Positions 1 to 64,000 of a stretch of DNA of 64,000 nucleotides are shown here, one piece after another. Origin of the DNA: Actinokineospora spheciospongiae (lineage in GTDB: Bacteria > Actinomycetota > Actinomycetes > Mycobacteriales > Pseudonocardiaceae); the NCBI RefSeq assembly GCF_000564855.1, contig NZ_AYXG01000241.1:62001-126000 (forward strand). Reading direction: 5' to 3'. Under the pieces are notes generated by a model. That model searched no databases, was not told the origin of the DNA, and worked only from the letters and a program-made list of their open reading frames with translations. Both the position numbers and the translations under genes were made by a program. The first letter of the stretch is position 1; each line of letters begins with the position of its first letter.

Positions 1-251
1 CCATGCTGGGCCTGCCCGCCACCGAGATCCCGGTGGACTTCGCCGCCGTGGTGCAGAAGATGATCACGCTCAAGGGCATCTACGGCCGCGAGATGTTCGA
101 GACCTGGTACGCCATGTCGGTGCTGTTGCAGGGCGGGCTGGACCTGGCGCCCGTGATCACCCACCGCTTCCACCACACCGAGCACGAGCGGGCGTTCGCC
201 ACCGCCCGCGCGGGCAACTGCGGCAAAGTCGTCCTGGATTGGGAGAGCTGA
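1..251 (+). CDS. tdh: L-threonine 3-dehydrogenase, C-terminal part (cut by window edge)
   Basis: Only the last ~82 residues are present; the reading frame is open to the left edge, so the N-terminus lies outside. The tail contains [11 protein letters not shown], which matches the conserved C-terminal segment of zinc-dependent threonine dehydrogenase of the MDR alcohol dehydrogenase family, and ends in a KVVLDW strand typical of that family. The enzyme oxidises threonine to 2-amino-3-ketobutyrate with NAD+. The stop codon directly abuts the kbl start, so the two form one operon for threonine breakdown to glycine and acetyl-CoA. The catalytic zinc ligands cannot be seen because they lie upstream. 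Confidence 0.9.
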
Positions 252-1436
252 ATGTTCGGCCGGCTACGCGAAGACCTGCGGACCACCCTCGGCGAGATCC
301 GCGAGGCGGGCCTGTTCAAGGACGAGCGCGTTCTCAAGTCCCCGCAGCGCGCCGCGATCCAGGTCGCCTCGGGGAACGTCCTGAACTTCTGCGCCAACAA
401 CTACCTGGGCCTCGCCGACCACCCGGCGCTGGTGGAGTCCGCCCAGCGGGCGCTCACCGACTGGGGCTTCGGCATGGCGTCGGTCCGCTTCATCTGCGGG
501 ACCCAGGAGCCGCACAAGGAGCTGGAGCGCAGGCTGTCGCAGTTCCTCGGCACCGACGACACGATCCTCTACAGCTCCTGCTTCGACGCCAACGGCGGCC
601 TGTTCGAGACCCTGCTGTCCGATCAGGACACGATCATCTCCGACGAGCTGAACCACGCCAGCATCATCGACGGCATCCGGTTGTCCAAGGCCCGCCGCCT
701 CCGCTACCGCAACCGCGACATGGCCGACCTGGAAGCCCAACTCCAGTCCGCCCAAGACGCCCGCTACCGCCTCATCGCCACCGACGGCGTCTTCTCGATG
801 GACGGCTACCTCGCCCCCCTCGACGAGATCACGGCCCTGGCGGAGAAGTACAACGCCCTGGTCATGGTCGACGACTCCCACGCCGTCGGCTTCATGGGCG
901 CAACCGGTGCGGGCACCCCGGAACACTTCGGCGTCGGCGACAAAGTCGACATATACACCGGAACCCTCGGCAAGGCCCTCGGCGGCGCCAGCGGCGGTTA
1001 CGTGGCCGCCCACCAGGAAATCGTGGACGTCCTGCGCCAGCGCTCCCGCCCCTACCTGTTCTCCAACTCCCTGGCCCCCAGCATCACCGCCGCCGCCCTC
1101 ACCGCCCTGGACCTGATCACCCCGGACCTCCTGGACCGCCTCCGCGCCAACGCGACCCACTTCCGCACCCGCATGACCGAAGCGGGCTTCGACCTCCTGG
1201 CGGGCGAACACCCCATCATCCCGGTCATGATCGGCGACGCGGCCGAGGCGGGCCGCATGGCAGACCTCCTGCTGGCCCAAGGCATCTACGTGATCGGCTT
1301 CTCCTACCCGGTGGTGCCGCACGGCAAGGCCCGCATCCGCACCCAGATGTCAGCCGCCCACACAGCGGAGGACATCGACCGCGCCGTCGAGGCGTTCATC
1401 GCTGCCCGCGCGCTGATGCAGCCTGACAACACCTGA
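252..1436 (+). CDS. kbl: Glycine C-acetyltransferase (2-amino-3-ketobutyrate CoA ligase)
   Basis: A full-length, 394-residue PLP enzyme of the alpha-oxoamine synthase family. It converts the unstable tdh product, 2-amino-3-ketobutyrate, plus CoA to glycine and acetyl-CoA. Visible family marks are [14 protein letters not shown] near the N-terminus, the [11 protein letters not shown] segment, [11 protein letters not shown], and the PLP-lysine motif GTLGKALGG at about residue 240. It begins with no gap after the tdh stop, so translation is probably coupled and product channelling between the two enzymes is plausible. The long open frame at 239..1426 is only its shadow. Confidence 0.96.
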
Positions 1437-1501
1437 TCCCTTGGGGTGAAACCCCGGCCGCGCCCGCCGGAATCGGCCACGGGCGCCCTTAGATTCACGG
1501 C

Positions 1502-2395
1502 ATGACTTCCAAGTCCAAGGCCTGTGGCCGGGAACTGGGCGCGGCCCTGCGGGCGCACCGCGAACGGGCGGGCCTCGGTCTGAACGAGCTGGCCCGGGTC
1601 CTCGGTTGGGACCCGGGCGTGCTGTCGCGCCTGGAAACCGGCGATCGGACCATCTCCGAGGTGGACATGGTCCACCACCTCGCCCGCTGCGGGGTTTCCT
1701 ACGAGGGCATCACCGAGCTGGTCCCCTTGGTCAGGGCTGCCAACTTCGCTAATGGCCACTGGCTTGCCCCGCACGCCCCCATGCTGGATGAAGCTGTGCG
1801 CTCCCTGGTCTTCCACGAGGCTTCTGCCACCGCCTCGCACAGCTACGAGCCGCAGATGATCCCGGGCCTGCTCCAGACCGAGCGATACGCGCACGCCATG
1901 ATCGGCGCCGAAGGGGGACACACCCCGGAGGAAGTGAACTTCCACGTCGGCGCTCGGATACAGCGCCAGCGGGCGCTGCACCGGGGAGACGCGCAGTTCG
2001 TGTTCTTCATCCACGAACACGCCCTCCACCTGATGATCGGCGATGCGGCGGTCATGCACGAGCAATTGCTCAGCCTGGTCTTCGCCACCGCTTCCCAGCG
2101 CGTGGTGGTGCGGGTGATCCCCGCCTCGGCGGGAGAGCGCTCGGTTTTCGGTGGTGCCTTCCGCGTGTTCAGCTTCGCCGAGAGCAGGCCCCTGGCCTAC
2201 CTCGACGGCTACATCACCGGCCTCTTCATCGAAGACCTCGCCCAAGTCCAGCGGTACTGGAAGCTCTTCCCTCGGCTCGACGCGGTCGCACTCGATCCAG
2301 GACAATCCCGGGACGTGCTCGCCAAGCTGGCGAGCAGGTACGACCACCCGGGAGACAGGCATGGCCGACACCACCTGGCGCAAGAGCAGCTATAG
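1502..2395 (+). CDS. XRE-family DNA-binding protein with DUF5753 domain
   Basis: 297 residues. An N-terminal helix-turn-helix lies at about residues 12-70 (RERAGLGLNELARVLGW, then PGVLSRLETGDRTIS). A DUF5753-type ligand/partner domain follows (about 100-275), recognisable by YEPQMIPGLLQTERYA, VGARIQRQRAL and the VRVIPASAG strand. This architecture is greatly expanded in actinomycetes and is nearly always followed by a DUF397 gene, as here; such pairs have been described as regulator/antagonist or toxin-antitoxin-like modules. The start codon lies right after a TAGATT-like -10 box with no Shine-Dalgarno, so the message may be leaderless. The 3' end overlaps the next gene by 35 bp. Confidence 0.88.
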   Translation: MTSKSKACGRELGAALRAHRERAGLGLNELARVLGWDPGVLSRLETGDRTISEVDMVHHLARCGVSYEGITELVPLVRAANFANGHWLAPHAPMLDEAVRSLVFHEASATASHSYEPQMIPGLLQTERYAHAMIGAEGGHTPEEVNFHVGARIQRQRALHRGDAQFVFFIHEHALHLMIGDAAVMHEQLLSLVFATASQRVVVRVIPASAGERSVFGGAFRVFSFAESRPLAYLDGYITGLFIEDLAQVQRYWKLFPRLDAVALDPGQSRDVLAKLASRYDHPGDRHGRHHLAQEQL

Positions 2396-2552
2396 CGGCG
2401 GTGCCAACAGCGACTGCGTCGAGGTCGCGCTGACCGGCGCCAACACCCTGATCCGCGACTCCAAGAACCCCTCCGGTCCCCGCCTGAACCTGCCCGCCCC
2501 CGCATGGCGAGGTCTGCTCGCGAAAACCATTGCCCCGGCTATCTCTACATAG
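2361..2552 (+). CDS. DUF397 small protein, partner of the upstream XRE regulator
   Basis: 63 residues beginning MADTTWRKSSYSGG, the signature opening of DUF397 proteins, followed by DCVEVAL and a VRDSKNP-like IRDSKNP strand. The ATG at 2361 is preceded by GGGAGACAGG and lies inside the 3' end of the XRE gene, so the two are co-transcribed and probably translationally coupled. DUF397 proteins are usually thought to bind or modulate the paired XRE-DUF5753 regulator; that role is inferred from the family, not from anything unique here. The C-terminal AWRGLLAKT resembles the usual AWxxFLxxVK ending but is followed by a short extra tail. Confidence 0.85.
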   Translation: MADTTWRKSSYSGGANSDCVEVALTGANTLIRDSKNPSGPRLNLPAPAWRGLLAKTIAPAIST

Positions 2553-2553
2553 C
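2538..2553. promoter_or_regulatory. Inverted repeat in front of the PadR gene, candidate operator
   Basis: GCTAT-CTCTAC-ATAGC is a perfect 5-bp inverted repeat overlapping the DUF397 stop codon and lying 13 bp before the PadR start. PadR proteins usually autoregulate from palindromes near their own promoter. The short arms make this a modest candidate. Confidence 0.4.
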
Positions 2554-2565
2554 TAGAGTTGGCCC

Positions 2566-2922
2566 ATGGCCGGTCCACCGTTCCGCATCACCGCGGCGAC
2601 GCTGGACGTCCTGGAGGCCCTGCTCGGTCCCGATGACCAGCTCTACGGCCTCAAGATCGCCCAGAACGCGGGCCGCAAGACCGGCAGCGTCTACCCGATC
2701 CTGGCCCGGCTCGAAGAGGCCGGCTGGGTGGTCAGCGAGTGGGAGCTGGACGAGCCGAGCGCGCGCGGTCCCCGCCGCCGCTTCTACCGCCTCAGCCCGG
2801 ACGGCCTCGGTGGTGCCCGGGCGTTGCTGGTCGAGCGCCGGGGGGCGGTCCGGCAGCGGACCTCCACCCCGTCCCGGGGGTTCGCGCCCCGGCCCGCGCC
2901 GGAGTGGAGGGGGTGGCGGTGA
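2566..2922 (+). CDS. PadR-family transcriptional regulator
   Basis: 118 residues with a winged helix-turn-helix. The run LLGPDDQLYGLKIAQNAGRK, then GSVYPILARLEEAGWV and the basic/aromatic wing PRRRFYRLS, is the PadR domain. It is of the short (about 100-120 residue) subtype that lacks the long coiled-coil dimerisation arm of the larger PadR gene in this window. Its stop overlaps the GTG of the next gene (GTGA), so it is co-translated with that small membrane-associated protein, an arrangement frequent in actinomycetes. The effector ligand is unknown. Confidence 0.85.
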   Translation: MAGPPFRITAATLDVLEALLGPDDQLYGLKIAQNAGRKTGSVYPILARLEEAGWVVSEWELDEPSARGPRRRFYRLSPDGLGGARALLVERRGAVRQRTSTPSRGFAPRPAPEWRGWR

Positions 2923-3569
2923 ACCCGGTCATCGCCTTCATGTTGGGCGGTCTGCTGGTGCCGATCGTCGTGGCCGAGTGCGGGGAGGTGTCCCCGGCGC
3001 TGGCCAAGGCCCTGCTCAGGTGGGGTGCTCGGCGGCTGCGCTCGGCGCAGAAGACCGAGCGCTACACCGAGGAGTGGCTGGCCGACCTCGACCAGGTGCC
3101 CGGCAAGCTGACCAAGCTGCTCTGGGCCTTCGGCGTCGTCTTCCTCGGCGTGGTGCGCCTGCGCGAGGCCCGCCCCGGCCTGGACTGGACACCGCGCGAA
3201 CCGGCCACCCCGTTCGCCACCGACTCCCTCTTCGGCCGGGGAACCCCGCAGGTTCGGCACCGCCCGTTCGCGGTGCCCGCGCCCCGGGTGCCCCGACCCT
3301 CCCCGCCGCCCGCGCACAGGTGCACCGCGCGCTGCGACTTCTTCTGCTCCGAAGGGCGGCGGGCCTGCATCCCCGTCCTGGGTGAGCAGGCGCCGGAACC
3401 GGTCGTCCGGCCGCAGCCGCTCCCACCCCGGGCAGGCGGTCCTGGTTCACCGGGCAGCGACCAGCGGTTCGGGAGTCCACCCGCCGGGTACGGCTTCCAG
3501 GACGACTTCTACAACGAGCTCCTCTACGGCAAGCCGGGCAAGGCGGCCCCGCCGGTCATCGGGCTCTGA
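2919..3569 (+). CDS. Conserved actinobacterial hypothetical protein, PadR-associated
   Basis: 216 residues from a GTG that overlaps the PadR stop in a GTGA; the longer upstream frame is not used because it would lie inside the PadR gene. An N-terminal hydrophobic segment (VIAFMLGGLLVPIVVAE) is followed by a conserved core, ERYTEEWLADLDQVPGKLTK with a further hydrophobic stretch FGVVFLGVVRL, a signature I recognise from many short actinomycete proteins next to PadR genes. The C-terminal half is proline-rich and low complexity. Probably membrane-associated; no function can be assigned. Coupling to the PadR gene suggests it is the regulator's partner or target. Confidence 0.72.
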   Translation: MNPVIAFMLGGLLVPIVVAECGEVSPALAKALLRWGARRLRSAQKTERYTEEWLADLDQVPGKLTKLLWAFGVVFLGVVRLREARPGLDWTPREPATPFATDSLFGRGTPQVRHRPFAVPAPRVPRPSPPPAHRCTARCDFFCSEGRRACIPVLGEQAPEPVVRPQPLPPRAGGPGSPGSDQRFGSPPAGYGFQDDFYNELLYGKPGKAAPPVIGL

Positions 3570-3575
3570 CCCGCC

Positions 3576-4298
3576 TCAGTGCAGGCCGACCTCGCGGGTG
3601 AGGTCGGCCAGCATCGACTCGAACAGGGGCTCGGCGTTCGTCAGCGGGAACGGGACCTGGCCGAAGACCTCCAGCGCCACCTGACCGTAGAGCCGCACCC
3701 AGAACTGCAACAGCGCGTAGGCCATGCCCGTGCCCAGCAGGTCGGCGGGCAGGTCCACCCCGCTCCCGTTGATCGTCGCGAGAAGGTCGTCGCGGAAGCC
3801 GGTCAGGTCTGCGCGCAGCGGGTCGGGCACCGACTCGTCCGGCCTGCCCAGCAGCAGGCCGGTGGCCAGGACGCGGCCCGCGACCGCCAGGAAGACGCGG
3901 CCGAAGCTGTCCTTCTCGACGCTGTGCTGCTCGGCCGGGCTGCCCGAGGGTGAGGCGAAGACCAGGGCGAACTCCTGCGGGTGGGCCAGCGCCCACGCCC
4001 GGAACCCCCGGCACAGCGTCAGCACCCGGCCGAGGTGGTCTTCCTGGGGCACGTCGGTCAGCGCCGACTCCAGGTCCGCCGCCAGGTCGGTGCACACGTC
4101 TCGGCGCAGGTGGTCGATCAGGTCTTCTCGGGAGGCGTAGTAGCGGTACAGCGCGGGGGCGGTGATGCCCAGCTCCCGGGCGATCGCACGCAGGGTGACC
4201 GCTTGGGGGCCGTCGCTCACCAGGAGTGCTCGGGCCTGGGAGCGGATGTCCCGGTCGGTGTCGGCTCGGCCACGGTCACGTCTTGTGGCCTGCGTCAT
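3576..4298 (-). CDS. TetR-family repressor divergent from the MMPL exporter
   Basis: 240 residues. The N-terminal TetR DNA-binding domain (about 10-60) shows DIRSQARALLVSDGPQAVT, then GITAPALYRYYASREDLIDH, a canonical recognition helix. The C-terminal ligand domain resembles the WHG/TetR_C type, with a conserved LYGQVALEVFG helix. It is transcribed away from the MMPL gene 135 bp to the right, and two copies of a GTGAAC..TGTTAA element lie in between. The simplest reading is a ligand-responsive repressor of the exporter and of itself. The inducing molecule is unknown. Confidence 0.88.
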   Translation of the reverse strand: MTQATRRDRGRADTDRDIRSQARALLVSDGPQAVTLRAIARELGITAPALYRYYASREDLIDHLRRDVCTDLAADLESALTDVPQEDHLGRVLTLCRGFRAWALAHPQEFALVFASPSGSPAEQHSVEKDSFGRVFLAVAGRVLATGLLLGRPDESVPDPLRADLTGFRDDLLATINGSGVDLPADLLGTGMAYALLQFWVRLYGQVALEVFGQVPFPLTNAEPLFESMLADLTREVGLH

Positions 4299-4317
4299 CT
4301 CTGGTCTCCGGAATCTT

Positions 4318-4358
4318 GTGAACGGTGTTAATCAATAGTTACCGTGAACAGTGTTAAC
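4318..4358. promoter_or_regulatory. Two repeated operator-like sites between TetR and MMPL genes
   Basis: GTGAACGGTGTTAA (4318-4331) and GTGAACAGTGTTAAC (4344-4358) are near-identical and start 26 bp apart, in the only AT-rich patch of this divergent intergenic region. The second contains AACA-G-TGTT, an inverted repeat. The position fits binding by the TetR protein encoded to the left. Confidence 0.6.
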
Positions 4359-4433
4359 TAAGAGCGTTGTTATCCAGACGGTAGCGGCCCTTCGTGGGGA
4401 TCACCACCGACAAGAGCCATCAGGGGGAACGCC

Positions 4434-6554
4434 GTGTTCCGTGCGTGGGGTTCGGCCGTGCACGTCCACCGCTGGTTGGTGCTGACGATCGCGTTGGTGC
4501 TGACCGTGGGCGGTGGGCTGTGGGGGCTGGGCGTCTTCGACAAGCTCACCCAGGGTGGTTACGACGACCCGGCCAGCGAGTCCTACCGCGTGGACCAGGT
4601 CGTCGAGCAGGAGTTGGGGCAGAAGCCCGCCGAGGTCGTCATCCTCTACACCGCCGCGAACGTGGACGACCCGGACGTGGCGCGGAAGGTGACCGCGAGC
4701 CTGGACGCGCTGCCCGCGTCGGCGGTCGCGCAGCGGGTCGACTACTGGTCCACCCGGCAGGCCGCGCTGGCCACGCCGGACAAGACCAGGGCGCTCGCCA
4801 CCATCTCCCTCGCGGGCGACAGCACCGACGCGCGGCAGAAGGCCTACGAGCAGATCGCCGACCGGCTGGAGGTCGACGGTGTGCGGACCGAGGTGGGCGG
4901 GCAGGTGCCGACCGAGGTCGCGATGACCGAGCAGTCCACGTCGGACCTGGTGGTCGCCGAGGCCATCTCGCTGCCGATCACGCTGATCCTGCTGGTGGTC
5001 ATCTTCGGCACGGTGGTGGCCGCCTCGCTGCCGGTGCTCGTCGGCGGGTTGTCGATCTTCGGGTCGCTGGCCGTGCTGCGGCTGCTGAGCCTGGGGCTGG
5101 AGATCAACACCTTCGCCGTCAACGTGGCGACCCTGCTCGGGCTGGGCATGGCGATCGACTACGGGCTGTTCACCGTGGGCCGCTACCGGGAGGAGCTGGC
5201 GGCGGGCGCCACCCCGCAGCAGGCCGTCGCGCGGGCCATCGCCACGGCGGGGCGCACGGTCGCGTTCTCGGCGACGCTGCTGGTCATCGCCCTGGCGGGA
5301 CTGCTGGTCTTCCCGATGGACTTCCTCCGGTCCATGGCCTACGGCGGCATGTCCGCCGTCGCCATCGCCGCCCTGCTGTCGCTGACGCTGCTGCCCGCGC
5401 TGCTGTCGATCCTCGGGCACCGCGTCGAGAAGGGCGCCGTGCCGTGGCGCAAGAACAACGGACCGTCGGAGAACGGGCTTGTCGGCAGGCTGGCGGACGC
5501 GGTGATGCGCAGGCCGGTCTGGTTCGCCGGGGCGATCGTCGCCGTGCTGCTCGTGCTGGCCGTCCCGTTCACCGGCGCCACCTTCGGCACCGCCGACGAG
5601 AAGCAGCTCCCCCCGGGCGACCCGCACCGCGCCACCGCCGAGACCATCGCCACGAACTTCCCCGCCGCCTCCAACAACACCGCCACCGTCCTGCTGCGCG
5701 GGGTCGACGAGGCGGGCGTGCAGGCGTTCACCGCCGAGGCGAGCAAGATCCCCGGTGTCCTCGGCGTGGCGCCCAAGGGCGCCAAGGACGGCGTCGTGGC
5801 CCTCACCGTGCCGTTGCAGGGGGACGCCGCATCGCCGCAGAGCCACGACGCCGTGGTGGCCCTGCGCGAGCTGCCGTCCGGCGGTGAGGTGCTTGTCGGC
5901 GGGTTCCCCGCGCGCACCGCCGACCAGTTCACCTCGATCAGCGACGGCGTGCCGTGGATGGTCGGCACCCTCGTCCTGGCCACGCTGGTGCTGATGTTCC
6001 TGGCGTTCGGGTCGGTGCTGCTGCCGGTCAAGGCCGTGGTGATGAGCGCGCTGAGCCTGTCGGCCACCTACGGCGTGCTGACGTTCGTGTTCGAGGACGG
6101 GCACGGCGCCGGGCTGCTCGACGTCACCCCGCAACCCATGCAGGCGGGGATGCTCGTGCTCGTCGGCGCGGTGGTGTTCGGGCTGTCCACCGACTACGAG
6201 ACGTTCCTGCTGTCGCGGGTGGTCGAGGCCCGCCACACCGGCCTGTCCACCCGCGACGCCGTCCGCACCGGACTGGTCCGCACCGGACCGATGATCACCG
6301 CCGCCGCCCTGCTGCTGGCGGTCGTGACGGGCGCGTTCGGCCTGTCGAGCCTGCAGAGCATGCGGCTCATCGGCGTCGGCATGATCGTCGCCCTGCTGCT
6401 GGACGCCACGGTCGTGCGGCTGCTGCTGGTGCCCGCCGTCATCCGCCTCTTCGGCGACCGGGCGTGGTGGGCACCCGCCCCGCTGCGCAGGCTCCAAGAG
6501 CGGGCGGGGCTGTCGGAAGTGGAGACCCCGAACCGCGAGCTGGAACGGGTCTGA
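4434..6554 (+). CDS. MMPL-family transporter (RND-type exporter)
   Basis: 706 residues starting at a GTG preceded by AGGGGGAAC. It has the duplicated MMPL layout: an N-terminal membrane helix (LVLTIALVLTVGGGLWGLG), an extracytoplasmic domain, a helix bundle containing LGLGMAIDYGLFTVGRYREE, a second extracytoplasmic domain, and a second bundle with VFGLSTDYETFLLSRVVEAR. The Asp-Tyr pairs in these two motifs are the proton-relay residues of RND transporters of this class. Likely cargo is a lipid or lipophilic metabolite or drug; the sequence does not say which. Regulated, by inference, by the divergent TetR gene. Confidence 0.92.
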   Translation: MFRAWGSAVHVHRWLVLTIALVLTVGGGLWGLGVFDKLTQGGYDDPASESYRVDQVVEQELGQKPAEVVILYTAANVDDPDVARKVTASLDALPASAVAQRVDYWSTRQAALATPDKTRALATISLAGDSTDARQKAYEQIADRLEVDGVRTEVGGQVPTEVAMTEQSTSDLVVAEAISLPITLILLVVIFGTVVAASLPVLVGGLSIFGSLAVLRLLSLGLEINTFAVNVATLLGLGMAIDYGLFTVGRYREELAAGATPQQAVARAIATAGRTVAFSATLLVIALAGLLVFPMDFLRSMAYGGMSAVAIAALLSLTLLPALLSILGHRVEKGAVPWRKNNGPSENGLVGRLADAVMRRPVWFAGAIVAVLLVLAVPFTGATFGTADEKQLPPGDPHRATAETIATNFPAASNNTATVLLRGVDEAGVQAFTAEASKIPGVLGVAPKGAKDGVVALTVPLQGDAASPQSHDAVVALRELPSGGEVLVGGFPARTADQFTSISDGVPWMVGTLVLATLVLMFLAFGSVLLPVKAVVMSALSLSATYGVLTFVFEDGHGAGLLDVTPQPMQAGMLVLVGAVVFGLSTDYETFLLSRVVEARHTGLSTRDAVRTGLVRTGPMITAAALLLAVVTGAFGLSSLQSMRLIGVGMIVALLLDATVVRLLLVPAVIRLFGDRAWWAPAPLRRLQERAGLSEVETPNRELERV

Positions 6555-6671
6555 GGAGGACGGGGCCGCGCACGGACCGCGCCACCGGCGCCGATCGCTC
6601 GGGGGGCTACGCGACCGACGCCGGTGGACACGGAAACCGACCCGGGTGCGAACACCCGGACCGGCACCCGG

Positions 6672-6692
6672 GGCGGGCCACGGGGGCCCGCC
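6672..6692 (+). terminator. Weak hairpin downstream of the MMPL gene
   Basis: GGCGGGCC and GGCCCGCC form an 8-bp perfect stem around ACGGG, 117 bp after the MMPL stop. There is no T-run. It could be a transcription terminator or simply GC-rich structure. Confidence 0.35.
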
Positions 6693-6787
6693 ATCGGGAC
6701 TCACGTGCGACCGGTTCCCCGGGCGCACAAAACAGTGACGCACATTGTGGCACCGCGGCTCCCCGGTACCCCGATATCGTTCACACT

Positions 6788-6803
6788 TGCGTACGTTCGC
6801 AAT
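6788..6803. promoter_or_regulatory. Near-perfect palindrome before the ribokinase gene
   Basis: TTGCGTACGTTCGCAA is symmetric at 14 of 16 positions and sits 30-45 bp before the GTG start at 6833, where an operator would be expected. No regulator gene is adjacent on this side, so the protein that binds is unknown. Confidence 0.45.
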
Positions 6804-6832
6804 TGGCAACGGCCGCTGACTAGGCTCGATCC

Positions 6833-7690
6833 GTGGACGACACCGTGGTGGTTCTCGGCTCGGCGAACGCGGACCTGGTCGTGGCGGTCCCCGCCAGACC
6901 CGCCGGTGGCGAGACCGCCCTCGGCTCCGACGTGGAGACCATCCCCGGCGGCAAGGGCGCGAACACCGCCGTCGCCGCGGGCAGGCTCGGCGCCCCGGTC
7001 GCCTTCGTCGGAGCCCTCGGCACCGATGCCCACGGCGACCTGCTGCTGGATTCCCTGCGCTCGGCCCACGTCGACACCACCCGGGTCCGCCGGGTGGACC
7101 GTCCCACCGGGACCGCGTTCATCACGGTGACCCCGGACGGGGAGAACTCCATCGTCGTCTCCCCCGGCGCGAACGCCGCACTCACCCCCGAGGACGTCGA
7201 CCTCACCGGCGCGGCGGTCCTCGTGGCGTCCCTGGAGGTCCCGCTGCCGGTGGTGGAGCACGCGGTGGCGCTGGCGGCGGCCGGGGGTGTCCGGCCCGTC
7301 CTCAACCTGTCCCCCGTGGCGGACCTGAGCCCGCGGACCCTCGCCGCCCTGGACCCGCTGGTCGTCAACGAGCACGAGGCCCACGCCCTCACCGGCGGCA
7401 CCGGCGACCTCCTGGCGCTGGGCCCGCGCACCGCGATCATCACGCGCGGCGCCCGGGGTGCCCGGGTCCTCACCCCGGAGGGCACGACCGACATCCCCGC
7501 CCCCGCGGTCGCCGCCGTGGACACCACCGGCGCCGGGGACGCCTTCGCGGGCGCGCTGGCCGCCTCCCTCGCCACCGGGACCACCCTCGAAGAGGCGGCG
7601 CGCACGGCGGTCCTGGTCGCCGCCATCTCCGTCACCCGCCCCGGCGCCCAACCCTCCTACCCCACGGCCGACGAACTGGGCCGGGGGTAG
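6833..7690 (+). CDS. rbsK: Ribokinase-like PfkB-family sugar kinase
   Basis: 285 residues. The PfkB N-terminal signature is visible as IPGGKGANTAVAAGRLG (about residues 40-57), and the C-terminal anion-hole/catalytic motif as VDTTGAGDAFAGALA (about 223-237) with the catalytic Asp in GAGD. The opening VVVLGSANADLVVAV and the DTTRVRRVDRPTGTAFI strand match ribokinase better than fructokinase or adenosine kinase. It would phosphorylate ribose (or a related sugar) to ribose-5-phosphate in the cytoplasm. No sugar transporter genes adjoin it, so the precise substrate is inferred. A methyltransferase gene follows after 5 bp. Confidence 0.85.
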   Translation: MDDTVVVLGSANADLVVAVPARPAGGETALGSDVETIPGGKGANTAVAAGRLGAPVAFVGALGTDAHGDLLLDSLRSAHVDTTRVRRVDRPTGTAFITVTPDGENSIVVSPGANAALTPEDVDLTGAAVLVASLEVPLPVVEHAVALAAAGGVRPVLNLSPVADLSPRTLAALDPLVVNEHEAHALTGGTGDLLALGPRTAIITRGARGARVLTPEGTTDIPAPAVAAVDTTGAGDAFAGALAASLATGTTLEEAARTAVLVAAISVTRPGAQPSYPTADELGRG

Positions 7691-7695
7691 CGGCC

Positions 7696-8439
7696 GTGTC
7701 CACCTGGCGCGAGTGGCAGGACAGCCCGTGGGGGCGCCTGCGGTACGCGGTGGCGGAGGCGAACCTCGCCCGCCACCTCCCCCCGACCCCGCTGCGCATC
7801 CTGGACCTGGCGGGCGGCGACGGCGCCGACGCGATCCGCCTGGCCGCCCGGGGCCACCACGTCACGATCGTCGACCACTCCCCGGACATGCTCACCGCCG
7901 CCCGCGCCCGAGCCCACGGGGCGGCCCTCACCACCCGCATCACCTGCGTCGAGTCCGACATCCACGCCCTGCCACCGAGCGAGTACGACGCCGTCCTCTG
8001 CCACAACGTCCTGCCCTACGTGGACGACCCCGGCGCCACCCTCGCCGCGGCCCTGACCCACCTCCGCCCCGGGGGCGTGCTCTCGGTCATGACCGTCAAC
8101 CGGCACTCCGCCCCCCTGGTCGCCGCAATCCGCGACCTGGACCCCGAGGCAGCCCTGGCCGCCCTCGACAACCCCCGCGCGCGCACCGAACTCTTCGACC
8201 GGCACATCACCCTGCACACCGCCGAAGAGATCACCGACACCCTCGCCGACCTCGGCTGCCCGCCTCCGTCCCACTACGGCATCCGCACCACCAACGACTA
8301 CATCACCGACAACGCCAAGAAGTCCGACCCCACCTTCTTCGCGGCCCTCGAACGCCTGGAACTGGCCCTCGCCGACCGGCACCCGTACAAGCACACCGCC
8401 CGCCTCTTCCACCTGGTCACCACCAAGCCCCACCGCTGA
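7696..8439 (+). CDS. Class I SAM-dependent methyltransferase
   Basis: 247 residues from a GTG 5 bp after the kinase stop. The Rossmann motif I is LRILDLAGGDGADAIRLA (about 34-51), followed by the acidic motif II end HVTIVDHSPDM and the motif IV region YDAVLCHNVLPYV. The protein resembles the CmoM/SmtA group of methyltransferases, which includes tRNA carboxymethoxyuridine methylation enzymes, particularly in its start WREWQDSPWGRLRY. Substrate cannot be settled from sequence. It probably shares a transcript with the upstream kinase without an obvious functional link. Confidence 0.82.
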   Translation: MSTWREWQDSPWGRLRYAVAEANLARHLPPTPLRILDLAGGDGADAIRLAARGHHVTIVDHSPDMLTAARARAHGAALTTRITCVESDIHALPPSEYDAVLCHNVLPYVDDPGATLAAALTHLRPGGVLSVMTVNRHSAPLVAAIRDLDPEAALAALDNPRARTELFDRHITLHTAEEITDTLADLGCPPPSHYGIRTTNDYITDNAKKSDPTFFAALERLELALADRHPYKHTARLFHLVTTKPHR

Positions 8440-8482
8440 TCCCGCCGAATTCCGCGGCACAGTCTTACTCAACCGTGTTAAT

Positions 8483-8502
8483 ATTTACTCATGCAGGTAA
8501 AT
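8483..8502. promoter_or_regulatory. Inverted repeat across the TetR start codon
   Basis: ATTTAC and GTAAAT flank the ATG of the gene at 8491, in an AT-rich patch with no ribosome-binding site. It suggests autorepression by a TetR dimer that covers the start of a possibly leaderless message. Confidence 0.5.
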
Positions 8503-9081
8503 GAGCAGACGGCGACCGAGCTGGCCCGGCGCAAGCAGATCACCGACGCGGCCATCGAGGTCATCGCCGACCTCGGCTACGGCAAGGCGTCCTTCGCCCG
8601 GATCGTCGAGCACGCGGGCCTGAGCAGCACCCGGATGATCTCCTACCACTTCGCCGACAAGTCCGACCTGGTGATGGCCGTGCTGGTCAGCGCCATCGCC
8701 GCCGGGGACGAGGTGCTCGACGCCCGCATCGCCGGGGTCGTCGACCGGGTGGAGTTGCTGCGCGCGCACATCGAGGCGCGGGTGGAGTACCTGCGCACCC
8801 ACCCCAAGCACCTGCGGGCCGTCGTCGAGATCGGGACCGGCGCGCGCGAGCCGATGTACGCGGTGGTGCTGCGCGACTTCCGCGTCGGGCGGTTGCAGCG
8901 CCAGTTGCACCAGGGGCAGCGCGAGGGCGTCTTCGGTCAGTTCGACACCGCCGTGGTGGCCGAGGCCGTCGCGAGTGCCCTCGACGGCGCCGCCCAGCGC
9001 GCCGCCGCGGAACCGGACCTCGACCTCACCGCGTACGGGCGTGAACTGGCCGACCTGTTCACCCGCGCTGTCCGCCCTTGA
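8491..9081 (+). CDS. TetR-family transcriptional regulator
   Basis: 196 residues. The helix-turn-helix is clear: RRKQITDAAIEVIADLGYGK, then SFARIVEHAGLSSTRMISYH (about residues 10-55). The C-terminal part is an alpha-helical ligand domain with no recognisable subfamily. There is no Shine-Dalgarno in front of the ATG and an inverted repeat spans the start codon, pointing to autoregulation. The next small frame is probably broken, so no target gene is apparent; the neighbouring methyltransferase lies upstream on the same strand. Confidence 0.85.
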   Translation: MQVNEQTATELARRKQITDAAIEVIADLGYGKASFARIVEHAGLSSTRMISYHFADKSDLVMAVLVSAIAAGDEVLDARIAGVVDRVELLRAHIEARVEYLRTHPKHLRAVVEIGTGAREPMYAVVLRDFRVGRLQRQLHQGQREGVFGQFDTAVVAEAVASALDGAAQRAAAEPDLDLTAYGRELADLFTRAVRP

Positions 9082-9149
9082 TCCGCATGCTGAGAACTGT
9101 CGTACCCCCCGGCTAGCGTCCCCGATCGACGTCCACCAGGGGGAACGAC

Positions 9150-9394
9150 ATGAGCACCGCACCGAACACAGCACTCGGGGCGCTCACCGCGCACCTCCAG
9201 CCCGCCGACCGCGAGCGCGGCGAGAACCGGCTGCGGCCGCGGTGGCGCCCGGCGAGGCGCCCGCGCACGGGCAACCCGGCTACCTGGCCAAGTACACCGA
9301 GCGCATCGGGGCCATGTTCGGCACCCCGGAGCGGTTCGCCGAGCTGTTCTCCACCCCGGTGGTGATCACGCCGACCCGGCTGCACGTCGTCTAG
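9150..9394 (+). pseudogene. Small hypothetical gene, apparently frameshifted
   Basis: An ATG at 9150 follows a good ribosome-binding site (CAGGGGGAACGAC) and opens a frame reading MSTAPNTALGALTAHLQPAD, which looks protein-like for about 28 residues and then becomes Arg/Pro-rich nonsense ending at 9365. Over the second half a different frame (open to the stop at 9394) carries GYLAKYTERIGAMFGTPERF and AELFSTPVVITPTRL, which has natural composition. The two halves together would make an ~80-residue protein, so a single-base indel near 9235-9245 is suspected. An alternative is a separate 50-residue gene from the GTG at 9242. I recognise no family. Confidence 0.45.
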
Positions 9395-9404
9395 CGCCCA
9401 GGGG

Positions 9405-10049
9405 CTACCCGAGGCGGCGGCGGTCCGGGCGGTCGGTCCAGGTGAGCTTCCAGTGCCTGCCGATGACCAGCGGGCCGATGCGGGCCACGGTCGGGCGGCG
9501 GATGTTCAGGTTGCCCGCCTTGACCAGGCCCGTCACCACGAACCGGGTGCCGCCGCCGGTGGCCCGGCGGGCGCCGCGGTCGCTGACGGTGCCGCCGACG
9601 ACGGTGTCGACGTGCAGGTCGCACGCCGCCTCGTCGGGGACCACCAGCTCGACCGTGCCCATGGAGACGTCCACGTCCACGGTGACGACCGGGTCGGTGA
9701 TCCGGGCCTCGGTGAAGTCGAGCTCGACCGTGCCCGCGCGGTTGCGCACCGACAGGGCGCGCGGGACGTCCCACGCGCCGCGGCGGCGGACGGTCGACAT
9801 GGAGGCCCGGATCTCCACCGGTTTCGGCTCGGGCGCGGCCGGGGCCTCGGCGCTGACCAGGCCGGGGAGGTCCACCAGGACGGCGTTCAGCTCACCGCGG
9901 GTGCGGGCGGCCAGCGCGGTGTCGGCGCGGGCGGTGAAGTCGTCCAGGGACAGCAGGCCCACCCCGATCGCCTTCTGCAGCACGCCCACCACGTGCGTGC
10001 GCTCGGCGTCGGAGACTCGGAGTTCACGGGGGTCGATGGGCGTGGTCAC
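9405..10049 (-). CDS. DUF1707 domain protein with C-terminal adhesin-like/DUF2154-type domain
   Basis: 214 residues. The N-terminal DUF1707 (about residues 5-60) is clear from LRVSDAERTHVVGVLQKAIG, then GLLSLDDFTARADTALAART and GELNAVLVDLPG. The C-terminal half consists of short beta strands with aspartate and valine (VTVDVDVSMGTVELVVPD), the pattern found in the cell-wall-active-antibiotic-response family. These proteins are common in actinomycetes and often lie near two-component systems of cell-envelope stress, as here where a response regulator gene lies 9 bp upstream. Cytoplasmic, with no membrane helix. Molecular role unknown. Confidence 0.82.
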   Translation of the reverse strand: MTTPIDPRELRVSDAERTHVVGVLQKAIGVGLLSLDDFTARADTALAARTRGELNAVLVDLPGLVSAEAPAAPEPKPVEIRASMSTVRRRGAWDVPRALSVRNRAGTVELDFTEARITDPVVTVDVDVSMGTVELVVPDEAACDLHVDTVVGGTVSDRGARRATGGGTRFVVTGLVKAGNLNIRRPTVARIGPLVIGRHWKLTWTDRPDRRRLG

Positions 10050-10058
10050 ACGTCCACT

Positions 10059-10700
10059 TTACGGTGATCCGTCGAGGCCGTGTTCGATCGCGTACCTGGC
10101 CAGTTCCACCCGGTTGTGGAGCTGGAGCTTGCGCAGCGTCGACTGCACGTGGTTCTCCACCGTGCGGTGCGACAGCACGAGCCGGTCGGCGATCTGCCGG
10201 GCGGTGAGGCCCTTGGCCACCAGCCGCAGCACCTCCGTCTCCCGGTCGGTCAGCCTCGGCGGGGACGGTTCGGCGGCCATCCGGCGGTACTCGCCGAGGA
10301 CCAGCCCGGCCAGGCCCGGGGTGAACACCGCGTCGCCCGCGGCGGTGCGCTCGACCGCGTCCACCAGCTCCGCGGCGGAGGCCGACTTGACCAGGTAGCC
10401 CGAGGCGCCCGCCTTGACCGCCTGGAGCACGTCGTCGTGCTCGCCGCTGGCGGACAGGACCAGGACGCGGGTGGTGGGCAGCGACGCGGTGATCTCCCGG
10501 GTGGCGTCCGCGCCGGACTCGCTGCCCAGGTTGAGGTCCATCAGCACCACGTCCGGGCGCACCGCCGCGGCGATGCGGACCGCGGCGGCGGCGTCGCCCG
10601 CGGTGGCCCGCACGTCGAAACCGCGCTCGGCCAGGTCCCTGGCCACGCCGTCGCGCCACATCGGGTGGTCGTCGACCACCATGACCGAGATCGTTCTCAC
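10059..10700 (-). CDS. NarL/LuxR-type response regulator (MacR-like)
   Basis: 213 residues from a GTG at 10700; the longer open frame to 10832 would run into the kinase gene and lacks family similarity. The receiver domain (1-120) has the acidic pocket in VMVVDDHPMW, the phospho-acceptor Asp in VVLMDLNLGSE (about 56) and the conserved lysine in VKAGASGYLVKSAS. The C-terminal LuxR helix-turn-helix (about 150-210) reads LTDRETEVLRLVAKGLTARQ, then IADRLVLSHRTVENHVQS. It lies just downstream of its kinase gene (58-bp gap). In Streptomyces the related MacRS system is linked to envelope/developmental control; the inference here rests on the kinase type. Confidence 0.9.
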   Translation of the reverse strand: MRTISVMVVDDHPMWRDGVARDLAERGFDVRATAGDAAAAVRIAAAVRPDVVLMDLNLGSESGADATREITASLPTTRVLVLSASGEHDDVLQAVKAGASGYLVKSASAAELVDAVERTAAGDAVFTPGLAGLVLGEYRRMAAEPSPPRLTDRETEVLRLVAKGLTARQIADRLVLSHRTVENHVQSTLRKLQLHNRVELARYAIEHGLDGSP

Positions 10701-10758
10701 GTCCGGCTCCCCACCGCGTCCCGCTCGTCGCACACCAAGTCCCGCGTCAACCCGCCCG

Positions 10759-11880
10759 TCACCACGTCCTGGGCACCCGCAGCTCCCACTCCACACCCTG
10801 CCCCGGCGCGGTTTCCAGGGTGATGGTGCCACCCAGGTCGGCCACCCGGCCGCGGATCGACCGGGCCACCCCCATCCGCCCCTGCGCCGACGCCTCCGCC
10901 AACCGGCCCTCGGGAATCCCCACCCCGTCGTCGCGGACGCTGAGCACCACCGACGACCCCAGGTCCTCCAGCAGCACCCACGCCCTCGCCGACGGACCGG
11001 CGTGCCGCGCCACGTTCTCCAGCGCCTCCCGCACCAGGAACGACAGCTCCGAGGCCACCGACCCCGGCAGCGGCACCGGCGTCCCCGGCGCCGACACGTG
11101 CACCCGCTCGGTCGTCAACACCTGGAGCAGACCGCGCAGGTCCACCTCCCCGGAGGACGACTCCAGCGGCGCCGCCGACACCAGCGCGCGCAGCGCCACC
11201 TCCTGCCGACCGGCCAGCTCGCCCAGCTCCGCGGCCTCCCCGCCGACCTCCAGCCCGCGCTTGCGGACCCGGGCCAGCACCTGCAGCACGCTGTCGTGGA
11301 TGCCGCGGGCCAGCCGCTCCCGCTCCGCGGTCGCCGCCTCGATCCGCTCCGCCGCCGCCAGCCGCAGCGCCGACTGCCGCGACGTCGTCGCCGCCAGGCC
11401 CAGCACGAACCCGATGCCGACCAGCAGCACCATGTCCCGCAGCAGGTCGATGTCGACGAACCCGCGCACCGCGAAGTTGCACAGCGACACCACCAGCCCG
11501 AACGCGGTGCCGCCGAGCATCCCGGCCCGGATCGCGCCGAACGCCACCACGGCCGTCACCCACACCGTCGGCACCAGCGGCACCTCACCGGCGAGCTGGG
11601 CGGGCGTCAGCGCCCACCGCGACAGCGCCATCAGACCGCAGCAGACCGCGAGGTCGACGAGGGTGAACCACAGCCCGGCGCCGCGCCGCGGGTAGTACAG
11701 CCCGGTGGCGAGCGTCCACACCGCCATGCCGCCGACGACCGCCCACGCCAGCCAGGTCCGCGCGTACTCGCCGTGGTGCGCGGCCACGACCACCCCGGCG
11801 AAGCACAGCGTGATCACCCGCAGCAGCACCCCGGCCCGCCACAGCGGAGCGGCCGGGTCGCGGGGGACCCGGGCGGTCAC
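10759..11880 (-). CDS. MacS-like sensor histidine kinase (DUF5931 N-terminus, HisKA_3, HATPase)
   Basis: 373 residues from a GTG at 11880 that overlaps the upstream transporter stop (GTGA). The N-terminal half contains about five hydrophobic helices (VITLCFAGVVVAAHH, then AWAVVGGMAVWTLATG and others) like the DUF5931 sensor domain. The dimerisation box with the phospho-accepting His is ERLARGIHDSVLQVLARV (about residue 195), followed by a GHKL ATPase with LVREALENVARHAG (N box), VRDDGVGIPEG (G1) and RMGVARSIRGRV. It signals to the response regulator next to it. Being translationally coupled to an AI-2E family transporter is notable. The stimulus is unknown. Confidence 0.88.
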   Translation of the reverse strand: MTARVPRDPAAPLWRAGVLLRVITLCFAGVVVAAHHGEYARTWLAWAVVGGMAVWTLATGLYYPRRGAGLWFTLVDLAVCCGLMALSRWALTPAQLAGEVPLVPTVWVTAVVAFGAIRAGMLGGTAFGLVVSLCNFAVRGFVDIDLLRDMVLLVGIGFVLGLAATTSRQSALRLAAAERIEAATAERERLARGIHDSVLQVLARVRKRGLEVGGEAAELGELAGRQEVALRALVSAAPLESSSGEVDLRGLLQVLTTERVHVSAPGTPVPLPGSVASELSFLVREALENVARHAGPSARAWVLLEDLGSSVVLSVRDDGVGIPEGRLAEASAQGRMGVARSIRGRVADLGGTITLETAPGQGVEWELRVPRTW

Positions 11881-13094
11881 TCCACCCGCTCCACCCCGTC
11901 GTTGGGCTGCGACGCCTCGTCCTCCAGCGGTTCGACCTGCTCCGGGTCCGGGGCCGACTCGTGCAGCAGCGACCGGATGCCCGCGTTGAGCACCGCCAGC
12001 AGCGGCACCGACAGCAGCGCGCCGGAGATCCCGGCGGCGAGCAGGCCCGCGGCGATCGCCAGCACCACGGCCAGCGGGTGCAGCCGGACCGCCCGGCCGA
12101 GCAGCCACGGTTGCAGCACGTGGCTCTCCAGTTGCATCACCCCGACCAGGATGATCAGCACGACCAGCGCCGCCAGCGGCCCGTTGGCCACCAGCGCCAC
12201 CAGGATCGCCACGCTGCCCGCGATCAGCGCGCCGATGATCGGGATGAACGCGGTGAGGAAGACCAGGGCGGCCAGCGGGATCACCAGCGGCACCCCGACG
12301 AAGTAGAGGCCGATGCCGACGCCGACCGCGTCCACCACGGCCACCGCCGCCGTCGCCCGCACGTAGCTGACCAGCGAGGAGAACCCGCGCTTGCCCGCCA
12401 CGTCGACCCGGTCGCGCACCGGCGAGGGGACGCCGCGCACGACGAACCCCCAGATGGCGCCGCCGTCGTGCAGGAAGAAGATCAGCACGAAGATCGTCAG
12501 CAGCAGCCCGGTGAGGACCTCGCCGATGGTCGCCGCGGTGGTGATCGCCCCGGAGGTGATCTCCGCCTGGTTCGCCTTGAGCGAGTCGATCGCGTTGGTC
12601 AGGAAGCTCTGGATCTGGTCCTGCCGCAGGTGCAGCGGCCCGTTGGCCAGCCAGCCGCGGATGGTGTCCAGGCTGGAGCTGACCTGGGTCTGCAACTCCG
12701 GCAGGCCGTTGACGAACTCGGTGATCACGAAGGTCAGCACGCCGCCGAGCACGGCGATGCCGCCGACCATCACGATCAGCGTGGCCAGCGCCCTGGGCAC
12801 CCGCCACTCCACCAGCTTGCTCACCCCGGGGGCCATCAGCGCCGCGAGCAGCAGCGCGATCGCGATCGGCACCACCACCGCGGCGAAGTAGCCGAGCAGC
12901 CAGATGATCACGTACAGCGCGCCGATGATCACCAGGAAGCGCCAGGACAGCGCCGCGCTCACCCGCATGCCCCTGGGCACGAACGGGGTCACGTCCTCGG
13001 TCAGCGGTACCGACCGGTGCTTCAGACCTGCGACGCGGTTTCTGCTCACCGCGATCACGGTATCGGGCGAAACCGCCTGCGGCGATCTCTTCAT
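11877..13094 (-). CDS. AI-2E family transporter (PerM/TqsA-type membrane protein)
   Basis: 405 residues, with about eight membrane helices: a first pair (FLVIIGALYVIIWLLGYFAA), a second (PIAIALLLAALMAPGV), a periplasmic segment, then the characteristic ISQ-like central region and a C-terminal set ending with VGVMQLESHVLQPWLLGR, the most conserved stretch of the AI-2E_transport family. Members have been tied to autoinducer export, Na+/H+ exchange and osmoprotection, so the substrate is not predictable. The tail is acidic. First gene of a probable transporter-kinase-regulator operon. Its start codon lies only 8 bp from that of the divergent gene on the plus strand; a later GTG start near 13049 cannot be excluded. 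Confidence 0.9.
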   Translation of the reverse strand: MKRSPQAVSPDTVIAVSRNRVAGLKHRSVPLTEDVTPFVPRGMRVSAALSWRFLVIIGALYVIIWLLGYFAAVVVPIAIALLLAALMAPGVSKLVEWRVPRALATLIVMVGGIAVLGGVLTFVITEFVNGLPELQTQVSSSLDTIRGWLANGPLHLRQDQIQSFLTNAIDSLKANQAEITSGAITTAATIGEVLTGLLLTIFVLIFFLHDGGAIWGFVVRGVPSPVRDRVDVAGKRGFSSLVSYVRATAAVAVVDAVGVGIGLYFVGVPLVIPLAALVFLTAFIPIIGALIAGSVAILVALVANGPLAALVVLIILVGVMQLESHVLQPWLLGRAVRLHPLAVVLAIAAGLLAAGISGALLSVPLLAVLNAGIRSLLHESAPDPEQVEPLEDEASQPNDGVERVE

Positions 13095-13102
13095 CTGATC
13101 TC

Positions 13103-15325
13103 ATGGGAGCCGTGACCGCCCGGATACCGCCTGCTCAGCTCACCGAAACCGAGCGCGAGGTGTGGGCAGCGTTCGCGGGCGGGACCGTGCTGGACCTCTC
13201 GGCCCACGACGACCGCCGCGTCCGCGGCGAGGTGCTGACCGGGCTGCTGCTCGGCGCCTACCCGCTCGACGACGGCGCCATGCCCGCCCTGCGCCTGGAC
13301 AACGCCCACGTCACGGGCGAGTGGGAGCTGGAGGGCCGCGAGGTCGGGCACGTGCTGAGCCTGCACGGCTGCGCCTTCGAGCGGCCGCCGGACCTGCGGA
13401 TGGCGCGGCTGGTCACCCTCAGCCTGCGCGGCTGCGCGCTGCCCGGGCTGCGCGCGCGGAACCTGCGGGTCGGCAGCGACCTGCGGCTGGAACTCGGTTT
13501 CCACTGCACCGGTGTGCTCGACCTCACCGACGCCACCGTCGAGGGCACGCTGCGCCTGTCGGGGGCCACCCTCACCCACCCCGAGGGCGTCGCGCTGCGC
13601 GCCGAACGGCTCCGGGTGACCGGGTCGGTGCAGGCGATCGCGCTGCAGGTGGCGGGCGAGCTGCTGTTCACCGGCGCCGATATCGGCGGCGGCGCGCACT
13701 TCTCCGACGCCGAGCTGCGCAACCCCGGCCGGGTCGCGCTGGAGGCCTCCGGGCTCGTCGTCACCGACAGCCTGTTCTGCGACAACGGCTTCGACGCCAC
13801 CGGCTCGGTCCGCTTCGCCGGGGCCCGCATCGGCGGCGACGCGGTGTTCTCCGGCGCGCTGCTGTCCGAGGCGCCCAGCCGCGACAAGCACGTGCTGGTG
13901 CTCACCGGCGACGCGGACGCCGACGGGTACGTGCTCGACGCCGACCGGCTGCGCGTCGACGGCGACCTGCGCCTCGACGCCGGGTTCACCGCCGCGGGCA
14001 CCGTGGGCCTGCGCGGCGCCCGCATCGGCGGCCACCTGCTGCTCTCCGGCGCGGTCCTCGGCTCCCGGGGCGTGCTCCCCGGGCTGGAGGCGGCCTTCGC
14101 CTCGGGCACCCCGGTGACCACCGTCCCGTTCGCCCTGGTCGCCGACGGCATCGAGGTCGGCGGCGACGTGGAGGCCCGCGACCGGGTGCGCGGGCGGGCC
14201 GGGGACGCGCTGCGCGCCCACGGCCAGGTCCGCTTCGTCGACGGCGTGGTGCACGGCAGCGCCAGCTTCTCCCGGGCCCGGCTGCGCGCCCCCGGCCTCG
14301 ACGCCCTGTTCGCCGACCGGCTGCGCGTGGCGGGCACCCTGTTCCTGCGCCACATCCGGGTCAGCGGCTCGGTGCGGTTGCAGAACGCGCACATCGGCTC
14401 CAGCCTCGACTGCTCCGGCGCGCACCTGATCAAACCGCGGCTGCGCCCGGACGGCACCGTCAAGCCCTCGCTGGACGCCAGGGTCGCCACCATCGGCAAG
14501 GACCTGCTGTGCAGCCGCGGCTTCCGCGCCCTCGGCGGCGTCCGCATCCGGCTGTCCGAGGTCGGCAAGCGGGTCACCTTCCAGGGCGCCCGCCTCGGCG
14601 GTCGCACCAAACCCGGCCACCCGGTGCCGACCAGGGTGTTGCAGGCCTACGGGCTGATCGCGCAGGAACTGGTGCTGCTGTTCGACGAGCGCCACCCGCC
14701 CGCCGGGTCGGTCGCGCTGACCAGGGCCACCGCCGCGTCGGTCACCGACGGCCCCGGGCTGTGGGCCGCGCGCGGCGGGGTCGAACTGGAGGACTTCACC
14801 TACTCGGCGATCCGCGCCGACCCGGAGGTGACGGTCCGCACCCGGTTGCGCTGGCTGCGGCAGGTGCAGCCCGACTTCGCGCCCGGCCCCTACGAGCGGC
14901 TGGCCGCGGTGTACGCCGAGGGCGGTGAGGAGGAGATGGCGCAGGTGGTGCAGCTCGAGCGGCAGCGCCGCCGCTACTCCGAGCTGCACGTGGCGGGCCG
15001 GATCTGGGGGAAGTTGCAGGAGTGGACCGTCGGCTTCGGCTACCGGCCGTGGCTGGCGATCGTGTGGCTGGCGCTGTTCTGGCTGGTCGGGCTGGTGTGG
15101 TTCGCCACGCACCGGATGGTGCGGCTCAACTCCGACACCGACCCGGTGTGGAACCCGCCGCTGCTGGCCACCGACCTGCTGCTGCCGATCATCGACCTGG
15201 GCCAGGACAACATGTGGCGGATGGCCGGGGTCTCCCAGTGGATCGCGGGAACGCTCATCGCCGTCGGCTGGATTCTCGCCACCACGGTGGCCGCGGGCGC
15301 GACCCGGGTGCTGAAGCGCGGCTGA
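13103..15325 (+). CDS. Large beta-solenoid-repeat protein with two C-terminal membrane helices
   Basis: 740 residues. Residues ~60-560 are an extended array of short strands with the recurrent pattern R(I/L)xVxGxLxLxxxxxxGxVxLxGAxIGGxLxxSGA, e.g. GSVRFAGARIGGDAVFSGA, VGLRGARIGGHLLLSGAVL and VRLQNAHIGSSLDCSGAHL. This is what a right-handed beta-helix looks like and is related in style to pentapeptide-repeat proteins. Two hydrophobic segments follow (WLAIVWLALFWLVGLVWFA near 650 and WIAGTLIAVGWILATTVAA near 715). Similar proteins in Streptomyces databases carry the unsupported label 'membrane-associated oxidoreductase'; I see no redox motif. No signal peptide, so the solenoid is probably cytoplasmic and tethered at its C-terminus. 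Function unknown. Confidence 0.8.
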   Translation: MGAVTARIPPAQLTETEREVWAAFAGGTVLDLSAHDDRRVRGEVLTGLLLGAYPLDDGAMPALRLDNAHVTGEWELEGREVGHVLSLHGCAFERPPDLRMARLVTLSLRGCALPGLRARNLRVGSDLRLELGFHCTGVLDLTDATVEGTLRLSGATLTHPEGVALRAERLRVTGSVQAIALQVAGELLFTGADIGGGAHFSDAELRNPGRVALEASGLVVTDSLFCDNGFDATGSVRFAGARIGGDAVFSGALLSEAPSRDKHVLVLTGDADADGYVLDADRLRVDGDLRLDAGFTAAGTVGLRGARIGGHLLLSGAVLGSRGVLPGLEAAFASGTPVTTVPFALVADGIEVGGDVEARDRVRGRAGDALRAHGQVRFVDGVVHGSASFSRARLRAPGLDALFADRLRVAGTLFLRHIRVSGSVRLQNAHIGSSLDCSGAHLIKPRLRPDGTVKPSLDARVATIGKDLLCSRGFRALGGVRIRLSEVGKRVTFQGARLGGRTKPGHPVPTRVLQAYGLIAQELVLLFDERHPPAGSVALTRATAASVTDGPGLWAARGGVELEDFTYSAIRADPEVTVRTRLRWLRQVQPDFAPGPYERLAAVYAEGGEEEMAQVVQLERQRRRYSELHVAGRIWGKLQEWTVGFGYRPWLAIVWLALFWLVGLVWFATHRMVRLNSDTDPVWNPPLLATDLLLPIIDLGQDNMWRMAGVSQWIAGTLIAVGWILATTVAAGATRVLKRG

Positions 15326-15539
15326 GCCGACCCGCCGCGCGGCTTGTGGACAGCTCTCCCGGATTGGCGGTCCAACCTCGGGATCATGACCGAGGGTTAC
15401 CTGTGGAAACACTCTGTGTTGACCACACGATGTGATGAGGCTCGGTGGTCACGCTCGCATCACGGACCCCTCTGGTGACAGTGTCTGCCGGGCACGGACC
15501 CGACCGTGCGCACCCGATCGGAAGGCTGATCCGAAGGCG

Positions 15540-16334
15540 ATGCGGAACCGAACCGTGGACCAGGAGCAGAGGGAGCCGTCCGCCGCACTGCGGCGCGCGC
15601 TCTCGCGCACCCTCCTCGTCCTCGGTGGCGCCGTCGCCACGACCGCCGCGGCGTGGGCCGTCTCCACCGCCACCGCCAGCGCGGACGCCCCGCTCGTCCC
15701 CCCGACCCTCCCCTCGGTGGGGATCACCCAACTCCAGGTCCCCAGCGTGGTCGGGGCCCCCGAACTGGTCGAACAGCTCGCCGACGGGGTCGGCAGGTTG
15801 CTCGACCCGGACCGGGCCAAGACCGCGGTCGAGGACCTCGGTCGTGATGTCACCCAGCACCTGACCCCGCCGCCGACCGCCCCCGCGCAGGTCGACGACG
15901 CGGTCGTCGGCGAGATCACGGCGCCGGTCGAGCAGCAGCCCGCGCCCCCGGCGACGACGGCACCGCCCGCGGTCGAGGTCGCCCCCGAGGCGGTCGCCCC
16001 CGCGGCGACCCCGACCCCGGTGGTCGAGACCGCGGCGGCCCCCGCCGCCGAGGAGCGCGCGCCCGCCGACGGCACCACCCGCCGCGGTTCCCCGCGCGCC
16101 GCGACGTCCACCCCGCTCCTCCCCCACCCCCAGGCCCCGAAGAACCCGTTCACCGCGCCCGCGCCGGTGAACCCGGGGCACACCACCGGGTCCGGCGGCA
16201 CCGACGCCCCGACCCTGGGCCTGCTCTCCGCGGTCCCGGCCGACACCGAGCTGCTCCCCGTCGGCGCGCTGCGCACCGACGGCATCCGGCTCCCGGTGGT
16301 CGCCCAGACGCAGCCGGGCGTCATCCCCGACTGA
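15540..16334 (+). CDS. Secreted Ala/Pro-rich protein of unknown function
   Basis: 264 residues from an ATG preceded by GAAGG; an upstream in-frame ATG at 15432 gives a Cys/Arg-rich extension without similarity to a leader and is rejected. A signal peptide is evident: basic start with RRALSR, hydrophobic core TLLVLGGAVATTAAAWAV and a STATASA cleavage region at about residue 47. The mature part starts with a helical segment (VVGAPELVEQLADGVGRLLD), then becomes a Pro/Ala/Thr-rich linker, and ends DTELLPVGALRTDGIRLPVV. No catalytic motif or sortase signal. It precedes the chaplin-like repeat gene by 234 bp on the same strand, and both are exported, suggesting a shared surface role (inference). 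Confidence 0.75.
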   Translation: MRNRTVDQEQREPSAALRRALSRTLLVLGGAVATTAAAWAVSTATASADAPLVPPTLPSVGITQLQVPSVVGAPELVEQLADGVGRLLDPDRAKTAVEDLGRDVTQHLTPPPTAPAQVDDAVVGEITAPVEQQPAPPATTAPPAVEVAPEAVAPAATPTPVVETAAAPAAEERAPADGTTRRGSPRAATSTPLLPHPQAPKNPFTAPAPVNPGHTTGSGGTDAPTLGLLSAVPADTELLPVGALRTDGIRLPVVAQTQPGVIPD

Positions 16335-16348
16335 TCCCACGGCGTGAC

Positions 16349-16370
16349 CCGGGAGCCCCCGCGCTCCCGG
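16349..16370 (+). terminator. Hairpin after the secreted-protein gene
   Basis: CCGGGAGC / GCTCCCGG form an 8-bp perfect stem with a six-base loop, 14 bp past the stop codon at 16334. No T-run, as usual for this GC content. Confidence 0.5.
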
Positions 16371-16438
16371 CCGGTCATGCCCGCGGTCGGCACGGCCCGC
16401 GTCCAGCCACACCCCCAGGGCTCCGCCCTACCGCAAGT

Positions 16439-16457
16439 CAGGGCGGTTCTCGCCCTG
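16439..16457 (+). promoter_or_regulatory. Short hairpin in the leader of the chaplin-like gene
   Basis: CAGGGCG-GTTCT-CGCCCTG can form a 7-bp stem about 110 bp before the start codon at 16569. It may lie in the 5' leader or in the promoter. Function is not evident. Confidence 0.3.
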
Positions 16458-16568
16458 CGATCCCCGACGGGCCGACCCGTTGTTCCGACGCCCAGCGCGT
16501 CCGGTGGCCCGTGCACCTCCCGCCAGGGAAACCCCCGTATGGGAAAAACACTGAAGGAGAACACCAGA

Positions 16569-19500
16569 ATGCAGACCTGGGCGAAGCGCGGAATCCACAC
16601 CGCGCTGGTCACCGGTGGTTTGCTGATGCTCGGTACCGGCATCGCTTCCGCAGACGAGGACGTCAACCCCGACCGGCCCGCCTCCCCGCTGGACGCGGCG
16701 ATCGCCGTCCCGATCCACCTGGACAACAACGTCATCGGCACCCCGGTGGGCCAGCGGGCGCTGCCCGCGGTCGACGCCGAGGTCCCGGTCGCCCCCGGCG
16801 CGCTGACCAAGCGGCTGCCGCACACGGCGACCCCCGCCGCGAACGCTGCCACCGCCAAGGCCACCGCCCTCGGCGGCACCACGCTGCGCGGCAACCGGGC
16901 GGGCGGCGAACTCGCCGTCCCGGTCGACGTCTCCGGCAACGCCGTCGCCCTCGGCGGCGGCGCCGAGGCGGAGAACACCTCCGGCCAGACCGCGGCGGGC
17001 ACCACCGGGCCGATCACCACCGACGGCTCCACCCGCGCCCTGGCGGGCAACGTCGTCGCCCTCGACTGGGCCGCCCCGGTCCAGGTCACCGGCAACGCGG
17101 TGGGCGCCGTCGACGACGCCGACGTGGTCAACACCGCCGACCAGTCCGCCACCGCGGGCGGCGGCTCCACCACCTCCGGCCGCGGTCGGGTGCTCGCGGG
17201 CAACACCGGCGCCCTGCACGGCGCCACCCCGCTGCAGCTCAACGGCAACGCGGTCGCGGGTGCGGGCAACGCCACCACCGACTCCGCGACGTCGGCCACC
17301 GCCGCCTCCGGCGGGGTGCTCACCACCGACGGCACGGGCGCCGTCGCCGCGGGCAACGCGGGCGCCGTCCCGGTGGCCACCCCGGTGCACGCCAGCGGCC
17401 AGGCGCTCAGCGTGTTCGGCATCGCCGAGTCCACCTCGCACAACACCGCGGGCGCCCAGGCGGGTGCGGAAACCCCCGACTTCGCGGGCTACCCCACCTA
17501 CGTCACCACCTACGCGCCGGACTCGGTGGTCTCGGGCAACGTCCTGCAACCCGCCGCCGCCACCCCGACCACCCTCGACTGCGCCACCGCCGGGGTCGTC
17601 GGCAACTCCGACGCCACCTGCGCGGCCACCGCCACCGCGGGCGCGGGCGGCGGCACCCGCACCGACGGCGCCGACGGCGTCCTCTCCGGCAGCACCGCCA
17701 CCGCCCCCGCCGCCACCCCGGTCGAGGTCATCGGCACCGCCGCGGGCGTCGCGGGCAACTCCACCGCCGCCGACACCCACAGCTCCACCGCCGACGCGGG
17801 CGGCCACACCCACACCCACGGCCGCGACAGCACCCTCGGCGGCGCCCTGGTGAGCGCCCCCGTGGCGGGCCCGGTCGACCTGTGCGGCAGCGGCCTGGCC
17901 GGTGCGGGCGACACGTCCGCCACCTGCGACCACGCCGTCAGCACCCAGGCGGGCGGCGACGCGGGCAGCACCGGCGACAACTCCGTCGGCGGCGGCAACG
18001 GCGTGGTCGTCCCGGTCGCCACCCCGGTCGAGAGCATCGGCAACGGCGGCGGCGCCCTCGGCACCGTCGACTTCTCCGGCTCGCAGCGCAAGGACACCGT
18101 CGCGGGCGGCAGCGCCAACACCGCCGACGACGGCGCGGTGGCGGGCGCGAACCTGGTGCAGGTCCCGCTGGCCACCCCGGTGCAGTTCTTCGGCAACGCC
18201 CTCGGCACCGGCGCCAGGACCGGCAGCACCGCCGCGCTGCACGACACCACCCGGGCGGGCGGCACGTCCACCGCCTCCGGCGTCGGCGGCGTCCTCTCCG
18301 GCAACATCGCCCAGACCCCGAGCGCGCTGCCCGCCCAGGGCTTCGGCGCCAACGGCGTGGTCGCGGGCATCGGCTCGGCCGACGCCACCAACACCACCAG
18401 CGCCGTGTCCGGCAACGCCGCGGGCACCGACGGCTCGAACGGCTCCGGCTCGGGCAACATCATCTCCACCCCGACCGCGGGTGCCGCCCAGGGCGCGGGC
18501 GACTCGGTCGCCGTGTTCGGCCGCGGCACCGCCCTGGCCGCCAACACCACCGCCACCACCGCGGGCGGCACCACCGCCACCAGCGGGCAGTCGGGCAACG
18601 CGTCCGGCAACGTGGTGAGCCCGGCCCTGCTGCCGGTCGTGCAGCCCGCGGGCACCCCCGTCGCGGTGGCGGGTGCCGACAGCGCGTCCAGCTCCACCAG
18701 CCAGACCACCGGCACCTCCGGTGGCAACGCGACCACCGACGGCCGCGGCGGCCACGTGTCGGGGAACCTGTTCGACGTCCCGGCCGCCTCGCTGGCCCAG
18801 GTGCACGGTGACGCCGTCAGCGCGGGCGCCGCCCAGGCGGGTGGCACCTCGGACCACACCACCACCGGCTCCGCCGGCGGCCACTCCGAGACCAGCGGGG
18901 AGAACAAGAACCTGTCCGGCCTGCACGGCGTCCGCCCGATCGGCGTCAACGCCCCGATCTACAACGTCCCGATCAAGGTCTTGGCCGACGCCGTCACCGA
19001 CGCCAAGCACACCAACGACGTGGCGGTCGGCGAGGAGAAGCCGCTGGAGCTCCCGCCCGTGGGCGCGCTGCCGCTCACCAAGCCCCCCACGGTCCTCAAC
19101 CACGCCCGCAGCAACCCGCTGGGCACGCTGGGCCGCCCGCTCGGTGGCCTGTCCAACCCCGGTGGCCTGCCGCTCGTCGGCGGCCTCCTCAGCGGCGGCA
19201 ACGGCGGTGGCGGCCTGCTGGGCGGCGGCCTGCTCGGCGGCCTGACCCGCGCGAGCGACGGCGGACTCATCGGCAGCAGGCCCGCGGGCCGTGCCGCGGG
19301 TCGCGCCGACCACCCCACCATGCCGATGCCCGCGATGCCGAGGCCCGCCATGCCCACCTCGTACGGCAACCCGGCCCACGCGCCGTACGGCCAGCCCGCC
19401 TGGCCCACGGGTGCCCCGGCCGGGGTGCCGGTGCGCGGCGTGCCCACCATGCCCACGGACGGCGTGCCCAACGTGCCCGCGGGCACCGCGGGCAGGCAGC

Positions 19501-20627
19501 AGCCCGTGGGATCGGTGGGGAACATCCCGATCGACGGCGCGATCGGCCTCCCGGTGGGCAAGCTCACCCAGATCGCGGGCCGTGGCGTGAGCAGGGCGGT
19601 CACGAACAGCATGGCCCCGTTGGCATCCCGCGACCTGCCGCAGCTCCCGGCGGGTGTGCCCCAGCTCCCGACCGGCGTGCCCCAGCTCCCGGCGGGTGTG
19701 CCGCAACTCCCGACCGGTGGGCTGCCCCAGCCGCTGACGGGTGGTGTGCCGCAGCCGCCCAACGGTGGGGCGGTCCCGCTGCCCACGGGCGGTGTGGCGC
19801 AGCTCCAGTCCGGTGGCCTGGTGCCCCAGTTGCTGCCCGGCGACCCGGCCCGGTCGGCGGGTCGTGGCCTGCCCCAGCCGCCGATCGGTGGCCTGCCGCA
19901 GCTCCCCAACGGCGGCGCGCTGCCCGCCGGTGGCGTGGCGCACCTCAACAACAGTGGTCTGCTGGCCCAGGACCTCACCCGCTTGACGGGTCGCGACCTG
20001 CCCCCGAAGCCGGTGGGTGGCCTGCCGCACCTGCCCAACGGCGGGTCGACCCCGCTGCCCACGGGCGGTGTGGCGCAGCTCCAGTCCGGTGGTCTGGTGC
20101 CGCAGGACATCGGCGTGCCCCCGCTCCCGGTCGGTGGTGCGCCCCAGTTGCCGGGCCGGGACCTGCCGCAGCTCCCGATCGCGGGGGTGACCCAGCTTGC
20201 CACCAACGCCCTCGCCCAGCTCCCGTCCAACGGCCTGCTGCCGCTCGGTGCCGTGCCCCAGCTTTCCGGGCGGGACCTGCCCGCCACCGGCGGTGCCGAG
20301 CCGGTCGCCGGGGTGACCCGGCCTGCGGGCAACGCCCTCGGTCACCTCCCGACCGACGCCCTGCTGGACACCGTCGTGGGTGTCCTCCCGGCGGGCCTGG
20401 GCGACAACCTCCCCGGCCGCTTCCACACGATGGACCCCCGGGACTTCCGCACCGACGTCTTCACCATGCCCGGCCTGGACGCCGCGTCGGGCATGTTCGC
20501 CGGTGACCTCTTCGAGGTGCCGGAGGTGCACACCCTGCCCGCGACCGGTGCGTCCGGTCTGACCTCCCTGACCGACACGCAGTCCAAGCTCGCCGACCTG
20601 TTCGGCACCTTCCCCAAGATCGGCTGA
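16569..20627 (+). CDS. Giant secreted protein with ~13 chaplin-like 51-residue repeats
   Basis: 1352 residues. The ATG at 16569 is chosen because GAAGGAGA lies 8 bp upstream and a signal peptide follows at once (ALVTGGLLMLGTGIASA, cleavage near residue 28). Residues ~106-782 (bases 16884-18915) hold thirteen tandem units, most exactly 51 residues long, each beginning with a variant of LSGNVVxxPxATPVxVxGNA and ending with TTDGxGxV. The core SGNxxxxPVxxPVxxxGN is the hallmark of chaplins, the amyloid surface proteins of Streptomyces aerial hyphae; two units carry a chaplin-like Cys pair (for example LCGSGLAGAGDTSATC). A middle GGLLGG-rich stretch and a C-terminal array of LPQLPxGVPQ-type repeats (~1020-1257) follow. 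There is no membrane anchor. Likely self-assembling cell-surface or matrix protein (inference). Confidence 0.82.
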   Translation: MQTWAKRGIHTALVTGGLLMLGTGIASADEDVNPDRPASPLDAAIAVPIHLDNNVIGTPVGQRALPAVDAEVPVAPGALTKRLPHTATPAANAATAKATALGGTTLRGNRAGGELAVPVDVSGNAVALGGGAEAENTSGQTAAGTTGPITTDGSTRALAGNVVALDWAAPVQVTGNAVGAVDDADVVNTADQSATAGGGSTTSGRGRVLAGNTGALHGATPLQLNGNAVAGAGNATTDSATSATAASGGVLTTDGTGAVAAGNAGAVPVATPVHASGQALSVFGIAESTSHNTAGAQAGAETPDFAGYPTYVTTYAPDSVVSGNVLQPAAATPTTLDCATAGVVGNSDATCAATATAGAGGGTRTDGADGVLSGSTATAPAATPVEVIGTAAGVAGNSTAADTHSSTADAGGHTHTHGRDSTLGGALVSAPVAGPVDLCGSGLAGAGDTSATCDHAVSTQAGGDAGSTGDNSVGGGNGVVVPVATPVESIGNGGGALGTVDFSGSQRKDTVAGGSANTADDGAVAGANLVQVPLATPVQFFGNALGTGARTGSTAALHDTTRAGGTSTASGVGGVLSGNIAQTPSALPAQGFGANGVVAGIGSADATNTTSAVSGNAAGTDGSNGSGSGNIISTPTAGAAQGAGDSVAVFGRGTALAANTTATTAGGTTATSGQSGNASGNVVSPALLPVVQPAGTPVAVAGADSASSSTSQTTGTSGGNATTDGRGGHVSGNLFDVPAASLAQVHGDAVSAGAAQAGGTSDHTTTGSAGGHSETSGENKNLSGLHGVRPIGVNAPIYNVPIKVLADAVTDAKHTNDVAVGEEKPLELPPVGALPLTKPPTVLNHARSNPLGTLGRPLGGLSNPGGLPLVGGLLSGGNGGGGLLGGGLLGGLTRASDGGLIGSRPAGRAAGRADHPTMPMPAMPRPAMPTSYGNPAHAPYGQPAWPTGAPAGVPVRGVPTMPTDGVPNVPAGTAGRQQPVGSVGNIPIDGAIGLPVGKLTQIAGRGVSRAVTNSMAPLASRDLPQLPAGVPQLPTGVPQLPAGVPQLPTGGLPQPLTGGVPQPPNGGAVPLPTGGVAQLQSGGLVPQLLPGDPARSAGRGLPQPPIGGLPQLPNGGALPAGGVAHLNNSGLLAQDLTRLTGRDLPPKPVGGLPHLPNGGSTPLPTGGVAQLQSGGLVPQDIGVPPLPVGGAPQLPGRDLPQLPIAGVTQLATNALAQLPSNGLLPLGAVPQLSGRDLPATGGAEPVAGVTRPAGNALGHLPTDALLDTVVGVLPAGLGDNLPGRFHTMDPRDFRTDVFTMPGLDAASGMFAGDLFEVPEVHTLPATGASGLTSLTDTQSKLADLFGTFPKIG
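16884..18915 (+). repeat. Coding tandem repeat, ~153-bp period (13 units)
   Basis: Unit boundaries fall every 51 codons; eight or more units are exactly 51 residues, two are 52, and one (near 17340-17525) carries a 10-residue insertion (GYPTYVTTYA). Nucleotide identity between units is moderate, so the array is old rather than a recent expansion. Confidence 0.8.
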
Positions 20628-20644
20628 CCGCCGCTCGAACGGAC

Positions 20645-20680
20645 GGAGGACCCCGGGAGCACCCGCTCCCGGGGTCCTCC
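20645..20680 (+). terminator. Strong perfect hairpin terminator after the repeat gene
   Basis: Two 16-base arms (20645-20660 and 20665-20680) are perfectly complementary around a loop ACCC, 17 bp past the stop codon. It lacks a U-tract, the common form in high-GC actinomycetes, and separates this gene from the hydrolase gene. Confidence 0.85.
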
Positions 20681-20763
20681 GCTGTCCGCGGCCGGGCTTG
20701 ACCGTGCCGCAGCGGCATGGTTTCCACTGGTCGACAACCGGTACGCCGACCAGGAGGAACAAG

Positions 20764-22230
20764 ATGCGCAGGAACCTGTCCGTGGCCCTCGCCGCCGCCG
20801 CGGTGGCGACGGCCGTGCTCCCGGGGGTGTCGGCAGCGGCCCCACCGAGCAGCCTGGACTGGGGTCCGTGCCCGGCGGGGGTCGCCGAACCGGGGCTGGA
20901 GTGCTCGACGCTCCCGGTCCCGCTGGACCACCGGAACCCGGGCGGCCAGACGATCGAGGTGGCGATCTCCCGCCTGCTCAGCAAGAACCCGGCGCAGCGG
21001 CGCGGCGTGCTGCTGGTGAACCCCGGTGGCCCCGGACTGGCCGGGCTGCACTTCCCGGTCGACCTCGCGCCCCTGCTGCCGCAGAGCGTGCTGGACACCT
21101 ACGACGTGATCGGGTTCGACCCGCGCGGCACCGGTCACAGCGCGCCGGTGACGTGCGACCTCACAGCCGAGCAGCAGGTCGCGGGCCTGACCCCGCCGTA
21201 CGCGCACGACGCGGCCGACGTCCGCGAGCAGGCCGGGGCCGCGCGGGCCGTCGCCCGGCAGTGCGCCGCCGCGCCGACGGCACCGCTGCTGCCGCACATC
21301 ACCACCGCGAACACCGCGCGCGACATGGACCGCATCCGGGCGGCGCTGGGCGAACCGAAGACCTCGTACTACGGCGGCTCCTACGGCAGCTACCTCGGCG
21401 CGGTCTACACGACCCTGTTCCCCGAGCGCAGCGACCGCGTCGTGCTCGACAGCAACGTGGGCCCCGGCGGCCTGGACAGCACCGCCGTCCGCAGGTACGG
21501 CCGGGGCATGCAGGACCGGTTCCCGGACTTCGCCGCGTTCGCCGCCGCCCGCCCCGAGTACGGGCTGGGCACCGCCCCGGAGCAGGTGACCGCGAAGTAC
21601 TTCGACCTGGCCGCGCGGCTGGACCGGGCGCCGGAGCAGGGGTTCGACGGGTCGCAGTTCCGCAAGCTCACCTTCGGCCTCCTCTACCTGAACAGCCGAC
21701 TGCCCGCGCTGGCCGAGATCTGGCAGGCGTTCGACACGAGCACCCCGCTGACCGGGCCGACCCGCGACACCGCCGCGCGGGCCGCCGCGCAGGACGACGA
21801 CAACACGTTCTCCAGCCACTTCGCCGTGATCTGCGGCGACTCCCGCTGGTCCAGGTCGGTACCGGCGTACCAGTGGGACGTCGCGCTCGACCGGGTTCGC
21901 CACCCGATGCTCGGCGCGGCCACGGCCAACGTCCGGCCGTGCGCGTTCTGGCCGTTCGACCCGGTCGAGCCGAAGGTGCGCATCGGCGACCGGGGCCCGT
22001 CGAACGTGCTCATGGTGCAGAACCTCCGCGACCCGGGAACGCCCCTGGTCGGCGCCCGCGAGCTGCGGTGGGCCTTCGGCGACCGGGCCCGGATGGTCAC
22101 CGCCGACCAGGGCGGCCACGGCGCCTACCGGACCGGCGGGAACACGTGCGCGGACAACGCGGTGACGGCGTTCCTGACCACCGGGCAGCGCCCGGCGCAC
22201 GACCTCGCCTGCGCGGCCGAACCCTCCTGA
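20764..22230 (+). CDS. Secreted alpha/beta hydrolase, tripeptidyl-aminopeptidase-like
   Basis: 488 residues from the ATG at 20764, directly behind CCAGGAGGAACAAG. A signal peptide is present (NLSVALAAAAVATAVLPGV, cleavage after VSAAA near 26). The mature start LDWGPCPAGV and TLPVPLDHRNPGG is typical of the Streptomyces SlpD/SlpE and tripeptidyl aminopeptidase group of the S33 family. The oxyanion/early motif is LLVNPGGPGLAG; the nucleophile Ser is in YGGSYGSYLGA; the Asp is probably in NLRDPGTP and the His in DQGGHGAY. It removes short peptides from extracellular proteins, likely for nutrition or development. Expressed from its own promoter between the terminator and the ribosome-binding site. 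Confidence 0.88.
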   Translation: MRRNLSVALAAAAVATAVLPGVSAAAPPSSLDWGPCPAGVAEPGLECSTLPVPLDHRNPGGQTIEVAISRLLSKNPAQRRGVLLVNPGGPGLAGLHFPVDLAPLLPQSVLDTYDVIGFDPRGTGHSAPVTCDLTAEQQVAGLTPPYAHDAADVREQAGAARAVARQCAAAPTAPLLPHITTANTARDMDRIRAALGEPKTSYYGGSYGSYLGAVYTTLFPERSDRVVLDSNVGPGGLDSTAVRRYGRGMQDRFPDFAAFAAARPEYGLGTAPEQVTAKYFDLAARLDRAPEQGFDGSQFRKLTFGLLYLNSRLPALAEIWQAFDTSTPLTGPTRDTAARAAAQDDDNTFSSHFAVICGDSRWSRSVPAYQWDVALDRVRHPMLGAATANVRPCAFWPFDPVEPKVRIGDRGPSNVLMVQNLRDPGTPLVGARELRWAFGDRARMVTADQGGHGAYRTGGNTCADNAVTAFLTTGQRPAHDLACAAEPS

Positions 22231-22255
22231 CCGGGGGTGTCGCCACCGGCAGCGC

Positions 22256-22864
22256 TCAGGCCGGTGGCCAGTTGCGCAGTGCGGTGTCGGCGACCGCCTG
22301 GAGGTCGTCGCGGCTGGTGCCGCTGGCGGCTTGGACGGCCATGCCGAACGAGACGGCCATGACGTACCGGGCGAGCCGACCGGCGTCGGCGTCCCGTGGC
22401 AGGTCACCCTCGTCGATGGCCCGCCGGAAGCGCCGTTCGAGGTGCAGGCGCGCGTCGTTGCGCCACGCGGTCAGCACGTCGCGGGCGGGCCTGCCCAGGT
22501 CGCCGGACGCCAGTGATCCCTGTACGCCCAGGCACCCGGAGGGGCAGTCGGGGCGGGTGGTGGCCTGGACCGTGCCGTTGAGGAAGGCCGTGGCCACCGC
22601 CTTGGCGGTCGGTTCCTCCAGAGCCCGCAACCCGTATGAGGCGGGTCCCCCGGTGTAGAGCTCCACGGCTCTGCGGAACAGTTGCTCCTTGTTGCCGAAG
22701 GCCGCGTACATGCTGGTCCTGGTGATGCCCATGGCGCCGGTCAGGTCGGTGAGGCTGGCCCCCTCGTAGCCCCGCTCCCAGAAGACCAGCATGGCGCGCT
22801 CGAGCGCCTGCTCGACGTCGAACCCCCTGGGCCTGCCGATGGGGGCCTTCCGGTGATCGGTCAC
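22256..22864 (-). CDS. TetR-family regulator divergent from an SDR gene
   Basis: 202 residues. The DNA-binding domain is IGRPRGFDVEQALERAMLVF, then GASLTDLTGAMGITRTSMYA and FGNKEQLFRRAVELY (about 8-65). The C-terminal half (TetR_C-like, with CPSGCLGVQGS) matches the group of regulators that control short-chain dehydrogenases or reductases in actinomycetes and proteobacteria. The SDR gene starts 92 bp to the right in the opposite direction, and two copies of a TACCGA..CGGT palindrome lie between. A conserved cysteine pair (CPSGCLG) may serve redox sensing, as in NemR-like proteins, but this is speculation. Confidence 0.9.
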   Translation of the reverse strand: MTDHRKAPIGRPRGFDVEQALERAMLVFWERGYEGASLTDLTGAMGITRTSMYAAFGNKEQLFRRAVELYTGGPASYGLRALEEPTAKAVATAFLNGTVQATTRPDCPSGCLGVQGSLASGDLGRPARDVLTAWRNDARLHLERRFRRAIDEGDLPRDADAGRLARYVMAVSFGMAVQAASGTSRDDLQAVADTALRNWPPA

Positions 22865-22883
22865 CCCCGGAGCATACGCCTTT

Positions 22884-22936
22884 GGTACCGAACGGTCTGG
22901 AAGTGCTACGGTCGCTTTCAGTACCGATCGGTGCTG
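22884..22936. promoter_or_regulatory. Two TetR operator copies between the regulator and SDR
   Basis: GGTACCGAACGGTCT (22884-22898) and CAGTACCGATCGGTGCTG (22919-22936) share a GTACCGANCGGT core. The second is palindromic at nearly every position. They flank the centre of the divergent promoter region and so can repress both genes. Confidence 0.75.
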
Positions 22937-22956
22937 AACTTTCAGGAGGTTGGGAC

Positions 22957-23700
22957 ATGGGGCAGCTCGAAGGCAAGACGGCAGTGGTGACCGGCGGCAG
23001 CAGCGGGATCGGCCTGGCCGCCGCCGTGCGCCTCGCGGCCGAGGGCGCGCACGTCTTCATCACCGGCAGGCGCGAGGGCGAACTGGACGCGGCGGTGGAG
23101 GCCATCGGCTCGGCCACCGCGGTGCCGGGGGACATCTCGGACCCCGCCGACCTGGACCGGCTCTACGACGCGGTCCGCGCCCGGGGCGCGGGGCTGGACG
23201 TGCTGTTCGCCAACGCGGGCACGGCGGCCTTCGCGACCCTGGAGCAGACCACCGAGGAGCACTTCGACCGGATCTTCGGCGTCAACGTCCGGGGCACCCT
23301 GTTCACCGTGCAGAAGGCCCTGCCGCTGCTCAACGCGGGTGCCTCGGTGATCCTGAACCTGTCCGTCCGCGCCGACGACGGCGTCGAGGCGTTCGGCACG
23401 TACGCGGCCACCAAGGCGGCGCTGCGCTCCTACACCCGGACCTGGGCCAACGAGCTCAAGGGGCGGGGCGTTCGGGTCAACGCGATCTCGCCGGGCGCGA
23501 TCGACACCCCCGCGATCGTCGGCATGGTCGGCGAGGAGGACGCCGAGGCGGTCAGGGCGGGCTTCGTGGCGGCGGTCCCGCTGGGCCGGGTGGGAACCGC
23601 GGCGGAGGTGGCCGCCGCCGTGGCCTTCCTCGCCTCGGACCAGAGCAGCTTCGTCCTCGGCGCCAACCTCTACGTCGACGGCGGTGAGAACCAGCTCTAG
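22957..23700 (+). CDS. SDR-family oxidoreductase
   Basis: 247 residues from the ATG at 22957, behind TCAGGAGGTTGG. Classical short-chain dehydrogenase layout: the cofactor motif TGGSSGIG (about 12-19), the NAG-type ANAGTAAF strand, the catalytic Ser in NLSVRADDG and the catalytic Tyr-x-x-x-Lys in YAATKAAL (about 150-154), then SPGAIDTPAI. The arginine in ITGRREGELD after the second strand suggests NADPH preference. The substrate is unknown; proteins of this set linked to a TetR gene often detoxify quinones or aldehydes. Controlled, by inference, by the divergent regulator. Confidence 0.9.
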   Translation: MGQLEGKTAVVTGGSSGIGLAAAVRLAAEGAHVFITGRREGELDAAVEAIGSATAVPGDISDPADLDRLYDAVRARGAGLDVLFANAGTAAFATLEQTTEEHFDRIFGVNVRGTLFTVQKALPLLNAGASVILNLSVRADDGVEAFGTYAATKAALRSYTRTWANELKGRGVRVNAISPGAIDTPAIVGMVGEEDAEAVRAGFVAAVPLGRVGTAAEVAAAVAFLASDQSSFVLGANLYVDGGENQL

Positions 23701-23722
23701 GGGGACTCGCCCGCGGCGGCTG

Positions 23723-23989
23723 CTACGAGGCCGCTTCGAGCCGCGGGCCGTCGCGCCACGCGGCGGCCAGGTCCTGGATCGGCAGGTCGAGCACCTCGCT
23801 GAGGCAGGCGATCGTGCCGAAGGAGGGGGACGGGAGCCTGCCGGTCTCGATCTTGCGCAGCGTCTCCGGCGACATGCCCGCCGCGCGCGCCACGTCGGCG
23901 GGGTCGCGGTCTGCCCGCGCTTCGCGCAGCAGCCGCCCGAGGCGCCTGCCTGCCTCGACCTGTTCGGGGGTGAGCGGGTTGCGGACCAC
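23723..23989 (-). CDS. Small HTH (XRE) regulator divergent from methionine aminopeptidase
   Basis: 88 residues from a GTG at 23989; the much longer open frame reaching 24841 is antisense to the aminopeptidase gene and is not used. An XRE helix-turn-helix fills the middle: LREARADRDPADVARAAGMS, then PETLRKIETGRLPSPSFGT, followed by LSEVLDLPIQDLAAAW. It is a minimal single-domain repressor. Its gene and that of a M24 methionine aminopeptidase start 81 bp apart, in opposite directions, around two AT-rich palindromes. I recall the same pairing in many actinomycetes, which points to dedicated control of that aminopeptidase gene. Confidence 0.85.
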   Translation of the reverse strand: MVRNPLTPEQVEAGRRLGRLLREARADRDPADVARAAGMSPETLRKIETGRLPSPSFGTIACLSEVLDLPIQDLAAAWRDGPRLEAAS

Positions 23990-24006
23990 GGCACCAGGGT
24001 ACGGCT

Positions 24007-24020
24007 GGTATTTTAATACC
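24007..24020. promoter_or_regulatory. Palindrome 1 in the XRE/map divergent promoter
   Basis: GGTATTTTAATACC is a perfect inverted repeat (GGTATT-TT-AATACC) close to the regulator start codon. It shares the GGTAT/ATACC half-sites with the second palindrome 24 bp to the right, as expected for one binding protein. Confidence 0.72.
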
Positions 24021-24030
24021 GCAAGTGCTA

Positions 24031-24052
24031 CGTTGGTATTATTATACCAACG
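24031..24052. promoter_or_regulatory. Palindrome 2 in the XRE/map divergent promoter
   Basis: CGTTGGTAT and ATACCAACG form perfect 9-bp arms around TATT, ending 18 bp before the aminopeptidase start. The AT content is far above that of the surroundings. Likely operator for the small XRE protein. Confidence 0.75.
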
Positions 24053-24070
24053 AACGGCACGGGGGTACCC

Positions 24071-24865
24071 ATGATCGAGTTGAAGTCGCCCGCGGAGATC
24101 GAGCGGATGCACACCACCGGGCGGTTCGTCGCCCAGGTCCTGACCGAGCTCGGTGACCTGGCCGACGTGGGGGTCAACCTGCTCGACCTGGAACACCACG
24201 CCCGCAAGATGGTCGAGCAGCGCGGGGCGCAGTCCTGCTACTGGGACTACGCCCCGTCCTTCGGCAACGGCCCGTTCCGCAACGTCATCTGCCTGGCGGT
24301 CAACGACGCGGTGCTGCACGGGCTGCCGCACGACTACACGCTGCTCGACGGGGACGTCCTCACCCTGGACTTCGCGGTCGGCATCGACGGCTGGGTCGCG
24401 GACTCCGCCCGCACCGTCATCGTGGGCACACCCGCCGATGAGGACCTGCGACTCGTCCGCGCGACCGAGGAAGCGCTGGCCGCGGGCATCGAGGCCGCGC
24501 GGACGGGCAACCGGCTGGGCGACATCTCGGCGGCGATCGAGGCGGTCGCCACCGGGTACGGCTACCCGATCAACACCGAGTTCGGCGGCCACGGGCTCGG
24601 GCGGACGATGCACGAGGACCCGCACGTCTCCAACCGGGGTCGTGCGGGCCGCGGCCTCAAGCTCCGCGCGGGCATGACCCTGGCCCTGGAACCCTGGCTC
24701 GCCCGCACCACCGACAAGATCGTTTTTGACCCGGACGGCTGGACCATCCGCTCGGCCGACGGCTCGCGCACCGCCCACTCCGAGCACACCATCGCGATCA
24801 CCGACGACGGCCCCCTGGTGCTCACCGAGCGCCTGTCGCACCCCGCGGCCCCGACCTCGGCGTGA
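24071..24865 (+). CDS. map: Type I methionine aminopeptidase (M24 family)
   Basis: 264 residues. The protein removes N-terminal methionine from nascent proteins using two metal ions. The five metal ligands can be assigned: Asp in LTLDFAVGIDG, Asp in WVADSARTV, His in GGHGLGRTMHE, Glu in TLALEPWLA and Glu in HSEHTIAI. The opening KSPAEIERMHTTGRFVAQVL is typical for the type Ia form without a zinc-finger N-extension. This is not in the ribosomal-protein/adk cluster where the housekeeping copy usually lies, so it is probably a second, regulated aminopeptidase of the genome (inference). Confidence 0.93.
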   Translation: MIELKSPAEIERMHTTGRFVAQVLTELGDLADVGVNLLDLEHHARKMVEQRGAQSCYWDYAPSFGNGPFRNVICLAVNDAVLHGLPHDYTLLDGDVLTLDFAVGIDGWVADSARTVIVGTPADEDLRLVRATEEALAAGIEAARTGNRLGDISAAIEAVATGYGYPINTEFGGHGLGRTMHEDPHVSNRGRAGRGLKLRAGMTLALEPWLARTTDKIVFDPDGWTIRSADGSRTAHSEHTIAITDDGPLVLTERLSHPAAPTSA

Positions 24866-24919
24866 GGCAACCCGGGCAGAGGGACTGATGCCTGCACCGC
24901 TCCGGTCCTCGGTCGCGCG

Positions 24920-25600
24920 TCAGCCCGCGATGCGGGCCCCGATGCCGTCGAGGAGGAAGTCGAGGCCGGCCCGGAAGGTCCGGTCGGCGTCGAGGTGGGG
25001 TCCGTCGTGGACGACGGCGGCCAGCGCGGGGAACCGGCCGGTGGCGAAGGTCCGCCGCAGGTAGGGCCCGAAGGTGGCCTGCCACTGCCTCTGGTCCATC
25101 CCGGAGGCCCGCTCGGCACGCCGCTCGGTGATCTCCCGGCGCACCGCCCCGATCACGTACGCGTTGACCGCGGCGATCGCGGGCACGACGGTGCCCAGGT
25201 CGACACCGCCCATCCCGGCCGCCACCGCCTCCCCGCTCGCCAGGGTGTTCGGCCCGAGCTGGGGCCGCCCGCCGATCAGGTCGGCGAGCCACTCGTGCCG
25301 GTGGGCGGCTCGCCGGGTGGTCTCGGCGAGGGAGCGCAGCACCTCCCGCCAGCCGTCGCCGGTCGGCCGGATCTCCGCGTGGACCGCGTCGACCATCAGG
25401 TCGAGCAGTTCCTCCTTGGTGGCGATGTAGCCGTACAGCCGCATCGGTCCGACGTCCAGCGCCCCGGCGACCTTGCGCAGCGACACCGCGTCCAGGCCGT
25501 CCGCGTCGGCGAGTCGGACCGCCGCCCGGACGATCCGCTCCCGGCTCAGCGGGGCGGGCGTCGGGCGGTCCGGCGGCTCCGGCCGCTCCCACACCAGCAT
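24920..25600 (-). CDS. TetR-family regulator of the divergent FAD monooxygenase
   Basis: 226 residues from the ATG at 25600. The DNA-binding region reads LSRERIVRAAVRLADADGLD, then AVSLRKVAGALDVGPMRLYG and YIATKEELLDLMVDAV. This form, with LxVGPMxLYxY, belongs to the TetR class with the TetR_C C-terminal domain (the tetracycline-repressor clade), and the C-terminal FRAGLDFLLDGI is its usual ending. Tandem operator-like repeats lie in the 65-bp gap to the monooxygenase. It is probably induced by the monooxygenase's substrate. Confidence 0.9.
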   Translation of the reverse strand: MLVWERPEPPDRPTPAPLSRERIVRAAVRLADADGLDAVSLRKVAGALDVGPMRLYGYIATKEELLDLMVDAVHAEIRPTGDGWREVLRSLAETTRRAAHRHEWLADLIGGRPQLGPNTLASGEAVAAGMGGVDLGTVVPAIAAVNAYVIGAVRREITERRAERASGMDQRQWQATFGPYLRRTFATGRFPALAAVVHDGPHLDADRTFRAGLDFLLDGIGARIAG

Positions 25601-25626
25601 GACGGGGACGGTACAGCGCCGCTCTT

Positions 25627-25656
25627 GATACAGTGTATCGACAGATACAGTGAATC
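25627..25656. promoter_or_regulatory. Tandem operator repeats between TetR and monooxygenase
   Basis: GATACAGTGTATC (25627-25639, a perfect odd palindrome) and GATACAGTGAATC (25644-25656) repeat with a 17-bp period. They lie between the two divergent starts, only ten bases before the monooxygenase start codon at 25666. Confidence 0.8.
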
Positions 25657-25665
25657 GAGGCAGCC

Positions 25666-26775
25666 ATGACCATCGCCATCGTCGGAGCGGGCTTGGGCGG
25701 CCTGACCCTCGCCCGGGTGCTGCACGTGCACGGCGTCGACGCCGTCGTGTACGAGCGTGAGTCGTCACGCGGCGCGCGCGGTCAGGGCGGGATGCTCGAC
25801 ATCCACTCGGGGCAGCGGGCGCTGCGCGAGGCCGGTCTGTTCGACGGGTTCCTCGCGATCGCCCGTGGTGAGGGCCAAGACATGCGCCTCTTCGAGCCGG
25901 ACGGCACCCTGCTGCTCCAGGAGGACACACCCGACGACGCCCCGCTCGACCGACCCGAGGTCGACCGCGCCGACCTGCGCGACCTGCTGCTGGACTCCCT
26001 CCCCGAGGGCGCGGTCCGCTGGGGGCACGCGTTCGACTCCGCCGACAACGGCGTGCTGCGCTTCGCCGACGGCAGCCGCGCGGCGTACGACCTGCTGGTC
26101 GGCGCGGACGGTGCGCAGTCGCGGGTCCGCGCGCTGCTCACCGACGCCCGGCCCGCGCACCTCGGCCAGAACGTCGTCGAGGTCGGCATCCCCGACATCG
26201 ACCGCACCCACCCCGACCTCGCGGCGATGGTCGGGCGCGGCAACCACTGGGTGCTCGGCGACGGGAAGTCGCTGGCGGCGCAGCGCAACGGCGACGGCCG
26301 CGTGCGCATCGGCCTCAGCTTCCACAACACCGGCGAGGACTGGTTCGCCACCAGCGGCATCCCGTTCGACGACCCGCCCGCCGCCCGGGCGCGGCTGGTC
26401 GACCTGCTCGCGGGCTGGGACCCGAGGTTCACCGCGCTGATCGCCGCCTGCGACGACGTGGTCGTGCCCCGGTCGATCACCGCCCTCCCGGTCGGCCTGA
26501 CCTGGCCGTCGACCCCGGGCGCCACGCTGCTCGGCGACGCCGCGCACCTGATGCCACCGGTGGGTGAGGGCGCCAACATGGCGCTGCTCGACGGCGCCCT
26601 GCTCGGCCTCGCGCTGGCCGCGCACCCGGACGACTTCCCCACCGCCGTCGCGGAGTACGAGCGCGAGATGTTCGAACGCACCAGCGCCGCCGCCCGCATG
26701 TCCGCGGACATGCAGGAGCTGCTGATGTCGCCGGACGCCGCCCGGAGGTTGCTCGCCTTCTTCCGACCCGGCTAG
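25666..26775 (+). CDS. FAD-dependent monooxygenase, TetX-like
   Basis: 369 residues. Group A flavoprotein hydroxylase: the dinucleotide-binding motif is AIVGAGLGGLTLARVL (residues 4-19), the Asp-Gly region DLLVGADGAQSRVR (about 144-157), and the second FAD motif LLGDAAHLMPPVGEGANMAL (about 285-304). The RGQGGMLDIHSGQRAL stretch after the first fold is shared with TetX-type tetracycline-modifying enzymes. Together with a TetR-clade repressor next door this suggests oxidation of a polyketide-like antibiotic or a similar aromatic, but the sequence cannot prove tetracycline as a substrate. It ends 12 bp before the convergent dnaB stop. Confidence 0.88.
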   Translation: MTIAIVGAGLGGLTLARVLHVHGVDAVVYERESSRGARGQGGMLDIHSGQRALREAGLFDGFLAIARGEGQDMRLFEPDGTLLLQEDTPDDAPLDRPEVDRADLRDLLLDSLPEGAVRWGHAFDSADNGVLRFADGSRAAYDLLVGADGAQSRVRALLTDARPAHLGQNVVEVGIPDIDRTHPDLAAMVGRGNHWVLGDGKSLAAQRNGDGRVRIGLSFHNTGEDWFATSGIPFDDPPAARARLVDLLAGWDPRFTALIAACDDVVVPRSITALPVGLTWPSTPGATLLGDAAHLMPPVGEGANMALLDGALLGLALAAHPDDFPTAVAEYEREMFERTSAAARMSADMQELLMSPDAARRLLAFFRPG

Positions 26776-26787
26776 GCCGGGACGGGG

Positions 26788-28164
26788 TCAGCCCTGGGCC
26801 AGGTCGGCGAAGCGGCTGTAGTGGAGCTGGTGGGCGACCACCACGGTTGCCGTCGGGCCCGCTCGGTGCTTGGCCAGGATCAGGTCCGCCTCGCCCGCCC
26901 GGGGGTCGTCGCGCTCCCAGGCGTCGGGGCGGTTGATGAGCAGCACCATGTCGGCGTCCTGCTCCAGGGAGCCGGACTCGCGCAGGTCGGAGAGCATGGG
27001 GCGCTTGTCGGTGCGCTGCTCGGGCCCGCGGTTGAGCTGGCTGATGGCGATGACCGGGACCTCGATCTCCTTGGCCAGGAGCTTGAGCTGCCGGGAGAAC
27101 TCCGAGACCTCCTGCTGGCGGGACTCGACGCGCTTGCCCGAGGTCATGAGCTGGAGGTAGTCCACCACGACCAGCTTCAGGTCGTGGCGCTGCTTGAGCC
27201 GCCGCGCCTTGGCCCGGATCTCCATCATCGTCAGGTTCGGGGAGTCGTCGACGAAGAGGGGGGCCTCGCTGATCTCGCTCATCTTGCGGGCCAGGCGGGT
27301 CCAATCGTCGTCGCTCATCCGGCCGCCGCGCATGTCGCCGAGGCGGATCTTGGCCTCCGCGGACAGCAGGCGCATGACGATCTCGGTGCGGCTCATCTCC
27401 AGGGAGAACACGGCGCTGGTCATGTTGTGGGCGATCGAGCAGGAGCGGGCGAAGTCCAGGCCGAGGGTCGACTTGCCGACACCGGGGCGGGCCGCGACGA
27501 TCACCATCTGGCCGGGGTGCAGGCCGTTGGTGATCTCGTCCAGGTCGGCGAAGCCGGTGGGGATGCCCAGGGAGTTGCCGCCGCGGGAGGCGATGGCGTC
27601 GATCTCGTCCATCGTCGGTTGCAGCAGGTCTTCCAGGGCGACGTAGTCCTCGCTCATGCTGCGCTCGGTCACGTCGTAGATCGCGGCTTGGGCGCGGTCG
27701 ACGATCTCGGTGACGTCCGCGCCCTCGGCGCCCTGGTAGCCGAGCTGCACGATCCTGGTCCCGGCCTCGACCAGCCTGCGCAGGATCGCCTTCTCCGCGA
27801 CGATCTCCGCGTAGTACCCGGCGTTGGCCGCCGTGGGCACCGTGGCGATCAGGGTGTGCAGGTACGGGGCGCCGCCCACGCGCAGCAGCTCGCCGCGGCG
27901 CTCCAGCTCGGCGGAGACGGTGATCGGGTCGGCGGGTTCGCCGCGGCCGTACAGGTCGAGGATGCAGTCGTAGATGTTCTGGTGCTTGGGCCGGTAGAAG
28001 TCACCGGGGCTCAGCGCCTCGATGACGTCGGCGATGGCGTCCTTGGACAGCATCATGCCGCCGAGGACGCTCTGCTCCGCGGCGAGGTCCTGGGGCGGCT
28101 GCCGGTCGACGCCCCCCTGCTCCGACGGCATCGGCGGCAAGGAACGGTCGTCTGTCAACGCCAT
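26788..28164 (-). CDS. dnaB: Replicative DNA helicase
   Basis: 458 residues, the normal length for a DnaB without intein (the M. tuberculosis protein has one). N-terminal primase-interacting domain: PPQDLAAEQSVLGGMMLSKD and then RPKHQNIYDCILDLY. C-terminal RecA-like ATPase: Walker A in VAARPGVGKSTLGLDFAR (about 220-237), Walker B in LKLVVVDYLQLM, and the arginine-finger region near EQDADMVLLINRPDAW. It unwinds DNA ahead of the fork as a hexamer. It stands alone after a terminator separating it from rplI, and the 415-bp region upstream carries paired DnaA boxes. Confidence 0.97.
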   Translation of the reverse strand: MALTDDRSLPPMPSEQGGVDRQPPQDLAAEQSVLGGMMLSKDAIADVIEALSPGDFYRPKHQNIYDCILDLYGRGEPADPITVSAELERRGELLRVGGAPYLHTLIATVPTAANAGYYAEIVAEKAILRRLVEAGTRIVQLGYQGAEGADVTEIVDRAQAAIYDVTERSMSEDYVALEDLLQPTMDEIDAIASRGGNSLGIPTGFADLDEITNGLHPGQMVIVAARPGVGKSTLGLDFARSCSIAHNMTSAVFSLEMSRTEIVMRLLSAEAKIRLGDMRGGRMSDDDWTRLARKMSEISEAPLFVDDSPNLTMMEIRAKARRLKQRHDLKLVVVDYLQLMTSGKRVESRQQEVSEFSRQLKLLAKEIEVPVIAISQLNRGPEQRTDKRPMLSDLRESGSLEQDADMVLLINRPDAWERDDPRAGEADLILAKHRAGPTATVVVAHQLHYSRFADLAQG

Positions 28165-28302
28165 GGGCGGCCCCCTCCCTGATCACGTCTTCCCGACCAC
28201 GTGTTCGAACACCTGTTCGAAGGGAACGATACGGGTCCGGTACGACGAACGAGACGCTATGACCCCCGAACGGTCGTATGCAAACGACGCTGGGGACACA
28301 CC

Positions 28303-28311
28303 TGTGGATAA
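28303..28311 (-). promoter_or_regulatory. DnaA box, perfect TTATCCACA
   Basis: The plus strand reads TGTGGATAA, whose complement is the strict bacterial DnaA consensus. It is the box nearest to dnaB and the only one without a partner 11-12 bp away. Confidence 0.8.
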
Positions 28312-28355
28312 CTTGGGGATGGTTCTGCCCACCTGAGCACAGGTCCCGTTCTGCC

Positions 28356-28375
28356 TGTGGACAACCTGGGGACAA
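28356..28375 (-). promoter_or_regulatory. DnaA box pair A (TGTGGACAA and TGGGGACAA)
   Basis: Boxes at 28356-28364 (perfect actinomycete TTGTCCACA) and 28367-28375 (one mismatch) start 11 bp apart, one helical turn, in the same orientation. Confidence 0.7.
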
Positions 28376-28411
28376 CTTGCGAACACCTCAAAAGAAGCGC
28401 AGGTCAGACCC

Positions 28412-28431
28412 TGTGTACAAGCTGTGGAAAA
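28412..28431 (-). promoter_or_regulatory. DnaA box pair B (TGTGTACAA and TGTGGAAAA)
   Basis: Boxes at 28412-28420 and 28423-28431, each one mismatch from TTGTCCACA/TTATCCACA, again start 11 bp apart and point the same way. Confidence 0.6.
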
Positions 28432-28507
28432 TTTGCCCCGGCGTGTCGTGGGAGACACGGTTGTCGGCGTGTCGTGACGCCCGTGGCTCCGGTGGGTGAC
28501 CCATCCC

Positions 28508-28528
28508 TGTGGACAACCCTGTGGACAA
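28508..28528 (-). promoter_or_regulatory. DnaA box pair C (two perfect TGTGGACAA)
   Basis: CCCTGTGGACAA occurs twice in immediate tandem, giving perfect boxes at 28508-28516 and 28520-28528, 12 bp apart. They abut the rplI terminator hairpin. Confidence 0.8.
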
Positions 28529-28529
28529 C

Positions 28530-28568
28530 GCAACAGCCCCGCCCGGGATGCCCGAGCGGGGCTGTTGC
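28530..28568 (-). terminator. Terminator of the rpsF-ssb-rpsR-rplI operon
   Basis: GCAACAGCCCCGC (28530-28542) and GCGGGGCTGTTGC (28556-28568) are perfect 13-bp arms around a 13-base loop, 11 bp past the rplI stop. The loop itself can pair (CCGGG/CCCGA). It ends the ribosomal operon before dnaB. Confidence 0.85.
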
Positions 28569-28579
28569 GGGTACGAGCG

Positions 28580-29035
28580 TCAGCTCGCGGCGTTCACCTC
28601 GACGGTGAACGCGGCGGTGACATCCGGGTGCAGCCGCACCGAGACCGGGTGCTTGCCCACGGTCTTGATGTGACCGGCCAGCTCCACGGCGCGCTTGTCC
28701 AGGACCGGACCACCGGCGGCCTTCACCGCGGCGACGACGTCACCGGTGGTGATCGAACCGAACAGCTTGCCCGAGCCCGCTGCGGCCTTGGCGGCCAGCG
28801 GAACGCTGCCGAGGTTGGCGAGCTGGTTCTTGACCTCCTTGGCGTGGTCGAGGTCGCGAATCCGGCTGGCCTCCTGGGCCCGGCGGATGACCTGGACCTG
28901 CTTCTCCGCGCCCTTGGTCGCCAGGATGGCGAAGCCGCGGGGCAGCAGGAAGTTGCGGCCGTAACCGTCCTTGACCTCGACGGCGTCGCCCGGACCACCC
29001 AGGCCGTCGACGTCAGTGGTGAGGATGAGCTTCAT
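28580..29035 (-). CDS. rplI: 50S ribosomal protein L9
   Basis: 151 residues. The N-terminal rRNA-binding domain starts [20 protein letters not shown] with the usual [13 protein letters not shown] motif at about residue 25-37; a long connecting helix follows ([17 protein letters not shown]), then the C-terminal domain ([14 protein letters not shown] and DIKxxG-type [13 protein letters not shown]). L9 binds 23S rRNA near the L1 stalk and helps keep the reading frame. Last gene of the rpsF-ssb-rpsR-rplI operon, 18 bp after rpsR, and followed by a strong hairpin. Confidence 0.97.
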
Positions 29036-29053
29036 GATTTCGTCCTCTCCTGG

Positions 29054-29302
29054 TCAGCGGGCGGTCGAGGTGTACGGGAGCAGGGCGACCTCGCGCGCGT
29101 TCTTGACCGCGATGGCCACGTCGCGCTGGTGCTGGCTGCAGTTGCCGGTGACCCGGCGGGCCCGGATCTTCCCGCGGTCGGAGATGTACTTCCGCAGCAG
29201 GGTGGTGTCCTTGTAGTCGATGTTCACCGGACGATCTTTCTTCTCGTCCTTGCAGAACACGCAGACCTTCTTCTTCGGCTTGCGAATCGGTGGCTTTGCC
29301 AC
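29054..29302 (-). CDS. rpsR: 30S ribosomal protein S18, zinc-ribbon (C+) form
   Basis: 82 residues with the S18 core [20 protein letters not shown] and [20 protein letters not shown]. The N-terminus has CVFC, and a further Cys lies in GNCSQHQ, so this is the zinc-binding C+ paralogue rather than the zinc-free C- form that many actinomycetes express under zinc starvation. It binds the platform of 16S rRNA together with S6. The gene lies 59 bp after ssb in the operon. Confidence 0.96.
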
Positions 29303-29361
29303 TGGGTACTCCTGGTCTTATGTCGAGAAAGAGTCTGGGGGATCGGTGCGCGGTGCCCTGG

Positions 29362-29877
29362 TCAGAACGGGGGCTCGTCGTTGAAGCCGCCGCCGCCACC
29401 GCCGCCACCGGCGGGCGGAGCGGAGCCCCACGGGTCGTCGGCGGGCGGAGCGGAGTTGCCGCCACCGCCACCGCCGTAACCGCCACCACCGCCGCCTCCG
29501 CCACCGGAGCCGCGGCTCACCTTGTTCACCTTGGCGGTCGCGTAGCGCAGGGACGGGCCGACCTCGTCGACCTCCAGCTCGATGACGGTGCGCTTCTCAC
29601 CCTCGCGGGTGTCGAAGGACCGCTGCTTGAGCCGCCCGCTCACGATCACGCGCGCGCCGCGGGTCAGCGACTCGGCCACGTTCTCCGCGGCCTGCCGCCA
29701 GATGTTGCACCGCAGGAACAGCGCCTCGCCGTCCTTCCACTCGCCGCTCGCGCGGTCGAACGTCCGGGGGGTCGACGCGACGGTGAAGCTCGCCACGGCG
29801 GCGCCCGACGGGGTGAAGCGCAGTTCCGGATCGGCGGTCAGGTTCCCGACCACCGTGATCGTCGTGTCGCCAGCCAT
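29362..29877 (-). CDS. ssb: Single-stranded DNA-binding protein
   Basis: 171 residues. The OB-fold (1-110) begins [20 protein letters not shown] and includes [20 protein letters not shown] and [21 protein letters not shown] glycine-rich flexible linker (about 118-162) leads to the acidic tip NDEPPF, which recruits replication and repair proteins. The tip differs slightly from the textbook DDDIPF but keeps the essential Pro-Phe end. It lies between rpsF and rpsR, as in most bacteria, so it is the housekeeping SSB. Confidence 0.97.
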
Positions 29878-29896
29878 CGTGGTGCCTCCCCGGCTG

Positions 29897-30187
29897 TCAG
29901 GCGGTCTCGCGGCGCATGACCTTGGTCCGCAGCACGGACTCCTGCAGGGAGAGCTGGCGGTCCAGCTCCTTCACCGCGTCCGGCTCGGAGTTGATGTCGA
30001 GCACGGCGTAGATGCCCTCGGCGTGCTTCTTGATCTCGAACGAGAGGCGGCGCTTGCCCCAGATGTCGACCTTCTCGACGTTCCCGCCCGAAGTGCGGAT
30101 CACGTTGAGGAACGTGTCGAGCGACGGAGCGACGGTGCGCTCGTCGAGCGTGGGGTCGAGGATGACCATAACTTCGTAATGACGCAT
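29897..30187 (-). CDS. rpsF: 30S ribosomal protein S6
   Basis: 96 residues from the ATG at 30187 ([17 protein letters not shown]), which has AGGAGGTG 9 bp upstream; a GTG three codons earlier sits too close to that site. S6 core elements are [20 protein letters not shown] and [20 protein letters not shown], ending with a typical RTKVMR. S6 pairs with S18 on the 30S platform. First gene of the operon; the promoter lies in the 87-bp gap to the secreted-protein gene. Confidence 0.96.
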
Positions 30188-30274
30188 GAAGACCACTCAC
30201 CTCCTGTGGGCTCACGGCCGCGGAGGTTCCGCGGCAGGAGGGTCTGCGCCGACCAGGCTAACAGTCGGCGCAGG

Positions 30275-31156
30275 TCAGCTCTTGCGCAGTACCCAGGTGC
30301 GGACCAGGGCGCCGGTGACGACGGACAGGAACAGGGCCGCGAGCACGATCGGCACGCCCACCCCGCCGGTCCGGCCGAACGCGGGCAGCGCCTGCGCGCC
30401 GCCCGCCGCGGTGCGCACGTCGACGCCCCCCGCGTCCTGGCCCAGGATGCCGAACCGGGGCGCGTAGCCGGGCACGCCCGTGGCCGCCGACGGCCGGTAC
30501 GCGCCGCCGGGGCCCGCGTAGGGGACGGCGCCGTAGTCGCGCGGCGGGGCGGTGCCGGTGTTCGCGGCGGGCCGCGGCGGGGTGAACCGCACCGGCGGCA
30601 GCGGGGTCGCCTCGCCGACCGGTGTGCCCGGGGGTGTGGTCGTCGGCGGCTTCGCGGTGGTCGGGGGTGCGGGCGGGGTCGTGGTGGGGGTGCTCGGGTT
30701 CAGCGCCCGCGCGGTCATGCCGCACCCGGCCACGACCTGCTCGGCCACCTCGGCCGCCACCGCGTCGGCGGCGCCCCGGAGCTCCCGCATCGGCCGCACC
30801 TGGGCGACCACCGCGTCGGCGATCGCCCGCGGGGTGATCCGGCCGGTGCCGTCGGGCACCGCGCCGACCTCGATGCCGGGGCCGAGCGGGAAGGTCAGCC
30901 CGACCGCGGTCGCGGTGAGCGCGCCGAGGCCGGGGGTGTCGGCGACGGCCCCGGTGACCATGCCGTTGACCGCGAGCCGGGCCAGCACGATCGGCTGGCC
31001 CTTGAACGCGACGACGTCCTGCCTGCAGCTCAGCGCGAGGAACGGCAGCGGGTTCAGCGGGTCGGCCGCGGCCGGGCTCGCGCCCACCAGGCACGCGGAC
31101 CCGACCACCAGGCCGAGGAGGGACGAACTGGCGATCCGCCGAACCCCGATGCGCAC
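30275..31156 (-). CDS. Secreted, C-terminally membrane-anchored protein (paralogue 1)
   Basis: 293 residues. A signal peptide (RIASSSLLGLVVGSACLVGA, cleavage after PAAA near 31) leads to a globular half of ~140 residues, including AFKGQPIVLARLAVNGMVTG and a Cys pair (SCRQ and AGCGM). A Pro/Thr-rich linker follows (TPPAPPTTAKPPTTTPPG), then a YAPRFGILGQD motif and a C-terminal membrane helix (VPIVLAALFLSVVTGALV) with the cytoplasmic tail RTWVLRKS. It therefore seems to be fixed in the membrane and to project into the cell wall. It is a tandem paralogue of the next gene. Family not recognised. Confidence 0.78.
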   Translation of the reverse strand: MRIGVRRIASSSLLGLVVGSACLVGASPAAADPLNPLPFLALSCRQDVVAFKGQPIVLARLAVNGMVTGAVADTPGLGALTATAVGLTFPLGPGIEVGAVPDGTGRITPRAIADAVVAQVRPMRELRGAADAVAAEVAEQVVAGCGMTARALNPSTPTTTPPAPPTTAKPPTTTPPGTPVGEATPLPPVRFTPPRPAANTGTAPPRDYGAVPYAGPGGAYRPSAATGVPGYAPRFGILGQDAGGVDVRTAAGGAQALPAFGRTGGVGVPIVLAALFLSVVTGALVRTWVLRKS

Positions 31157-31231
31157 GCGCTGACACCCTCCGTCATTCCCTCACTCACCTGTGTGGGTGA
31201 ACGATAGACGGAAAAAGGAAGCGTTTGGTTG

Positions 31232-32245
31232 TCAGGCGACTGTTCGGCGCAGCACCCAGGTCCGGACGAGGGTCGCGGTGACCCCCGAAAGCGCGAGGAC
31301 GGCCAGGAGAACGGGCACCGCGATCCGGTTCGAGCCGACGCCGTCGAGCGCCTCGGCGTGCCCCGCCTGCTCGACGCCGTCGGTGTCCTCGGTGCCGAGG
31401 ATGCCGAACTGCGGCGAGTACCCGGGCACCGAACCGCCGTAGCGGACACCGGGCGACGGGCTGAACAGCCCGGCCTTGGCGAACGGCAGCGAGGCGTAGT
31501 CGGCCATCGGTGAGCGGCCGGTGCCGCTGCCCGCGCCGTAGAGCGGGACCAGGCCGTTCGGGGTGAGGCTCTGCCCGATGCCGGTCGTGGTGCCGGGGGT
31601 GGGCGCACCCGGGGCGGTGCCGCCGGGGGGCGGGGTGGTGCCGCCGTTGCCCGTGCCGCCGCCCGGGGGGTTCCCGCCGCCGGGCGCGCCCGGACCGGGC
31701 GCGGTGGGGGCGCCGGGGAGCAGGTCGGGCAACTGCGGGATGGCGGCGGTGCCCGTTTGCAGGCTCCGGCCCAGGTCGGTCGCGCCGTCCTGCACCGGGG
31801 CCGTGATGGCGTTGACGCCCCGCACGGTCACCGCGCAGGTCCGGCCCAGCAGGTTCCCGACGTCCTTCGCGATCGCGCCGAGCGGGGTGCCCTCCAGCGC
31901 CTTGGTCGCCGCCGACCCGATGGCGGGACCGCCGATCGTGCCCGCGCCGTCGGGCAGCACGCCGATCGGGATCGGGCCGAGGGTGCCGACCACGCCGCCG
32001 ACCAGGCCGCTGAGGGTCCGCCCGAGCAGCGGCACACCCTTGATGACCTCGTTGACCGGACCCACCAGGGCCTGCGCGTTCAGCGTGACAGGCTGGCCGG
32101 GGGTGCCCTGCACGGAGGCCCCGCAGTCGCCCGCCACCAGCGGTTCGGCGGCCACCGCCGTGCCCGGGCTGAGCACGAGACTGGCAGTGGCGGTGCCGAA
32201 CATCAACACCAGTCCGGTGGCGAGGGTCTTGGCGCGGCGCTGCAT
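31232..32245 (-). CDS. Secreted, C-terminally membrane-anchored protein (paralogue 2)
   Basis: 337 residues from the ATG at 32245, behind GGAGGACCTCG; an upstream in-frame ATG at 32344 is not used. Signal peptide TLATGLVLMFGTATASLVLS with cleavage near AVAA. The globular half shares GTPGQPVTLNAQALVGPVNE, PIPIGVLPDGAG and a Cys pair (GDCGAS, RTCAVT) with the neighbouring paralogue. A long Gly/Pro/Thr linker precedes GYSPQFGILGTED and a C-terminal helix (RIAVPVLLAVLALSGVTATL) ending RTWVLRRTVA. The near-identical anchors and GILG motifs argue for gene duplication. Probably an envelope protein; function unknown. Confidence 0.78.
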   Translation of the reverse strand: MQRRAKTLATGLVLMFGTATASLVLSPGTAVAAEPLVAGDCGASVQGTPGQPVTLNAQALVGPVNEVIKGVPLLGRTLSGLVGGVVGTLGPIPIGVLPDGAGTIGGPAIGSAATKALEGTPLGAIAKDVGNLLGRTCAVTVRGVNAITAPVQDGATDLGRSLQTGTAAIPQLPDLLPGAPTAPGPGAPGGGNPPGGGTGNGGTTPPPGGTAPGAPTPGTTTGIGQSLTPNGLVPLYGAGSGTGRSPMADYASLPFAKAGLFSPSPGVRYGGSVPGYSPQFGILGTEDTDGVEQAGHAEALDGVGSNRIAVPVLLAVLALSGVTATLVRTWVLRRTVA

Positions 32246-32438
32246 CGAGGTCCTCCAGGTGCGGAGAGAGCTGTCTACTAGCAGGAACGACGGTAACCCG
32301 ACTCCGTGACGCCAACGCCGGGCATTGCCCCGAAATTCCTTCACGATCGCCCGTCCGGCCCAACCGGTGCCCGCCCACCCGGCTCCGACGGTGGGCGAGG
32401 GGGCTGGTTGTCACCCTCGCCGACTACTCTCGCTGACC

Positions 32439-33209
32439 ATGAGCATCGGCGCCCACGTCCGCGACGACGACCCGCTCGCTGCCGCGCGGGAGCGCGGTGC
32501 CGAGGTGGTGCAGTTCTTCCTCGCCGACCCGCAGGGGTGGAAGGCGCCCGCGCCGCACCCGATGGCGGACGCCCTGCTGGCCTCCGACCTCACCGTGTTC
32601 GTGCACTCACCGTACGTGGTCAACCTGGCGTCCACGAACAACCGCGTCCGCATCCCCTCCCGCAAGCTGGTCACCCAGCACGCCGAGGCGGCGGCCAAGG
32701 TCGGCGCGCAGGGCCTGGTCGTGCACGGCGGGCACGTCACCAAGGGCGAGGACCCGCAGGCGGGCATCACCAACTGGCGCAAGTTCTTCGAGCGGCAGCA
32801 CGCCGAGGGCGGCTTCGCGGTGCCGATCCTGATCGAGAACACCGCGGGCGGCGACAACGCCATGGCCCGCCGGTTCGACGTGCTGGCCCGGCTCTGGGAC
32901 GAGGTCGGCGAGTTCGGCGCGGGCTTCTGCCTGGACACCTGCCACGCCTTCGCCGCCGGGGAGGACCTGGTCGGCATCGTCGACCGGGTGCGGGCCATCA
33001 CCGGCCGGATCGACCTGGTGCACCTCAACAGCTCCCGCGACGAGTTCGGCTCGGCCCGCGACCGGCACGACAACATCGCCACCGGCACCATCGACGCCGA
33101 GCAGCTCGTGGCCGTGCTGGCCGCCGCCGACGCCCCCGCGGTGGTGGAGACCCCGGGCGACGGCCAGGCCGCGGACATCGCCTTCCTGCGTGAGGCGCTC
33201 GGCCGGTGA
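32439..33209 (+). CDS. nfo: Endonuclease IV (AP endonuclease)
   Basis: 256 residues from the ATG at 32439. Fold and metal-site motifs of the AP endonuclease 2 family are visible: FVHSPYVVNLAS, VVHGGHVTKGED (His), PILIENTAGG (Glu), GFCLDTCHAFAAG (Asp, His), VHLNSSRDEFGSARDRHDNI (His, Asp, His) and VVETPGD (Glu). It cuts DNA 5' to abasic sites during base-excision repair with three zinc ions. The next gene begins within its stop codon (GTGA), a coupling to a membrane glycosyltransferase without obvious functional link. Divergent from the anchored paralogue by 193 bp. Confidence 0.93.
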   Translation: MSIGAHVRDDDPLAAARERGAEVVQFFLADPQGWKAPAPHPMADALLASDLTVFVHSPYVVNLASTNNRVRIPSRKLVTQHAEAAAKVGAQGLVVHGGHVTKGEDPQAGITNWRKFFERQHAEGGFAVPILIENTAGGDNAMARRFDVLARLWDEVGEFGAGFCLDTCHAFAAGEDLVGIVDRVRAITGRIDLVHLNSSRDEFGSARDRHDNIATGTIDAEQLVAVLAAADAPAVVETPGDGQAADIAFLREALGR

Positions 33210-34714
33210 AGGCGGTGCCCGCAGACGTGCCCGCGGACACGGCCCCCGACCGCCCGGACGGCGCACCGGTGCCGCGCACCCGGACCGGCGCCGCCCGGCT
33301 CGGCCGCTCCGCGCTGGCCCTGCTGGTGCTGCTCTGCGGCGTCACCCTGGTGCTCGGCTTCGCCAACAAGAACCGCTGCACCGGCCCCGAGTTCGACCAG
33401 TGGGGCCGCAGCCAACCCGACTTCGCCGACCGCAAGTACGCCGAGGCCTGCTACTCCGACATCCAGTTCCTGTGGATCGGCCGCGACGTCGACCGGCACG
33501 TCTTCCCCTACGTCGACGGCGGCATCAACTCCAGCGGTGAGCTGAGCGGCGGCACGGTCGAGTACCCGGTGCTCACCGGCCTGCTGATCTGGCTCGGCGC
33601 GATGTTCGTGCACACCGACGCCGGGTTCCTGCTCGCCTCGGCGCTGCTGATGGCCCCGTTCGGCCTGCTCACGGCCTGGTTGCTGGGCAGGCTCTCCCGC
33701 TGGCGGGCGCTGCTGTGGGCGCTGTCGCCGCCGCTCGTCCTCTACGCGTTCCACAACTGGGAGCTGCCGGTCGTGCTCTGCGCGACCGCGGCCGTCTACG
33801 TGGTGCACCGCGGCTGGGGCAGGCGGGGCGTCGAGCGGCCCCTGCTGCACCGCGCGTACGCCGCGGCGCTGCTGCTCGGGCTGGGGTTCGCCTTCAAGCT
33901 GTACCCGGCGATCTTCGTCCTCCCGCTGATGCTCTACGTCCTCACCGGCGGGCGCGGCGGCGCCGAGCTGGCCGCGGGCAAGACCCGCGAGGTGGCGGGC
34001 GCGGTCAAGGTCGCGCTGATCGCGATGGGCACCGCGGTCGCGGTCAACGTGCCGTTCGCCGTGGCCGGTTTCGACGGCTGGCTGGCCTCGTTCGTGTTCC
34101 AGGGGCAGCGCAAGGCCGACATCACCGCCAACTCGATCTGGTACTGGGGGCTGCGCCCGGAGTCCGACCCGCAGAACGAGGCCGTGCACCACGTCATCGG
34201 CATCGCCTCGCCGCTGCTGGTGATCGCCTCCTTCGCCGCCGCCTGCGTCGTCGGCTGGGTCCGCCACCGGCGCGAGGGCACCTACCCGTGGGTGGCGGTG
34301 TCGGCGGCGATGCTGTGCGGGTTCCTGCTGCTGCACAAGGTGCACTCGCCGCAGTACACGCTGTGGCTGGTGCCGATGTTCGTGCTGCTGCGGGTCCGCT
34401 GGGGCTGGATCGCCGCCTACGCCGTCGCCGACCTGGCGATGGGCATCGGCATCTTCCTGTGGTTCGCCGAGATCGCCGAGAACGAACCCGCGGGCGTCTA
34501 CGAGGGCTTCGCCGCCCAGGCGGTCATGATCGGCGTCTGGGGCCGGGCCGCCCTGCTGGTCGGCCTGTTCACCGCCTTCCTGAACGCCCGCAACACCTTC
34601 GACGGCCAAGACGACGGGGACAGCCCGCCGGACGGGCTCAGGCGACCGGTTGCGGCTGCCGGTCCGCGACCCGCGCCCCCGACCGACGGCGGTGCAGCAG
34701 CGACTCGGTCGTGA
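33206..34714 (+). CDS. DUF2029/GT87-family integral membrane protein (1)
   Basis: 502 residues from a GTG overlapping the nfo stop. About ten membrane helices, beginning LALLVLLCGVTLVLGFA. The first extracytoplasmic loop has CYSDIQFLWIGRDVDRHVFP and the conserved [16 protein letters not shown], where the acidic residue probably takes part in catalysis, as in polyprenyl-phosphate-mannose-dependent mannosyltransferases. Also visible: FKLYPAIFVLPLMLYVL and LLHKVHSPQYTLWLVPMF. M. tuberculosis has one such gene at the equivalent place (Rv0051, from memory); this genome has two. Its 3' end overlaps the convergent rarD gene by 77 bp. Sugar donor and acceptor unknown. Confidence 0.85.
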   Translation: MKAVPADVPADTAPDRPDGAPVPRTRTGAARLGRSALALLVLLCGVTLVLGFANKNRCTGPEFDQWGRSQPDFADRKYAEACYSDIQFLWIGRDVDRHVFPYVDGGINSSGELSGGTVEYPVLTGLLIWLGAMFVHTDAGFLLASALLMAPFGLLTAWLLGRLSRWRALLWALSPPLVLYAFHNWELPVVLCATAAVYVVHRGWGRRGVERPLLHRAYAAALLLGLGFAFKLYPAIFVLPLMLYVLTGGRGGAELAAGKTREVAGAVKVALIAMGTAVAVNVPFAVAGFDGWLASFVFQGQRKADITANSIWYWGLRPESDPQNEAVHHVIGIASPLLVIASFAAACVVGWVRHRREGTYPWVAVSAAMLCGFLLLHKVHSPQYTLWLVPMFVLLRVRWGWIAAYAVADLAMGIGIFLWFAEIAENEPAGVYEGFAAQAVMIGVWGRAALLVGLFTAFLNARNTFDGQDDGDSPPDGLRRPVAAAGPRPAPPTDGGAAATRS

Positions 34715-35555
34715 TCACGACCAGCGCCAGCCACACCAGCCCGAACCCGACCCACCGCGCGGTCGTCATCGACTCGTGGAACACCAGCAGCCCGATGGCG
34801 AACTGGATGATCGGCACGAAGTACTGCAGCAGGCCCAGCGTGGTCATCGGCACCCGCACCGCCGCCGCCCCGAACAGCAGCAGCGGCACGGCGGTCACCA
34901 CCCCCGTACCCGCGAGCAGCAGCGCGTTCGCCCAACCGGCGTGCCCGAACGTGCCCCCACCGCCCAGGTTCAGCACCACCAGGAACCCCAGCGCCACCGG
35001 CGCCAGGATGACCGTCTCCAGCGCCAGCCCCTCCGAGGAACCGACGTCGGCCTTCTTCTTCATCAGCCCGTAGGTGCCGAACGTGAACGCCAGGGTCAGC
35101 GCGATCCACGGCAGCCGCCCGTAGTCGAAGGTCAGTTCGACCACCGCCGCCAGCGCGATCCCCAGCCCGGCCCACTGCCCGGCCCGCAGCCGCTCCCCCA
35201 TCACCAGGACACCGAGCAGGATCGTCACCAGCGGGTTGATGAAGTACCCGAGCGAGGTCTCCACCACCTGGTTGGAGTTGACCCCGTAGATGTACATCCC
35301 CCAGTTCACGGCGATGGTGAACGCCCCCACCGCGATGAACCCCATCCGCCGCCGGTCGGCGAGGACCGCCCGCAGGTGCCCCCACCGCCGGGTGACGGCG
35401 ATCAGCGCCCCCACCGCCACCAACGACCACACGATCCGGTGAGCCAGGATCTCCACCGCCCCGGCGGGGGCCAGCAGCGGCCAGTAGAGCGGGAAGAAAC
35501 CCCAGGTCAGGTAGGCCAGAAACCCCAACCAGAACCCGCGCCGCGCTCTGTCCAC
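34638..35555 (-). CDS. rarD: RarD-type EamA transporter
   Basis: 305 residues with ten short membrane helices. The N-terminus GFWLGFLAYLTWGFFPLYWP is diagnostic for the RarD branch of the drug/metabolite transporter superfamily, and AHRIVWSLVAVGALIAVT and TPLLLFG-like PLLLFGAAAVRVPMTTLGLL also match. RarD proteins are called chloramphenicol-sensitive proteins but their natural substrate is unsettled. The C-terminal 26 codons overlap the end of the plus-strand GT87 gene. It is not part of the syntenic block in mycobacteria, so it may have been inserted together with other genes. Confidence 0.9.
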   Translation of the reverse strand: MDRARRGFWLGFLAYLTWGFFPLYWPLLAPAGAVEILAHRIVWSLVAVGALIAVTRRWGHLRAVLADRRRMGFIAVGAFTIAVNWGMYIYGVNSNQVVETSLGYFINPLVTILLGVLVMGERLRAGQWAGLGIALAAVVELTFDYGRLPWIALTLAFTFGTYGLMKKKADVGSSEGLALETVILAPVALGFLVVLNLGGGGTFGHAGWANALLLAGTGVVTAVPLLLFGAAAVRVPMTTLGLLQYFVPIIQFAIGLLVFHESMTTARWVGFGLVWLALVVITTESLLHRRRSGARVADRQPQPVA

Positions 35556-35637
35556 CGACAGCCTCCGATCATCCCACCACCAGCCGGGGGCAGTGTGTCA
35601 CCCGAACGGGCGATCCAGCGATCGGGTTCTCTGGCGT

Positions 35638-36216
35638 CTACATCTTCACGACAACCGGTTCCAGAACCTTGATCAGTTCGCCGGTCTCGGCGGTCGCGAG
35701 GTTGTGGTACGAGGCATTGATGTTCAGCTGGCGGTTCAACTCCGACCAGTCGAGACGCCACCCGGCTGAGGCGGCGAGCTGCCGGAGAAACGCGCGCAAG
35801 GTTCGACCGTTGCCTTCCCTGAAAGGGTGTCTGGCGTTCAGTTCACCGTAATAATGCGCCAGTCTCCTGACGAATTCGCCTCGGGCAAGCCCGGCGAGAT
35901 GGTTGTCATTTTCCAATTGGCTCATCACTGACGAAACTTCATCGTTCAGATAATTCCAGTTCGCGAAGAAGATTCCGCCCTTTCCGATGTCCACCGTGCG
36001 AAATTCTCCTGCCCAGTCATAGACATCTTGGAAAAGATGACGGTGAAAGGATTGAAGATGCTGCGAGTTGTACTCCCCGGGAAGGGTGGAGCGAGCAACT
36101 GCGACATCCCGGATGCTGACAATCCTGGCTTCTATTGTCTTCAGCTTGGCGTTGTCGCTGATGCCCAGTTTATTGCGAAGGCAAGTGCCGTCGGCGTTCA
36201 AGTAAGGGTCGGTCAC
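35638..36216 (-). CDS. Fic-domain protein (putative toxin of a Panacea-Fic module)
   Basis: 192 residues from a GTG that overlaps the upstream stop (GTGA). The Fic active site is complete: HPFREGNGRTLRAF with catalytic His130 and the anion-binding GNGR. The N-terminal part shows SFHRHLFQDVYDWAGEFRTV, a usual Fic beta-flap region. No inhibitory (S/T)xxxE(G/N) helix is visible within the protein, so inhibition probably comes from the partner encoded upstream. It most likely transfers AMP (or another nucleotide or phosphate) to a target protein. GC content is clearly lower than that of neighbouring genes, a sign of horizontal acquisition. Confidence 0.9.
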   Translation of the reverse strand: MTDPYLNADGTCLRNKLGISDNAKLKTIEARIVSIRDVAVARSTLPGEYNSQHLQSFHRHLFQDVYDWAGEFRTVDIGKGGIFFANWNYLNDEVSSVMSQLENDNHLAGLARGEFVRRLAHYYGELNARHPFREGNGRTLRAFLRQLAASAGWRLDWSELNRQLNINASYHNLATAETGELIKVLEPVVVKM

Positions 36217-36800
36217 GAACGCAGAGCTCGCTCGATCTCTTCGCGAACCGCCTGATCGGGGTCGACCATGGAGGTCGCCACCGATCGGAGGACGTCTTGC
36301 CAGTCTGAATCGAGATCCACACCCTCGATGGACGAATTGGCGGCTGCATGTGCCACGGCTGATTCGACGTCAGCGACCTGGCGAGAGTGGTAGTCGCGCA
36401 TGAAACTTGTGGAAATTGTTGCTGAGCTCTTCTCGCCGAGCGGGGTGAGCCCCCTGGCTATTTTCCATGGCTGTTCGATGTGGGTCATGTTCGACAAAGA
36501 CTCGGCAGACATCTGTGCATACTTGTCATGGACCCAGTCCACTGTTTCACGCTCGGACTCTGTCAAGTTCTGCGCATCGCCGGGCCACCCGGAGACGGTG
36601 TACTGCTTTCGGTGCCTCTCGTACAGCGCCCTGACCACAGGACCCTCGCGCCAGGCTTCGATCCGATCGTCGAACATGGTGGTGCGGGTTCGCACCAGAT
36701 GCCACGCTTGGCAGTAGTAGACAAGTTTCTGCATCTTCATGGCGGTCACGGTGCCGGTTTTCTTGAGGATGGCTGCCGCGAGGTCGTCCACGCTGGCCAT
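36213..36800 (-). CDS. Panacea-domain (DUF4065/SocA-like) antitoxin
   Basis: 195 residues. The N-terminal ~130 residues are a Panacea domain: VTAMKMQKLVYYCQAWHLV, then IEAWREGPVVRALYERHRKQ and ETVDWVHDKYAQMSAESLSN and THIEQPWKIAR are its recognised conserved blocks. Panacea proteins act as promiscuous antitoxins for very different toxins; a Fic partner immediately downstream fits. Start at 36800 has GGGGAGG 8 bp upstream. The remaining C-terminal ~60 residues are helical and acidic and could contact the toxin. Translation is coupled to the Fic gene, which ensures antitoxin is made first. Confidence 0.88.
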   Translation of the reverse strand: MASVDDLAAAILKKTGTVTAMKMQKLVYYCQAWHLVRTRTTMFDDRIEAWREGPVVRALYERHRKQYTVSGWPGDAQNLTESERETVDWVHDKYAQMSAESLSNMTHIEQPWKIARGLTPLGEKSSATISTSFMRDYHSRQVADVESAVAHAAANSSIEGVDLDSDWQDVLRSVATSMVDPDQAVREEIERALRS

Positions 36801-36837
36801 TTGGCAACCTCCCCAGTGATCTCGGCACTCACGAGTA

Positions 36838-36853
36838 TACCGACTTGTCGGTA
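36838..36853. promoter_or_regulatory. Promoter and operator of the Panacea-Fic module
   Basis: TACCGAC-TT-GTCGGTA is a perfect inverted repeat 38-53 bp before the antitoxin start. On the minus strand its end forms TATACT, a good -10 box, so a bound repressor would block transcription, the usual antitoxin autoregulation. Confidence 0.65.
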
Positions 36854-36910
36854 CTGAACCGAGGATCTTCTCAGCCTTGAACCCGGTTGTGTTGCACGCC
36901 CTCCAAGAGC

Positions 36911-38464
36911 TCAGACCAGTTCAGGTTCCCTGGTGGTCCGGGCGGGCAGGACCACCTTGTCCGGGGCGCCGTCGAGCACACCGCCAGCCGGGTCGTCGTC
37001 GCCCAGAGCGCGGACCAGGTCGCGGGTCGGGTGGTAGATCTCGTAGACGACCAGGGCGCACAGGGCGATCACCGCCAGGTCGCGCACCACCACCGTGCCC
37101 AGGAACCACTCCTCCGGCAGGCCCTTCTTCGAGTCGCCCATGAAGTAGAACATCCGGGGGGCCCAGACCAGGGCGTCGACGGTCATCCAGGCGAGCAGCA
37201 GCTTCCAGCGCGGTACGGCCAGCACCGCCAGCGGGATCAGCCACAGCGAGTACTGCGGGCTCCACACCTTGTTGGTCAGCAGGAACACCGCGACCACCAG
37301 GAACCCCAGTTGGGCGAACCGGGGCCGGGTCCGCGCGTGCAGGCCGATGAACGCGATGCCCGCGCAGCCGAGCAGGAACAGCAGGGCGCTGACCAGGTTC
37401 AGCCAGAACGGCGACTCGCCGAAGGGCAGGTTCGGGTCGAAGCCCGACCAGCCGGTGAACTTCATGATCACGTTGTAGATCGAGTCCGGGTCGGCGTCGC
37501 GGGTGGAGTTGAGGGTGAAGAACTGCCACCAGCCCTCGCGGGTCGCCGCGGGCAGGAAGATCGGGGCGTTCACCGCCGCCCAGGTCAGGGCCGCGGCGGC
37601 GGTCGCCTGCCACCACGAGCGCATCTTCCCCGCCCGCAGGCACAGGATCAGCAGCGGGCCGAGCAGGAACAGCGGGTAGAGCTTCGCCGCCACGCCCAGG
37701 CCGAGCAGCACGCCCGCCAGCACGGGTTTCCTCCGCGCCCAGGCCAGCATCCCGGCGGCGGCGAACGCGGTGGCCAGGGTGTCGAAGTTGGTGAACGCGT
37801 GCACCAGGACCAGCGGCGACAGGGCGATGAACGCCGCGTCCCACGGTCTGCGCTTGGCCGTGCGCAGCGTCGCCCAGATGGTGACCAGCCAGGCCAGGGC
37901 CAGCCAGAACGCGCTGATGTCGAAGTAGACGACCACCGGCAGCCCGCTCGGCAGCCACCCCTGCGCCGCGAGCTGCACCCACCCCTGGGCCATCTTGGCG
38001 TTCGCCCACTGGAACAGGCCGGTGAGCACCGGGTACTCCATGTACCGCTTGGTCTCGTTCGGCTTGCCCTCGTGCTCGACCCAGCTCGTCAGGTACGGGA
38101 AGCCGCCGCGGTCGAGCCGCTCGGCGGAGTACAGCGGGACGACGTCGGAGTAGCACATCGCCACGTACGGGCGGTTCGAGCGCCAGTCCAGCGCCAGCCG
38201 CCCGTCGCCGGAGTCGTACTGCTGCACGCACGCGGCCTTGCCGAACCAGGCCAGCGACAGCGCGACCACCGCCAGCAGCAGCGAGACCCGCAGCGGGGTC
38301 CAGAACCAGTGCCTGCCCACCACGGCGTGCTCCCCGAGCGGCCCGCCGACCGGCGTGCTCGCCGAGGCGGCCAGGGACTCCGTCCAGCTCGGCCGGACGC
38401 GCTCCTCGGGACCGAGGGTGGCGGTGTCGCCGACCCGCCCGTCCCCACTCGGTGACTCAGACAC
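36911..38464 (-). CDS. DUF2029/GT87-family integral membrane protein (2)
   Basis: 517 residues with ten or more membrane helices, starting with an ~45-residue cytoplasmic N-terminus and then [19 protein letters not shown]. The same family pattern as the protein at 33.2 kb is visible: [57 protein letters not shown] and [20 protein letters not shown]. It is adjacent to the penicillin-binding protein as Rv0051 is to ponA1 in M. tuberculosis, so this is the syntenic orthologue. It may transfer a sugar from a polyprenyl carrier to a wall polymer (family inference). Confidence 0.87.
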
Positions 38465-38519
38465 GCGCGCGATGCTACGGGCAGCGGTGTGCGAACGGGG
38501 TCAGCCCGCGGTGAACACG

Positions 38520-38554
38520 CGGACGGCCCCCGGGGAATCCCCGGGGGCCGTCCG
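38520..38554 (-). terminator. Terminator of the penicillin-binding protein gene
   Basis: A 16-bp perfect stem (38520-38535 with 38539-38554, core GGCCCCCGGGG) and a three-base loop AAT end three bases before the stop codon of the gene on the minus strand. Confidence 0.85.
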
Positions 38555-38557
38555 TGG

Positions 38558-41500
38558 TCAACCGATCAGGCCGTCACCCGGCCCGCCACCTCCGCCGCCG
38601 CCACCGCCCGGCAGCGGGATGTCGGTGCCCCCGCCGCCCGGCCTGGTCCGGGTGGACCTGGTCGTGGTCGGCTCGTCGGTGTCCTCCGGGGGCGTCGTGG
38701 TCGTCTCCGGGACCGACGGCGCGGTGGTGGTCGTCGGCGTGTTGTCGGCCGGTTCCTCGCGGGGCTTGGTCTGGGCGGGCCTGTTGTCGTTGTCGCTCTG
38801 CCTGGACTCCGTCTTGCCGATCGGCACGTACTTGCCGAACGTGGCCTTGGGCAGGTTCTGGTGGTAGGAGTCCATGAACGCCTTCCAGATCTTGCCCGGC
38901 AACCCGCTGCCGTAGATCTTGCCGCCCTCCGCGTCGTGCAGGATGCGGCTGGTCGGCTTGTTCGTCTCGTCGCCGCTCATGGACACCGCGGTCGAGAGCT
39001 GCGGGGTGTACCCGACCATCCACGCCTTGGCGTTGTCCGGTGTGTCCGCGCCGGACGCGTCGACGTACTGGTGCGTCCCGGTCTTGCCCGCGCACTGCCT
39101 GCCGCCCGCGCAGCCGATCTTCGAGTACTCGGGGATCGGCAGCAGCGCCTCGGTGACGTTGCGGGCGATCTGCTGGTTGCGGGTGGCGTCCTCGGCGTCG
39201 AACGCGGGCTTCTCGGCCAGCTCCGGCCGGGCCGCCGCGTCGAAGACGACGCCGCCGTCCGGGTAGGTGACCTTCTGCACCAGGTGCGGCTTGCGGTAGG
39301 TGCCGTTGGCCGCGAAGGTCGCGTACGCCGAGGCCATGTCCACGGTGGTGACCAGGGTGGAGCCACCGCCGATGGCGATGTTGATGTCGCCTGCGGCGGC
39401 CTCCAGCGGGGACTGGATGCCCGCCTGCTTGGCCGCCTCGGCCACGCCCGCGGGCTTGACGTCGTTATAGACCATGTCGCTGAACACCACGTTCAGCGAC
39501 TCCTTCATCGCCTCGGCCACCGTGCAGGACTTGCCGCACTTGGGCGTGGAGGCGTTGCGGACGATCTTCTTGTTCGAGCCGAACGCGCGCGGGGTGGTGT
39601 CGTACACCTCGCCGAGGCCCTTGCCCTGCTCCAGCAACCCGACCAGGTCGAACGGCTTGAACGCGGAGCCGGGCTCCTGCTTCGCCGCACCCGCGTAGTC
39701 CAGGTCGAGGCCCTTGGCGCGGCCGTAGTAGGCCCGGATCGCGCCGGACGCGGGGTCGACCGCGACCAGGGCGGGGTGCAGGTTCGCGGGCTGGCCCGCC
39801 ATCACGTCCGCGACGGCCTTCTCGGCCATGGTCTGCGCGTTCTGGTCGATGGTCAGCGTGATGACGTAGCCGTTGCGCTTGATCTGCTCCTCGGTGATGC
39901 CGTAGGTGTCCAGCTCCTCGGTGACCAGGTCCGAGAAGCCCTGGCGCGGCCCGGGCAGCGCCGCGAGCTGGCCCTCGCTCGGCGGGATCGGCTCCGGGAA
40001 CGGCTGGGCGGTCTTCTCCGCCGTGGTCATCCAGTTGTTGCTGATCATGCGGTTGGTGACGTAGTCCCAGCGCTGCTTCTGGTACTCCACCACCTTGCCC
40101 TTCGCGGGCGTCTGGATCATGCCCGCGAGCACCGCGGCCTGCGACTTGGTGACCTGGTTGACGTCGGTGATGCCGTAGTAGGCCTGCGCCGCCGCCGCGA
40201 TCCCGTACGCGCCCCGACCGAAGTAGATCGTGTTCAGGTACGCCGCGATGATGTCGTCTTTGCTGTAGGTCTCGTTCATCTTGTAGGACTTCACGACCTC
40301 GACCCACTTGCGGGTCAGCGTCGGGTCCTCGTTGCCGGAAGCCTTCTTGATGTACTGCTGGCTGATGGTGGAACCACCACCGCCGCCGCCGGTCGCCTGG
40401 TTCCACACCGCGCGCATGATGCCCATGAGGTCGAACCCGGAGTTCGTCTCGAACGTCTGGTCCTCGGCGGCGTACACGGCGTGCAGCAGGGTGTCGGGGA
40501 TCTCCCCGGACTTGAGCATGATGCGGTTGCCGCCGGACTCGGCCAGCCGCGCCATCGGCGTGCCGTCGGCGTAGAGCATCGTGACGACCTTGTCCTGGGC
40601 CAGCGCGACGTCGTTGGGGTTGTCGACGTCGACCATCTGGTAGGTGATGAAGAACGCCAGGACCGGGATCACGATGCCCAGGGCGGTCAGCACGTACAGG
40701 GTCCGCCGGACCCGCCGCCAGGTCTTCTTCTTGCGCATCTTCCGCTGCTCGTCGGTCAGCGGGCCGTCCTCGTCCTCGTCCGGCCCGTGGTCGTCGTCCG
40801 CGTACTGCCGCTCGGCGGAGAAGTCGTCGTCGAACTCGCGGTGCGTGATCAGCTCCGGCTCGGCCTTGGCCTGGCCGGGGGTCTTCTTCAGGAAGACGGT
40901 CGGGCCCTCGCCGGGGGCGGGCTTGCGGCCGGTGATGGCCGTGCCGGTGATCCCCGCCGCGCTCAGCGCGACCGTCGCGTCACCGAGCGGCGGACCTGCC
41001 GGGCCGGGTCCACCCGGCCCACCGGGCCGCCGCCCACCGGGACCACCCGGACCACCGGGACCACCCGGACCACCGGGACCACCGGGTCCGCGCCCCGGGC
41101 CGCCCGCCGGGACCGGACCGCCGTTGGGGCCGGTGCCACCGGGGCGCCCACCGGGCGCCGGGGCGCCACCGGGACCGCTACCCGGCCCACCTGGCCGCAC
41201 CGGCCCGCCGTTGGCGAAGTCACCACCGCCACCGGGACCACCAGGGCCACCGGGGCCGCCCGGTCCACGGCCGCCCGCGCCGGGTCCGCCCGCCGGGCCA
41301 CCGGGACCGCCTGCCTGACCACCGGGTCCACCGGGGCCGCCTGCCGCAGGGCCGGGCCTGCCGGGTCCGCCCGCGCGGCTCCCCTGGCCGGGGTCACCGG
41401 CACCGGGCCACGCGGGTCCGGCCTGCGGCCCACCCGCCCTGCCAGGGCCACCGGGACCGCCTGCCGGCCCTGGCCCGCCATGGGGACCAGGTCCGCCGTT

Positions 41501-42022
41501 GAGACCAGGGCCGCCGTTGGGACCGGGGCCGCCGTTGGGACCGGGGCCGCCGTTGGGACCGAGGCCACCATTCGCGCCAGGTCCACCGCTGGGACCGGGG
41601 CCACCGTTCGGGCCGGGAGCGCTGCCTGGGCCTGGGCCGCCGGGTCGGGCGGGTCCGCCGCGACCCTGACCGGCGGGGAAACCGCCGTTGGGGCCGGGGC
41701 CGCCGGGGCCGCCCGGCCTCCCCTCGGGGCCGCCCGGCCCGCCACCCGGTCTGCCCTCGGGACCGCCAGGTCCGCGTCCACCCATCCCGCCACCCATGTT
41801 CACATCACCATTCGAGCCAGGCCCGGTCGGGCCGCCGCGTCCACTGCCGTTGCCACCCCGGTCGCCCACCCGCTCCCGCGGTGCGGGTCGGTCTCCCCCG
41901 GGCTCGTCGTCGTCCCACAGCGGGCTGTGGAAGCCCGTCTGCTCCTCCTGCGGGGGTGCGGCGGGTTCGCCGGACGGCCACCCGGGGTCACCGGATCGCC
42001 GCTTGTCGCCGTGGTCGTTCAC
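38558..42022 (-). CDS. Class A penicillin-binding protein with a giant Gly/Pro-rich tail (PonA1-like)
   Basis: 1154 residues. Residues ~60-350 are an uninterrupted Gly/Pro-rich, collagen-like cytoplasmic segment, then an acidic/basic stretch and one membrane helix (VLTALGIVIPVLAFFITYQM, about 436-458). The glycosyltransferase 51 domain has its catalytic Glu in YAAEDQTFE (about 519) and GGSTISQQYIKKAS. The transpeptidase has SAFK (nucleophile Ser, about 787), SLN (about 843) and GKTGTHQY (about 981). A Thr/Pro/Gly-rich tail ends the protein. It polymerises and cross-links peptidoglycan. The equivalent M. tuberculosis PonA1 also has a Pro-rich cytoplasmic part, but this one is far longer. Head of a likely operon with GT87. 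Confidence 0.95.
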   Translation of the reverse strand: MNDHGDKRRSGDPGWPSGEPAAPPQEEQTGFHSPLWDDDEPGGDRPAPRERVGDRGGNGSGRGGPTGPGSNGDVNMGGGMGGRGPGGPEGRPGGGPGGPEGRPGGPGGPGPNGGFPAGQGRGGPARPGGPGPGSAPGPNGGPGPSGGPGANGGLGPNGGPGPNGGPGPNGGPGLNGGPGPHGGPGPAGGPGGPGRAGGPQAGPAWPGAGDPGQGSRAGGPGRPGPAAGGPGGPGGQAGGPGGPAGGPGAGGRGPGGPGGPGGPGGGGDFANGGPVRPGGPGSGPGGAPAPGGRPGGTGPNGGPVPAGGPGRGPGGPGGPGGPGGPGGPGGRRPGGPGGPGPAGPPLGDATVALSAAGITGTAITGRKPAPGEGPTVFLKKTPGQAKAEPELITHREFDDDFSAERQYADDDHGPDEDEDGPLTDEQRKMRKKKTWRRVRRTLYVLTALGIVIPVLAFFITYQMVDVDNPNDVALAQDKVVTMLYADGTPMARLAESGGNRIMLKSGEIPDTLLHAVYAAEDQTFETNSGFDLMGIMRAVWNQATGGGGGGSTISQQYIKKASGNEDPTLTRKWVEVVKSYKMNETYSKDDIIAAYLNTIYFGRGAYGIAAAAQAYYGITDVNQVTKSQAAVLAGMIQTPAKGKVVEYQKQRWDYVTNRMISNNWMTTAEKTAQPFPEPIPPSEGQLAALPGPRQGFSDLVTEELDTYGITEEQIKRNGYVITLTIDQNAQTMAEKAVADVMAGQPANLHPALVAVDPASGAIRAYYGRAKGLDLDYAGAAKQEPGSAFKPFDLVGLLEQGKGLGEVYDTTPRAFGSNKKIVRNASTPKCGKSCTVAEAMKESLNVVFSDMVYNDVKPAGVAEAAKQAGIQSPLEAAAGDINIAIGGGSTLVTTVDMASAYATFAANGTYRKPHLVQKVTYPDGGVVFDAAARPELAEKPAFDAEDATRNQQIARNVTEALLPIPEYSKIGCAGGRQCAGKTGTHQYVDASGADTPDNAKAWMVGYTPQLSTAVSMSGDETNKPTSRILHDAEGGKIYGSGLPGKIWKAFMDSYHQNLPKATFGKYVPIGKTESRQSDNDNRPAQTKPREEPADNTPTTTTAPSVPETTTTPPEDTDEPTTTRSTRTRPGGGGTDIPLPGGGGGGGGGPGDGLIG

Positions 42023-42107
42023 GAGAAAGGGCCTCCCAGACCGGCCGCACCCCGGGGTGCGCCGTTCGGTGGTCTTGCTGTGCTCGGTCGAGCGGAGAAA
42101 GCGCTGG

Positions 42108-42512
42108 TCACTCCGCCGCCGTCCTCCTGCGGGGCTTGGGCGTGCGAACGCCCCCCTTCCCCAGGACGTATGACTGGACCAAGTGGTTCCACGAACACGT
42201 CCGGCAGACCTCGACCGCGTGGACGGTGAACTCCTCGAACAGCCCCGCCATCCGCTCCAGCTCCTCGACCGCGCGGGCCGAGCCGGAGACGTGCTTCAAC
42301 TCGTCGCCGTAGACCCAGCTGACCCGGGTCAGTTGCTCCTTGCGGCAGACCGGGCAGGTCACGTCGGTGGCCTGGCCGTGGAACTTCGCGGCGCGCAGCA
42401 GGTACGGGTTGGCGTCGCACACCTCGTTGGTGCCGACGCGACCCGAGTGGACCTCGGCGAGCAGCGACCTGCGCTGCAACGCGTAGTCGACCACCTGCCG
42501 CTGCGTTCGCAC
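42108..42512 (-). CDS. DUF5318-family small zinc-ribbon protein
   Basis: 134 residues from a GTG at 42512 (VRTQRQVVDYALQRRSLLAE). Two Cys pairs, VTCPVCRKEQ and EVCRTCSWN, form a probable zinc ribbon. The family is found almost only in actinomycetes, at this position between the class A penicillin-binding protein and a PadR gene, so it is likely tied to wall synthesis or its control. It lies 85 bp before the penicillin-binding protein gene on the same strand. The C-terminal tail is basic (KPRRRT). Biochemical role unknown. Confidence 0.85.
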   Translation of the reverse strand: MRTQRQVVDYALQRRSLLAEVHSGRVGTNEVCDANPYLLRAAKFHGQATDVTCPVCRKEQLTRVSWVYGDELKHVSGSARAVEELERMAGLFEEFTVHAVEVCRTCSWNHLVQSYVLGKGGVRTPKPRRRTAAE

Positions 42513-42670
42513 GGGAACAGCGTACTTGCCGCTGATACCACGGCGATGGGCCGATCGGGCCAGCCGACGTGCACCGTGCGTCACGTTTGTGATCCGAACG
42601 GTTCCGGAACGCTTCCTGACCGGCCACGACGCGCGGTCTCCCGGCTACCCGCCCCACCTGCGCAGTTCAC

Positions 42671-42684
42671 GTGTCCATGGACAC
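42671..42684. promoter_or_regulatory. Perfect 14-bp palindrome upstream of PadR
   Basis: GTGTCCATGGACAC is fully symmetric and lies in the 257-bp region between the divergent DUF5318 and PadR genes, 86 bp before the PadR start. Likely a binding site for an unidentified dimeric regulator. Confidence 0.5.
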
Positions 42685-42713
42685 ACGGTTCCGAGTTGTC
42701 CACCGAGCTGATG

Positions 42714-42726
42714 TATCGGCACGATA
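42714..42726. promoter_or_regulatory. TATCG-GCA-CGATA operator candidate for PadR
   Basis: A perfect 5-bp inverted repeat with 3-bp spacer, 44-56 bp before the PadR start at 42770, overlapping a probable -10 region (CGATATAGT). PadR regulators bind similar short-armed sites at their own promoters. Confidence 0.6.
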
Positions 42727-42769
42727 TAGTCATCCAGTAGGTCAGCGATCGGTGCGACGGGAGGTGTCC

Positions 42770-43321
42770 GTGCTCGAGTTCGCGATCCTCGGCCTCCTGC
42801 ACGAGGCATCGATGCACGGGTACGAGCTGCGCAAGCGCTTGCACGACCTCCTCGGCACCCTCCGCGCGTACTCCTACGGCTCGCTGTACCCGACCCTGCG
42901 GCGGCTGCTGCGGGCCGGGCTCATCGCCGAGGAGGCCCCGGAGGCCGAACCGGCGAGGTCGTCGTGGGGCAGGCGCGGCAAGCGCGTGTACAAGCTGTCC
43001 GCCGATGGCAAGGAGCGGTTCGCCGAACTCCTCGCCGACGCGGGCCCGCAGACCTGGGACGACGAGGGGTTCAACGTCCACATGGCGTTCTTCTCGCGGA
43101 CCCCGGCCGAGGTGCGGATGCGCATCCTGGAGGGCAGGCGCAGGCGCGTCGAGGAGCGCAGGGAGGGCCTGCGCAGCTCGATGGCCAGGGCGGGTGAGCA
43201 GATCGACCGCTACACCCGGGAGCTGCACCGGCTGGGACTGGAGACCAGCGAGCGCGAAGTGCGCTGGTTGAACGAGCTGATCGCGCACGAGCAGCGCGAG
43301 CAGCGCGGACCGACTGAGTGA
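42770..43321 (+). CDS. PadR-family regulator upstream of ino1
   Basis: 183 residues from the GTG at 42770 (VLEFAILGLLHEASMHGYEL), which has GGGAGGTG at the right distance; upstream in-frame starts would add a non-conserved leader. The winged helix is followed by LYPTLRRLLRAGLIAEEAPE and RRGKRVYKLSADGKERFAEL. The C-terminal part is a long coiled-coil dimerisation arm (EVRMRILEGRRRRVEERREG onward). Orthologue, by position, of M. tuberculosis Rv0047c, which is next to ino1. It may control ino1 and itself; a TATCG-CGATA site lies in its promoter. Confidence 0.92.
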   Translation: MLEFAILGLLHEASMHGYELRKRLHDLLGTLRAYSYGSLYPTLRRLLRAGLIAEEAPEAEPARSSWGRRGKRVYKLSADGKERFAELLADAGPQTWDDEGFNVHMAFFSRTPAEVRMRILEGRRRRVEERREGLRSSMARAGEQIDRYTRELHRLGLETSEREVRWLNELIAHEQREQRGPTE

Positions 43322-43395
43322 CCCCCGGCAGGCGTAGCGGCCTGTGACCGAGTCCCGCGTGCACTGCGCGGCTTGAATCGAGAAGGAGAACCGGC

Positions 43396-44487
43396 ATGGG
43401 CGAGAACCGCCAGAGCGTGCGGGTGGCCATCGTCGGCGTCGGCAACTGCGCCGCGTCGCTGGTGCAGGGCGTGCACTACTACCGCGACGCCGACCCGGCC
43501 ACCCGCGTCCCCGGGCTGATGCACGTCCAGTTCGGGGACTACCACGTGCGCGACGTGGAGTTCGTCGCCGCGTTCGACGTGGACGCGAAGAAGGTCGGCA
43601 GCGACCTGTCCGAGGCGATCGGCGCCTCGGAGAACAACACGATCAAGATCTGCGACGTGCCGCCGCTGGGCGTGCCGGTGCAGCGCGGCCACACCTACGA
43701 CGGCCTCGGCGAGTACTACCGCGAGATGATCACCGAGTCGGACGACGCCCCGGTCGACGTCGTCGCCGCCCTCAGGGAGGCGGAGGTCGACGTCCTGGTG
43801 TCCTACCTGCCGGTGGGCTCCGAGGAGGCGGACCGCTTCTACGCGCAGTGCGCCATCGACGCGAAGGTGGCGTTCGTCAACGCCCTGCCGGTGTTCATCG
43901 CCTCGGACCCGGAGTGGGCGCAGAAGTTCACCGACGCCGGGGTCCCGATCGTCGGCGACGACATCAAGTCCCAGGTGGGCGCGACCATCACGCACCGGGT
44001 GATGGCGAAGCTGTTCGAGGACCGCGGGGTCGAGCTGCAGCGCACGTACCAGCTCAACTTCGGCGGCAACATGGACTTCATGAACATGCTGGAGCGCAAG
44101 CGCCTGCAGTCGAAGAAGATCTCCAAGACGCAGTCGGTCACCTCGCAGATCCCGCACGAGATGGCCAGGGCGGACGTGCACATCGGCCCGTCGGACCACG
44201 TGCCGTGGCTCGACGACCGCAAGTGGGCCTACGTCCGGCTGGAGGGCCGCTCGTTCGGCGACACCCCGCTGAACCTGGAGTACAAGCTCGAGGTGTGGGA
44301 CTCGCCGAACTCGGCGGGCGTGATCATCGACGCGGTGCGCGCGGCCAAGATCGCCCTGGATCGGGGCGTCGGCGGCCCGATCCTGTCGGCGTCGAGCTAC
44401 TTCATGAAGTCCCCGCCGGAGCAGTACGCCGACGACGCGGCCCACCGCGCGGTGGAGGACTTCATCAAGGGCGTCATCGAGCGCTAG
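43396..44487 (+). CDS. ino1: Inositol-3-phosphate synthase
   Basis: 363 residues from an ATG behind GAGAAGGAGAACC. NAD-binding motif [20 protein letters not shown]; further family blocks are [59 protein letters not shown]-like [19 protein letters not shown] and the catalytic lysines in [10 protein letters not shown]. It converts glucose-6-phosphate to inositol-3-phosphate, the first step to phosphatidylinositol, mycothiol and other inositol lipids of actinomycetes. Length and sequence agree with the short prokaryotic form. It lies 74 bp after the PadR gene, and a hairpin terminator follows. Confidence 0.97.
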
Positions 44488-44497
44488 GACCGGACCG

Positions 44498-44532
44498 GGA
44501 GGCGGCGCGCGGGAACCCCGCTCGCCGCCTCC
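44498..44532 (+). terminator. Terminator after ino1
   Basis: GGAGGCGGCG and CGCCGCCTCC form a perfect 10-bp stem, continued above a two-base internal loop by CGGG/CCCG with the loop AAC, 10 bp past the ino1 stop. Confidence 0.7.
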
Positions 44533-44688
44533 GGCGCGTCCGCGACCCGACCACCCGCCCGGATCGCCCGGGTGTTCGTCTGCCGTTCACCTCGATGTCC
44601 GTCCCCCCTGGTCTTGGACTCCTACGGTCACGCCGTTCCCCACCGCGACCCATGGCTTGTCCGTGTCCGGGCAGACCGAGGAGGCACC

Positions 44689-46752
44689 TTGTCCACCACC
44701 GACGGCCGGATCGACCTGCCGCTGCTCCCGCCGAACCACCCGCTGGGCCGCTCGGCGCTGACCTGCCAGTACCGCTGCTCCAACGCCTGTTCGCACGAGG
44801 CCCCGAACTCCTCGGAGAACGCGTACTTCGGCGACGTCGTGCGCTCGATCGTCAGCAGGCGCGGGATGCTCCGCGCGGGCGCCGTCCTGGCCGTCGCGGG
44901 TGCGGGCGCCACCGCGCTCGCGGGCACCGCCGCCGCCGACCGCGGCAGGCCCGACAAGCCCGGCAAGCCCGCCCCGGCGCCGAAGGGCCTGGACTTCCAG
45001 GCCGTCGCCGCCAACCGCGAGGACGAGCTGGTCGTCCCGCCCGGCTACCAGTCGAACGTGGTCATCCGCTGGGGCGACCCGGTGCTGCCCGGCGCGCCGA
45101 CCTTCGACTTCGACAACCAGACGGCCGCCGCGCAGGCCAAGCAGTTCGGCTTCAACAACGACTTCTGCGGCCTGGTGCCGTTCGGCCACGACCGCTGGCT
45201 GATGGGCTCGAACCACGAGTACACCACCGAGTCGGCGATGTTCCGCGGCTACAACGCCGCCGACCCGACCGACGAGCAGATCAAGATCGGCTGGACCGGT
45301 CACGGCTTCTCCGTCGTCGTGGTGGAGCGCGAGCACCGCACCGGCAAGCTCGTGCCCAAGCTCGACCGGCGCTACAACCGCCGCATCACCGTGCAGACCG
45401 AGTTCGAGTTCGCAGGCCCCGCCGCGGGCAGCCGGTTCCTGCGCACCAACGCCGACAAGACCGGCCGCAAGGTGTTCGGCACCTTCGGCAACTGCGCCGG
45501 TGGCGTCACCCCGTGGGGCACGATCCTGTCGGGCGAGGAGAACTTCAACGGCTACTTCGCCAACGGTGAAGCCGTCACGGACCCGGCGGCGCAGGCCCGC
45601 GTCGCCCGCTACGGCACCCCGAAGGGCGCCAGCCTGCGCAAGTGGGAGCGCCTCGACCCGCGCTTTGACCTGTCGAAGGACCCCAACGAGTTCAACCGGC
45701 ACGGCTGGGTCGTGGAGATCGACCCGCTGGAGCCCGACGCCAAGCCGGTCAAGCACACCGCGCTCGGCCGCTTCAAGCACGAGGGCGCCACCATCCAGAT
45801 CGCCCGCGACGGCCGCGTGGTCGCCTACCTCGGCGACGACGAGCGCTTCGACTACGTCTACAAGTTCGTGTCGAAGGAGCGCTTCGCCCCCGGTTCGAGC
45901 AAGCGGGCCCGCGCGCACAACAAGACCCTCCTGCACGAGGGCACCCTCTACGTCGCCAAGTTCACCGGTGACAGCCCCGCCGCCGAGATCGGCACCGGCA
46001 CCCTCCCCGCCGACGGCCAGTTCGACGGCTCCGGCCAGTGGATTCCCCTGGTCTCCGGCGACCGGTCCCACGTCGAGGGCTTCACCGCGGAGGAGGTCTA
46101 CGTCTTCACCCGCCTCGCCGCGGACAAGGTCGGCGCCACCAAGATGGACCGCCCCGAGGACGTGCAGCCCAACCCGGTCACCGGCCGCGTCTACGCCGCG
46201 CTGACCAACAACACCGATCGCGGCAAGCCCGGCAAGGAGGGCCCCACCGAGATCAACCCCCGCAACGGCAACCGGCACGGCCACGTGCTGGAGTGGGAGG
46301 AGAACCGGGGCGACCACACGGCCACCGCGTTCGCCTGGCGCCTGCTGCTGGTCTGCGGTGACCCCGCCACCTCCGACACCTACTTCGGCGGTTACGACAA
46401 GACCCAGGTCAGCCCCATCAGCTGCCCCGACAACCTGGCCTTCGACCGCTACGGCAACCTCTGGATCTCCACCGACGGCAACGCCCTCGGCTCCAACGAC
46501 GGCCTCTTCGCCGTCCCGACCACCGGCGCCAACCGCGGTCAGGTCAAGCAGTTCCTGACCGTCCCGCTCGGCGCCGAGACCTGCGGACCGGTCATCGAGG
46601 ACGACTTCGTCCTGGTCTCGGTCCAGCACCCGGGCGAGCTCGACGGCGCCAGCGCCGACAACCCGCTCACCCACTGGCCCGACGGCGGTACCTCCCAGCC
46701 CCGCCCGTCGGTGGCCCAGGTCTGGAAGCCCGGCCGCCGCGTCGGCTGCTGA
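44689..46752 (+). CDS. PhoX-like (DUF839) Tat-exported alkaline phosphatase
   Basis: 687 residues from a TTG at 44689, preceded by GAGGAGGCACC; the longer frame from 44572 has no ribosome-binding site. A twin-arginine signal occurs late, at about residue 55-80 (SRRGMLRAGAVLAVAGAGAT), after a conserved ~50-residue leader typical for PhoX (LTCQYRCSNACSHEAPNSSE). Family blocks include FGFNNDFCGLVPFG, RWLMGSNHEYTTESAMFRGY, GNCAGGVTPWGTILSGEENF and DNLAFDRYGNLWISTDGNAL. PhoX enzymes are monomeric calcium/iron phosphatases released outside the cell to gain phosphate. A strong hairpin follows. No pho box was identified with confidence. Confidence 0.93.
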   Translation: MSTTDGRIDLPLLPPNHPLGRSALTCQYRCSNACSHEAPNSSENAYFGDVVRSIVSRRGMLRAGAVLAVAGAGATALAGTAAADRGRPDKPGKPAPAPKGLDFQAVAANREDELVVPPGYQSNVVIRWGDPVLPGAPTFDFDNQTAAAQAKQFGFNNDFCGLVPFGHDRWLMGSNHEYTTESAMFRGYNAADPTDEQIKIGWTGHGFSVVVVEREHRTGKLVPKLDRRYNRRITVQTEFEFAGPAAGSRFLRTNADKTGRKVFGTFGNCAGGVTPWGTILSGEENFNGYFANGEAVTDPAAQARVARYGTPKGASLRKWERLDPRFDLSKDPNEFNRHGWVVEIDPLEPDAKPVKHTALGRFKHEGATIQIARDGRVVAYLGDDERFDYVYKFVSKERFAPGSSKRARAHNKTLLHEGTLYVAKFTGDSPAAEIGTGTLPADGQFDGSGQWIPLVSGDRSHVEGFTAEEVYVFTRLAADKVGATKMDRPEDVQPNPVTGRVYAALTNNTDRGKPGKEGPTEINPRNGNRHGHVLEWEENRGDHTATAFAWRLLLVCGDPATSDTYFGGYDKTQVSPISCPDNLAFDRYGNLWISTDGNALGSNDGLFAVPTTGANRGQVKQFLTVPLGAETCGPVIEDDFVLVSVQHPGELDGASADNPLTHWPDGGTSQPRPSVAQVWKPGRRVGC

Positions 46753-46757
46753 GCACC

Positions 46758-46790
46758 GGGCTGCCCGGGCCGCACCGGCCCGGGCAGCCC
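46758..46790 (+). terminator. Terminator after the PhoX-like gene
   Basis: Perfect 14-bp stem GGGCTGCCCGGGCC / GGCCCGGGCAGCCC with loop GCACC, 5 bp past the stop codon. No U-tract. Confidence 0.85.
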
Positions 46791-46910
46791 CCGGCCCCGC
46801 CACCGGGGCGCGGCCGTGTCCCCGGTTCCGCCGCGCCCGCCCCGGTGCCCCGACCCGGGTGTGCCCCCGGCCCCGGCGCGCCCGCCCCGGTGCCTCGATA
46901 GGTTCGTGCC

Positions 46911-47594
46911 ATGACCGCCCGACCGCTCGCCCTCGTCACCGGCGCCTCCCGGGGGATCGGTGCCGCCATCGCCCGCGCGCTCGCCCCCGACCACTCGCTG
47001 CTCCTCGGCGGCCGCGACGTGGACACCCTGCACGCCGCCGCCGACCGGCTGCCCGACGCGCGGGCGTGGCCGGTCGAGCTGACCGACCCGACCGCGCTCG
47101 CCGCCGCCACCTCCGGCATCCCCGCCCTCGACGTGCTGGTGCACTCCGCGGGCACCGCCGAGGTCGGCCCGCTCACCGAGGCGACCGCCGAGCGCTGGCG
47201 CGCCACGTTCGAGCTCAACGTGGTCGCCGTCGCCGAGCTGACCCGGCTGCTGCTGCCCGCGCTGCGGCAGGCCCGGGGGCACGTGGTGCTGATCAACTCC
47301 GGGCAGGGGCGCGCCGCCTCCCCCGGGTGGGGCCCGTACGCGGCGAGCAAGTTCGCCCTGCGCGCCTACGCCGACGTGCTGCGCGGCGAAGAGCAGACCT
47401 CCGGCCTGCGCGTCACCACCGTCTACCCCGGCCGCACCGACACCGACATGCAGAAGGCGGTCCGCCGCGACGAGGGCGGCGACTACCGCCCCGAGGACTA
47501 CCTGACCCCCGACTCGGTGGCCAAGGCGGTCCGCGCGGCCGTCACCGCGGACCCGGACGCCCACCTCACCGAGGTGGTCATCCGGCCGCGGTGA
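46911..47594 (+). CDS. SDR-family oxidoreductase
   Basis: 227 residues. Cofactor motif VTGASRGIGAAIARAL at the N-terminus, a HSAGTAEVG motif in the NAG position, the catalytic Ser in LINSGQGRAA and Tyr-x-x-x-Lys in YAASKFALRAYADVL, then VYPGRTDTDM. The truncated cofactor loop and the GRDVDTL turn suggest NADPH. Short SDRs of this type (PRK08219-like) have no assigned substrate. It is flanked by terminators or converging genes: the amidohydrolase gene on the other strand ends 19 bp later. Confidence 0.88.
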   Translation: MTARPLALVTGASRGIGAAIARALAPDHSLLLGGRDVDTLHAAADRLPDARAWPVELTDPTALAAATSGIPALDVLVHSAGTAEVGPLTEATAERWRATFELNVVAVAELTRLLLPALRQARGHVVLINSGQGRAASPGWGPYAASKFALRAYADVLRGEEQTSGLRVTTVYPGRTDTDMQKAVRRDEGGDYRPEDYLTPDSVAKAVRAAVTADPDAHLTEVVIRPR

Positions 47595-47613
47595 CGCCAC
47601 CGCCCGGTCGGGA

Positions 47614-48924
47614 TCAGGCCGACAGCAGCCGACCGGTCACCTTCCCCGCCCGCTCCTGGGCCGCCCGCCGGTCCACCAGGACCGGTTCCCCCTCGGTGAC
47701 CACCGGGGCGCCCGCCACCCACACGTCCGTGACGCTGCGCGAACCGGCCGCCCACACCAGGGTCGAGAGCACCTGCTCGTCCGGCACGTCCAGGCCCGCC
47801 GCGAAGGCCGGGTCGTCGACGCCGACGTGCACCACGTCCGCCCAGCGGCCCGCTTCCAGGGCGCCGATGTCGGTGCGGTGCAGCGCGTCGGCGCCGCCGC
47901 GGGTGGCCAGTAGCAGCAGGTCGGCGGCCTTGACCACGGTCGAGTCCAGGGTGGCGACCCTGGCCAGCATCCCGGCGAGCCGCACGTCCTCCCACAGGTC
48001 GAGGTCGTCGTTGGAGGCGGGGCCGTCGGTGCCGATGCCGGTGGCGACGCCCGCGGCCCGCAGGTCGCGCAGGCGGGCGATGCCCGAGGCCAGCTTCATG
48101 TTGGAGCCGGGGCAGTGCGCCACGGACACGGAGTTCGCCGCGAACAGGGCGATGTCGGTGTCGGACAGGTGCACCGAGTGCGCTGCCAGGACGCGGCCGC
48201 CGTAGACGCCCGCCTGCTCGAGCAGCGCCGGGACCGAGCCGAACTCCTCGCGCTGCTTGACGTCCTCGGGCAGGGACTCGGCCACGTGGATCTGGACCAG
48301 CGCGCCGCGGGCGCGGGCCTCGGCGGCCACCTCGGTCAGCGCGGCGGGGGGCAGGGTGTACGCAGAGTGCGGGCCGTAGCCGACCTCGATCCGCTCCCCC
48401 GGGCCCGAGCGCAGCCCGTCGGCGTCGATCCAGGCGTTGACGCCCGCGAGCATCTTGCGCCAGTCCCAGCCGGGGACGTCCATCACCGCCGGGGCCAGCA
48501 CCGCCCGGGCGCCGGTGTCGAGGACCGCGCGGGCGACCTCGTCGGCGTGGAAGTACATCTCCGCGCTGGTGGTGACACCGGCGCGGAGCATCTCCACCGA
48601 GCCGAGCACCATGCCGTCGTAGACGTCGGACGGGGTGAGGCGGCCCTCGGCGGGCCAGATGACCTCGGTCAGCCAGCGCATCAGCGGCAGGTCGCCGCCC
48701 ATGCCGCGGAGCACGGTCATCGGGCTGTGCGCGTGCGCGTTGACCAGGCCCGGCAGCAGGATGCCGGTCAGCTCGCGGATCGGGCCGGGGTGCTCGGGCG
48801 CCGAGTGGAACGGGCCGCAGTGGACGATCCGGCCCGCGTCGTCGAGGTCGACGACGGCGTCTCGCAGCACGGTGCAGGCTGGGTCACACGGGAGGACGAC
48901 GGGGGCGCGCAGACGCAGACTCAT
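47614..48924 (-). CDS. Amidohydrolase, MTA/SAH deaminase-like
   Basis: 436 residues from the ATG at 48924. The TRZ/ATZ subgroup of the amidohydrolase superfamily: metal ligands in GLVNAHAHSPMTVLRGM (HxH), QIHVAES (His), LAAHSVHLSD (His) and GIGTDGPASNDDLDLW (Asp). The GDLPLMRWLTEVIWPAE loop is the one seen in 5'-methylthioadenosine/S-adenosylhomocysteine deaminases. It would hydrolyse the amine of an adenosine or guanine-type compound. The start is 19 bp behind the NOS-like gene, so both are probably on one transcript with trmB upstream. Substrate assignment is tentative. Confidence 0.88.
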   Translation of the reverse strand: MSLRLRAPVVLPCDPACTVLRDAVVDLDDAGRIVHCGPFHSAPEHPGPIRELTGILLPGLVNAHAHSPMTVLRGMGGDLPLMRWLTEVIWPAEGRLTPSDVYDGMVLGSVEMLRAGVTTSAEMYFHADEVARAVLDTGARAVLAPAVMDVPGWDWRKMLAGVNAWIDADGLRSGPGERIEVGYGPHSAYTLPPAALTEVAAEARARGALVQIHVAESLPEDVKQREEFGSVPALLEQAGVYGGRVLAAHSVHLSDTDIALFAANSVSVAHCPGSNMKLASGIARLRDLRAAGVATGIGTDGPASNDDLDLWEDVRLAGMLARVATLDSTVVKAADLLLLATRGGADALHRTDIGALEAGRWADVVHVGVDDPAFAAGLDVPDEQVLSTLVWAAGSRSVTDVWVAGAPVVTEGEPVLVDRRAAQERAGKVTGRLLSA

Positions 48925-48943
48925 GCACCCGGATGATGCCACG

Positions 48944-49966
48944 TCACCGCTGGCGGACCGGCGCCTGGCGCAGGAAGGCGGGGCCGCCGGTGGGCTCGAT
49001 GGCGGGCAGGTAGGCGTCCGCCGAGTGCTCGACGCTGACCCCGGCCCGGTCGAACGAGTGCAGCACCGCGCGGTTGAACTCCAGGCCCACCCGCTCGCGC
49101 CACAGCGTGCGGTCGCTGGAGGTGTCCAGGCCGAGCCGCTCGGCCACCCCCCGGCCCAGGCCGTACGCGGCGTCGTCGGCGAAGGACTCCTCGCCGATGC
49201 CGCGGGCCAGGTAGACGCCGTTGAACGGGGCGGACGGGTAGTCGATGCCGCCGATGTGCAGCCGCATGTTGCTGACCACCGGCACCGCGTGCCAGCGCAG
49301 CGCCAGCCCGGCGAACCAGGGCAGCTCCGGGTGCGCCAGCGGCACCTCCAGCACCGCCGCCCTGGGCACCTGGTGCAGCCGCACGCCTTCGTGGCCGGTC
49401 TCGACCACCAGCGGCAGCAGGTCGAACGGGCCCTGGTCGCCGGGGGACAGCCAGCCGAGCCTGCACACGGCGGTGGTGAAGTCGACGAACCGCCGGTCGC
49501 CGTGCACCCGGTCGCCGTCGCGGTACCCGGCGTAGCGCACGAGCTGGTCGTTGCGGATGCGCGGGCCCGGCCGCCACGGGGTGTCCGGGGCGAACACGCT
49601 GACCATGGGGCGGACCGTGCCGCCGCCGGTGGCCATCCGCAGGTGCCGCACGCACTCCTCGGCCACGTCCTCGGCGTCGCGCACCGACCGCAGGTCGCGC
49701 ACCAGCAGCCCGCGCCAGGGGACCCCGTCCGGGCACCAGCCGCTCTCGCGCAGCGCGATCCGGGCGCCGAAGGCCAGTTCGGCGGGGGTGTGCCGGTAGG
49801 TGCCGGTGGCGGCGATCTCGGCCCGGACCTTGGCCAGCCGGGTCTCCAGCTCGCCCGCGCGGGGCCGGGCGCCGTGGAACCGGCGCAGGAACCGCTCGGC
49901 GACGTCGAACAGCCCCGGCCGCCCCACAGCCGGGAGCAGACCTCGGTCGTCGCGCAGAGCGGTCAC
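48944..49966 (-). CDS. Divergent nitric-oxide-synthase oxygenase-fold protein
   Basis: 340 residues, the size of a bacterial NOS oxygenase. Family blocks in order: TGTYRHTPAELAFGARIAL (54-72), the heme-thiolate Cys78 in SGWCPDG, RNDQLVRYAGYRDGDRV (138-154), FDLLPLVVETGHEG (181-194), LALRWHAVPVVSNMRLHIGG (221-240), PSAPFNGVYLARGIG (244-258) and GLDTSSDRTLWRERV (279-293). Compared with canonical NOS (recalled), AWRN before the Cys is ALRE, so the Trp that supports the heme thiolate is Leu72, and the arginine-binding Glu in PFNGWYMGTEIG is Gly256. Heme binding seems preserved, NO synthesis from arginine doubtful. No reductase domain. Operon with an MTA/SAH-deaminase-like gene. Confidence 0.82.
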   Translation of the reverse strand: MTALRDDRGLLPAVGRPGLFDVAERFLRRFHGARPRAGELETRLAKVRAEIAATGTYRHTPAELAFGARIALRESGWCPDGVPWRGLLVRDLRSVRDAEDVAEECVRHLRMATGGGTVRPMVSVFAPDTPWRPGPRIRNDQLVRYAGYRDGDRVHGDRRFVDFTTAVCRLGWLSPGDQGPFDLLPLVVETGHEGVRLHQVPRAAVLEVPLAHPELPWFAGLALRWHAVPVVSNMRLHIGGIDYPSAPFNGVYLARGIGEESFADDAAYGLGRGVAERLGLDTSSDRTLWRERVGLEFNRAVLHSFDRAGVSVEHSADAYLPAIEPTGGPAFLRQAPVRQR

Positions 49967-50061
49967 TTAGGCTCTATCGGCCCGAATGGGCCCGTGCTGG
50001 AGTACTCGTATGGGTGGTTTTTTGGAATCTTCTACTACGGAGAGTCAGCGCTACCGGACGG

Positions 50062-50760
50062 TCACACTCGCTCGAACAGCAGATCACGGCTGATCCGGCC
50101 CTCCACCTCGGCCCGCGCCTCGAACTTCGTCAGCGGGCGCCAGTCCGGCCGCGGCGCCCACCCGTCGTACCGGTTGCGCAGCAGCGGCTCGGCGGAGAGC
50201 ACCTCCAGCATCTGCTCGGCGTAGTCCTCGACGTCCGTGGCGCAGTGCAGCACCCCGCCGGGGGCCAGCCGGGACGCGGCCAGGGCGACGAACCCGGCCT
50301 GCACCAGGCGGCGCTTGTGGTGCTTCTTCTTCGGCCACGGGTCCGGGAAGTAGATGCGCACGCCGTGCAGCGAGCCGGGGGTGATGTGCTCGCCGAGCAG
50401 CACCACCGCGTCCCCGCGCAGCAGCCGCAGGTTCCGCAGCTCCATCGCCTCCGCGCGCAGCATGAGCTGGGCCAGGCCGGGCTGGTAGACCTCGACCGCG
50501 AGGTAGTTCAGCTCCGGGGCGGCGGCGGCGAGCTGCGCGGTGGTCTCGCCCATGCCGGAGCCGATCTCCAGCAGCAGCGGCGCCGGTCGGCCGAACCAGG
50601 AGTCGGCGTCCAGCGGCCCGGGCGGCAGGTCGGGGACCTGCCTGCCCAACTCGCCCCAGCGCCGCTCCCAGGCCCGCGCCTGTCCGACGGTCATCCGCCC
50701 GCCGCGGTGCACGAAACTGACGACGCTGCGCTTGCGCGGCTCCTGGTCCGTCGGTGTCAC
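50062..50760 (-). CDS. trmB: tRNA (guanine-N7-)-methyltransferase
   Basis: 232 residues. SAM-binding motif LLLEIGSGMGETTAQLAAA, the family-specific VEVYQPGLAQLMLRAEAMEL, and the catalytic block YFPDPWPKKKHHKRRLVQAG are all present; the C-terminus reads RNRYDGWAPRPDWRPLTKFE. It methylates G46 in the variable loop of tRNAs. In M. tuberculosis trmB lies near pckA, as here. The gene follows a hypothetical gene by 27 bp and precedes the NOS-like gene by 95 bp. Confidence 0.94.
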   Translation of the reverse strand: MTPTDQEPRKRSVVSFVHRGGRMTVGQARAWERRWGELGRQVPDLPPGPLDADSWFGRPAPLLLEIGSGMGETTAQLAAAAPELNYLAVEVYQPGLAQLMLRAEAMELRNLRLLRGDAVVLLGEHITPGSLHGVRIYFPDPWPKKKHHKRRLVQAGFVALAASRLAPGGVLHCATDVEDYAEQMLEVLSAEPLLRNRYDGWAPRPDWRPLTKFEARAEVEGRISRDLLFERV

Positions 50761-50787
50761 GGCGGACAGCCTGCCACCCGCCCCCGG

Positions 50788-51372
50788 TCAGGGTGCCAGG
50801 GACTCCAGCCGGGCCAGGTTCTTGCGCAGGTCGACCAGGCCGCCGACGGCGATCGGCGCGGGCGTCGGACCGGCGTGCACCGGCACGACGTCCAGCCAGC
50901 CGGGGTGCCGGTGGGTGTAGGCCAGCGTCGTGGGCATGCCCGGTTCGCTGAGCCTGCGCTCCGACGGCATGTACTCCCAGTAGCCGGTGTCGCCGTCCAC
51001 GCCCCACGGCACGAACACCCAGCCGGGGCGGGCGTCGAGCAGCTTGGCCGTGCGGTCCTCGACGGAGAACCCCTCGCGCCGCGAGGACAGGCCGCCCCCG
51101 TCGACCGCGCGGAGCCACCACGGCGCGGGCAGCTCGCTGTGCGGGGCGGCCAGGACCGCGGCCCGGAACAGCGCGAGGACCTGCGCCTCCGGTGCCCGGT
51201 GCACCCAGGCGCGGCGGGCCTCCGCCGGGACTCCCGCCGAAGTGGTGTCGGGCTGCTCGAGCGCCTCCGACCACTCCAGTTCGATCAGGGGCTCGACGAG
51301 CAGGCCGCGGTTCTGGCCGCGCTGCTCGGACGGCTGCCGCGTCGAGCGTGTGCCGGAATCAACCACCGTCAA
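50788..51372 (-). CDS. Conserved hypothetical protein upstream of trmB
   Basis: 194 residues from a TTG at 51372 (reading LTVVDSGTRST), which has GGAGGTGG in front; a GTG two codons later is possible, and the longer upstream frame to 51645 is not protein-like. Notable segments are LLVEPLIELEWSEALEQPDT, APWWLRAVDGGGLSSRREGF, RPGWVFVPWGVDGDTGYWEY and a C-terminal VPVHAGPTPAPIAVGGLVDL. Rich in Trp, with no signal peptide or membrane helix, so cytosolic. I do not recognise the family. Position before trmB suggests co-transcription. Confidence 0.65.
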   Translation of the reverse strand: MTVVDSGTRSTRQPSEQRGQNRGLLVEPLIELEWSEALEQPDTTSAGVPAEARRAWVHRAPEAQVLALFRAAVLAAPHSELPAPWWLRAVDGGGLSSRREGFSVEDRTAKLLDARPGWVFVPWGVDGDTGYWEYMPSERRLSEPGMPTTLAYTHRHPGWLDVVPVHAGPTPAPIAVGGLVDLRKNLARLESLAP

Positions 51373-51608
51373 GGTCCACCTCCAGGGCTCCGAGACGGGT
51401 TTCTCACGTCCATCTGACCCCGGGACGGCGAGCGGCGTCCGCAAGCTGTGGGCCGCCTCACAGGCTCTTAACGCGGTCTTAATCCGGATGGTCGATCCGG
51501 GAAACGCGGCAGCGGCGCGCGGGCGGAAATCGGCCTCCCGCAACAGGATCGGTTCAGTGTGATGTCCACTGCGGACTGCTCGCACCGCTCCCGGCGCCGC
51601 ACGCGCGC

Positions 51609-51643
51609 GGGCCCTGGGCACCCCCCGAAGGTGCCCAGGGCCC
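51609..51643 (-). terminator. Terminator hairpin after the ABC exporter operon (distal)
   Basis: GGGCCCTGGGCACC and GGTGCCCAGGGCCC form a perfect 14-bp stem with a seven-base loop, about 55-90 bp past the last permease stop. Confidence 0.75.
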
Positions 51644-51657
51644 ACCGCTCCCCGAGG

Positions 51658-51691
51658 GGGTCCGGCCGTTCCCCGAAGACCGGCCGGACCC
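51658..51691 (-). terminator. Terminator hairpin after the ABC exporter operon (proximal)
   Basis: GGGTCCGGCCG and CGGCCGGACCC form a perfect 11-bp stem around a 12-base loop, seven bases past the permease stop at 51698. Together with the distal hairpin it makes a tandem terminator. Confidence 0.75.
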
Positions 51692-51697
51692 GTGGTC

Positions 51698-52423
51698 CTA
51701 CGCGTCCCGCTTGTTCACCACGACCAGCGCCGCGGCCAGCAGCGCCGCGGCGATCGCGGCGAAGTAGGCCAGCGACGGCCACGGCCCCATCACCGGGTCC
51801 GGCCCGGGGTCGCCCAGGAACCGGTTGACCGCCATGAACGGCAGCCAGTCCTGGATGTCGTCGCCGACCCTCGGGATGATCCCGACCAGGTTCTCCAGCA
51901 GCATCGTCCAGATCAGCAGGATCGAGATCGCCCCGGCCGACTGCCGGACCAGCGCGCCGACCGCCACCGCGATGACGGCCGCCACCGCGAACACCAGCCC
52001 GATCCCGGCCACCGAGCGCCACCCGGCCTCACCCGCGATCGCCAGGTCCGCCCCCGGGGCGAGCACCTTCGCCGTGCCCCAGGCGCCGAAGGCGGCCACC
52101 TCGCCGATCACGCCCGCCAGCGCCGCCACCACGCCCGCCTTGGCCAGCAGCACCGCGGTGCGGTTGGGCACGGCCTGGAACGCGGTGCGGATCGTGCCGA
52201 ACCGGTACTCGGTGGTGATCGCCAGCGCGCCCATCACCAGCACGACCATCAGGCCGAACTGCCAGCCGAACAGCGTGGAGCGCAGCCCGAGGGTCGTCGG
52301 GTCGTCCTCGGCCAGCGCCACCAGACCCGCGAAACCGATCACCATCCCCAGCGCGAGCACGCCGCAGAACCAGGGCGAGCGGGTGCTGAACAGCTTCATC
52401 CGCTCCGTCGCGAGCAGGGTCAT
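51698..52423 (-). CDS. ABC-2-type permease (copy B)
   Basis: 241 residues with six membrane helices. It starts MTLLATERMKLFSTRSPWFC, almost identical to the copy upstream, and shares ALAITTEYRFGTIRTAFQAV, VGALVRQSAGAISILLIWTM and IPRVGDDIQDWLPFMAVNRF. The start codon shares one base with the stop of copy A (TGATG), so translation is coupled. The pair presumably forms a heterodimeric channel with the ATPase encoded first. The substrate may be a lipid, peptide or antibiotic; the sequence gives no hint. Confidence 0.9.
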   Translation of the reverse strand: MTLLATERMKLFSTRSPWFCGVLALGMVIGFAGLVALAEDDPTTLGLRSTLFGWQFGLMVVLVMGALAITTEYRFGTIRTAFQAVPNRTAVLLAKAGVVAALAGVIGEVAAFGAWGTAKVLAPGADLAIAGEAGWRSVAGIGLVFAVAAVIAVAVGALVRQSAGAISILLIWTMLLENLVGIIPRVGDDIQDWLPFMAVNRFLGDPGPDPVMGPWPSLAYFAAIAAALLAAALVVVNKRDA

Positions 52424-53187
52424 CAGGCGTCCCTCCGGTTGGTCGTGACGACCGCGGCGGCGAAGACCAGCGCGGCCACCCCGGCGAAGTACAGGAGCGC
52501 GGGCCACGGGCCCAGGGCGGCGTCCGACGGCGGCGGGCCGTAGACCACGTCCCGTCCGGACGGGTCCGGGTCCCCGGTGATCAGCTTGTCGGCCATGGTG
52601 AACGGCAGCCACCGGTGGATGTCGTCGCCGACCCGCGGGATGAGCTGGACCAGGCTCTCCACCAGGAAGCTCCAGATCAGCAGGATCGAGATGGCGCCCG
52701 CCGACTGCCGGACCAGGGCCCCCACCCCGACCGCCAGCACCGCGGCCACCGCGTAGACCAGGCCGACCCCGGCCACCGCGCGCCACTCGTAGGGCGTCTG
52801 CAGCGCCAGGTCGGCGTTCGGCGCGAGCAGCTTGGTGATCCCCCACGAGCCGAACGCGGCCACCTCGCCGATGACCCCGGCGACCAGGGCCACCACGGCG
52901 GTCTTGGCGAACAGCACCGGGGTCCGGTTGGGCGCGGCGAGGAACGTGGCCCGCATCGTGCCGAACCGGTACTCGGTGGTGATGGCCAGCGCGGCCATCA
53001 CCATCACCACGACCATCCCGAACGTGTAGCCGAACTGGCTGGCGCCCACGGTCACCGGCACCCGCGCGTCGGCGGTGGCCGCCATCAGCGCGGCGAACCC
53101 GATGGTCAGCGCCAGCGCCAGCGCGGCGCACCACCACGGCGAGCGGGTGGTGAGCAGCTTCATCCGCTCGACGGCGAGCAGCGTCAT
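52423..53187 (-). CDS. ABC-2-type permease (copy A)
   Basis: 254 residues from the ATG at 53187, overlapping the ATPase stop (ATGA). Six membrane helices; blocks such as MTLLAVERMKLLTTRSPWWC, ALAITTEYRFGTMRATFLAA, VGVGALVRQSAGAISILLIW and VGDDIHRWLPFTMADKL match copy B closely, so the two arose by tandem duplication. Copy A has an extra extracytoplasmic insertion before the last helix (DPSGRDVVYGPPPSDAALGP). The open frame reaching 53886 is a shadow of the ATPase gene. Confidence 0.9.
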   Translation of the reverse strand: MTLLAVERMKLLTTRSPWWCAALALALTIGFAALMAATADARVPVTVGASQFGYTFGMVVVMVMAALAITTEYRFGTMRATFLAAPNRTPVLFAKTAVVALVAGVIGEVAAFGSWGITKLLAPNADLALQTPYEWRAVAGVGLVYAVAAVLAVGVGALVRQSAGAISILLIWSFLVESLVQLIPRVGDDIHRWLPFTMADKLITGDPDPSGRDVVYGPPPSDAALGPWPALLYFAGVAALVFAAAVVTTNRRDA

Positions 53188-54131
53188 CGCTTCACGCCCT
53201 CGGTGCTCAGCAGCGCGGCGGCCTCGTCGGCGATGTCGGTGTGGTACTCCACCGAGTCGCCGGTCAGCCGCATGAACGCCTCCTCCAGCGAACCGCGCTG
53301 CGGGCTCAGCTCGTGCAGCACCGCCCCGCTGCGCGCGGCCAGCTCTCCGATCTCGGCGATGTCCATCCCGGACACGACCAGGCTGTCGCCCTCGTCCCGG
53401 ATGGACACGCCCGCGCGGCCGAGCGCGGCGCGCAGGTCGGCGAGCTGCGGGCTGCGCACCAGCACGGTGTTCTCGGTGGCCTGGGCGACGAAGTCCTCGG
53501 TGCTCGACTGCGAGATCAGCTTCCCGCGGCCGATCACCACCAGCTCCTGGGCGGTCAGCGCCATCTCCGAGAGCAGGTGGCTGGAGACGAAGACCGTGCG
53601 GCCCTCGTCGGCCAGCCGGTGCATGAACTTGCGAATCCAGAGGATGCCCTCCGGGTCCAGGCCATTGACCGGTTCGTCGAACAGCAGCACCTGCGGGTCG
53701 CCGAGCAGCGCCCCGGCGATGCCCAGCCGCTGCGACATGCCCAGCGAGAAGCCGCCCGCGTTCTTGCCCGCCACCGCGGTCAGGCCGACGATGTCGAGGA
53801 CCTCGTCCACCCGCTTGGCGGCGATCCGGTTCGACTTGGCCATCCACGCCAGGTGGGCGCGGGCCGAGCGGTTCGGGTGCACCCACTTCGCGTCGAGCAG
53901 CGCGCCGACCGTGCGCAGCGGGTTCTTGAGGTCCCGGTAGCTCTTGCCGCCGATGTGCACCGACCCCCCGGTCGGCGTGTCCAGTCCCAGGATCATCCGC
54001 ATCGTGGTCGACTTCCCGGCGCCGTTCGGGCCGAGGAAGCCGGTGACGCGTCCGGTCGGAACGGTGAACGACAGGTTGTCGACCGCGACCGTCTTCCCGT
54101 ACCGCTTGGTGAGGCCCACTGCCTCGATCAT
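53184..54131 (-). CDS. ABC transporter ATP-binding protein
   Basis: 315 residues from the ATG at 54131 (MIEAVGLTKRYGKTVAVDNL), behind GGGGAG. Walker A GPNGAGKST (34-42), the signature region GFSLGMSQRLGIAGALL (a common variant of LSGGQ in ABC-2 exporters), Walker B VLLFDEPVNGLDPEG and the switch His in VFVSSHLLSEM. A C-terminal DUF4162-like extension (about 220-315) contains STEDFVAQATENTVLVR. It drives the two permeases next to it. First gene of the three-gene operon; the divergent TetR gene starts 215 bp away. Confidence 0.94.
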   Translation of the reverse strand: MIEAVGLTKRYGKTVAVDNLSFTVPTGRVTGFLGPNGAGKSTTMRMILGLDTPTGGSVHIGGKSYRDLKNPLRTVGALLDAKWVHPNRSARAHLAWMAKSNRIAAKRVDEVLDIVGLTAVAGKNAGGFSLGMSQRLGIAGALLGDPQVLLFDEPVNGLDPEGILWIRKFMHRLADEGRTVFVSSHLLSEMALTAQELVVIGRGKLISQSSTEDFVAQATENTVLVRSPQLADLRAALGRAGVSIRDEGDSLVVSGMDIAEIGELAARSGAVLHELSPQRGSLEEAFMRLTGDSVEYHTDIADEAAALLSTEGVKR

Positions 54132-54323
54132 GCTGATCTCCCCTTGTTGTCCTGCGTGTCCCCCGGGCTGACCCGACCAGCGTGTCCCACCGCCGGTCGT
54201 GGGCGCGTCGTCCTGTGGTCGTGCGCGCCCGTCATCTTCAGGAGGTAGCTTCCCGCCCCCTGGATACCCCGCGGCATCGGTGAGCACCCTGAGTCGACCC
54301 TGATCCGTCGATGACAGGGTTTC

Positions 54324-54337
54324 TGAACCATGGTTCA
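54324..54337. promoter_or_regulatory. Perfect 14-bp palindrome before TetR-SDR operon
   Basis: TGAACCATGGTTCA lies 10 bp before the GTG start at 54347. The symmetry and position fit autorepression by the TetR protein encoded just downstream. Confidence 0.78.
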
Positions 54338-54346
54338 ATAACCGGT

Positions 54347-54940
54347 GTGGCCCGCCCGAAGACGATCACCGACGACCGGCTGCTCGCCGCCGCCGCGGTG
54401 GTCACCGGGCGGATCGGCCCAGCGTTCACCCTCGCCCAGGTGGCCGGGGAGGCGGGGGTGTCGGTCGGCACCGTCGCCGGGCGGTTCGGCTCCAAGCTCG
54501 GCCTGCTCGCGGCGCTGACCCGGTACACCACCGCGAACGCGGTCGCGGCCATGCGCGCGGCGCGGGTGGCCGAACCGGACCCGGTCGCCGCCCTCCGGGC
54601 CGCCGCGGTGAGCACCCACGGCGGCCTCGGCGACGCCGAATCCGCCGCCAACCACCTGCGCCTGCTCGGCGTCGACCTGGGCGACGCGCGGCTGACCGCC
54701 CTGCTCGGCGAGCACTTCGCCGCCCTGGAGGTCGAGCTGCGCGCCGCGGTCGAAGCCGCCGACCTGCCCGCCGCGCCACCGCCACCGGTGGCCGCGCGGG
54801 TGCTGCTCTCGCTGGTCAACGGCGCATCGATCGACTGGTCGATCCGCCCGAGCGGACCGCTCGCCGACCGGCTCACCGAGGACACCGACGCCGTGCTCGA
54901 CGCCTGGCGCCGGACCACTGAACCGACGAGGGGGAACTGA
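54347..54940 (+). CDS. TetR-family regulator (first gene of a TetR-SDR operon)
   Basis: 197 residues from the GTG at 54347 (VARPKTITDDRLLAAAAVVT); an ATG at 54311 in frame would put the palindrome inside the gene. The helix-turn-helix is FTLAQVAGEAGVSVGTVAGR followed by FGSKLGLLAALTRYT. The C-terminal domain ends in VLDAWRRTTEPT. It is one base upstream of a short-chain dehydrogenase gene and thus probably regulates its own operon through the TGAACCATGGTTCA site. A regulatory effect on the divergent ABC exporter is also conceivable. Confidence 0.87.
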   Translation: MARPKTITDDRLLAAAAVVTGRIGPAFTLAQVAGEAGVSVGTVAGRFGSKLGLLAALTRYTTANAVAAMRAARVAEPDPVAALRAAAVSTHGGLGDAESAANHLRLLGVDLGDARLTALLGEHFAALEVELRAAVEAADLPAAPPPPVAARVLLSLVNGASIDWSIRPSGPLADRLTEDTDAVLDAWRRTTEPTRGN

Positions 54941-54941
54941 C

Positions 54942-55862
54942 ATGGCACGCCCACTGCAGGGCAAGGTCGCCGTGGTCACCGGGGCGACCCGGGGCTGCGG
55001 CCGCGGCATCGCGGTCGAACTGGGCGCGGCCGGGGCGACCGTCTACGCCACCGGCCGGACCACCCGCGACACCGCCTCACCGATGAAGCGCACCGAGACC
55101 ATCGACGAGACCGCCGAACTGGTCGACGCGGCGGGCGGCACCGGCGTCGCCGTCCGCTGCGACTTCACCTCGGTGTCCGACGTGGACGCCCTGCGCGACC
55201 GGATCGCCGCCGACCACGGCCGCGTCGACGTGCTCGTCGACGACGTCTGGGGCGGCGACCAGTTCGTGGAGTTCGACACCGACTTCTGGGCGTCGGACCT
55301 GGACAAGGCGCTCGGCGTGGTGCGCAACGGCCTGGAGACCCACCTGATCGCCCTGCACCGGTTGCTGCCGCTGGTCGTCGCCCGCCCCGGCGGCCTGGTC
55401 ATCGAGGTCACCGACGGCGACGACGACGAGTACCACTACCCCGGCGTCGGCATCCCGTACTTCCTGGTCAAGTCGGGTGTGCGGGCCATCGGCCGGGTGC
55501 TGGGCAAGGAACTCGCCGCGCACGGCGCCACCGGCCTCACGGTCACCCCCGGCTTCCTGCGCTCGGAGATGATGCTCGAGCACTTCGGCGTCACCGAGGA
55601 CAACTGGCGCGACGGCACGGCCAAGGACCCGAACTACGTCATGGCCGAGTCCCCGCACTACATCGGCCGGGCCATCGCCGCCCTCGCCGCCGACCCGGAG
55701 GTCTCCCGGTTCGCCGGGCGCACCATGGCGAGCTGGACCCTGATGCGCGAGTACGGCTTCACCGACCTCGACGGCTCCCGCCCCGACTGGGGCCGCTGGT
55801 TCGACGAGGTGGTCAAGCCGGGCCTCGACCCCACCGCGGTCGACGCCTCCCGGTACCGCTGA
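54942..55862 (+). CDS. SDR-family oxidoreductase, long form
   Basis: 306 residues, starting one base after the TetR stop. Cofactor motif VVTGATRGCGRGIAVELG, a modified NNAG strand reading VDVLVDDVWGGDQF, and the active-site Tyr-x-x-x-Lys in IPYFLVKSGVRAIGR. The catalytic Ser position is less clear: VIEVTDGDDDEYHY replaces the common SS motif. A C-terminal extension (FTDLDGSRPDWGRWFDEVVK) is shared with a group of actinomycete and proteobacterial SDRs always paired with a TetR gene. The substrate is unknown. Confidence 0.87.
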   Translation: MARPLQGKVAVVTGATRGCGRGIAVELGAAGATVYATGRTTRDTASPMKRTETIDETAELVDAAGGTGVAVRCDFTSVSDVDALRDRIAADHGRVDVLVDDVWGGDQFVEFDTDFWASDLDKALGVVRNGLETHLIALHRLLPLVVARPGGLVIEVTDGDDDEYHYPGVGIPYFLVKSGVRAIGRVLGKELAAHGATGLTVTPGFLRSEMMLEHFGVTEDNWRDGTAKDPNYVMAESPHYIGRAIAALAADPEVSRFAGRTMASWTLMREYGFTDLDGSRPDWGRWFDEVVKPGLDPTAVDASRYR

Positions 55863-55898
55863 CAGCCTGCGCCGCCGGGTGGTCGGCCCGCGGGGTCC

Positions 55899-56555
55899 TC
55901 AGAGGTCGCCCGGGCGGACCAGCCCGGTCTCGTAGGCCAGGACCACCGCCTGCACCCGGTCGCGCAGGTCCAGCTTGGACAGCACCCGGCCGACGTGGGT
56001 CTTCACCGTCGCCTCGGACAGGAACAGCTTGCGGGCGATCTCCGCGTTCGACAGGCCCTGGGCGATGAGCACCAGCACCTCCCGCTCCCGCTCGGTCAGC
56101 ACCTCCAGCGCCGACGGGTCCCGGGGTTCCCCGCCGCCGGGGCCGAGGAACCGGTCCAGCAGCCGCCGGGTCACGCTCGGGGAGACCACCGCGTCGCCCG
56201 AGGCGACCGAGCGCAGGGCGGAGACCAGGTGGCTCGGCGGGGTGTCCTTGAGCAGGAACCCGCTGGCGCCGTTGCGCAGCGCCGACAGGGCGTACTCGTC
56301 CAGGTCGAAGGTGGTCATCACCAGCACCTTCGCCGTGCCCGCCTCGGTGATCGCCCTGGTGGCCTCGACGCCGTCGAGGACCGGCATCCGCACGTCCATC
56401 AGCACCACGTCCGGCCGCAGCGACGCGGCCAGCTCGATCGCCGCCCGCCCGTCGCCCGCCTCGCCGACGACCTCCATGTCCTCCTGCGCGCCGAGCACCA
56501 TGCGGAAGCCGACCCGCATCAACTCCTGGTCGTCCACCAGCACGATCCTGATCAC
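55899..56555 (-). CDS. NarL/LuxR-type response regulator
   Basis: 218 residues. Receiver: acidic pair in IVLVDDQELMRVGF, phospho-acceptor Asp in VVLMDVRMPVLDGV (about 54), Thr in VMTTFDLDEY and Lys in GFLLKDTPP. LuxR DNA-binding domain at the C-terminus: LTEREREVLVLIAQGLSNAE then IARKLFLSEATVKTHVGRV. It sits 4 bp after its kinase gene, on the same strand. This is the common actinomycete type with about 40 % of NarL systems governing secondary metabolism or envelope stress unassigned, and nothing here fixes the target. Confidence 0.92.
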   Translation of the reverse strand: MIRIVLVDDQELMRVGFRMVLGAQEDMEVVGEAGDGRAAIELAASLRPDVVLMDVRMPVLDGVEATRAITEAGTAKVLVMTTFDLDEYALSALRNGASGFLLKDTPPSHLVSALRSVASGDAVVSPSVTRRLLDRFLGPGGGEPRDPSALEVLTEREREVLVLIAQGLSNAEIARKLFLSEATVKTHVGRVLSKLDLRDRVQAVVLAYETGLVRPGDL

Positions 56556-56559
56556 GGCC

Positions 56560-57753
56560 TCAACCTAACCTCTCCGCCACCGGCAGCACGGCCCGCACCC
56601 GCCAGCCGCCCTCCGGGCGCGGTCCGGCCTGGAGGGTGCCGCCGAAGACGTTCGCCCGCTCCCGCATCCCGATCAACCCGTTGCCGCCGCCGGTGGTCAG
56701 GCCGGGCGCGGTGCCCAGCCCGGGGCCGCGGTCGGTGATGTCCAGCTCCACCCGGTCGCCGACCCGGGAGACCAGCACGTCCGCCCGCGCCCCCGGACCG
56801 GCGTGCTTGATCGTGTTGGTCAGCGCCTCCTGCACGATCCGGTAGACGCCCAGGCCGACGCCCGCGGGCAGCGAGTCCAGCTCCCCGGCCAGGTCCAGCC
56901 GCACCGGGACACCGGTCGCCCGGACCCGCTCGGCCAGCTCCGAGATGGACCGGGTGCCCGGTTGCGGTGCCCGCCCGGACCCGGTGCCGTCGCTGCGCAG
57001 CACGCCCAGCAGCCTGCGCAGCTCGGTCAGCGCCTCGCGGCCGGTCGTGGAGATCACCGCCAACGCCTGCTCGGCCGCCTCCGGCTGGGTGCGCACCGCG
57101 TAGGCGGCGCCGTCGGCCTGCACCACGATCACGCTCACCGCGTGCGCCACCACGTCGTGCAGCTCGCGGGCGATGCGGGTCCGCTCGTCGGCGACGGCGA
57201 TCCGGGCCTGCTGGTCGCGCTCGGTCTCCAACAGGTCCAGCCGCCGCTCGACCTCCACGTGGTAGGCCCGCCGGGCCCCGGAGAACTCCCCCAGCGTCCA
57301 GCACAGCGCGAACACCACCGAGAACACCGCGGCCGGGACCACCCCCTCCGGCAACCCCATCCGCCACACCGCCCAGGCCACCGTCCCCACGGTCAGCCAG
57401 GCCGCGTACAGCGTCGCCTGCCTGCGCCCGACGTAGGCCACCAGCGTGTAGAGGCAGATGCCCAGCGCCAGGTCCGCCATCCGGACCCGCATGTCGCCGC
57501 TGCCGGGCTCCGCGCCGTGGGTGAACAGTTGCAGGAACCCGGCGGCGAGGACGAGGTACGCGGCGAGCACCGGCCGGTGCCTGCGGACCAGCAGGGGCGC
57601 GAGCAACCCCACCCCGACCACCCAGAACCAGACCGACAGCGCGCCGTCGGGCAGGCCGCTGGTGACCAGCAGCTCCAGCCCGGCCAGCGCCAGGGCCAGC
57701 ACGGTGTCACCCGCCGTCGGGTGCGCTTTCAACCACAGGCTCAGCCGCCGCAC
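56560..57753 (-). CDS. NarL-type sensor histidine kinase
   Basis: 397 residues from a GTG at 57753 (VRRLSLWLKAHPTAG); the very long frame reaching 59562 is antisense to the dynamin gene. Five or six membrane helices occupy residues ~15-150 with no large extracellular loop, so it probably senses something in or at the membrane. HisKA_3 box IARELHDVVAHAVSVIVVQ carries the phospho-accepting His (about residue 197). The ATPase has QEALTNTIKHAG (N box), DITDRGPGLG (G1) and GNGLIGMRERANVFGG (G2). Partner of the adjacent regulator. Divergent from the dynamin operon by 156 bp. Confidence 0.92.
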   Translation of the reverse strand: MRRLSLWLKAHPTAGDTVLALALAGLELLVTSGLPDGALSVWFWVVGVGLLAPLLVRRHRPVLAAYLVLAAGFLQLFTHGAEPGSGDMRVRMADLALGICLYTLVAYVGRRQATLYAAWLTVGTVAWAVWRMGLPEGVVPAAVFSVVFALCWTLGEFSGARRAYHVEVERRLDLLETERDQQARIAVADERTRIARELHDVVAHAVSVIVVQADGAAYAVRTQPEAAEQALAVISTTGREALTELRRLLGVLRSDGTGSGRAPQPGTRSISELAERVRATGVPVRLDLAGELDSLPAGVGLGVYRIVQEALTNTIKHAGPGARADVLVSRVGDRVELDITDRGPGLGTAPGLTTGGGNGLIGMRERANVFGGTLQAGPRPEGGWRVRAVLPVAERLG

Positions 57754-57909
57754 CCGCCCAGCGTAGGTTCCGCGGCCGTTCCCGCGCGTCAGCCCGCCGT
57801 CGCACCCCGTGTCCTCCCCGAGGCTGACCGGCCGCCGCGTAGCGGCAAGCGGGGGACGCGGCGGAATCGACCATGGCACGATTCCCCCATACCGAGGGGA
57901 GGGACGGCC

Positions 57910-59487
57910 GTGACGACCGCGACCGAGCAGCAGCACCTCGCCGGACCGCTGTCCGCGGCGGTGGCGAACCTGTGCCAGCGCTTGCAGCCGCAGGTCTCGG
58001 CGCGGACCGCGGCCGGGTTCCGGGAGGTCCTGCGCAGGCTCTCCGCCCCGTTGCAGGTCGCGGTGGCCGGGCGGATCAAGTCGGGCAAGTCCACCCTGGT
58101 CAACGCGCTGATCGGGCGGCGGGTGGCGCCGACCGACGTCGGGGAGTGCACCCGGCTGGTCACCCGGTTCCAGTACGGGACGGTCGACCGGGTGGAGCTG
58201 GTGTTCTTCGACGGGCGCAAGCAGGTGCTCCCCTTCGACGTCGGCGGGATGATCCCGAACGACCTGGAGGTGGACTTCGACCAGGTCTCGCACCTGGAGG
58301 CGTACCTGACCAACGCCGTGCTGCGCGACCTGACCGTCATCGACACCCCCGGCCTCGGTTCCCTCGACGCGGCGTCGGTCAAGCGCACCGAGCAGCTCCT
58401 GGGCGCGGCCAAGCACGCCAAGCCCGACAGCGAGGACGAAGCCGGGGCGGGCGGCGACGAGCTGGACGACACCTCGCGCAACGCCGTGGCGGGCGCCGAG
58501 GCCGTCCTCTACGTGGTCACCCAGGGCGTGCGGGCCGACGACCAGCAGGCGCTCGCCGCGTTCACCGCCGCCACCGCCAGCCGCGAGGCCGGACCGGTCA
58601 ACGCGATCGCCGTGCTCAACAAGGCCGACACGATCACCCCGGAGTCGGTCGCGGGCAGCGACGGCGACGTGTGGAAGGCCGCGACCATGCTGGCGGAGAA
58701 GCAGGCCGCCACCCTCAAGCCCCGGGTCGCCGACGTCATCCCGGTCATCGGGCTGCTGGCCGAGTCCGCCGAGTCCGGCGGGTTCACCTCCGCCGACGCC
58801 GACGCCCTGCGCAGGCTGGCCGACCTCGACGACGCCACCTGGGAGACGATGCTGATCTCCGCCGACATCTTCACCACCTGGGACTGCGAGGTGCCCACCG
58901 GAACCCGGGTGCGGCTGCTGGAAACGCTCGACCTGTACGGCATCCGCACCGCCGTCGACGCGCTGCGCGCCGAGCCGGAGCTGACCGCGGGCGCGCTGCG
59001 GCGCAGGCTGCTCGACGCCTCCGGGCTCGCGGGCGTGCGCAACCGGCTGGACGCGGTCTTCCGCGCCCGCGCCGACGGCATCAAGGCCGCCGCCGCGCTG
59101 GCCAGCGTCACCGCGCTCGCGCACGCCTCCGGCGACCCCGGCGAGCGGCAGCGGGTGCACGACGCGATCGAGGTGCTGCTGGCCAAGCCGGAGGCCCACC
59201 AGCTCCGCCTGCTGGAGGCGCTGACCCTGGTCACCTCCGGCGCGGTGTCGATGCCCGACGACCTGGCCGAGGAGGTGCTGCGGGTGGGCAGCAGCGCCGT
59301 CGTCGGCGAGCAGCTCGGCATGAAGGGGCGCCCGCACAAGGAGCTGTCGGCGTACGCGCTGGAGCGCGCGGGCTGGTGGCGGTCGTTCGCGTCCTTCGGT
59401 GCCACGCCCGCGCAGAGCCGGGTCGCGCACGTGGTGCACCGCTCGTACTTCCTGATCTGGCAGCAACTCCGCGAACAGGCTGGGTGA
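57910..59487 (+). CDS. Dynamin-like GTPase (IniC/IniA-like), first of a pair
   Basis: 525 residues from a GTG behind GAGGGGAGGGACGG. The GTPase domain has the P-loop VAGRIKSGKSTLVNAL (G54-T62), a G2 Thr in VGECTRLVTRF, G3 DTPGLGSLD (about 145) and G4 LNKAD (about 237). An acidic insertion (SEDEAGAGGDELDD) lies in the switch region. The C-terminal half is alpha-helical without a clear membrane helix. It is a relative of the mycobacterial IniA/IniC proteins, which respond to wall-acting drugs and remodel membranes. First gene of a three-gene operon with a GrpE-like gene and a second dynamin gene. Confidence 0.87.
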   Translation: MTTATEQQHLAGPLSAAVANLCQRLQPQVSARTAAGFREVLRRLSAPLQVAVAGRIKSGKSTLVNALIGRRVAPTDVGECTRLVTRFQYGTVDRVELVFFDGRKQVLPFDVGGMIPNDLEVDFDQVSHLEAYLTNAVLRDLTVIDTPGLGSLDAASVKRTEQLLGAAKHAKPDSEDEAGAGGDELDDTSRNAVAGAEAVLYVVTQGVRADDQQALAAFTAATASREAGPVNAIAVLNKADTITPESVAGSDGDVWKAATMLAEKQAATLKPRVADVIPVIGLLAESAESGGFTSADADALRRLADLDDATWETMLISADIFTTWDCEVPTGTRVRLLETLDLYGIRTAVDALRAEPELTAGALRRRLLDASGLAGVRNRLDAVFRARADGIKAAAALASVTALAHASGDPGERQRVHDAIEVLLAKPEAHQLRLLEALTLVTSGAVSMPDDLAEEVLRVGSSAVVGEQLGMKGRPHKELSAYALERAGWWRSFASFGATPAQSRVAHVVHRSYFLIWQQLREQAG

Positions 59488-59488
59488 G

Positions 59489-60070
59489 ATGGCTTCCTGG
59501 TTCAAGGGCAAGCGCAAGGACTCCGGTGAGGACAACACCGTGGAGGTCCGGGCCCGGGTCATCGCCGACGCCGTGCACGCGGGCTCCTACGTCGAGCAGG
59601 CCCCGTCGGGGATGCTGCCGGTGCAGTACCCGCCCGCCACCGAGGCACCGCAGCAGCAGCCCCCGCAGCAGCAGGCACCGCAGTCGCCCCCGCAGGAGGA
59701 GGTCGAGTTGGAGAACGACTTCCGCGTCGAACCCGCGCTGGTCAGCATCGCCCCCGAGGTCTACGACCAGGTCCTCGACGAGCGCCGGGCGCTGGTGGCG
59801 CTGGCGCTCTACGCGCACGACCGGGCGCGCAGCTCCGGGGTGGCCGAGCGGATCGAGGCGGGGCTCGCCGAGGTCGGGGTCACCGCGCTGCGCCCCGACG
59901 GCGACGCCTTCGACCCGGCCGTGCACGAGGCCGGGGGCACCCTGGACACCGGGGACACCGCGCTCGACGGCACGGTCGCCGAGACCGAGGTGGTCGGGTT
60001 CAGTGACCGCGGCCTGGTGCTGCGGGCGCCGATCGTCACCGTCTACCGAGCGGGGGCGAGCACCGCGTGA
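59489..60070 (+). CDS. Short GrpE-like protein between two dynamin-like GTPases
   Basis: 193 residues, starting one base after the first GTPase. Residues ~50-70 are a Gln/Pro-rich linker. The C-terminal ~60 residues resemble the GrpE head: FDPAVHEAG (141-149), GTVAETEVVGF (161-171) and RGLVLRAPIVTVYR (174-187) parallel the GrpE pattern FDPxxHEA, GTVxxVxxxGY, RVLRPAxVxV. The preceding helix (ALVALALYAHDRARSSGVAE) is much shorter than the long GrpE coiled coil. No Hsp70 gene is adjacent. It may be a nucleotide-exchange or adaptor protein for the GTPases or for an Hsp70 encoded elsewhere. Confidence 0.75.
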   Translation: MASWFKGKRKDSGEDNTVEVRARVIADAVHAGSYVEQAPSGMLPVQYPPATEAPQQQPPQQQAPQSPPQEEVELENDFRVEPALVSIAPEVYDQVLDERRALVALALYAHDRARSSGVAERIEAGLAEVGVTALRPDGDAFDPAVHEAGGTLDTGDTALDGTVAETEVVGFSDRGLVLRAPIVTVYRAGASTA

Positions 60071-61905
60071 CCCAGGCCAAGGCGCAGCCGCTGTCGCTGC
60101 CCAAGCAGGTCGCCCAGGCCCGCGAGGCGCTGCTCAAGCTGCTGCGCGAGTCGGCCCCGGAGTCGGCGGCGTGGGTGGAGGAGCTCCGCGGAAAGCGCCG
60201 CAAGCTGCCCTCGGTGGTGGTCGTCGGCGAGACCAACCGGGGCAAGAGCTCCCTGGTCAACGCGATGATCGACGCGCCGGGCCTGTCCCCTGTGGACGCC
60301 GACGTCGCCACGGCGACCTACCTGGTGTTCGGGCACGCCGAGCAGTGGCAGGCGCGCGCCTGCTACCCCGGGCAGCTCGCGCCGGTGCCGGTGCCGCTCG
60401 ACCGGCTGGTCAACTGGGTCTCCGCCGCGCACGAGCTGCCCGACGGCGAGCTGCCGCCGCGCCACGTCGAGGTCGACGGCCCGGCGCCGCTGCTGGAGAA
60501 GCTGGTCATCGTCGACACCCCCGGCGTCGGCGGGTTGGACTCGGTGCACGGCGAACTGGCCGTGGAGGCCGCCGCCACCGCCACCGCGCTGCTGTTCGTG
60601 GTCGACGCCTCGGCGCCGTTCACCTCCGGCGAGCTGGACTTCCTGGCGGGCATCGGCGACCGGGTCGAGACCGTCGTCTTCGCACTGTCCAAGGTGGACG
60701 CCTACCGCGGGTGGCGGCAGGTGCTGGAGGCGAACCGGGCGCTGCTGGCCGAGCACGCGCCCCGGTTCGCCGACGCCACCTTCCACCCGGTGTCCTCGCG
60801 GGTGCACGACATGGCCGCCAAGGCACCCACCCCCGAGGCCGCGGGCATGCTCCGGGAGCGCTCCGGCGTGCCGGAGCTGCTGGCCGCGCTGGAGTCGCTG
60901 CTGGTCGGCCGCTCCGCCATGCTGGGCGAGGCCAACACCCTGCGCGCGCTGTCGTCGGCCCTGGGCGAGCTGAAGGTGCTGCTGGACAACGAGCGCCGCG
61001 CGCTGACCACCGGCGAGGCGGAGGCGGAGGCGCTGCGCGCGCGCAAGGACGAGCTGACCGCCGAACGCCGCTCCTCCACCCGCGGCTGGCAGGTGAAGCT
61101 GCGCAGCGAGGTCCAGCGCGCCCGGCTGGAGAACGCCCACGAGGTCAGCCGGGAGATGCGCGACCTGCAGTCCTGGTTCCGCCAGGCCATCGACAACGCC
61201 GACCGCGACCAGCTCAAGCTGCTGCCCGCCCACGTCGACACCGCCATGCAGATGGTGTCCGGCCGGGTCAGCGAACGCGTCGGCGCCCGGCTCAACCAGG
61301 TGGCCGACACGGTGCTCGCGGAGTTGTTCTCCGCGGACGAACTGGAGGTGATCCGCTCCCAGTTCGCGCGGTCCGGGCACTCGCAGGTGATCCTGCGCGG
61401 CGCCGAGAAGCGCACGCCCACCGCCGAGGACAAGCTGCTGGTGTTCATGGGCGGGGTCAGCGGCATCGGCGCCGGGAAGATGGCGGTGCTGCCGCTGGCG
61501 GGCGCGGTCGCCGCGCCGATCCTGCTGGTGCCCACGATCATCATCGGCCTCGGCGCGGGCTGGTGGATCGCGCGCACCCGCAAGCACACCGCGGACAAGG
61601 CGCACATGAAGACCTGGCTCAACGAGTCCATCGCCGACTCCCGGTCCACCCTGGACCAACTGGTCACCGAGCAGCTCATCGACGCGGAGTCGCAGTTGTC
61701 GCTGGCCCTCGACGAGGCGCTGGGCAAGCGCATCACCGGGATCGAGGAGCAGTTGCGCGAGGTGGACAAGGCGCTGCGGCTGGACGTGGCCGAACGGCAG
61801 AAGCGGACCACCTCGGTGAACAAGCGCCTCGCCGAGGTGACGGCCGGGCGGGAACGCGCGGAGAAGCTCCTCGCCGACATCCGCGCGGTCCGGGACAAGA
61901 GATGA
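60067..61905 (+). CDS. Dynamin-like GTPase (IniA-like), second of a pair
   Basis: 612 residues from a GTG that overlaps the previous stop (GTGA). P-loop VVVGETNRGKSSLVNAM (G54-S62), G3 DTPGVGGLD (about 149) and a G4-like SKVD (about 207). Long coiled helices (ALTTGEAEAEALRARKDELT and DAESQLSLALDEALGKRITG) form the stalk. Between them is a hydrophobic pair, MAVLPLAGAVAAPILLVPTI then IIGLGAGWWIA (about 472-502), that would insert in the membrane as in bacterial dynamin-like proteins. It likely forms a heteromer with the first GTPase for membrane repair or fusion (inferred from IniA and tandem BDLPs). Confidence 0.88.
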   Translation: MTQAKAQPLSLPKQVAQAREALLKLLRESAPESAAWVEELRGKRRKLPSVVVVGETNRGKSSLVNAMIDAPGLSPVDADVATATYLVFGHAEQWQARACYPGQLAPVPVPLDRLVNWVSAAHELPDGELPPRHVEVDGPAPLLEKLVIVDTPGVGGLDSVHGELAVEAAATATALLFVVDASAPFTSGELDFLAGIGDRVETVVFALSKVDAYRGWRQVLEANRALLAEHAPRFADATFHPVSSRVHDMAAKAPTPEAAGMLRERSGVPELLAALESLLVGRSAMLGEANTLRALSSALGELKVLLDNERRALTTGEAEAEALRARKDELTAERRSSTRGWQVKLRSEVQRARLENAHEVSREMRDLQSWFRQAIDNADRDQLKLLPAHVDTAMQMVSGRVSERVGARLNQVADTVLAELFSADELEVIRSQFARSGHSQVILRGAEKRTPTAEDKLLVFMGGVSGIGAGKMAVLPLAGAVAAPILLVPTIIIGLGAGWWIARTRKHTADKAHMKTWLNESIADSRSTLDQLVTEQLIDAESQLSLALDEALGKRITGIEEQLREVDKALRLDVAERQKRTTSVNKRLAEVTAGRERAEKLLADIRAVRDKR

Positions 61906-62017
61906 CCCGCACGCCGGGCACAAGAACCCCCGTAACGGCGGGAACCGGGCCGACGAATCGTCAGTCATACCCGCAACAAGCAGCTGAAGCCCGTGAGGGA
62001 CGAGTAAGGGGTACGTC

Positions 62018-62788
62018 ATGTACGTGGACGAGACCGGCGCGGACGACACCACCGACACCACCGCCGACGAGCAGGGCCACGACGTCCTCACCGTCGAGGT
62101 CGGTGGCGAGGAGTACGAGGTCAGCGAGAACTACGACTACGACGGCGACGGCGACAACGACGCGGCGGTCGTGCAGACCGAGGACGGCTACATGGCCTTC
62201 TCGGACTCCGACGGCGACGGCAACGCCGACACCGTGGTCGAGCTCGACAGCGAGGGCAACGTGACCGCCGCGGCCGAGTACGACGAGAGCTCCGGCGAGT
62301 GGACCGAGGCCGAGCCCGGCTCGGTGGCCAACCCCTCCGGCGACGGCGCCGACGACTCCGGCTCGTCCGCCCCCACCGCCGCCGACGACGACAGCGCCAC
62401 CGACAGCGGCACCTCCTCCGCGGGCGGCGGCGAGATCCTCGTCGACACCCCCGAGGGCGACATGACCGCGGGCACCGCCGAGTACGACTCCGACGGCGAC
62501 GGCGTCAACGACACCGCCGTGGTGACCGACGAGTCGGGCAGCACCTACGCCTTCACCGACACCGACGGTGACGGTTCCGCCGACCAGGCCGTGGTGATCG
62601 AGGCCGACGGCGACGTCACCGTGGCCCAGCACACCGGCGACGACGAGTGGACCACGGTGGAGACCGGCCACATCGGCGCGGACGGCGGCTACGAGGCCGA
62701 CGGCACCGGCTCCACCGGCGGCGACTCCGCGGGCGGCGAGCAGGGCGCGGGCGCCAGCACCGGCTCCGACGCCGCCTGGCAGGCCTGA
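62018..62788 (+). CDS. Acidic protein with duplicated DxDxDG calcium-loop module
   Basis: 256 residues, extremely acidic. Two copies of a ~74-residue module (25-98 and 141-214) each contain two EF-hand-like loops: DYDGDGDND (40-48), DSDGDGNAD (63-71), DSDGDGVND (157-165) and DTDGDGSAD (181-189), each followed by a beta strand such as TAVV or TVVEL and an EW(T)TVE-type end. A Ser/Asp/Gly linker joins them. The pattern resembles DUF6802 of actinomycetes as I recall it. No signal peptide or membrane helix is visible. Probably binds calcium. It follows the dynamin operon by 112 bp and has GTAAGGGG before its ATG. Confidence 0.75.
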   Translation: MYVDETGADDTTDTTADEQGHDVLTVEVGGEEYEVSENYDYDGDGDNDAAVVQTEDGYMAFSDSDGDGNADTVVELDSEGNVTAAAEYDESSGEWTEAEPGSVANPSGDGADDSGSSAPTAADDDSATDSGTSSAGGGEILVDTPEGDMTAGTAEYDSDGDGVNDTAVVTDESGSTYAFTDTDGDGSADQAVVIEADGDVTVAQHTGDDEWTTVETGHIGADGGYEADGTGSTGGDSAGGEQGAGASTGSDAAWQA

Positions 62789-63153
62789 TCCCCGCACGGC
62801 AGGACCCCAGGACCCCCGGTGCCGCTCGCACCGGGGGTCCTGTCCGTCTCCCCCGGTGGACGTGGGGGATTTCACTGCCGGTGATGGTTGTTCCGGAAAC
62901 GAACACCCACCAGCCGCAATCACCGCAGCGTTCGAGTTCTGAATCGATTCCCTGATCGGTCTTGTGAGGGAGCCGACAGGACAGACATCGGTTACCTGCG
63001 CGTCACTTCGCTAACCTCGATGTATTCCTTCACGGCCAGCACCCGCTCCGTCCTGGGGCGGGTACCGAGCCCATTCGATGAGGACACCGACGTCCGGTCG
63101 GGACAAGGGCGTCCTGATCGGCATTTCGGCGTTCAGTCAGGAGACGAGGCGAG
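62789..63153. other. 365-bp region before the PEP carboxykinase gene
   Basis: Holds a terminator hairpin at 62808-62842, then an AT-richer stretch from about 62870 to 63030 that is probably the carboxykinase promoter with a long leader. No open frame with protein-like composition or RNA gene was recognised. Confidence 0.7.
62808..62842 (+). terminator. Terminator after the DxDxDG-repeat gene
   Basis: CAGGACCCCCGGTGC and GCACCGGGGGTCCTG are perfect 15-bp arms with loop CGCTC, 19 bp past the stop. Confidence 0.85.
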
Positions 63154-64000
63154 ATGACGGCAGTGACTATCCCTGGCGTTGACCAGGCACCGACCACGCA
63201 CAAACGGCTCCTGGCCTGGGTGCGTGAGGTGGCCGAGCTGACTACTCCGGACGCCGTGGTCTGGGTCGACGGGTCCGAGGAGGAGTGGACCAGGGTCACC
63301 GACAAGCTGGTGGCCGCGGGCACCTTCACCCGCCTGGAGAAGAAGCCGAACTCGTTCTACGCCGCCTCCGACCCCAACGACGTGGCCCGCGTCGAGGAGC
63401 GCACCTACATCTGCTCGGCCGACGAGGCCGACGCCGGTCCCACCAACAACTGGATGGACCCGGCCGAGATGAAGGCCATCATGACCGAGCTGTACCGGGG
63501 GTGCATGCGCGGTCGCACGATGTACGTGATCCCGTTCTGCATGGGCCCGCTGGACGCCGACTCGCCGATGCTGGGCGTGGAGATCAGCGACTCCGAGTAC
63601 GTCGTGGCCTCGATGCGGATCATGACCCGGATGGGCGCGCAGGCCCTCGACCGCTTCATCGACGCCGACGGCACCGAGCGCGACTTCGTCCCGGCGCTGC
63701 ACTCCATCGGCGCCCCGCTCGAGCCGGGCCAGGCCGACGTCGCGTGGCCGTGCAACGACACCAAGTACATCGTGCACTTCCCGGAGGAGCGTCTCATCTG
63801 GAGCTTCGGCTCCGGCTACGGCGGCAACGCGCTGCTGGGCAAGAAGTGCTACTCGCTGCGCATCGCCTCGGTGATCGGCCGCGACGAGGGCTGGCTCGCC
63901 GAGCACATGCTGATCCTCAAGCTGACCTCCCCCGAGGACAAGGTCTACTTCGTCGCGGCCGCGTTCCCCAGCGCCTGCGGCAAGACCAACCTGGCCATGC
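63154..64000 (+). CDS. pckG: Phosphoenolpyruvate carboxykinase (GTP), N-terminal part (cut by window edge)
   Basis: The first 282 residues from the ATG at 63154, which follows CAGGAGACGAGGCGAG. Family blocks: [94 protein letters not shown] and, at the right edge, the kinase-1a P-loop [14 protein letters not shown] whose Cys is the reactive one of the GTP form. It converts oxaloacetate to PEP in gluconeogenesis. GTP use and the monomer type match the actinomycete enzyme. About 330 residues are expected beyond the window. Confidence 0.97.

Follow-up and report, generated by a model that had tools for sequence, protein, structure and literature searches.

Bacterial nitric oxide synthase (NOS) oxygenases (PF02898; 2flq) are the closest described relatives of the protein analysed here. 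Passages of one account of NOS describe a Trp that hydrogen-bonds the ligand Cys, a conserved Trp that stacks on the pterin, a pterin that supplies the second electron, and a requirement for dimerisation for activity in vitro (PMC9500659), and an excerpt of another describes Glu592 of rat nNOS as binding the guanidino group (PMC6120233). TxtD, RufN/IlaM, and PtnF appear in sections of a further source as NOSs of biosynthetic clusters, where they supply NO and some of them stand beside a P450 (PMC10831120). Like these, the gene studied here encodes an actinobacterial NOS homologue, but it lies in a conserved trmB neighborhood, outside any recognised biosynthetic cluster. Its nearest canonical relatives are actinobacterial NOSs such as those of Saccharopolyspora spinosa (L079) and Saccharothrix (L076), with 53 to 61% identity over the matched part. 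With bacterial NOS oxygenases it shares the fold, the order of blocks, the heme-ligand Cys, and much of the distal sheet, but it lacks the proximal Trp, the arginine-binding Glu, Arg260, and the C-terminal pterin block. Among the titles and abstracts listed by searches of PMC full texts, which mostly do not cover subscription papers, none dealt with such Trp-less NOS-like proteins.

The gene lies on the minus strand at positions 48944..49966 of the window, by which we mean the whole 64,000-nucleotide stretch of Actinokineospora spheciospongiae DNA that was analysed; the original prediction had the interval right and gave no strand. The open reading frame (49966-48944) begins with GTG, a start backed by the conserved V/MTALRDD N terminus of its relatives, and encodes 340 amino acids. 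The proposal that the protein follows the NOS fold from end to end was borne out by profile, alignment, and structural model. The PF02898 NO_synthase profile matched with an E value of 3.3e-92 and 309.7 bits, covering only positions 5-301 of the 362 in the profile. Among solved structures, 2flq_A was the best match by sequence (E value, 1.4e-72) and aligned without a gap across both motifs; this entry carries the table name Nitric Oxide Synthase and is elsewhere labelled Bacillus subtilis NOS, and we take it to be the Geobacillus protein. An AlphaFold2 model built from 53 sequences reached a pLDDT of 89.6 and a pTM of 0.87, and Foldseek superimposed it on B. subtilis NOS with a TM score of 0.82 over 297 columns; among the Foldseek matches listed, all 50 were NOS. 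NCBIfam held no family for the window protein, and because it held none for the canonical L079 and L069 either, this absence is uninformative about the variant. A phage family search with the window protein also returned nothing.

The window protein was searched against overlapping genome samples from its family (297 genomes, 187 matched), order (397 genomes, 85 matched), class (394 genomes, 55 matched), and phylum (296 genomes, 7 matched), and a scan of genome contigs added further loci, with the 80 best kept out of 420 confirmed stretches. Outside the family, 93 genomes matched, of which 92 were fetched (all except G803, with an E value of 6e-4) and their aligning parts read, while inside the family mainly the best-scoring loci of the 187 matched genomes were read. 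Merging identical segments and dropping matches with fewer than about 180 aligned residues gave 208 distinct sequences. For a closer comparison we coined the following labels: class 1 for canonical sequences (n = 30); class 2 for Trp-less sequences that keep Glu or Asp (n = 31; Kutzneria, Saccharothrix, Lentzea, Saccharopolyspora, and others); g44 for Trp-less sequences with Thr for Glu (n = 2; L133 and L134); class 3 for sequences of the window's kind (n = 20; Actinokineospora, Actinophytocola, Labedaea, and Herbihabitans); and class 4 for Kibdelosporangium sequences with Tyr for Cys (n = 4).

In the 2flq_A alignment, LRESGWCPDGVPW of the window protein lay under WRHSNRCIGRLFW, which set Leu72 at the position of the proximal Trp and Cys78 at that of the ligand Cys, and PFNGVYLARGIG lay under PFNGWYMGTEIG, with Gly256 at the Glu and Val251 at a Trp. 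The assignments of Leu72, Cys78, and Gly256 are as originally proposed, and this alignment contained no Trp or Glu conserved at a shifted position; the acids nearest Gly256 are Glu259 and Glu260, about one helical turn on, and a Trp (Trp77) immediately precedes Cys78. Trp72 was present in 30/30 canonical sequences versus 0/57 of the Trp-less line, including none of the 20 class 3 sequences, and class 2 had Leu (30/31) or Met (1/31) there. At position 256 all 30 canonical sequences had Glu and all 31 class 2 sequences had Glu (26) or Asp (5), versus 0/20 in class 3, 0/4 in class 4, and 0/2 in g44. A sequencing or chance effect was ruled out, since 20/20 class 3 sequences lacked the Trp and carried A, G, S, or T in place of the Glu. 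Both losses are thus real, but the idea that the Leu72/GWC context is coupled to loss of the Glu did not hold, because the Glu/Asp-keeping sister class shares Leu72/GWC. Arg260 was found in 30/30 canonical and 31/31 class 2 sequences versus 0/20 in class 3. Cys78 was kept in 20/20 class 3 and 31/31 class 2 sequences. The tripeptide WCP was invariant in class 3 (20/20), and CP was absent from 30/31 class 2 and 4/4 class 4 sequences; the Cys-Pro dipeptide is a heme site motif of heme-regulated proteins. Several canonical positions persisted in class 3, namely, Gln141 (19/20), Tyr252 (20/20), Asn249 (20/20), and the distal Ile/Val231, and Glu259 was invariant there (20/20).

The larger change, which the original account of the Trp and Glu losses had missed, is a deletion of the pterin block. 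The window protein lacks about 37 C-terminal residues, including this block (WSWIVPP...FHRYY); in canonical actinobacterial NOS the last matched helix is followed by the block WSWIVPPMSGS.TPVFHRYY. The canonical L079 aligned to 2flq through the pterin block and matched PF02898 at 9-360, whereas the window protein ends at profile position 301. The distance from Ser304 to the proline of RPxF was 62 to 63 residues in 30/30 canonical sequences, 32 to 33 in 31/31 class 2 sequences, 33 in 2/2 g44 sequences, and exactly 25 in 20/20 class 3 and 4/4 class 4 sequences. Thus, the block was deleted in 57/57 Trp-less sequences and present in 30/30 canonical ones. The deletion is internal, as class 2 sequences resume at the same RPxF, most of those shown having a further canonical-like stretch. 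A frameshift artefact was ruled out, because the class 2 frame continues past the deletion into RPxF and the 25-residue spacing recurs in 20/20 class 3 sequences. From NOS structures, the pterin-stacking Trp presumably sits inside the deleted block.

The same association was seen in the larger set. The Trp was present in 133 of the 208 distinct homologues, 127 of which also had the Cys, the Glu, and the WxW pterin motif, and 72 had L, V, or M instead; the Cys position was unreadable in the remaining three (L142, L215, and L258). WxW was found in 127/129 sequences with both Trp and Cys and was absent from 72/72 Trp-less sequences. L141 and L159 had Trp, Cys, and Glu, and WxW was not seen in the frame read, which ended early; some of the 127 from outside the family had an altered pterin block, such as WSWLNG. 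All 72 Trp-less sequences belonged to Pseudonocardiaceae, by classification or by record name, and 43 of them kept Glu or Asp while 29 had A, T, G, or S. Some records bore titles at odds with their content: L055 (titled Nocardia sp. NRRL S-836) is a Lentzea-like locus, and L072 and L078 (titled Rhodococcus rhodnii NRRL B-16535) are Kibdelosporangium-like loci. These records look mislabelled, and since their coordinates match G271 and G093, both of them Pseudonocardiaceae by classification, we took the titles as wrong. Separately, L135-L138 (G308, G321, G330, and G338; same order, family f13) are long-branched NOS homologues with Gly for the ligand Cys (VAWANADKGIGRL or VAWANADRGIGRL) that keep the Trp and the Glu and lack WxW, which reads as heme-ligand loss that took place independently in a different family.

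Whether the homologues form a clade had been proposed as a test, and both trees recovered one. In a quick tree of 84 rows the Trp-less sequences formed one group of 47 rows (SH-aLRT, 99). In a careful tree of 79 rows and 262 columns, from which five long-branched rows, both motif regions, and the C terminus were left out, loss of the Trp was a single change at one Trp-less clade with support of 99/95. Within it, classes 3 and 4 together made up 23 rows at 100/98, and they also share the 25-residue spacing and an upstream element. The g44 pair joined classes 3 and 4 at only 60/72 in the careful tree, whereas the quick tree placed it within class 2, and with this unstable placement either one or two losses of the Glu are possible. 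The trees may be read as an order of losses in which the Trp and the pterin block went first, then the Glu, and then, in class 4, the Cys. In Actinokineospora, the window-type gene was the only NOS homologue found in 5/16 genomes, including the window's own, and a second NOS match was present in 11/16. The one second match that was read, L109, corresponds to the second place in G100 and is canonical, and the second matches of G045, G152, and G201 showed 55 to 59% identity.

Classes 2 and 4 share different parts of this pattern with the window protein. Class 2 resembles it in occupying the same trmB locus in most genera, in having lost the Trp, and in having the same pterin-block deletion, but differs in keeping Glu or Asp and Arg260, in having Phe for Tyr252, and in having no bipartite upstream element. 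Class 4 has the same trmB-amidohydrolase locus, the 25-residue spacing, the upstream element, and no Glu, but has Tyr for Cys78 and, in the alignment, Arg for the distal Ile231. All four class 4 sequences had Gly229 and Arg231 in place of the Pro and Ile of NOS, with the register here uncertain because the alignment is one residue short in this part. The class 4 model still had the NOS fold (pLDDT, 90; Foldseek TM score to B. subtilis NOS, 0.88). In the class 4 loci (L078, L084, L087, and L093), the NOS-fold gene lies at about 10001-10912.

The 95-bp gap before the gene contains the block GTARTCGAG-N16/17-CCGATA-N8/9-GTG, present in the window as a promoter-like element, GTACTCCAG-N16-CCGATA, on the minus strand at 49975..50005, 8 nt before the GTG start. 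The element occurred in 24/24 class 3 and class 4 loci, 22 of them in strict form and two (L033 and L048) with one base changed; the -35-like part was strict in 23/24 (L033 has GCACTCCAG), and CCGATA was exact in 23/24 (L048 has ACGATA). The bipartite element was found in 0/35 loci of class 2, g44, and L098. CCGATA itself occurred in 8 of these 35, inside the coding start in all eight and also upstream in L064, and in 1/16 canonical loci. The strict bipartite pattern gave 49 matches on both strands of 5.01 Mb of fetched sequence, in which many loci are present twice, and every one of the 49 stood 8 or 9 nt ahead of this gene's GTGACNGC start; in the window's 7.5-Mb genome it occurred once. Its closeness to the start codon suggests that the gene may be transcribed as a leaderless message from this promoter-like element. 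The FliA/WhiG consensus is given in the portion of the source concerned as TAAA at -35 and GCCGATAA at -10 (PMC8325347). The CCGATA core resembles a flagellar/WhiG -10, and the full GCCGATAA was present in the four class 4 loci. A FliA/WhiG regulon was nevertheless rejected, since the -35 block is GTARTCGAG-like and not TAAA, the spacer is 16 to 17 nt, and the strict element occurs once in the window's genome. In the window's genome, one sigma factor of 12 matches was over the family cut-off. When two mismatches were allowed, 10 genomes gave 15 to 48 matches each versus 1 to 19 for a reversed control, with an excess in 10/10. The element may have a wider regulon, and it is our impression that these matches are GC rich and resemble coding sequence.

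On the minus strand, the gene is followed at 47614..48942 by an amidohydrolase of 442 amino acids, nearest to the SAH/MTA-deaminase type, whose start lies 1 bp past the stop codon of the NOS-like gene. Upstream lie trmB, a conserved neighbor encoding tRNA (guanosine-46-N7)-methyltransferase (50062..50760, minus strand), and beyond it a conserved protein of unassigned family (50788..51645, minus strand) whose true start is probably further downstream; it matched no Pfam or NCBIfam family, and its own family was present at 39/51 loci compared. The trmB-amidohydrolase setting was common to most Trp-less loci. Kibdelosporangium and Actinocrispum carry class 2 genes at another locus, and the class 4 gene of Kibdelosporangium is at trmB. 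The amidohydrolase was rejected as a specific operon partner: an orthologue (E value of ≤1e-130) was present in 281/297 family genomes and any NOS match in only 187/297, so at least 94 genomes have the amidohydrolase and no NOS match. In five Actinokineospora genomes (G152, G211, G228, G236, and G244) it is not adjacent to the NOS-like gene and lies elsewhere in the genome. It is thus probably a neighbor and not a dedicated partner. A histidine kinase follows the NOS-like gene in 21/27 tabulated class 2 loci (L049-L058, L060-L068, L070, and L074; HisKA_3 was found in L060, the one scanned), and none lay within 2.6 kb in the tabulated class 3 and class 4 loci. The kinase was likewise rejected as a NOS-specific partner, because of eight control stretches in which no NOS-like gene is linked to trmB, seven (L182-L185 and L187-L189) had a kinase, a response regulator, and the amidohydrolase a few kilobases from trmB; in the eighth, L186, trmB directly precedes the amidohydrolase. 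In the two of these class 2 loci examined, L049 and L060, no response regulator separated the kinase from the amidohydrolase, and in L098 and L133 one stands next to the kinase. The neighborhood yielded no sensor or effector that would be a specific partner of the NOS-like gene, and the identified neighbors included no reductase, no ferredoxin, and no other electron donor, many of the neighboring open reading frames being unannotated. As the amidohydrolase also occurs in genomes with no NOS match, and kinase, regulator, and amidohydrolase also near trmB where no NOS-like gene is linked to it, the neighborhood does not name a function, nor does it favor any one of the originally proposed roles, namely, action on another substrate, NO/O2 chemistry, or heme sensing.

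Selection on the gene was assessed by Nei-Gojobori dN/dS, for which only the comparison with neighboring genes counts, as synonymous sites are biased in these GC-rich genomes. Over mostly the same pairs, dN/dS was 0.03 to 0.45 for the NOS-like gene, 0.08 to 0.40 for trmB, and 0.07 to 0.36 for the amidohydrolase, and the Trp-less clade is under purifying selection comparable to that on trmB. Seven class 3 pairs gave 0.12 to 0.21 for the NOS-like gene. In the window's three-species subclade (three pairs), the NOS-like gene had 0.40 to 0.45 versus 0.28 to 0.36 for the amidohydrolase and 0.24 to 0.33 for trmB; these values are above those of the neighbors, so constraint may be weaker there. Three class 4 pairs gave 0.035, 0.121, and 0.034 versus 0.079, 0.131, and 0.118 for trmB in the same pairs. 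The reading frame ran open across the NOS domain in each of the 20 class 3 loci checked. Two apparent relics were seen: L142 (G023; trmB linked), with an open frame lacking the Cys region, and L143 (G013), with three short fragments only.

The protein is almost certainly not an arginine NOS, and the gene is best read as a member of a paralogous actinobacterial NOS line that would no longer be NOS. The sequences themselves show that this line lost the proximal Trp together with a block of 30 residues, the one presumed to hold the pterin-stacking Trp in NOS, and that the window's branch afterwards lost Arg260, the arginine Glu, and a further eight residues; this branch also has its own conserved upstream element. 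The NOS mitt fold would be retained, with the heme probably still on Cys78 in what is now an invariant Cys-Pro (WCP); arginine or tetrahydrofolate would not be held in the NOS manner, NO would not be made by the NOS cycle, and the dimer would be altered or absent. Such a protein would most likely work by binding, whether of a diatomic gas, of heme as such, or of a small molecule lodged in the vacated arginine pocket, in a regulatory or carrier role and from its own promoter. To the reading that the NOS fold has been repurposed, probably as a heme-binding protein through Cys-Pro, for ligand binding or sensing, we assign a probability of about 0.5. The case for binding is made mostly by excluding alternatives, and the persistent canonical residues point to some remaining NOS-like pocket. 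More tentatively, and at less than even odds, the stripped fold could serve to sense heme or a small molecule, with Cys-Pro as its ligand, and could in Kibdelosporangium have passed into a form that is either Tyr-ligated (catalase-like) or free of heme.

The chief competing reading is that of an oxygenase or peroxygenase of the heme-thiolate type acting on another substrate, in which the thiolate, free of the Trp hydrogen bond, would donate more in a P450-like manner and the emptied pocket would take a neutral or bulkier molecule. Conservation of Cys78 (20/20 in class 3 and 31/31 in class 2), the well-predicted fold, and the joint change of pocket residues 251, 254, 255, 256, and 260, as for a new substrate, are what it would lead one to see. 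However, the pterin block, which is tied to the second electron, is gone, no electron donor is among the identified neighbors, and class 4 is strongly conserved with Tyr for Cys and an aligned Arg231 (4/4). The tight maintenance of class 4 in spite of its Tyr ligand site is the strongest single sign in this respect and suggests that NOS-type thiolate chemistry may not be what selection protects, although class 4 could instead have switched to a Tyr-ligated heme and kept a chemistry; we consider such an oxygenase possible but rather unlikely. Class 4 would also suit a heme-free structural or protein-binding pseudoenzyme, as it lacks Cys78 and the distal Pro229/Ile231, is strongly selected, and has a predicted NOS fold, and the heme surroundings of class 3 are worn as well through the loss of Trp72, the WSW/HRYY block, and Trp251. 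Such a pseudoenzyme is improbable for class 3, where Cys78 is invariant and, as part of an equally invariant Cys-Pro, looks kept and not left over.

That the protein still makes NO from arginine by other means, with pterin unneeded and Glu259 acting for Glu256, is highly improbable. Gln141 and Tyr252 are kept, Glu259, which never varies in class 3, might in part stand in for Glu256, and the gene is the only NOS homologue found in 5/16 genomes of the genus, including the window's, but the three elements that define NOS are absent together, and 11/16 genomes have a second NOS match, canonical in the one case read (L109). Slow decay of a gene kept temporarily by its operon position is scarcely credible: although the relics L142 and L143 occur in the family and the dN/dS of the window's subclade is 0.40 to 0.45, the domain is open and the upstream element present in 20/20 class 3 loci, and the seven other class 3 pairs, at 0.12 to 0.21, resemble trmB.

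NOS is commonly regarded as a single chemistry acting on a single substrate. The bacterial family described here shows living stages in which the Trp and pterin block, the Glu, and the Cys have been lost, all of them under selection, so that the order in which NOS chemistry is dismantled while a useful protein is kept becomes testable. If the sensor reading is true, these stages would form a stepwise natural series from NOS to a non-synthase. Naming every PF02898 protein NOS would probably misassign NO production to this line.
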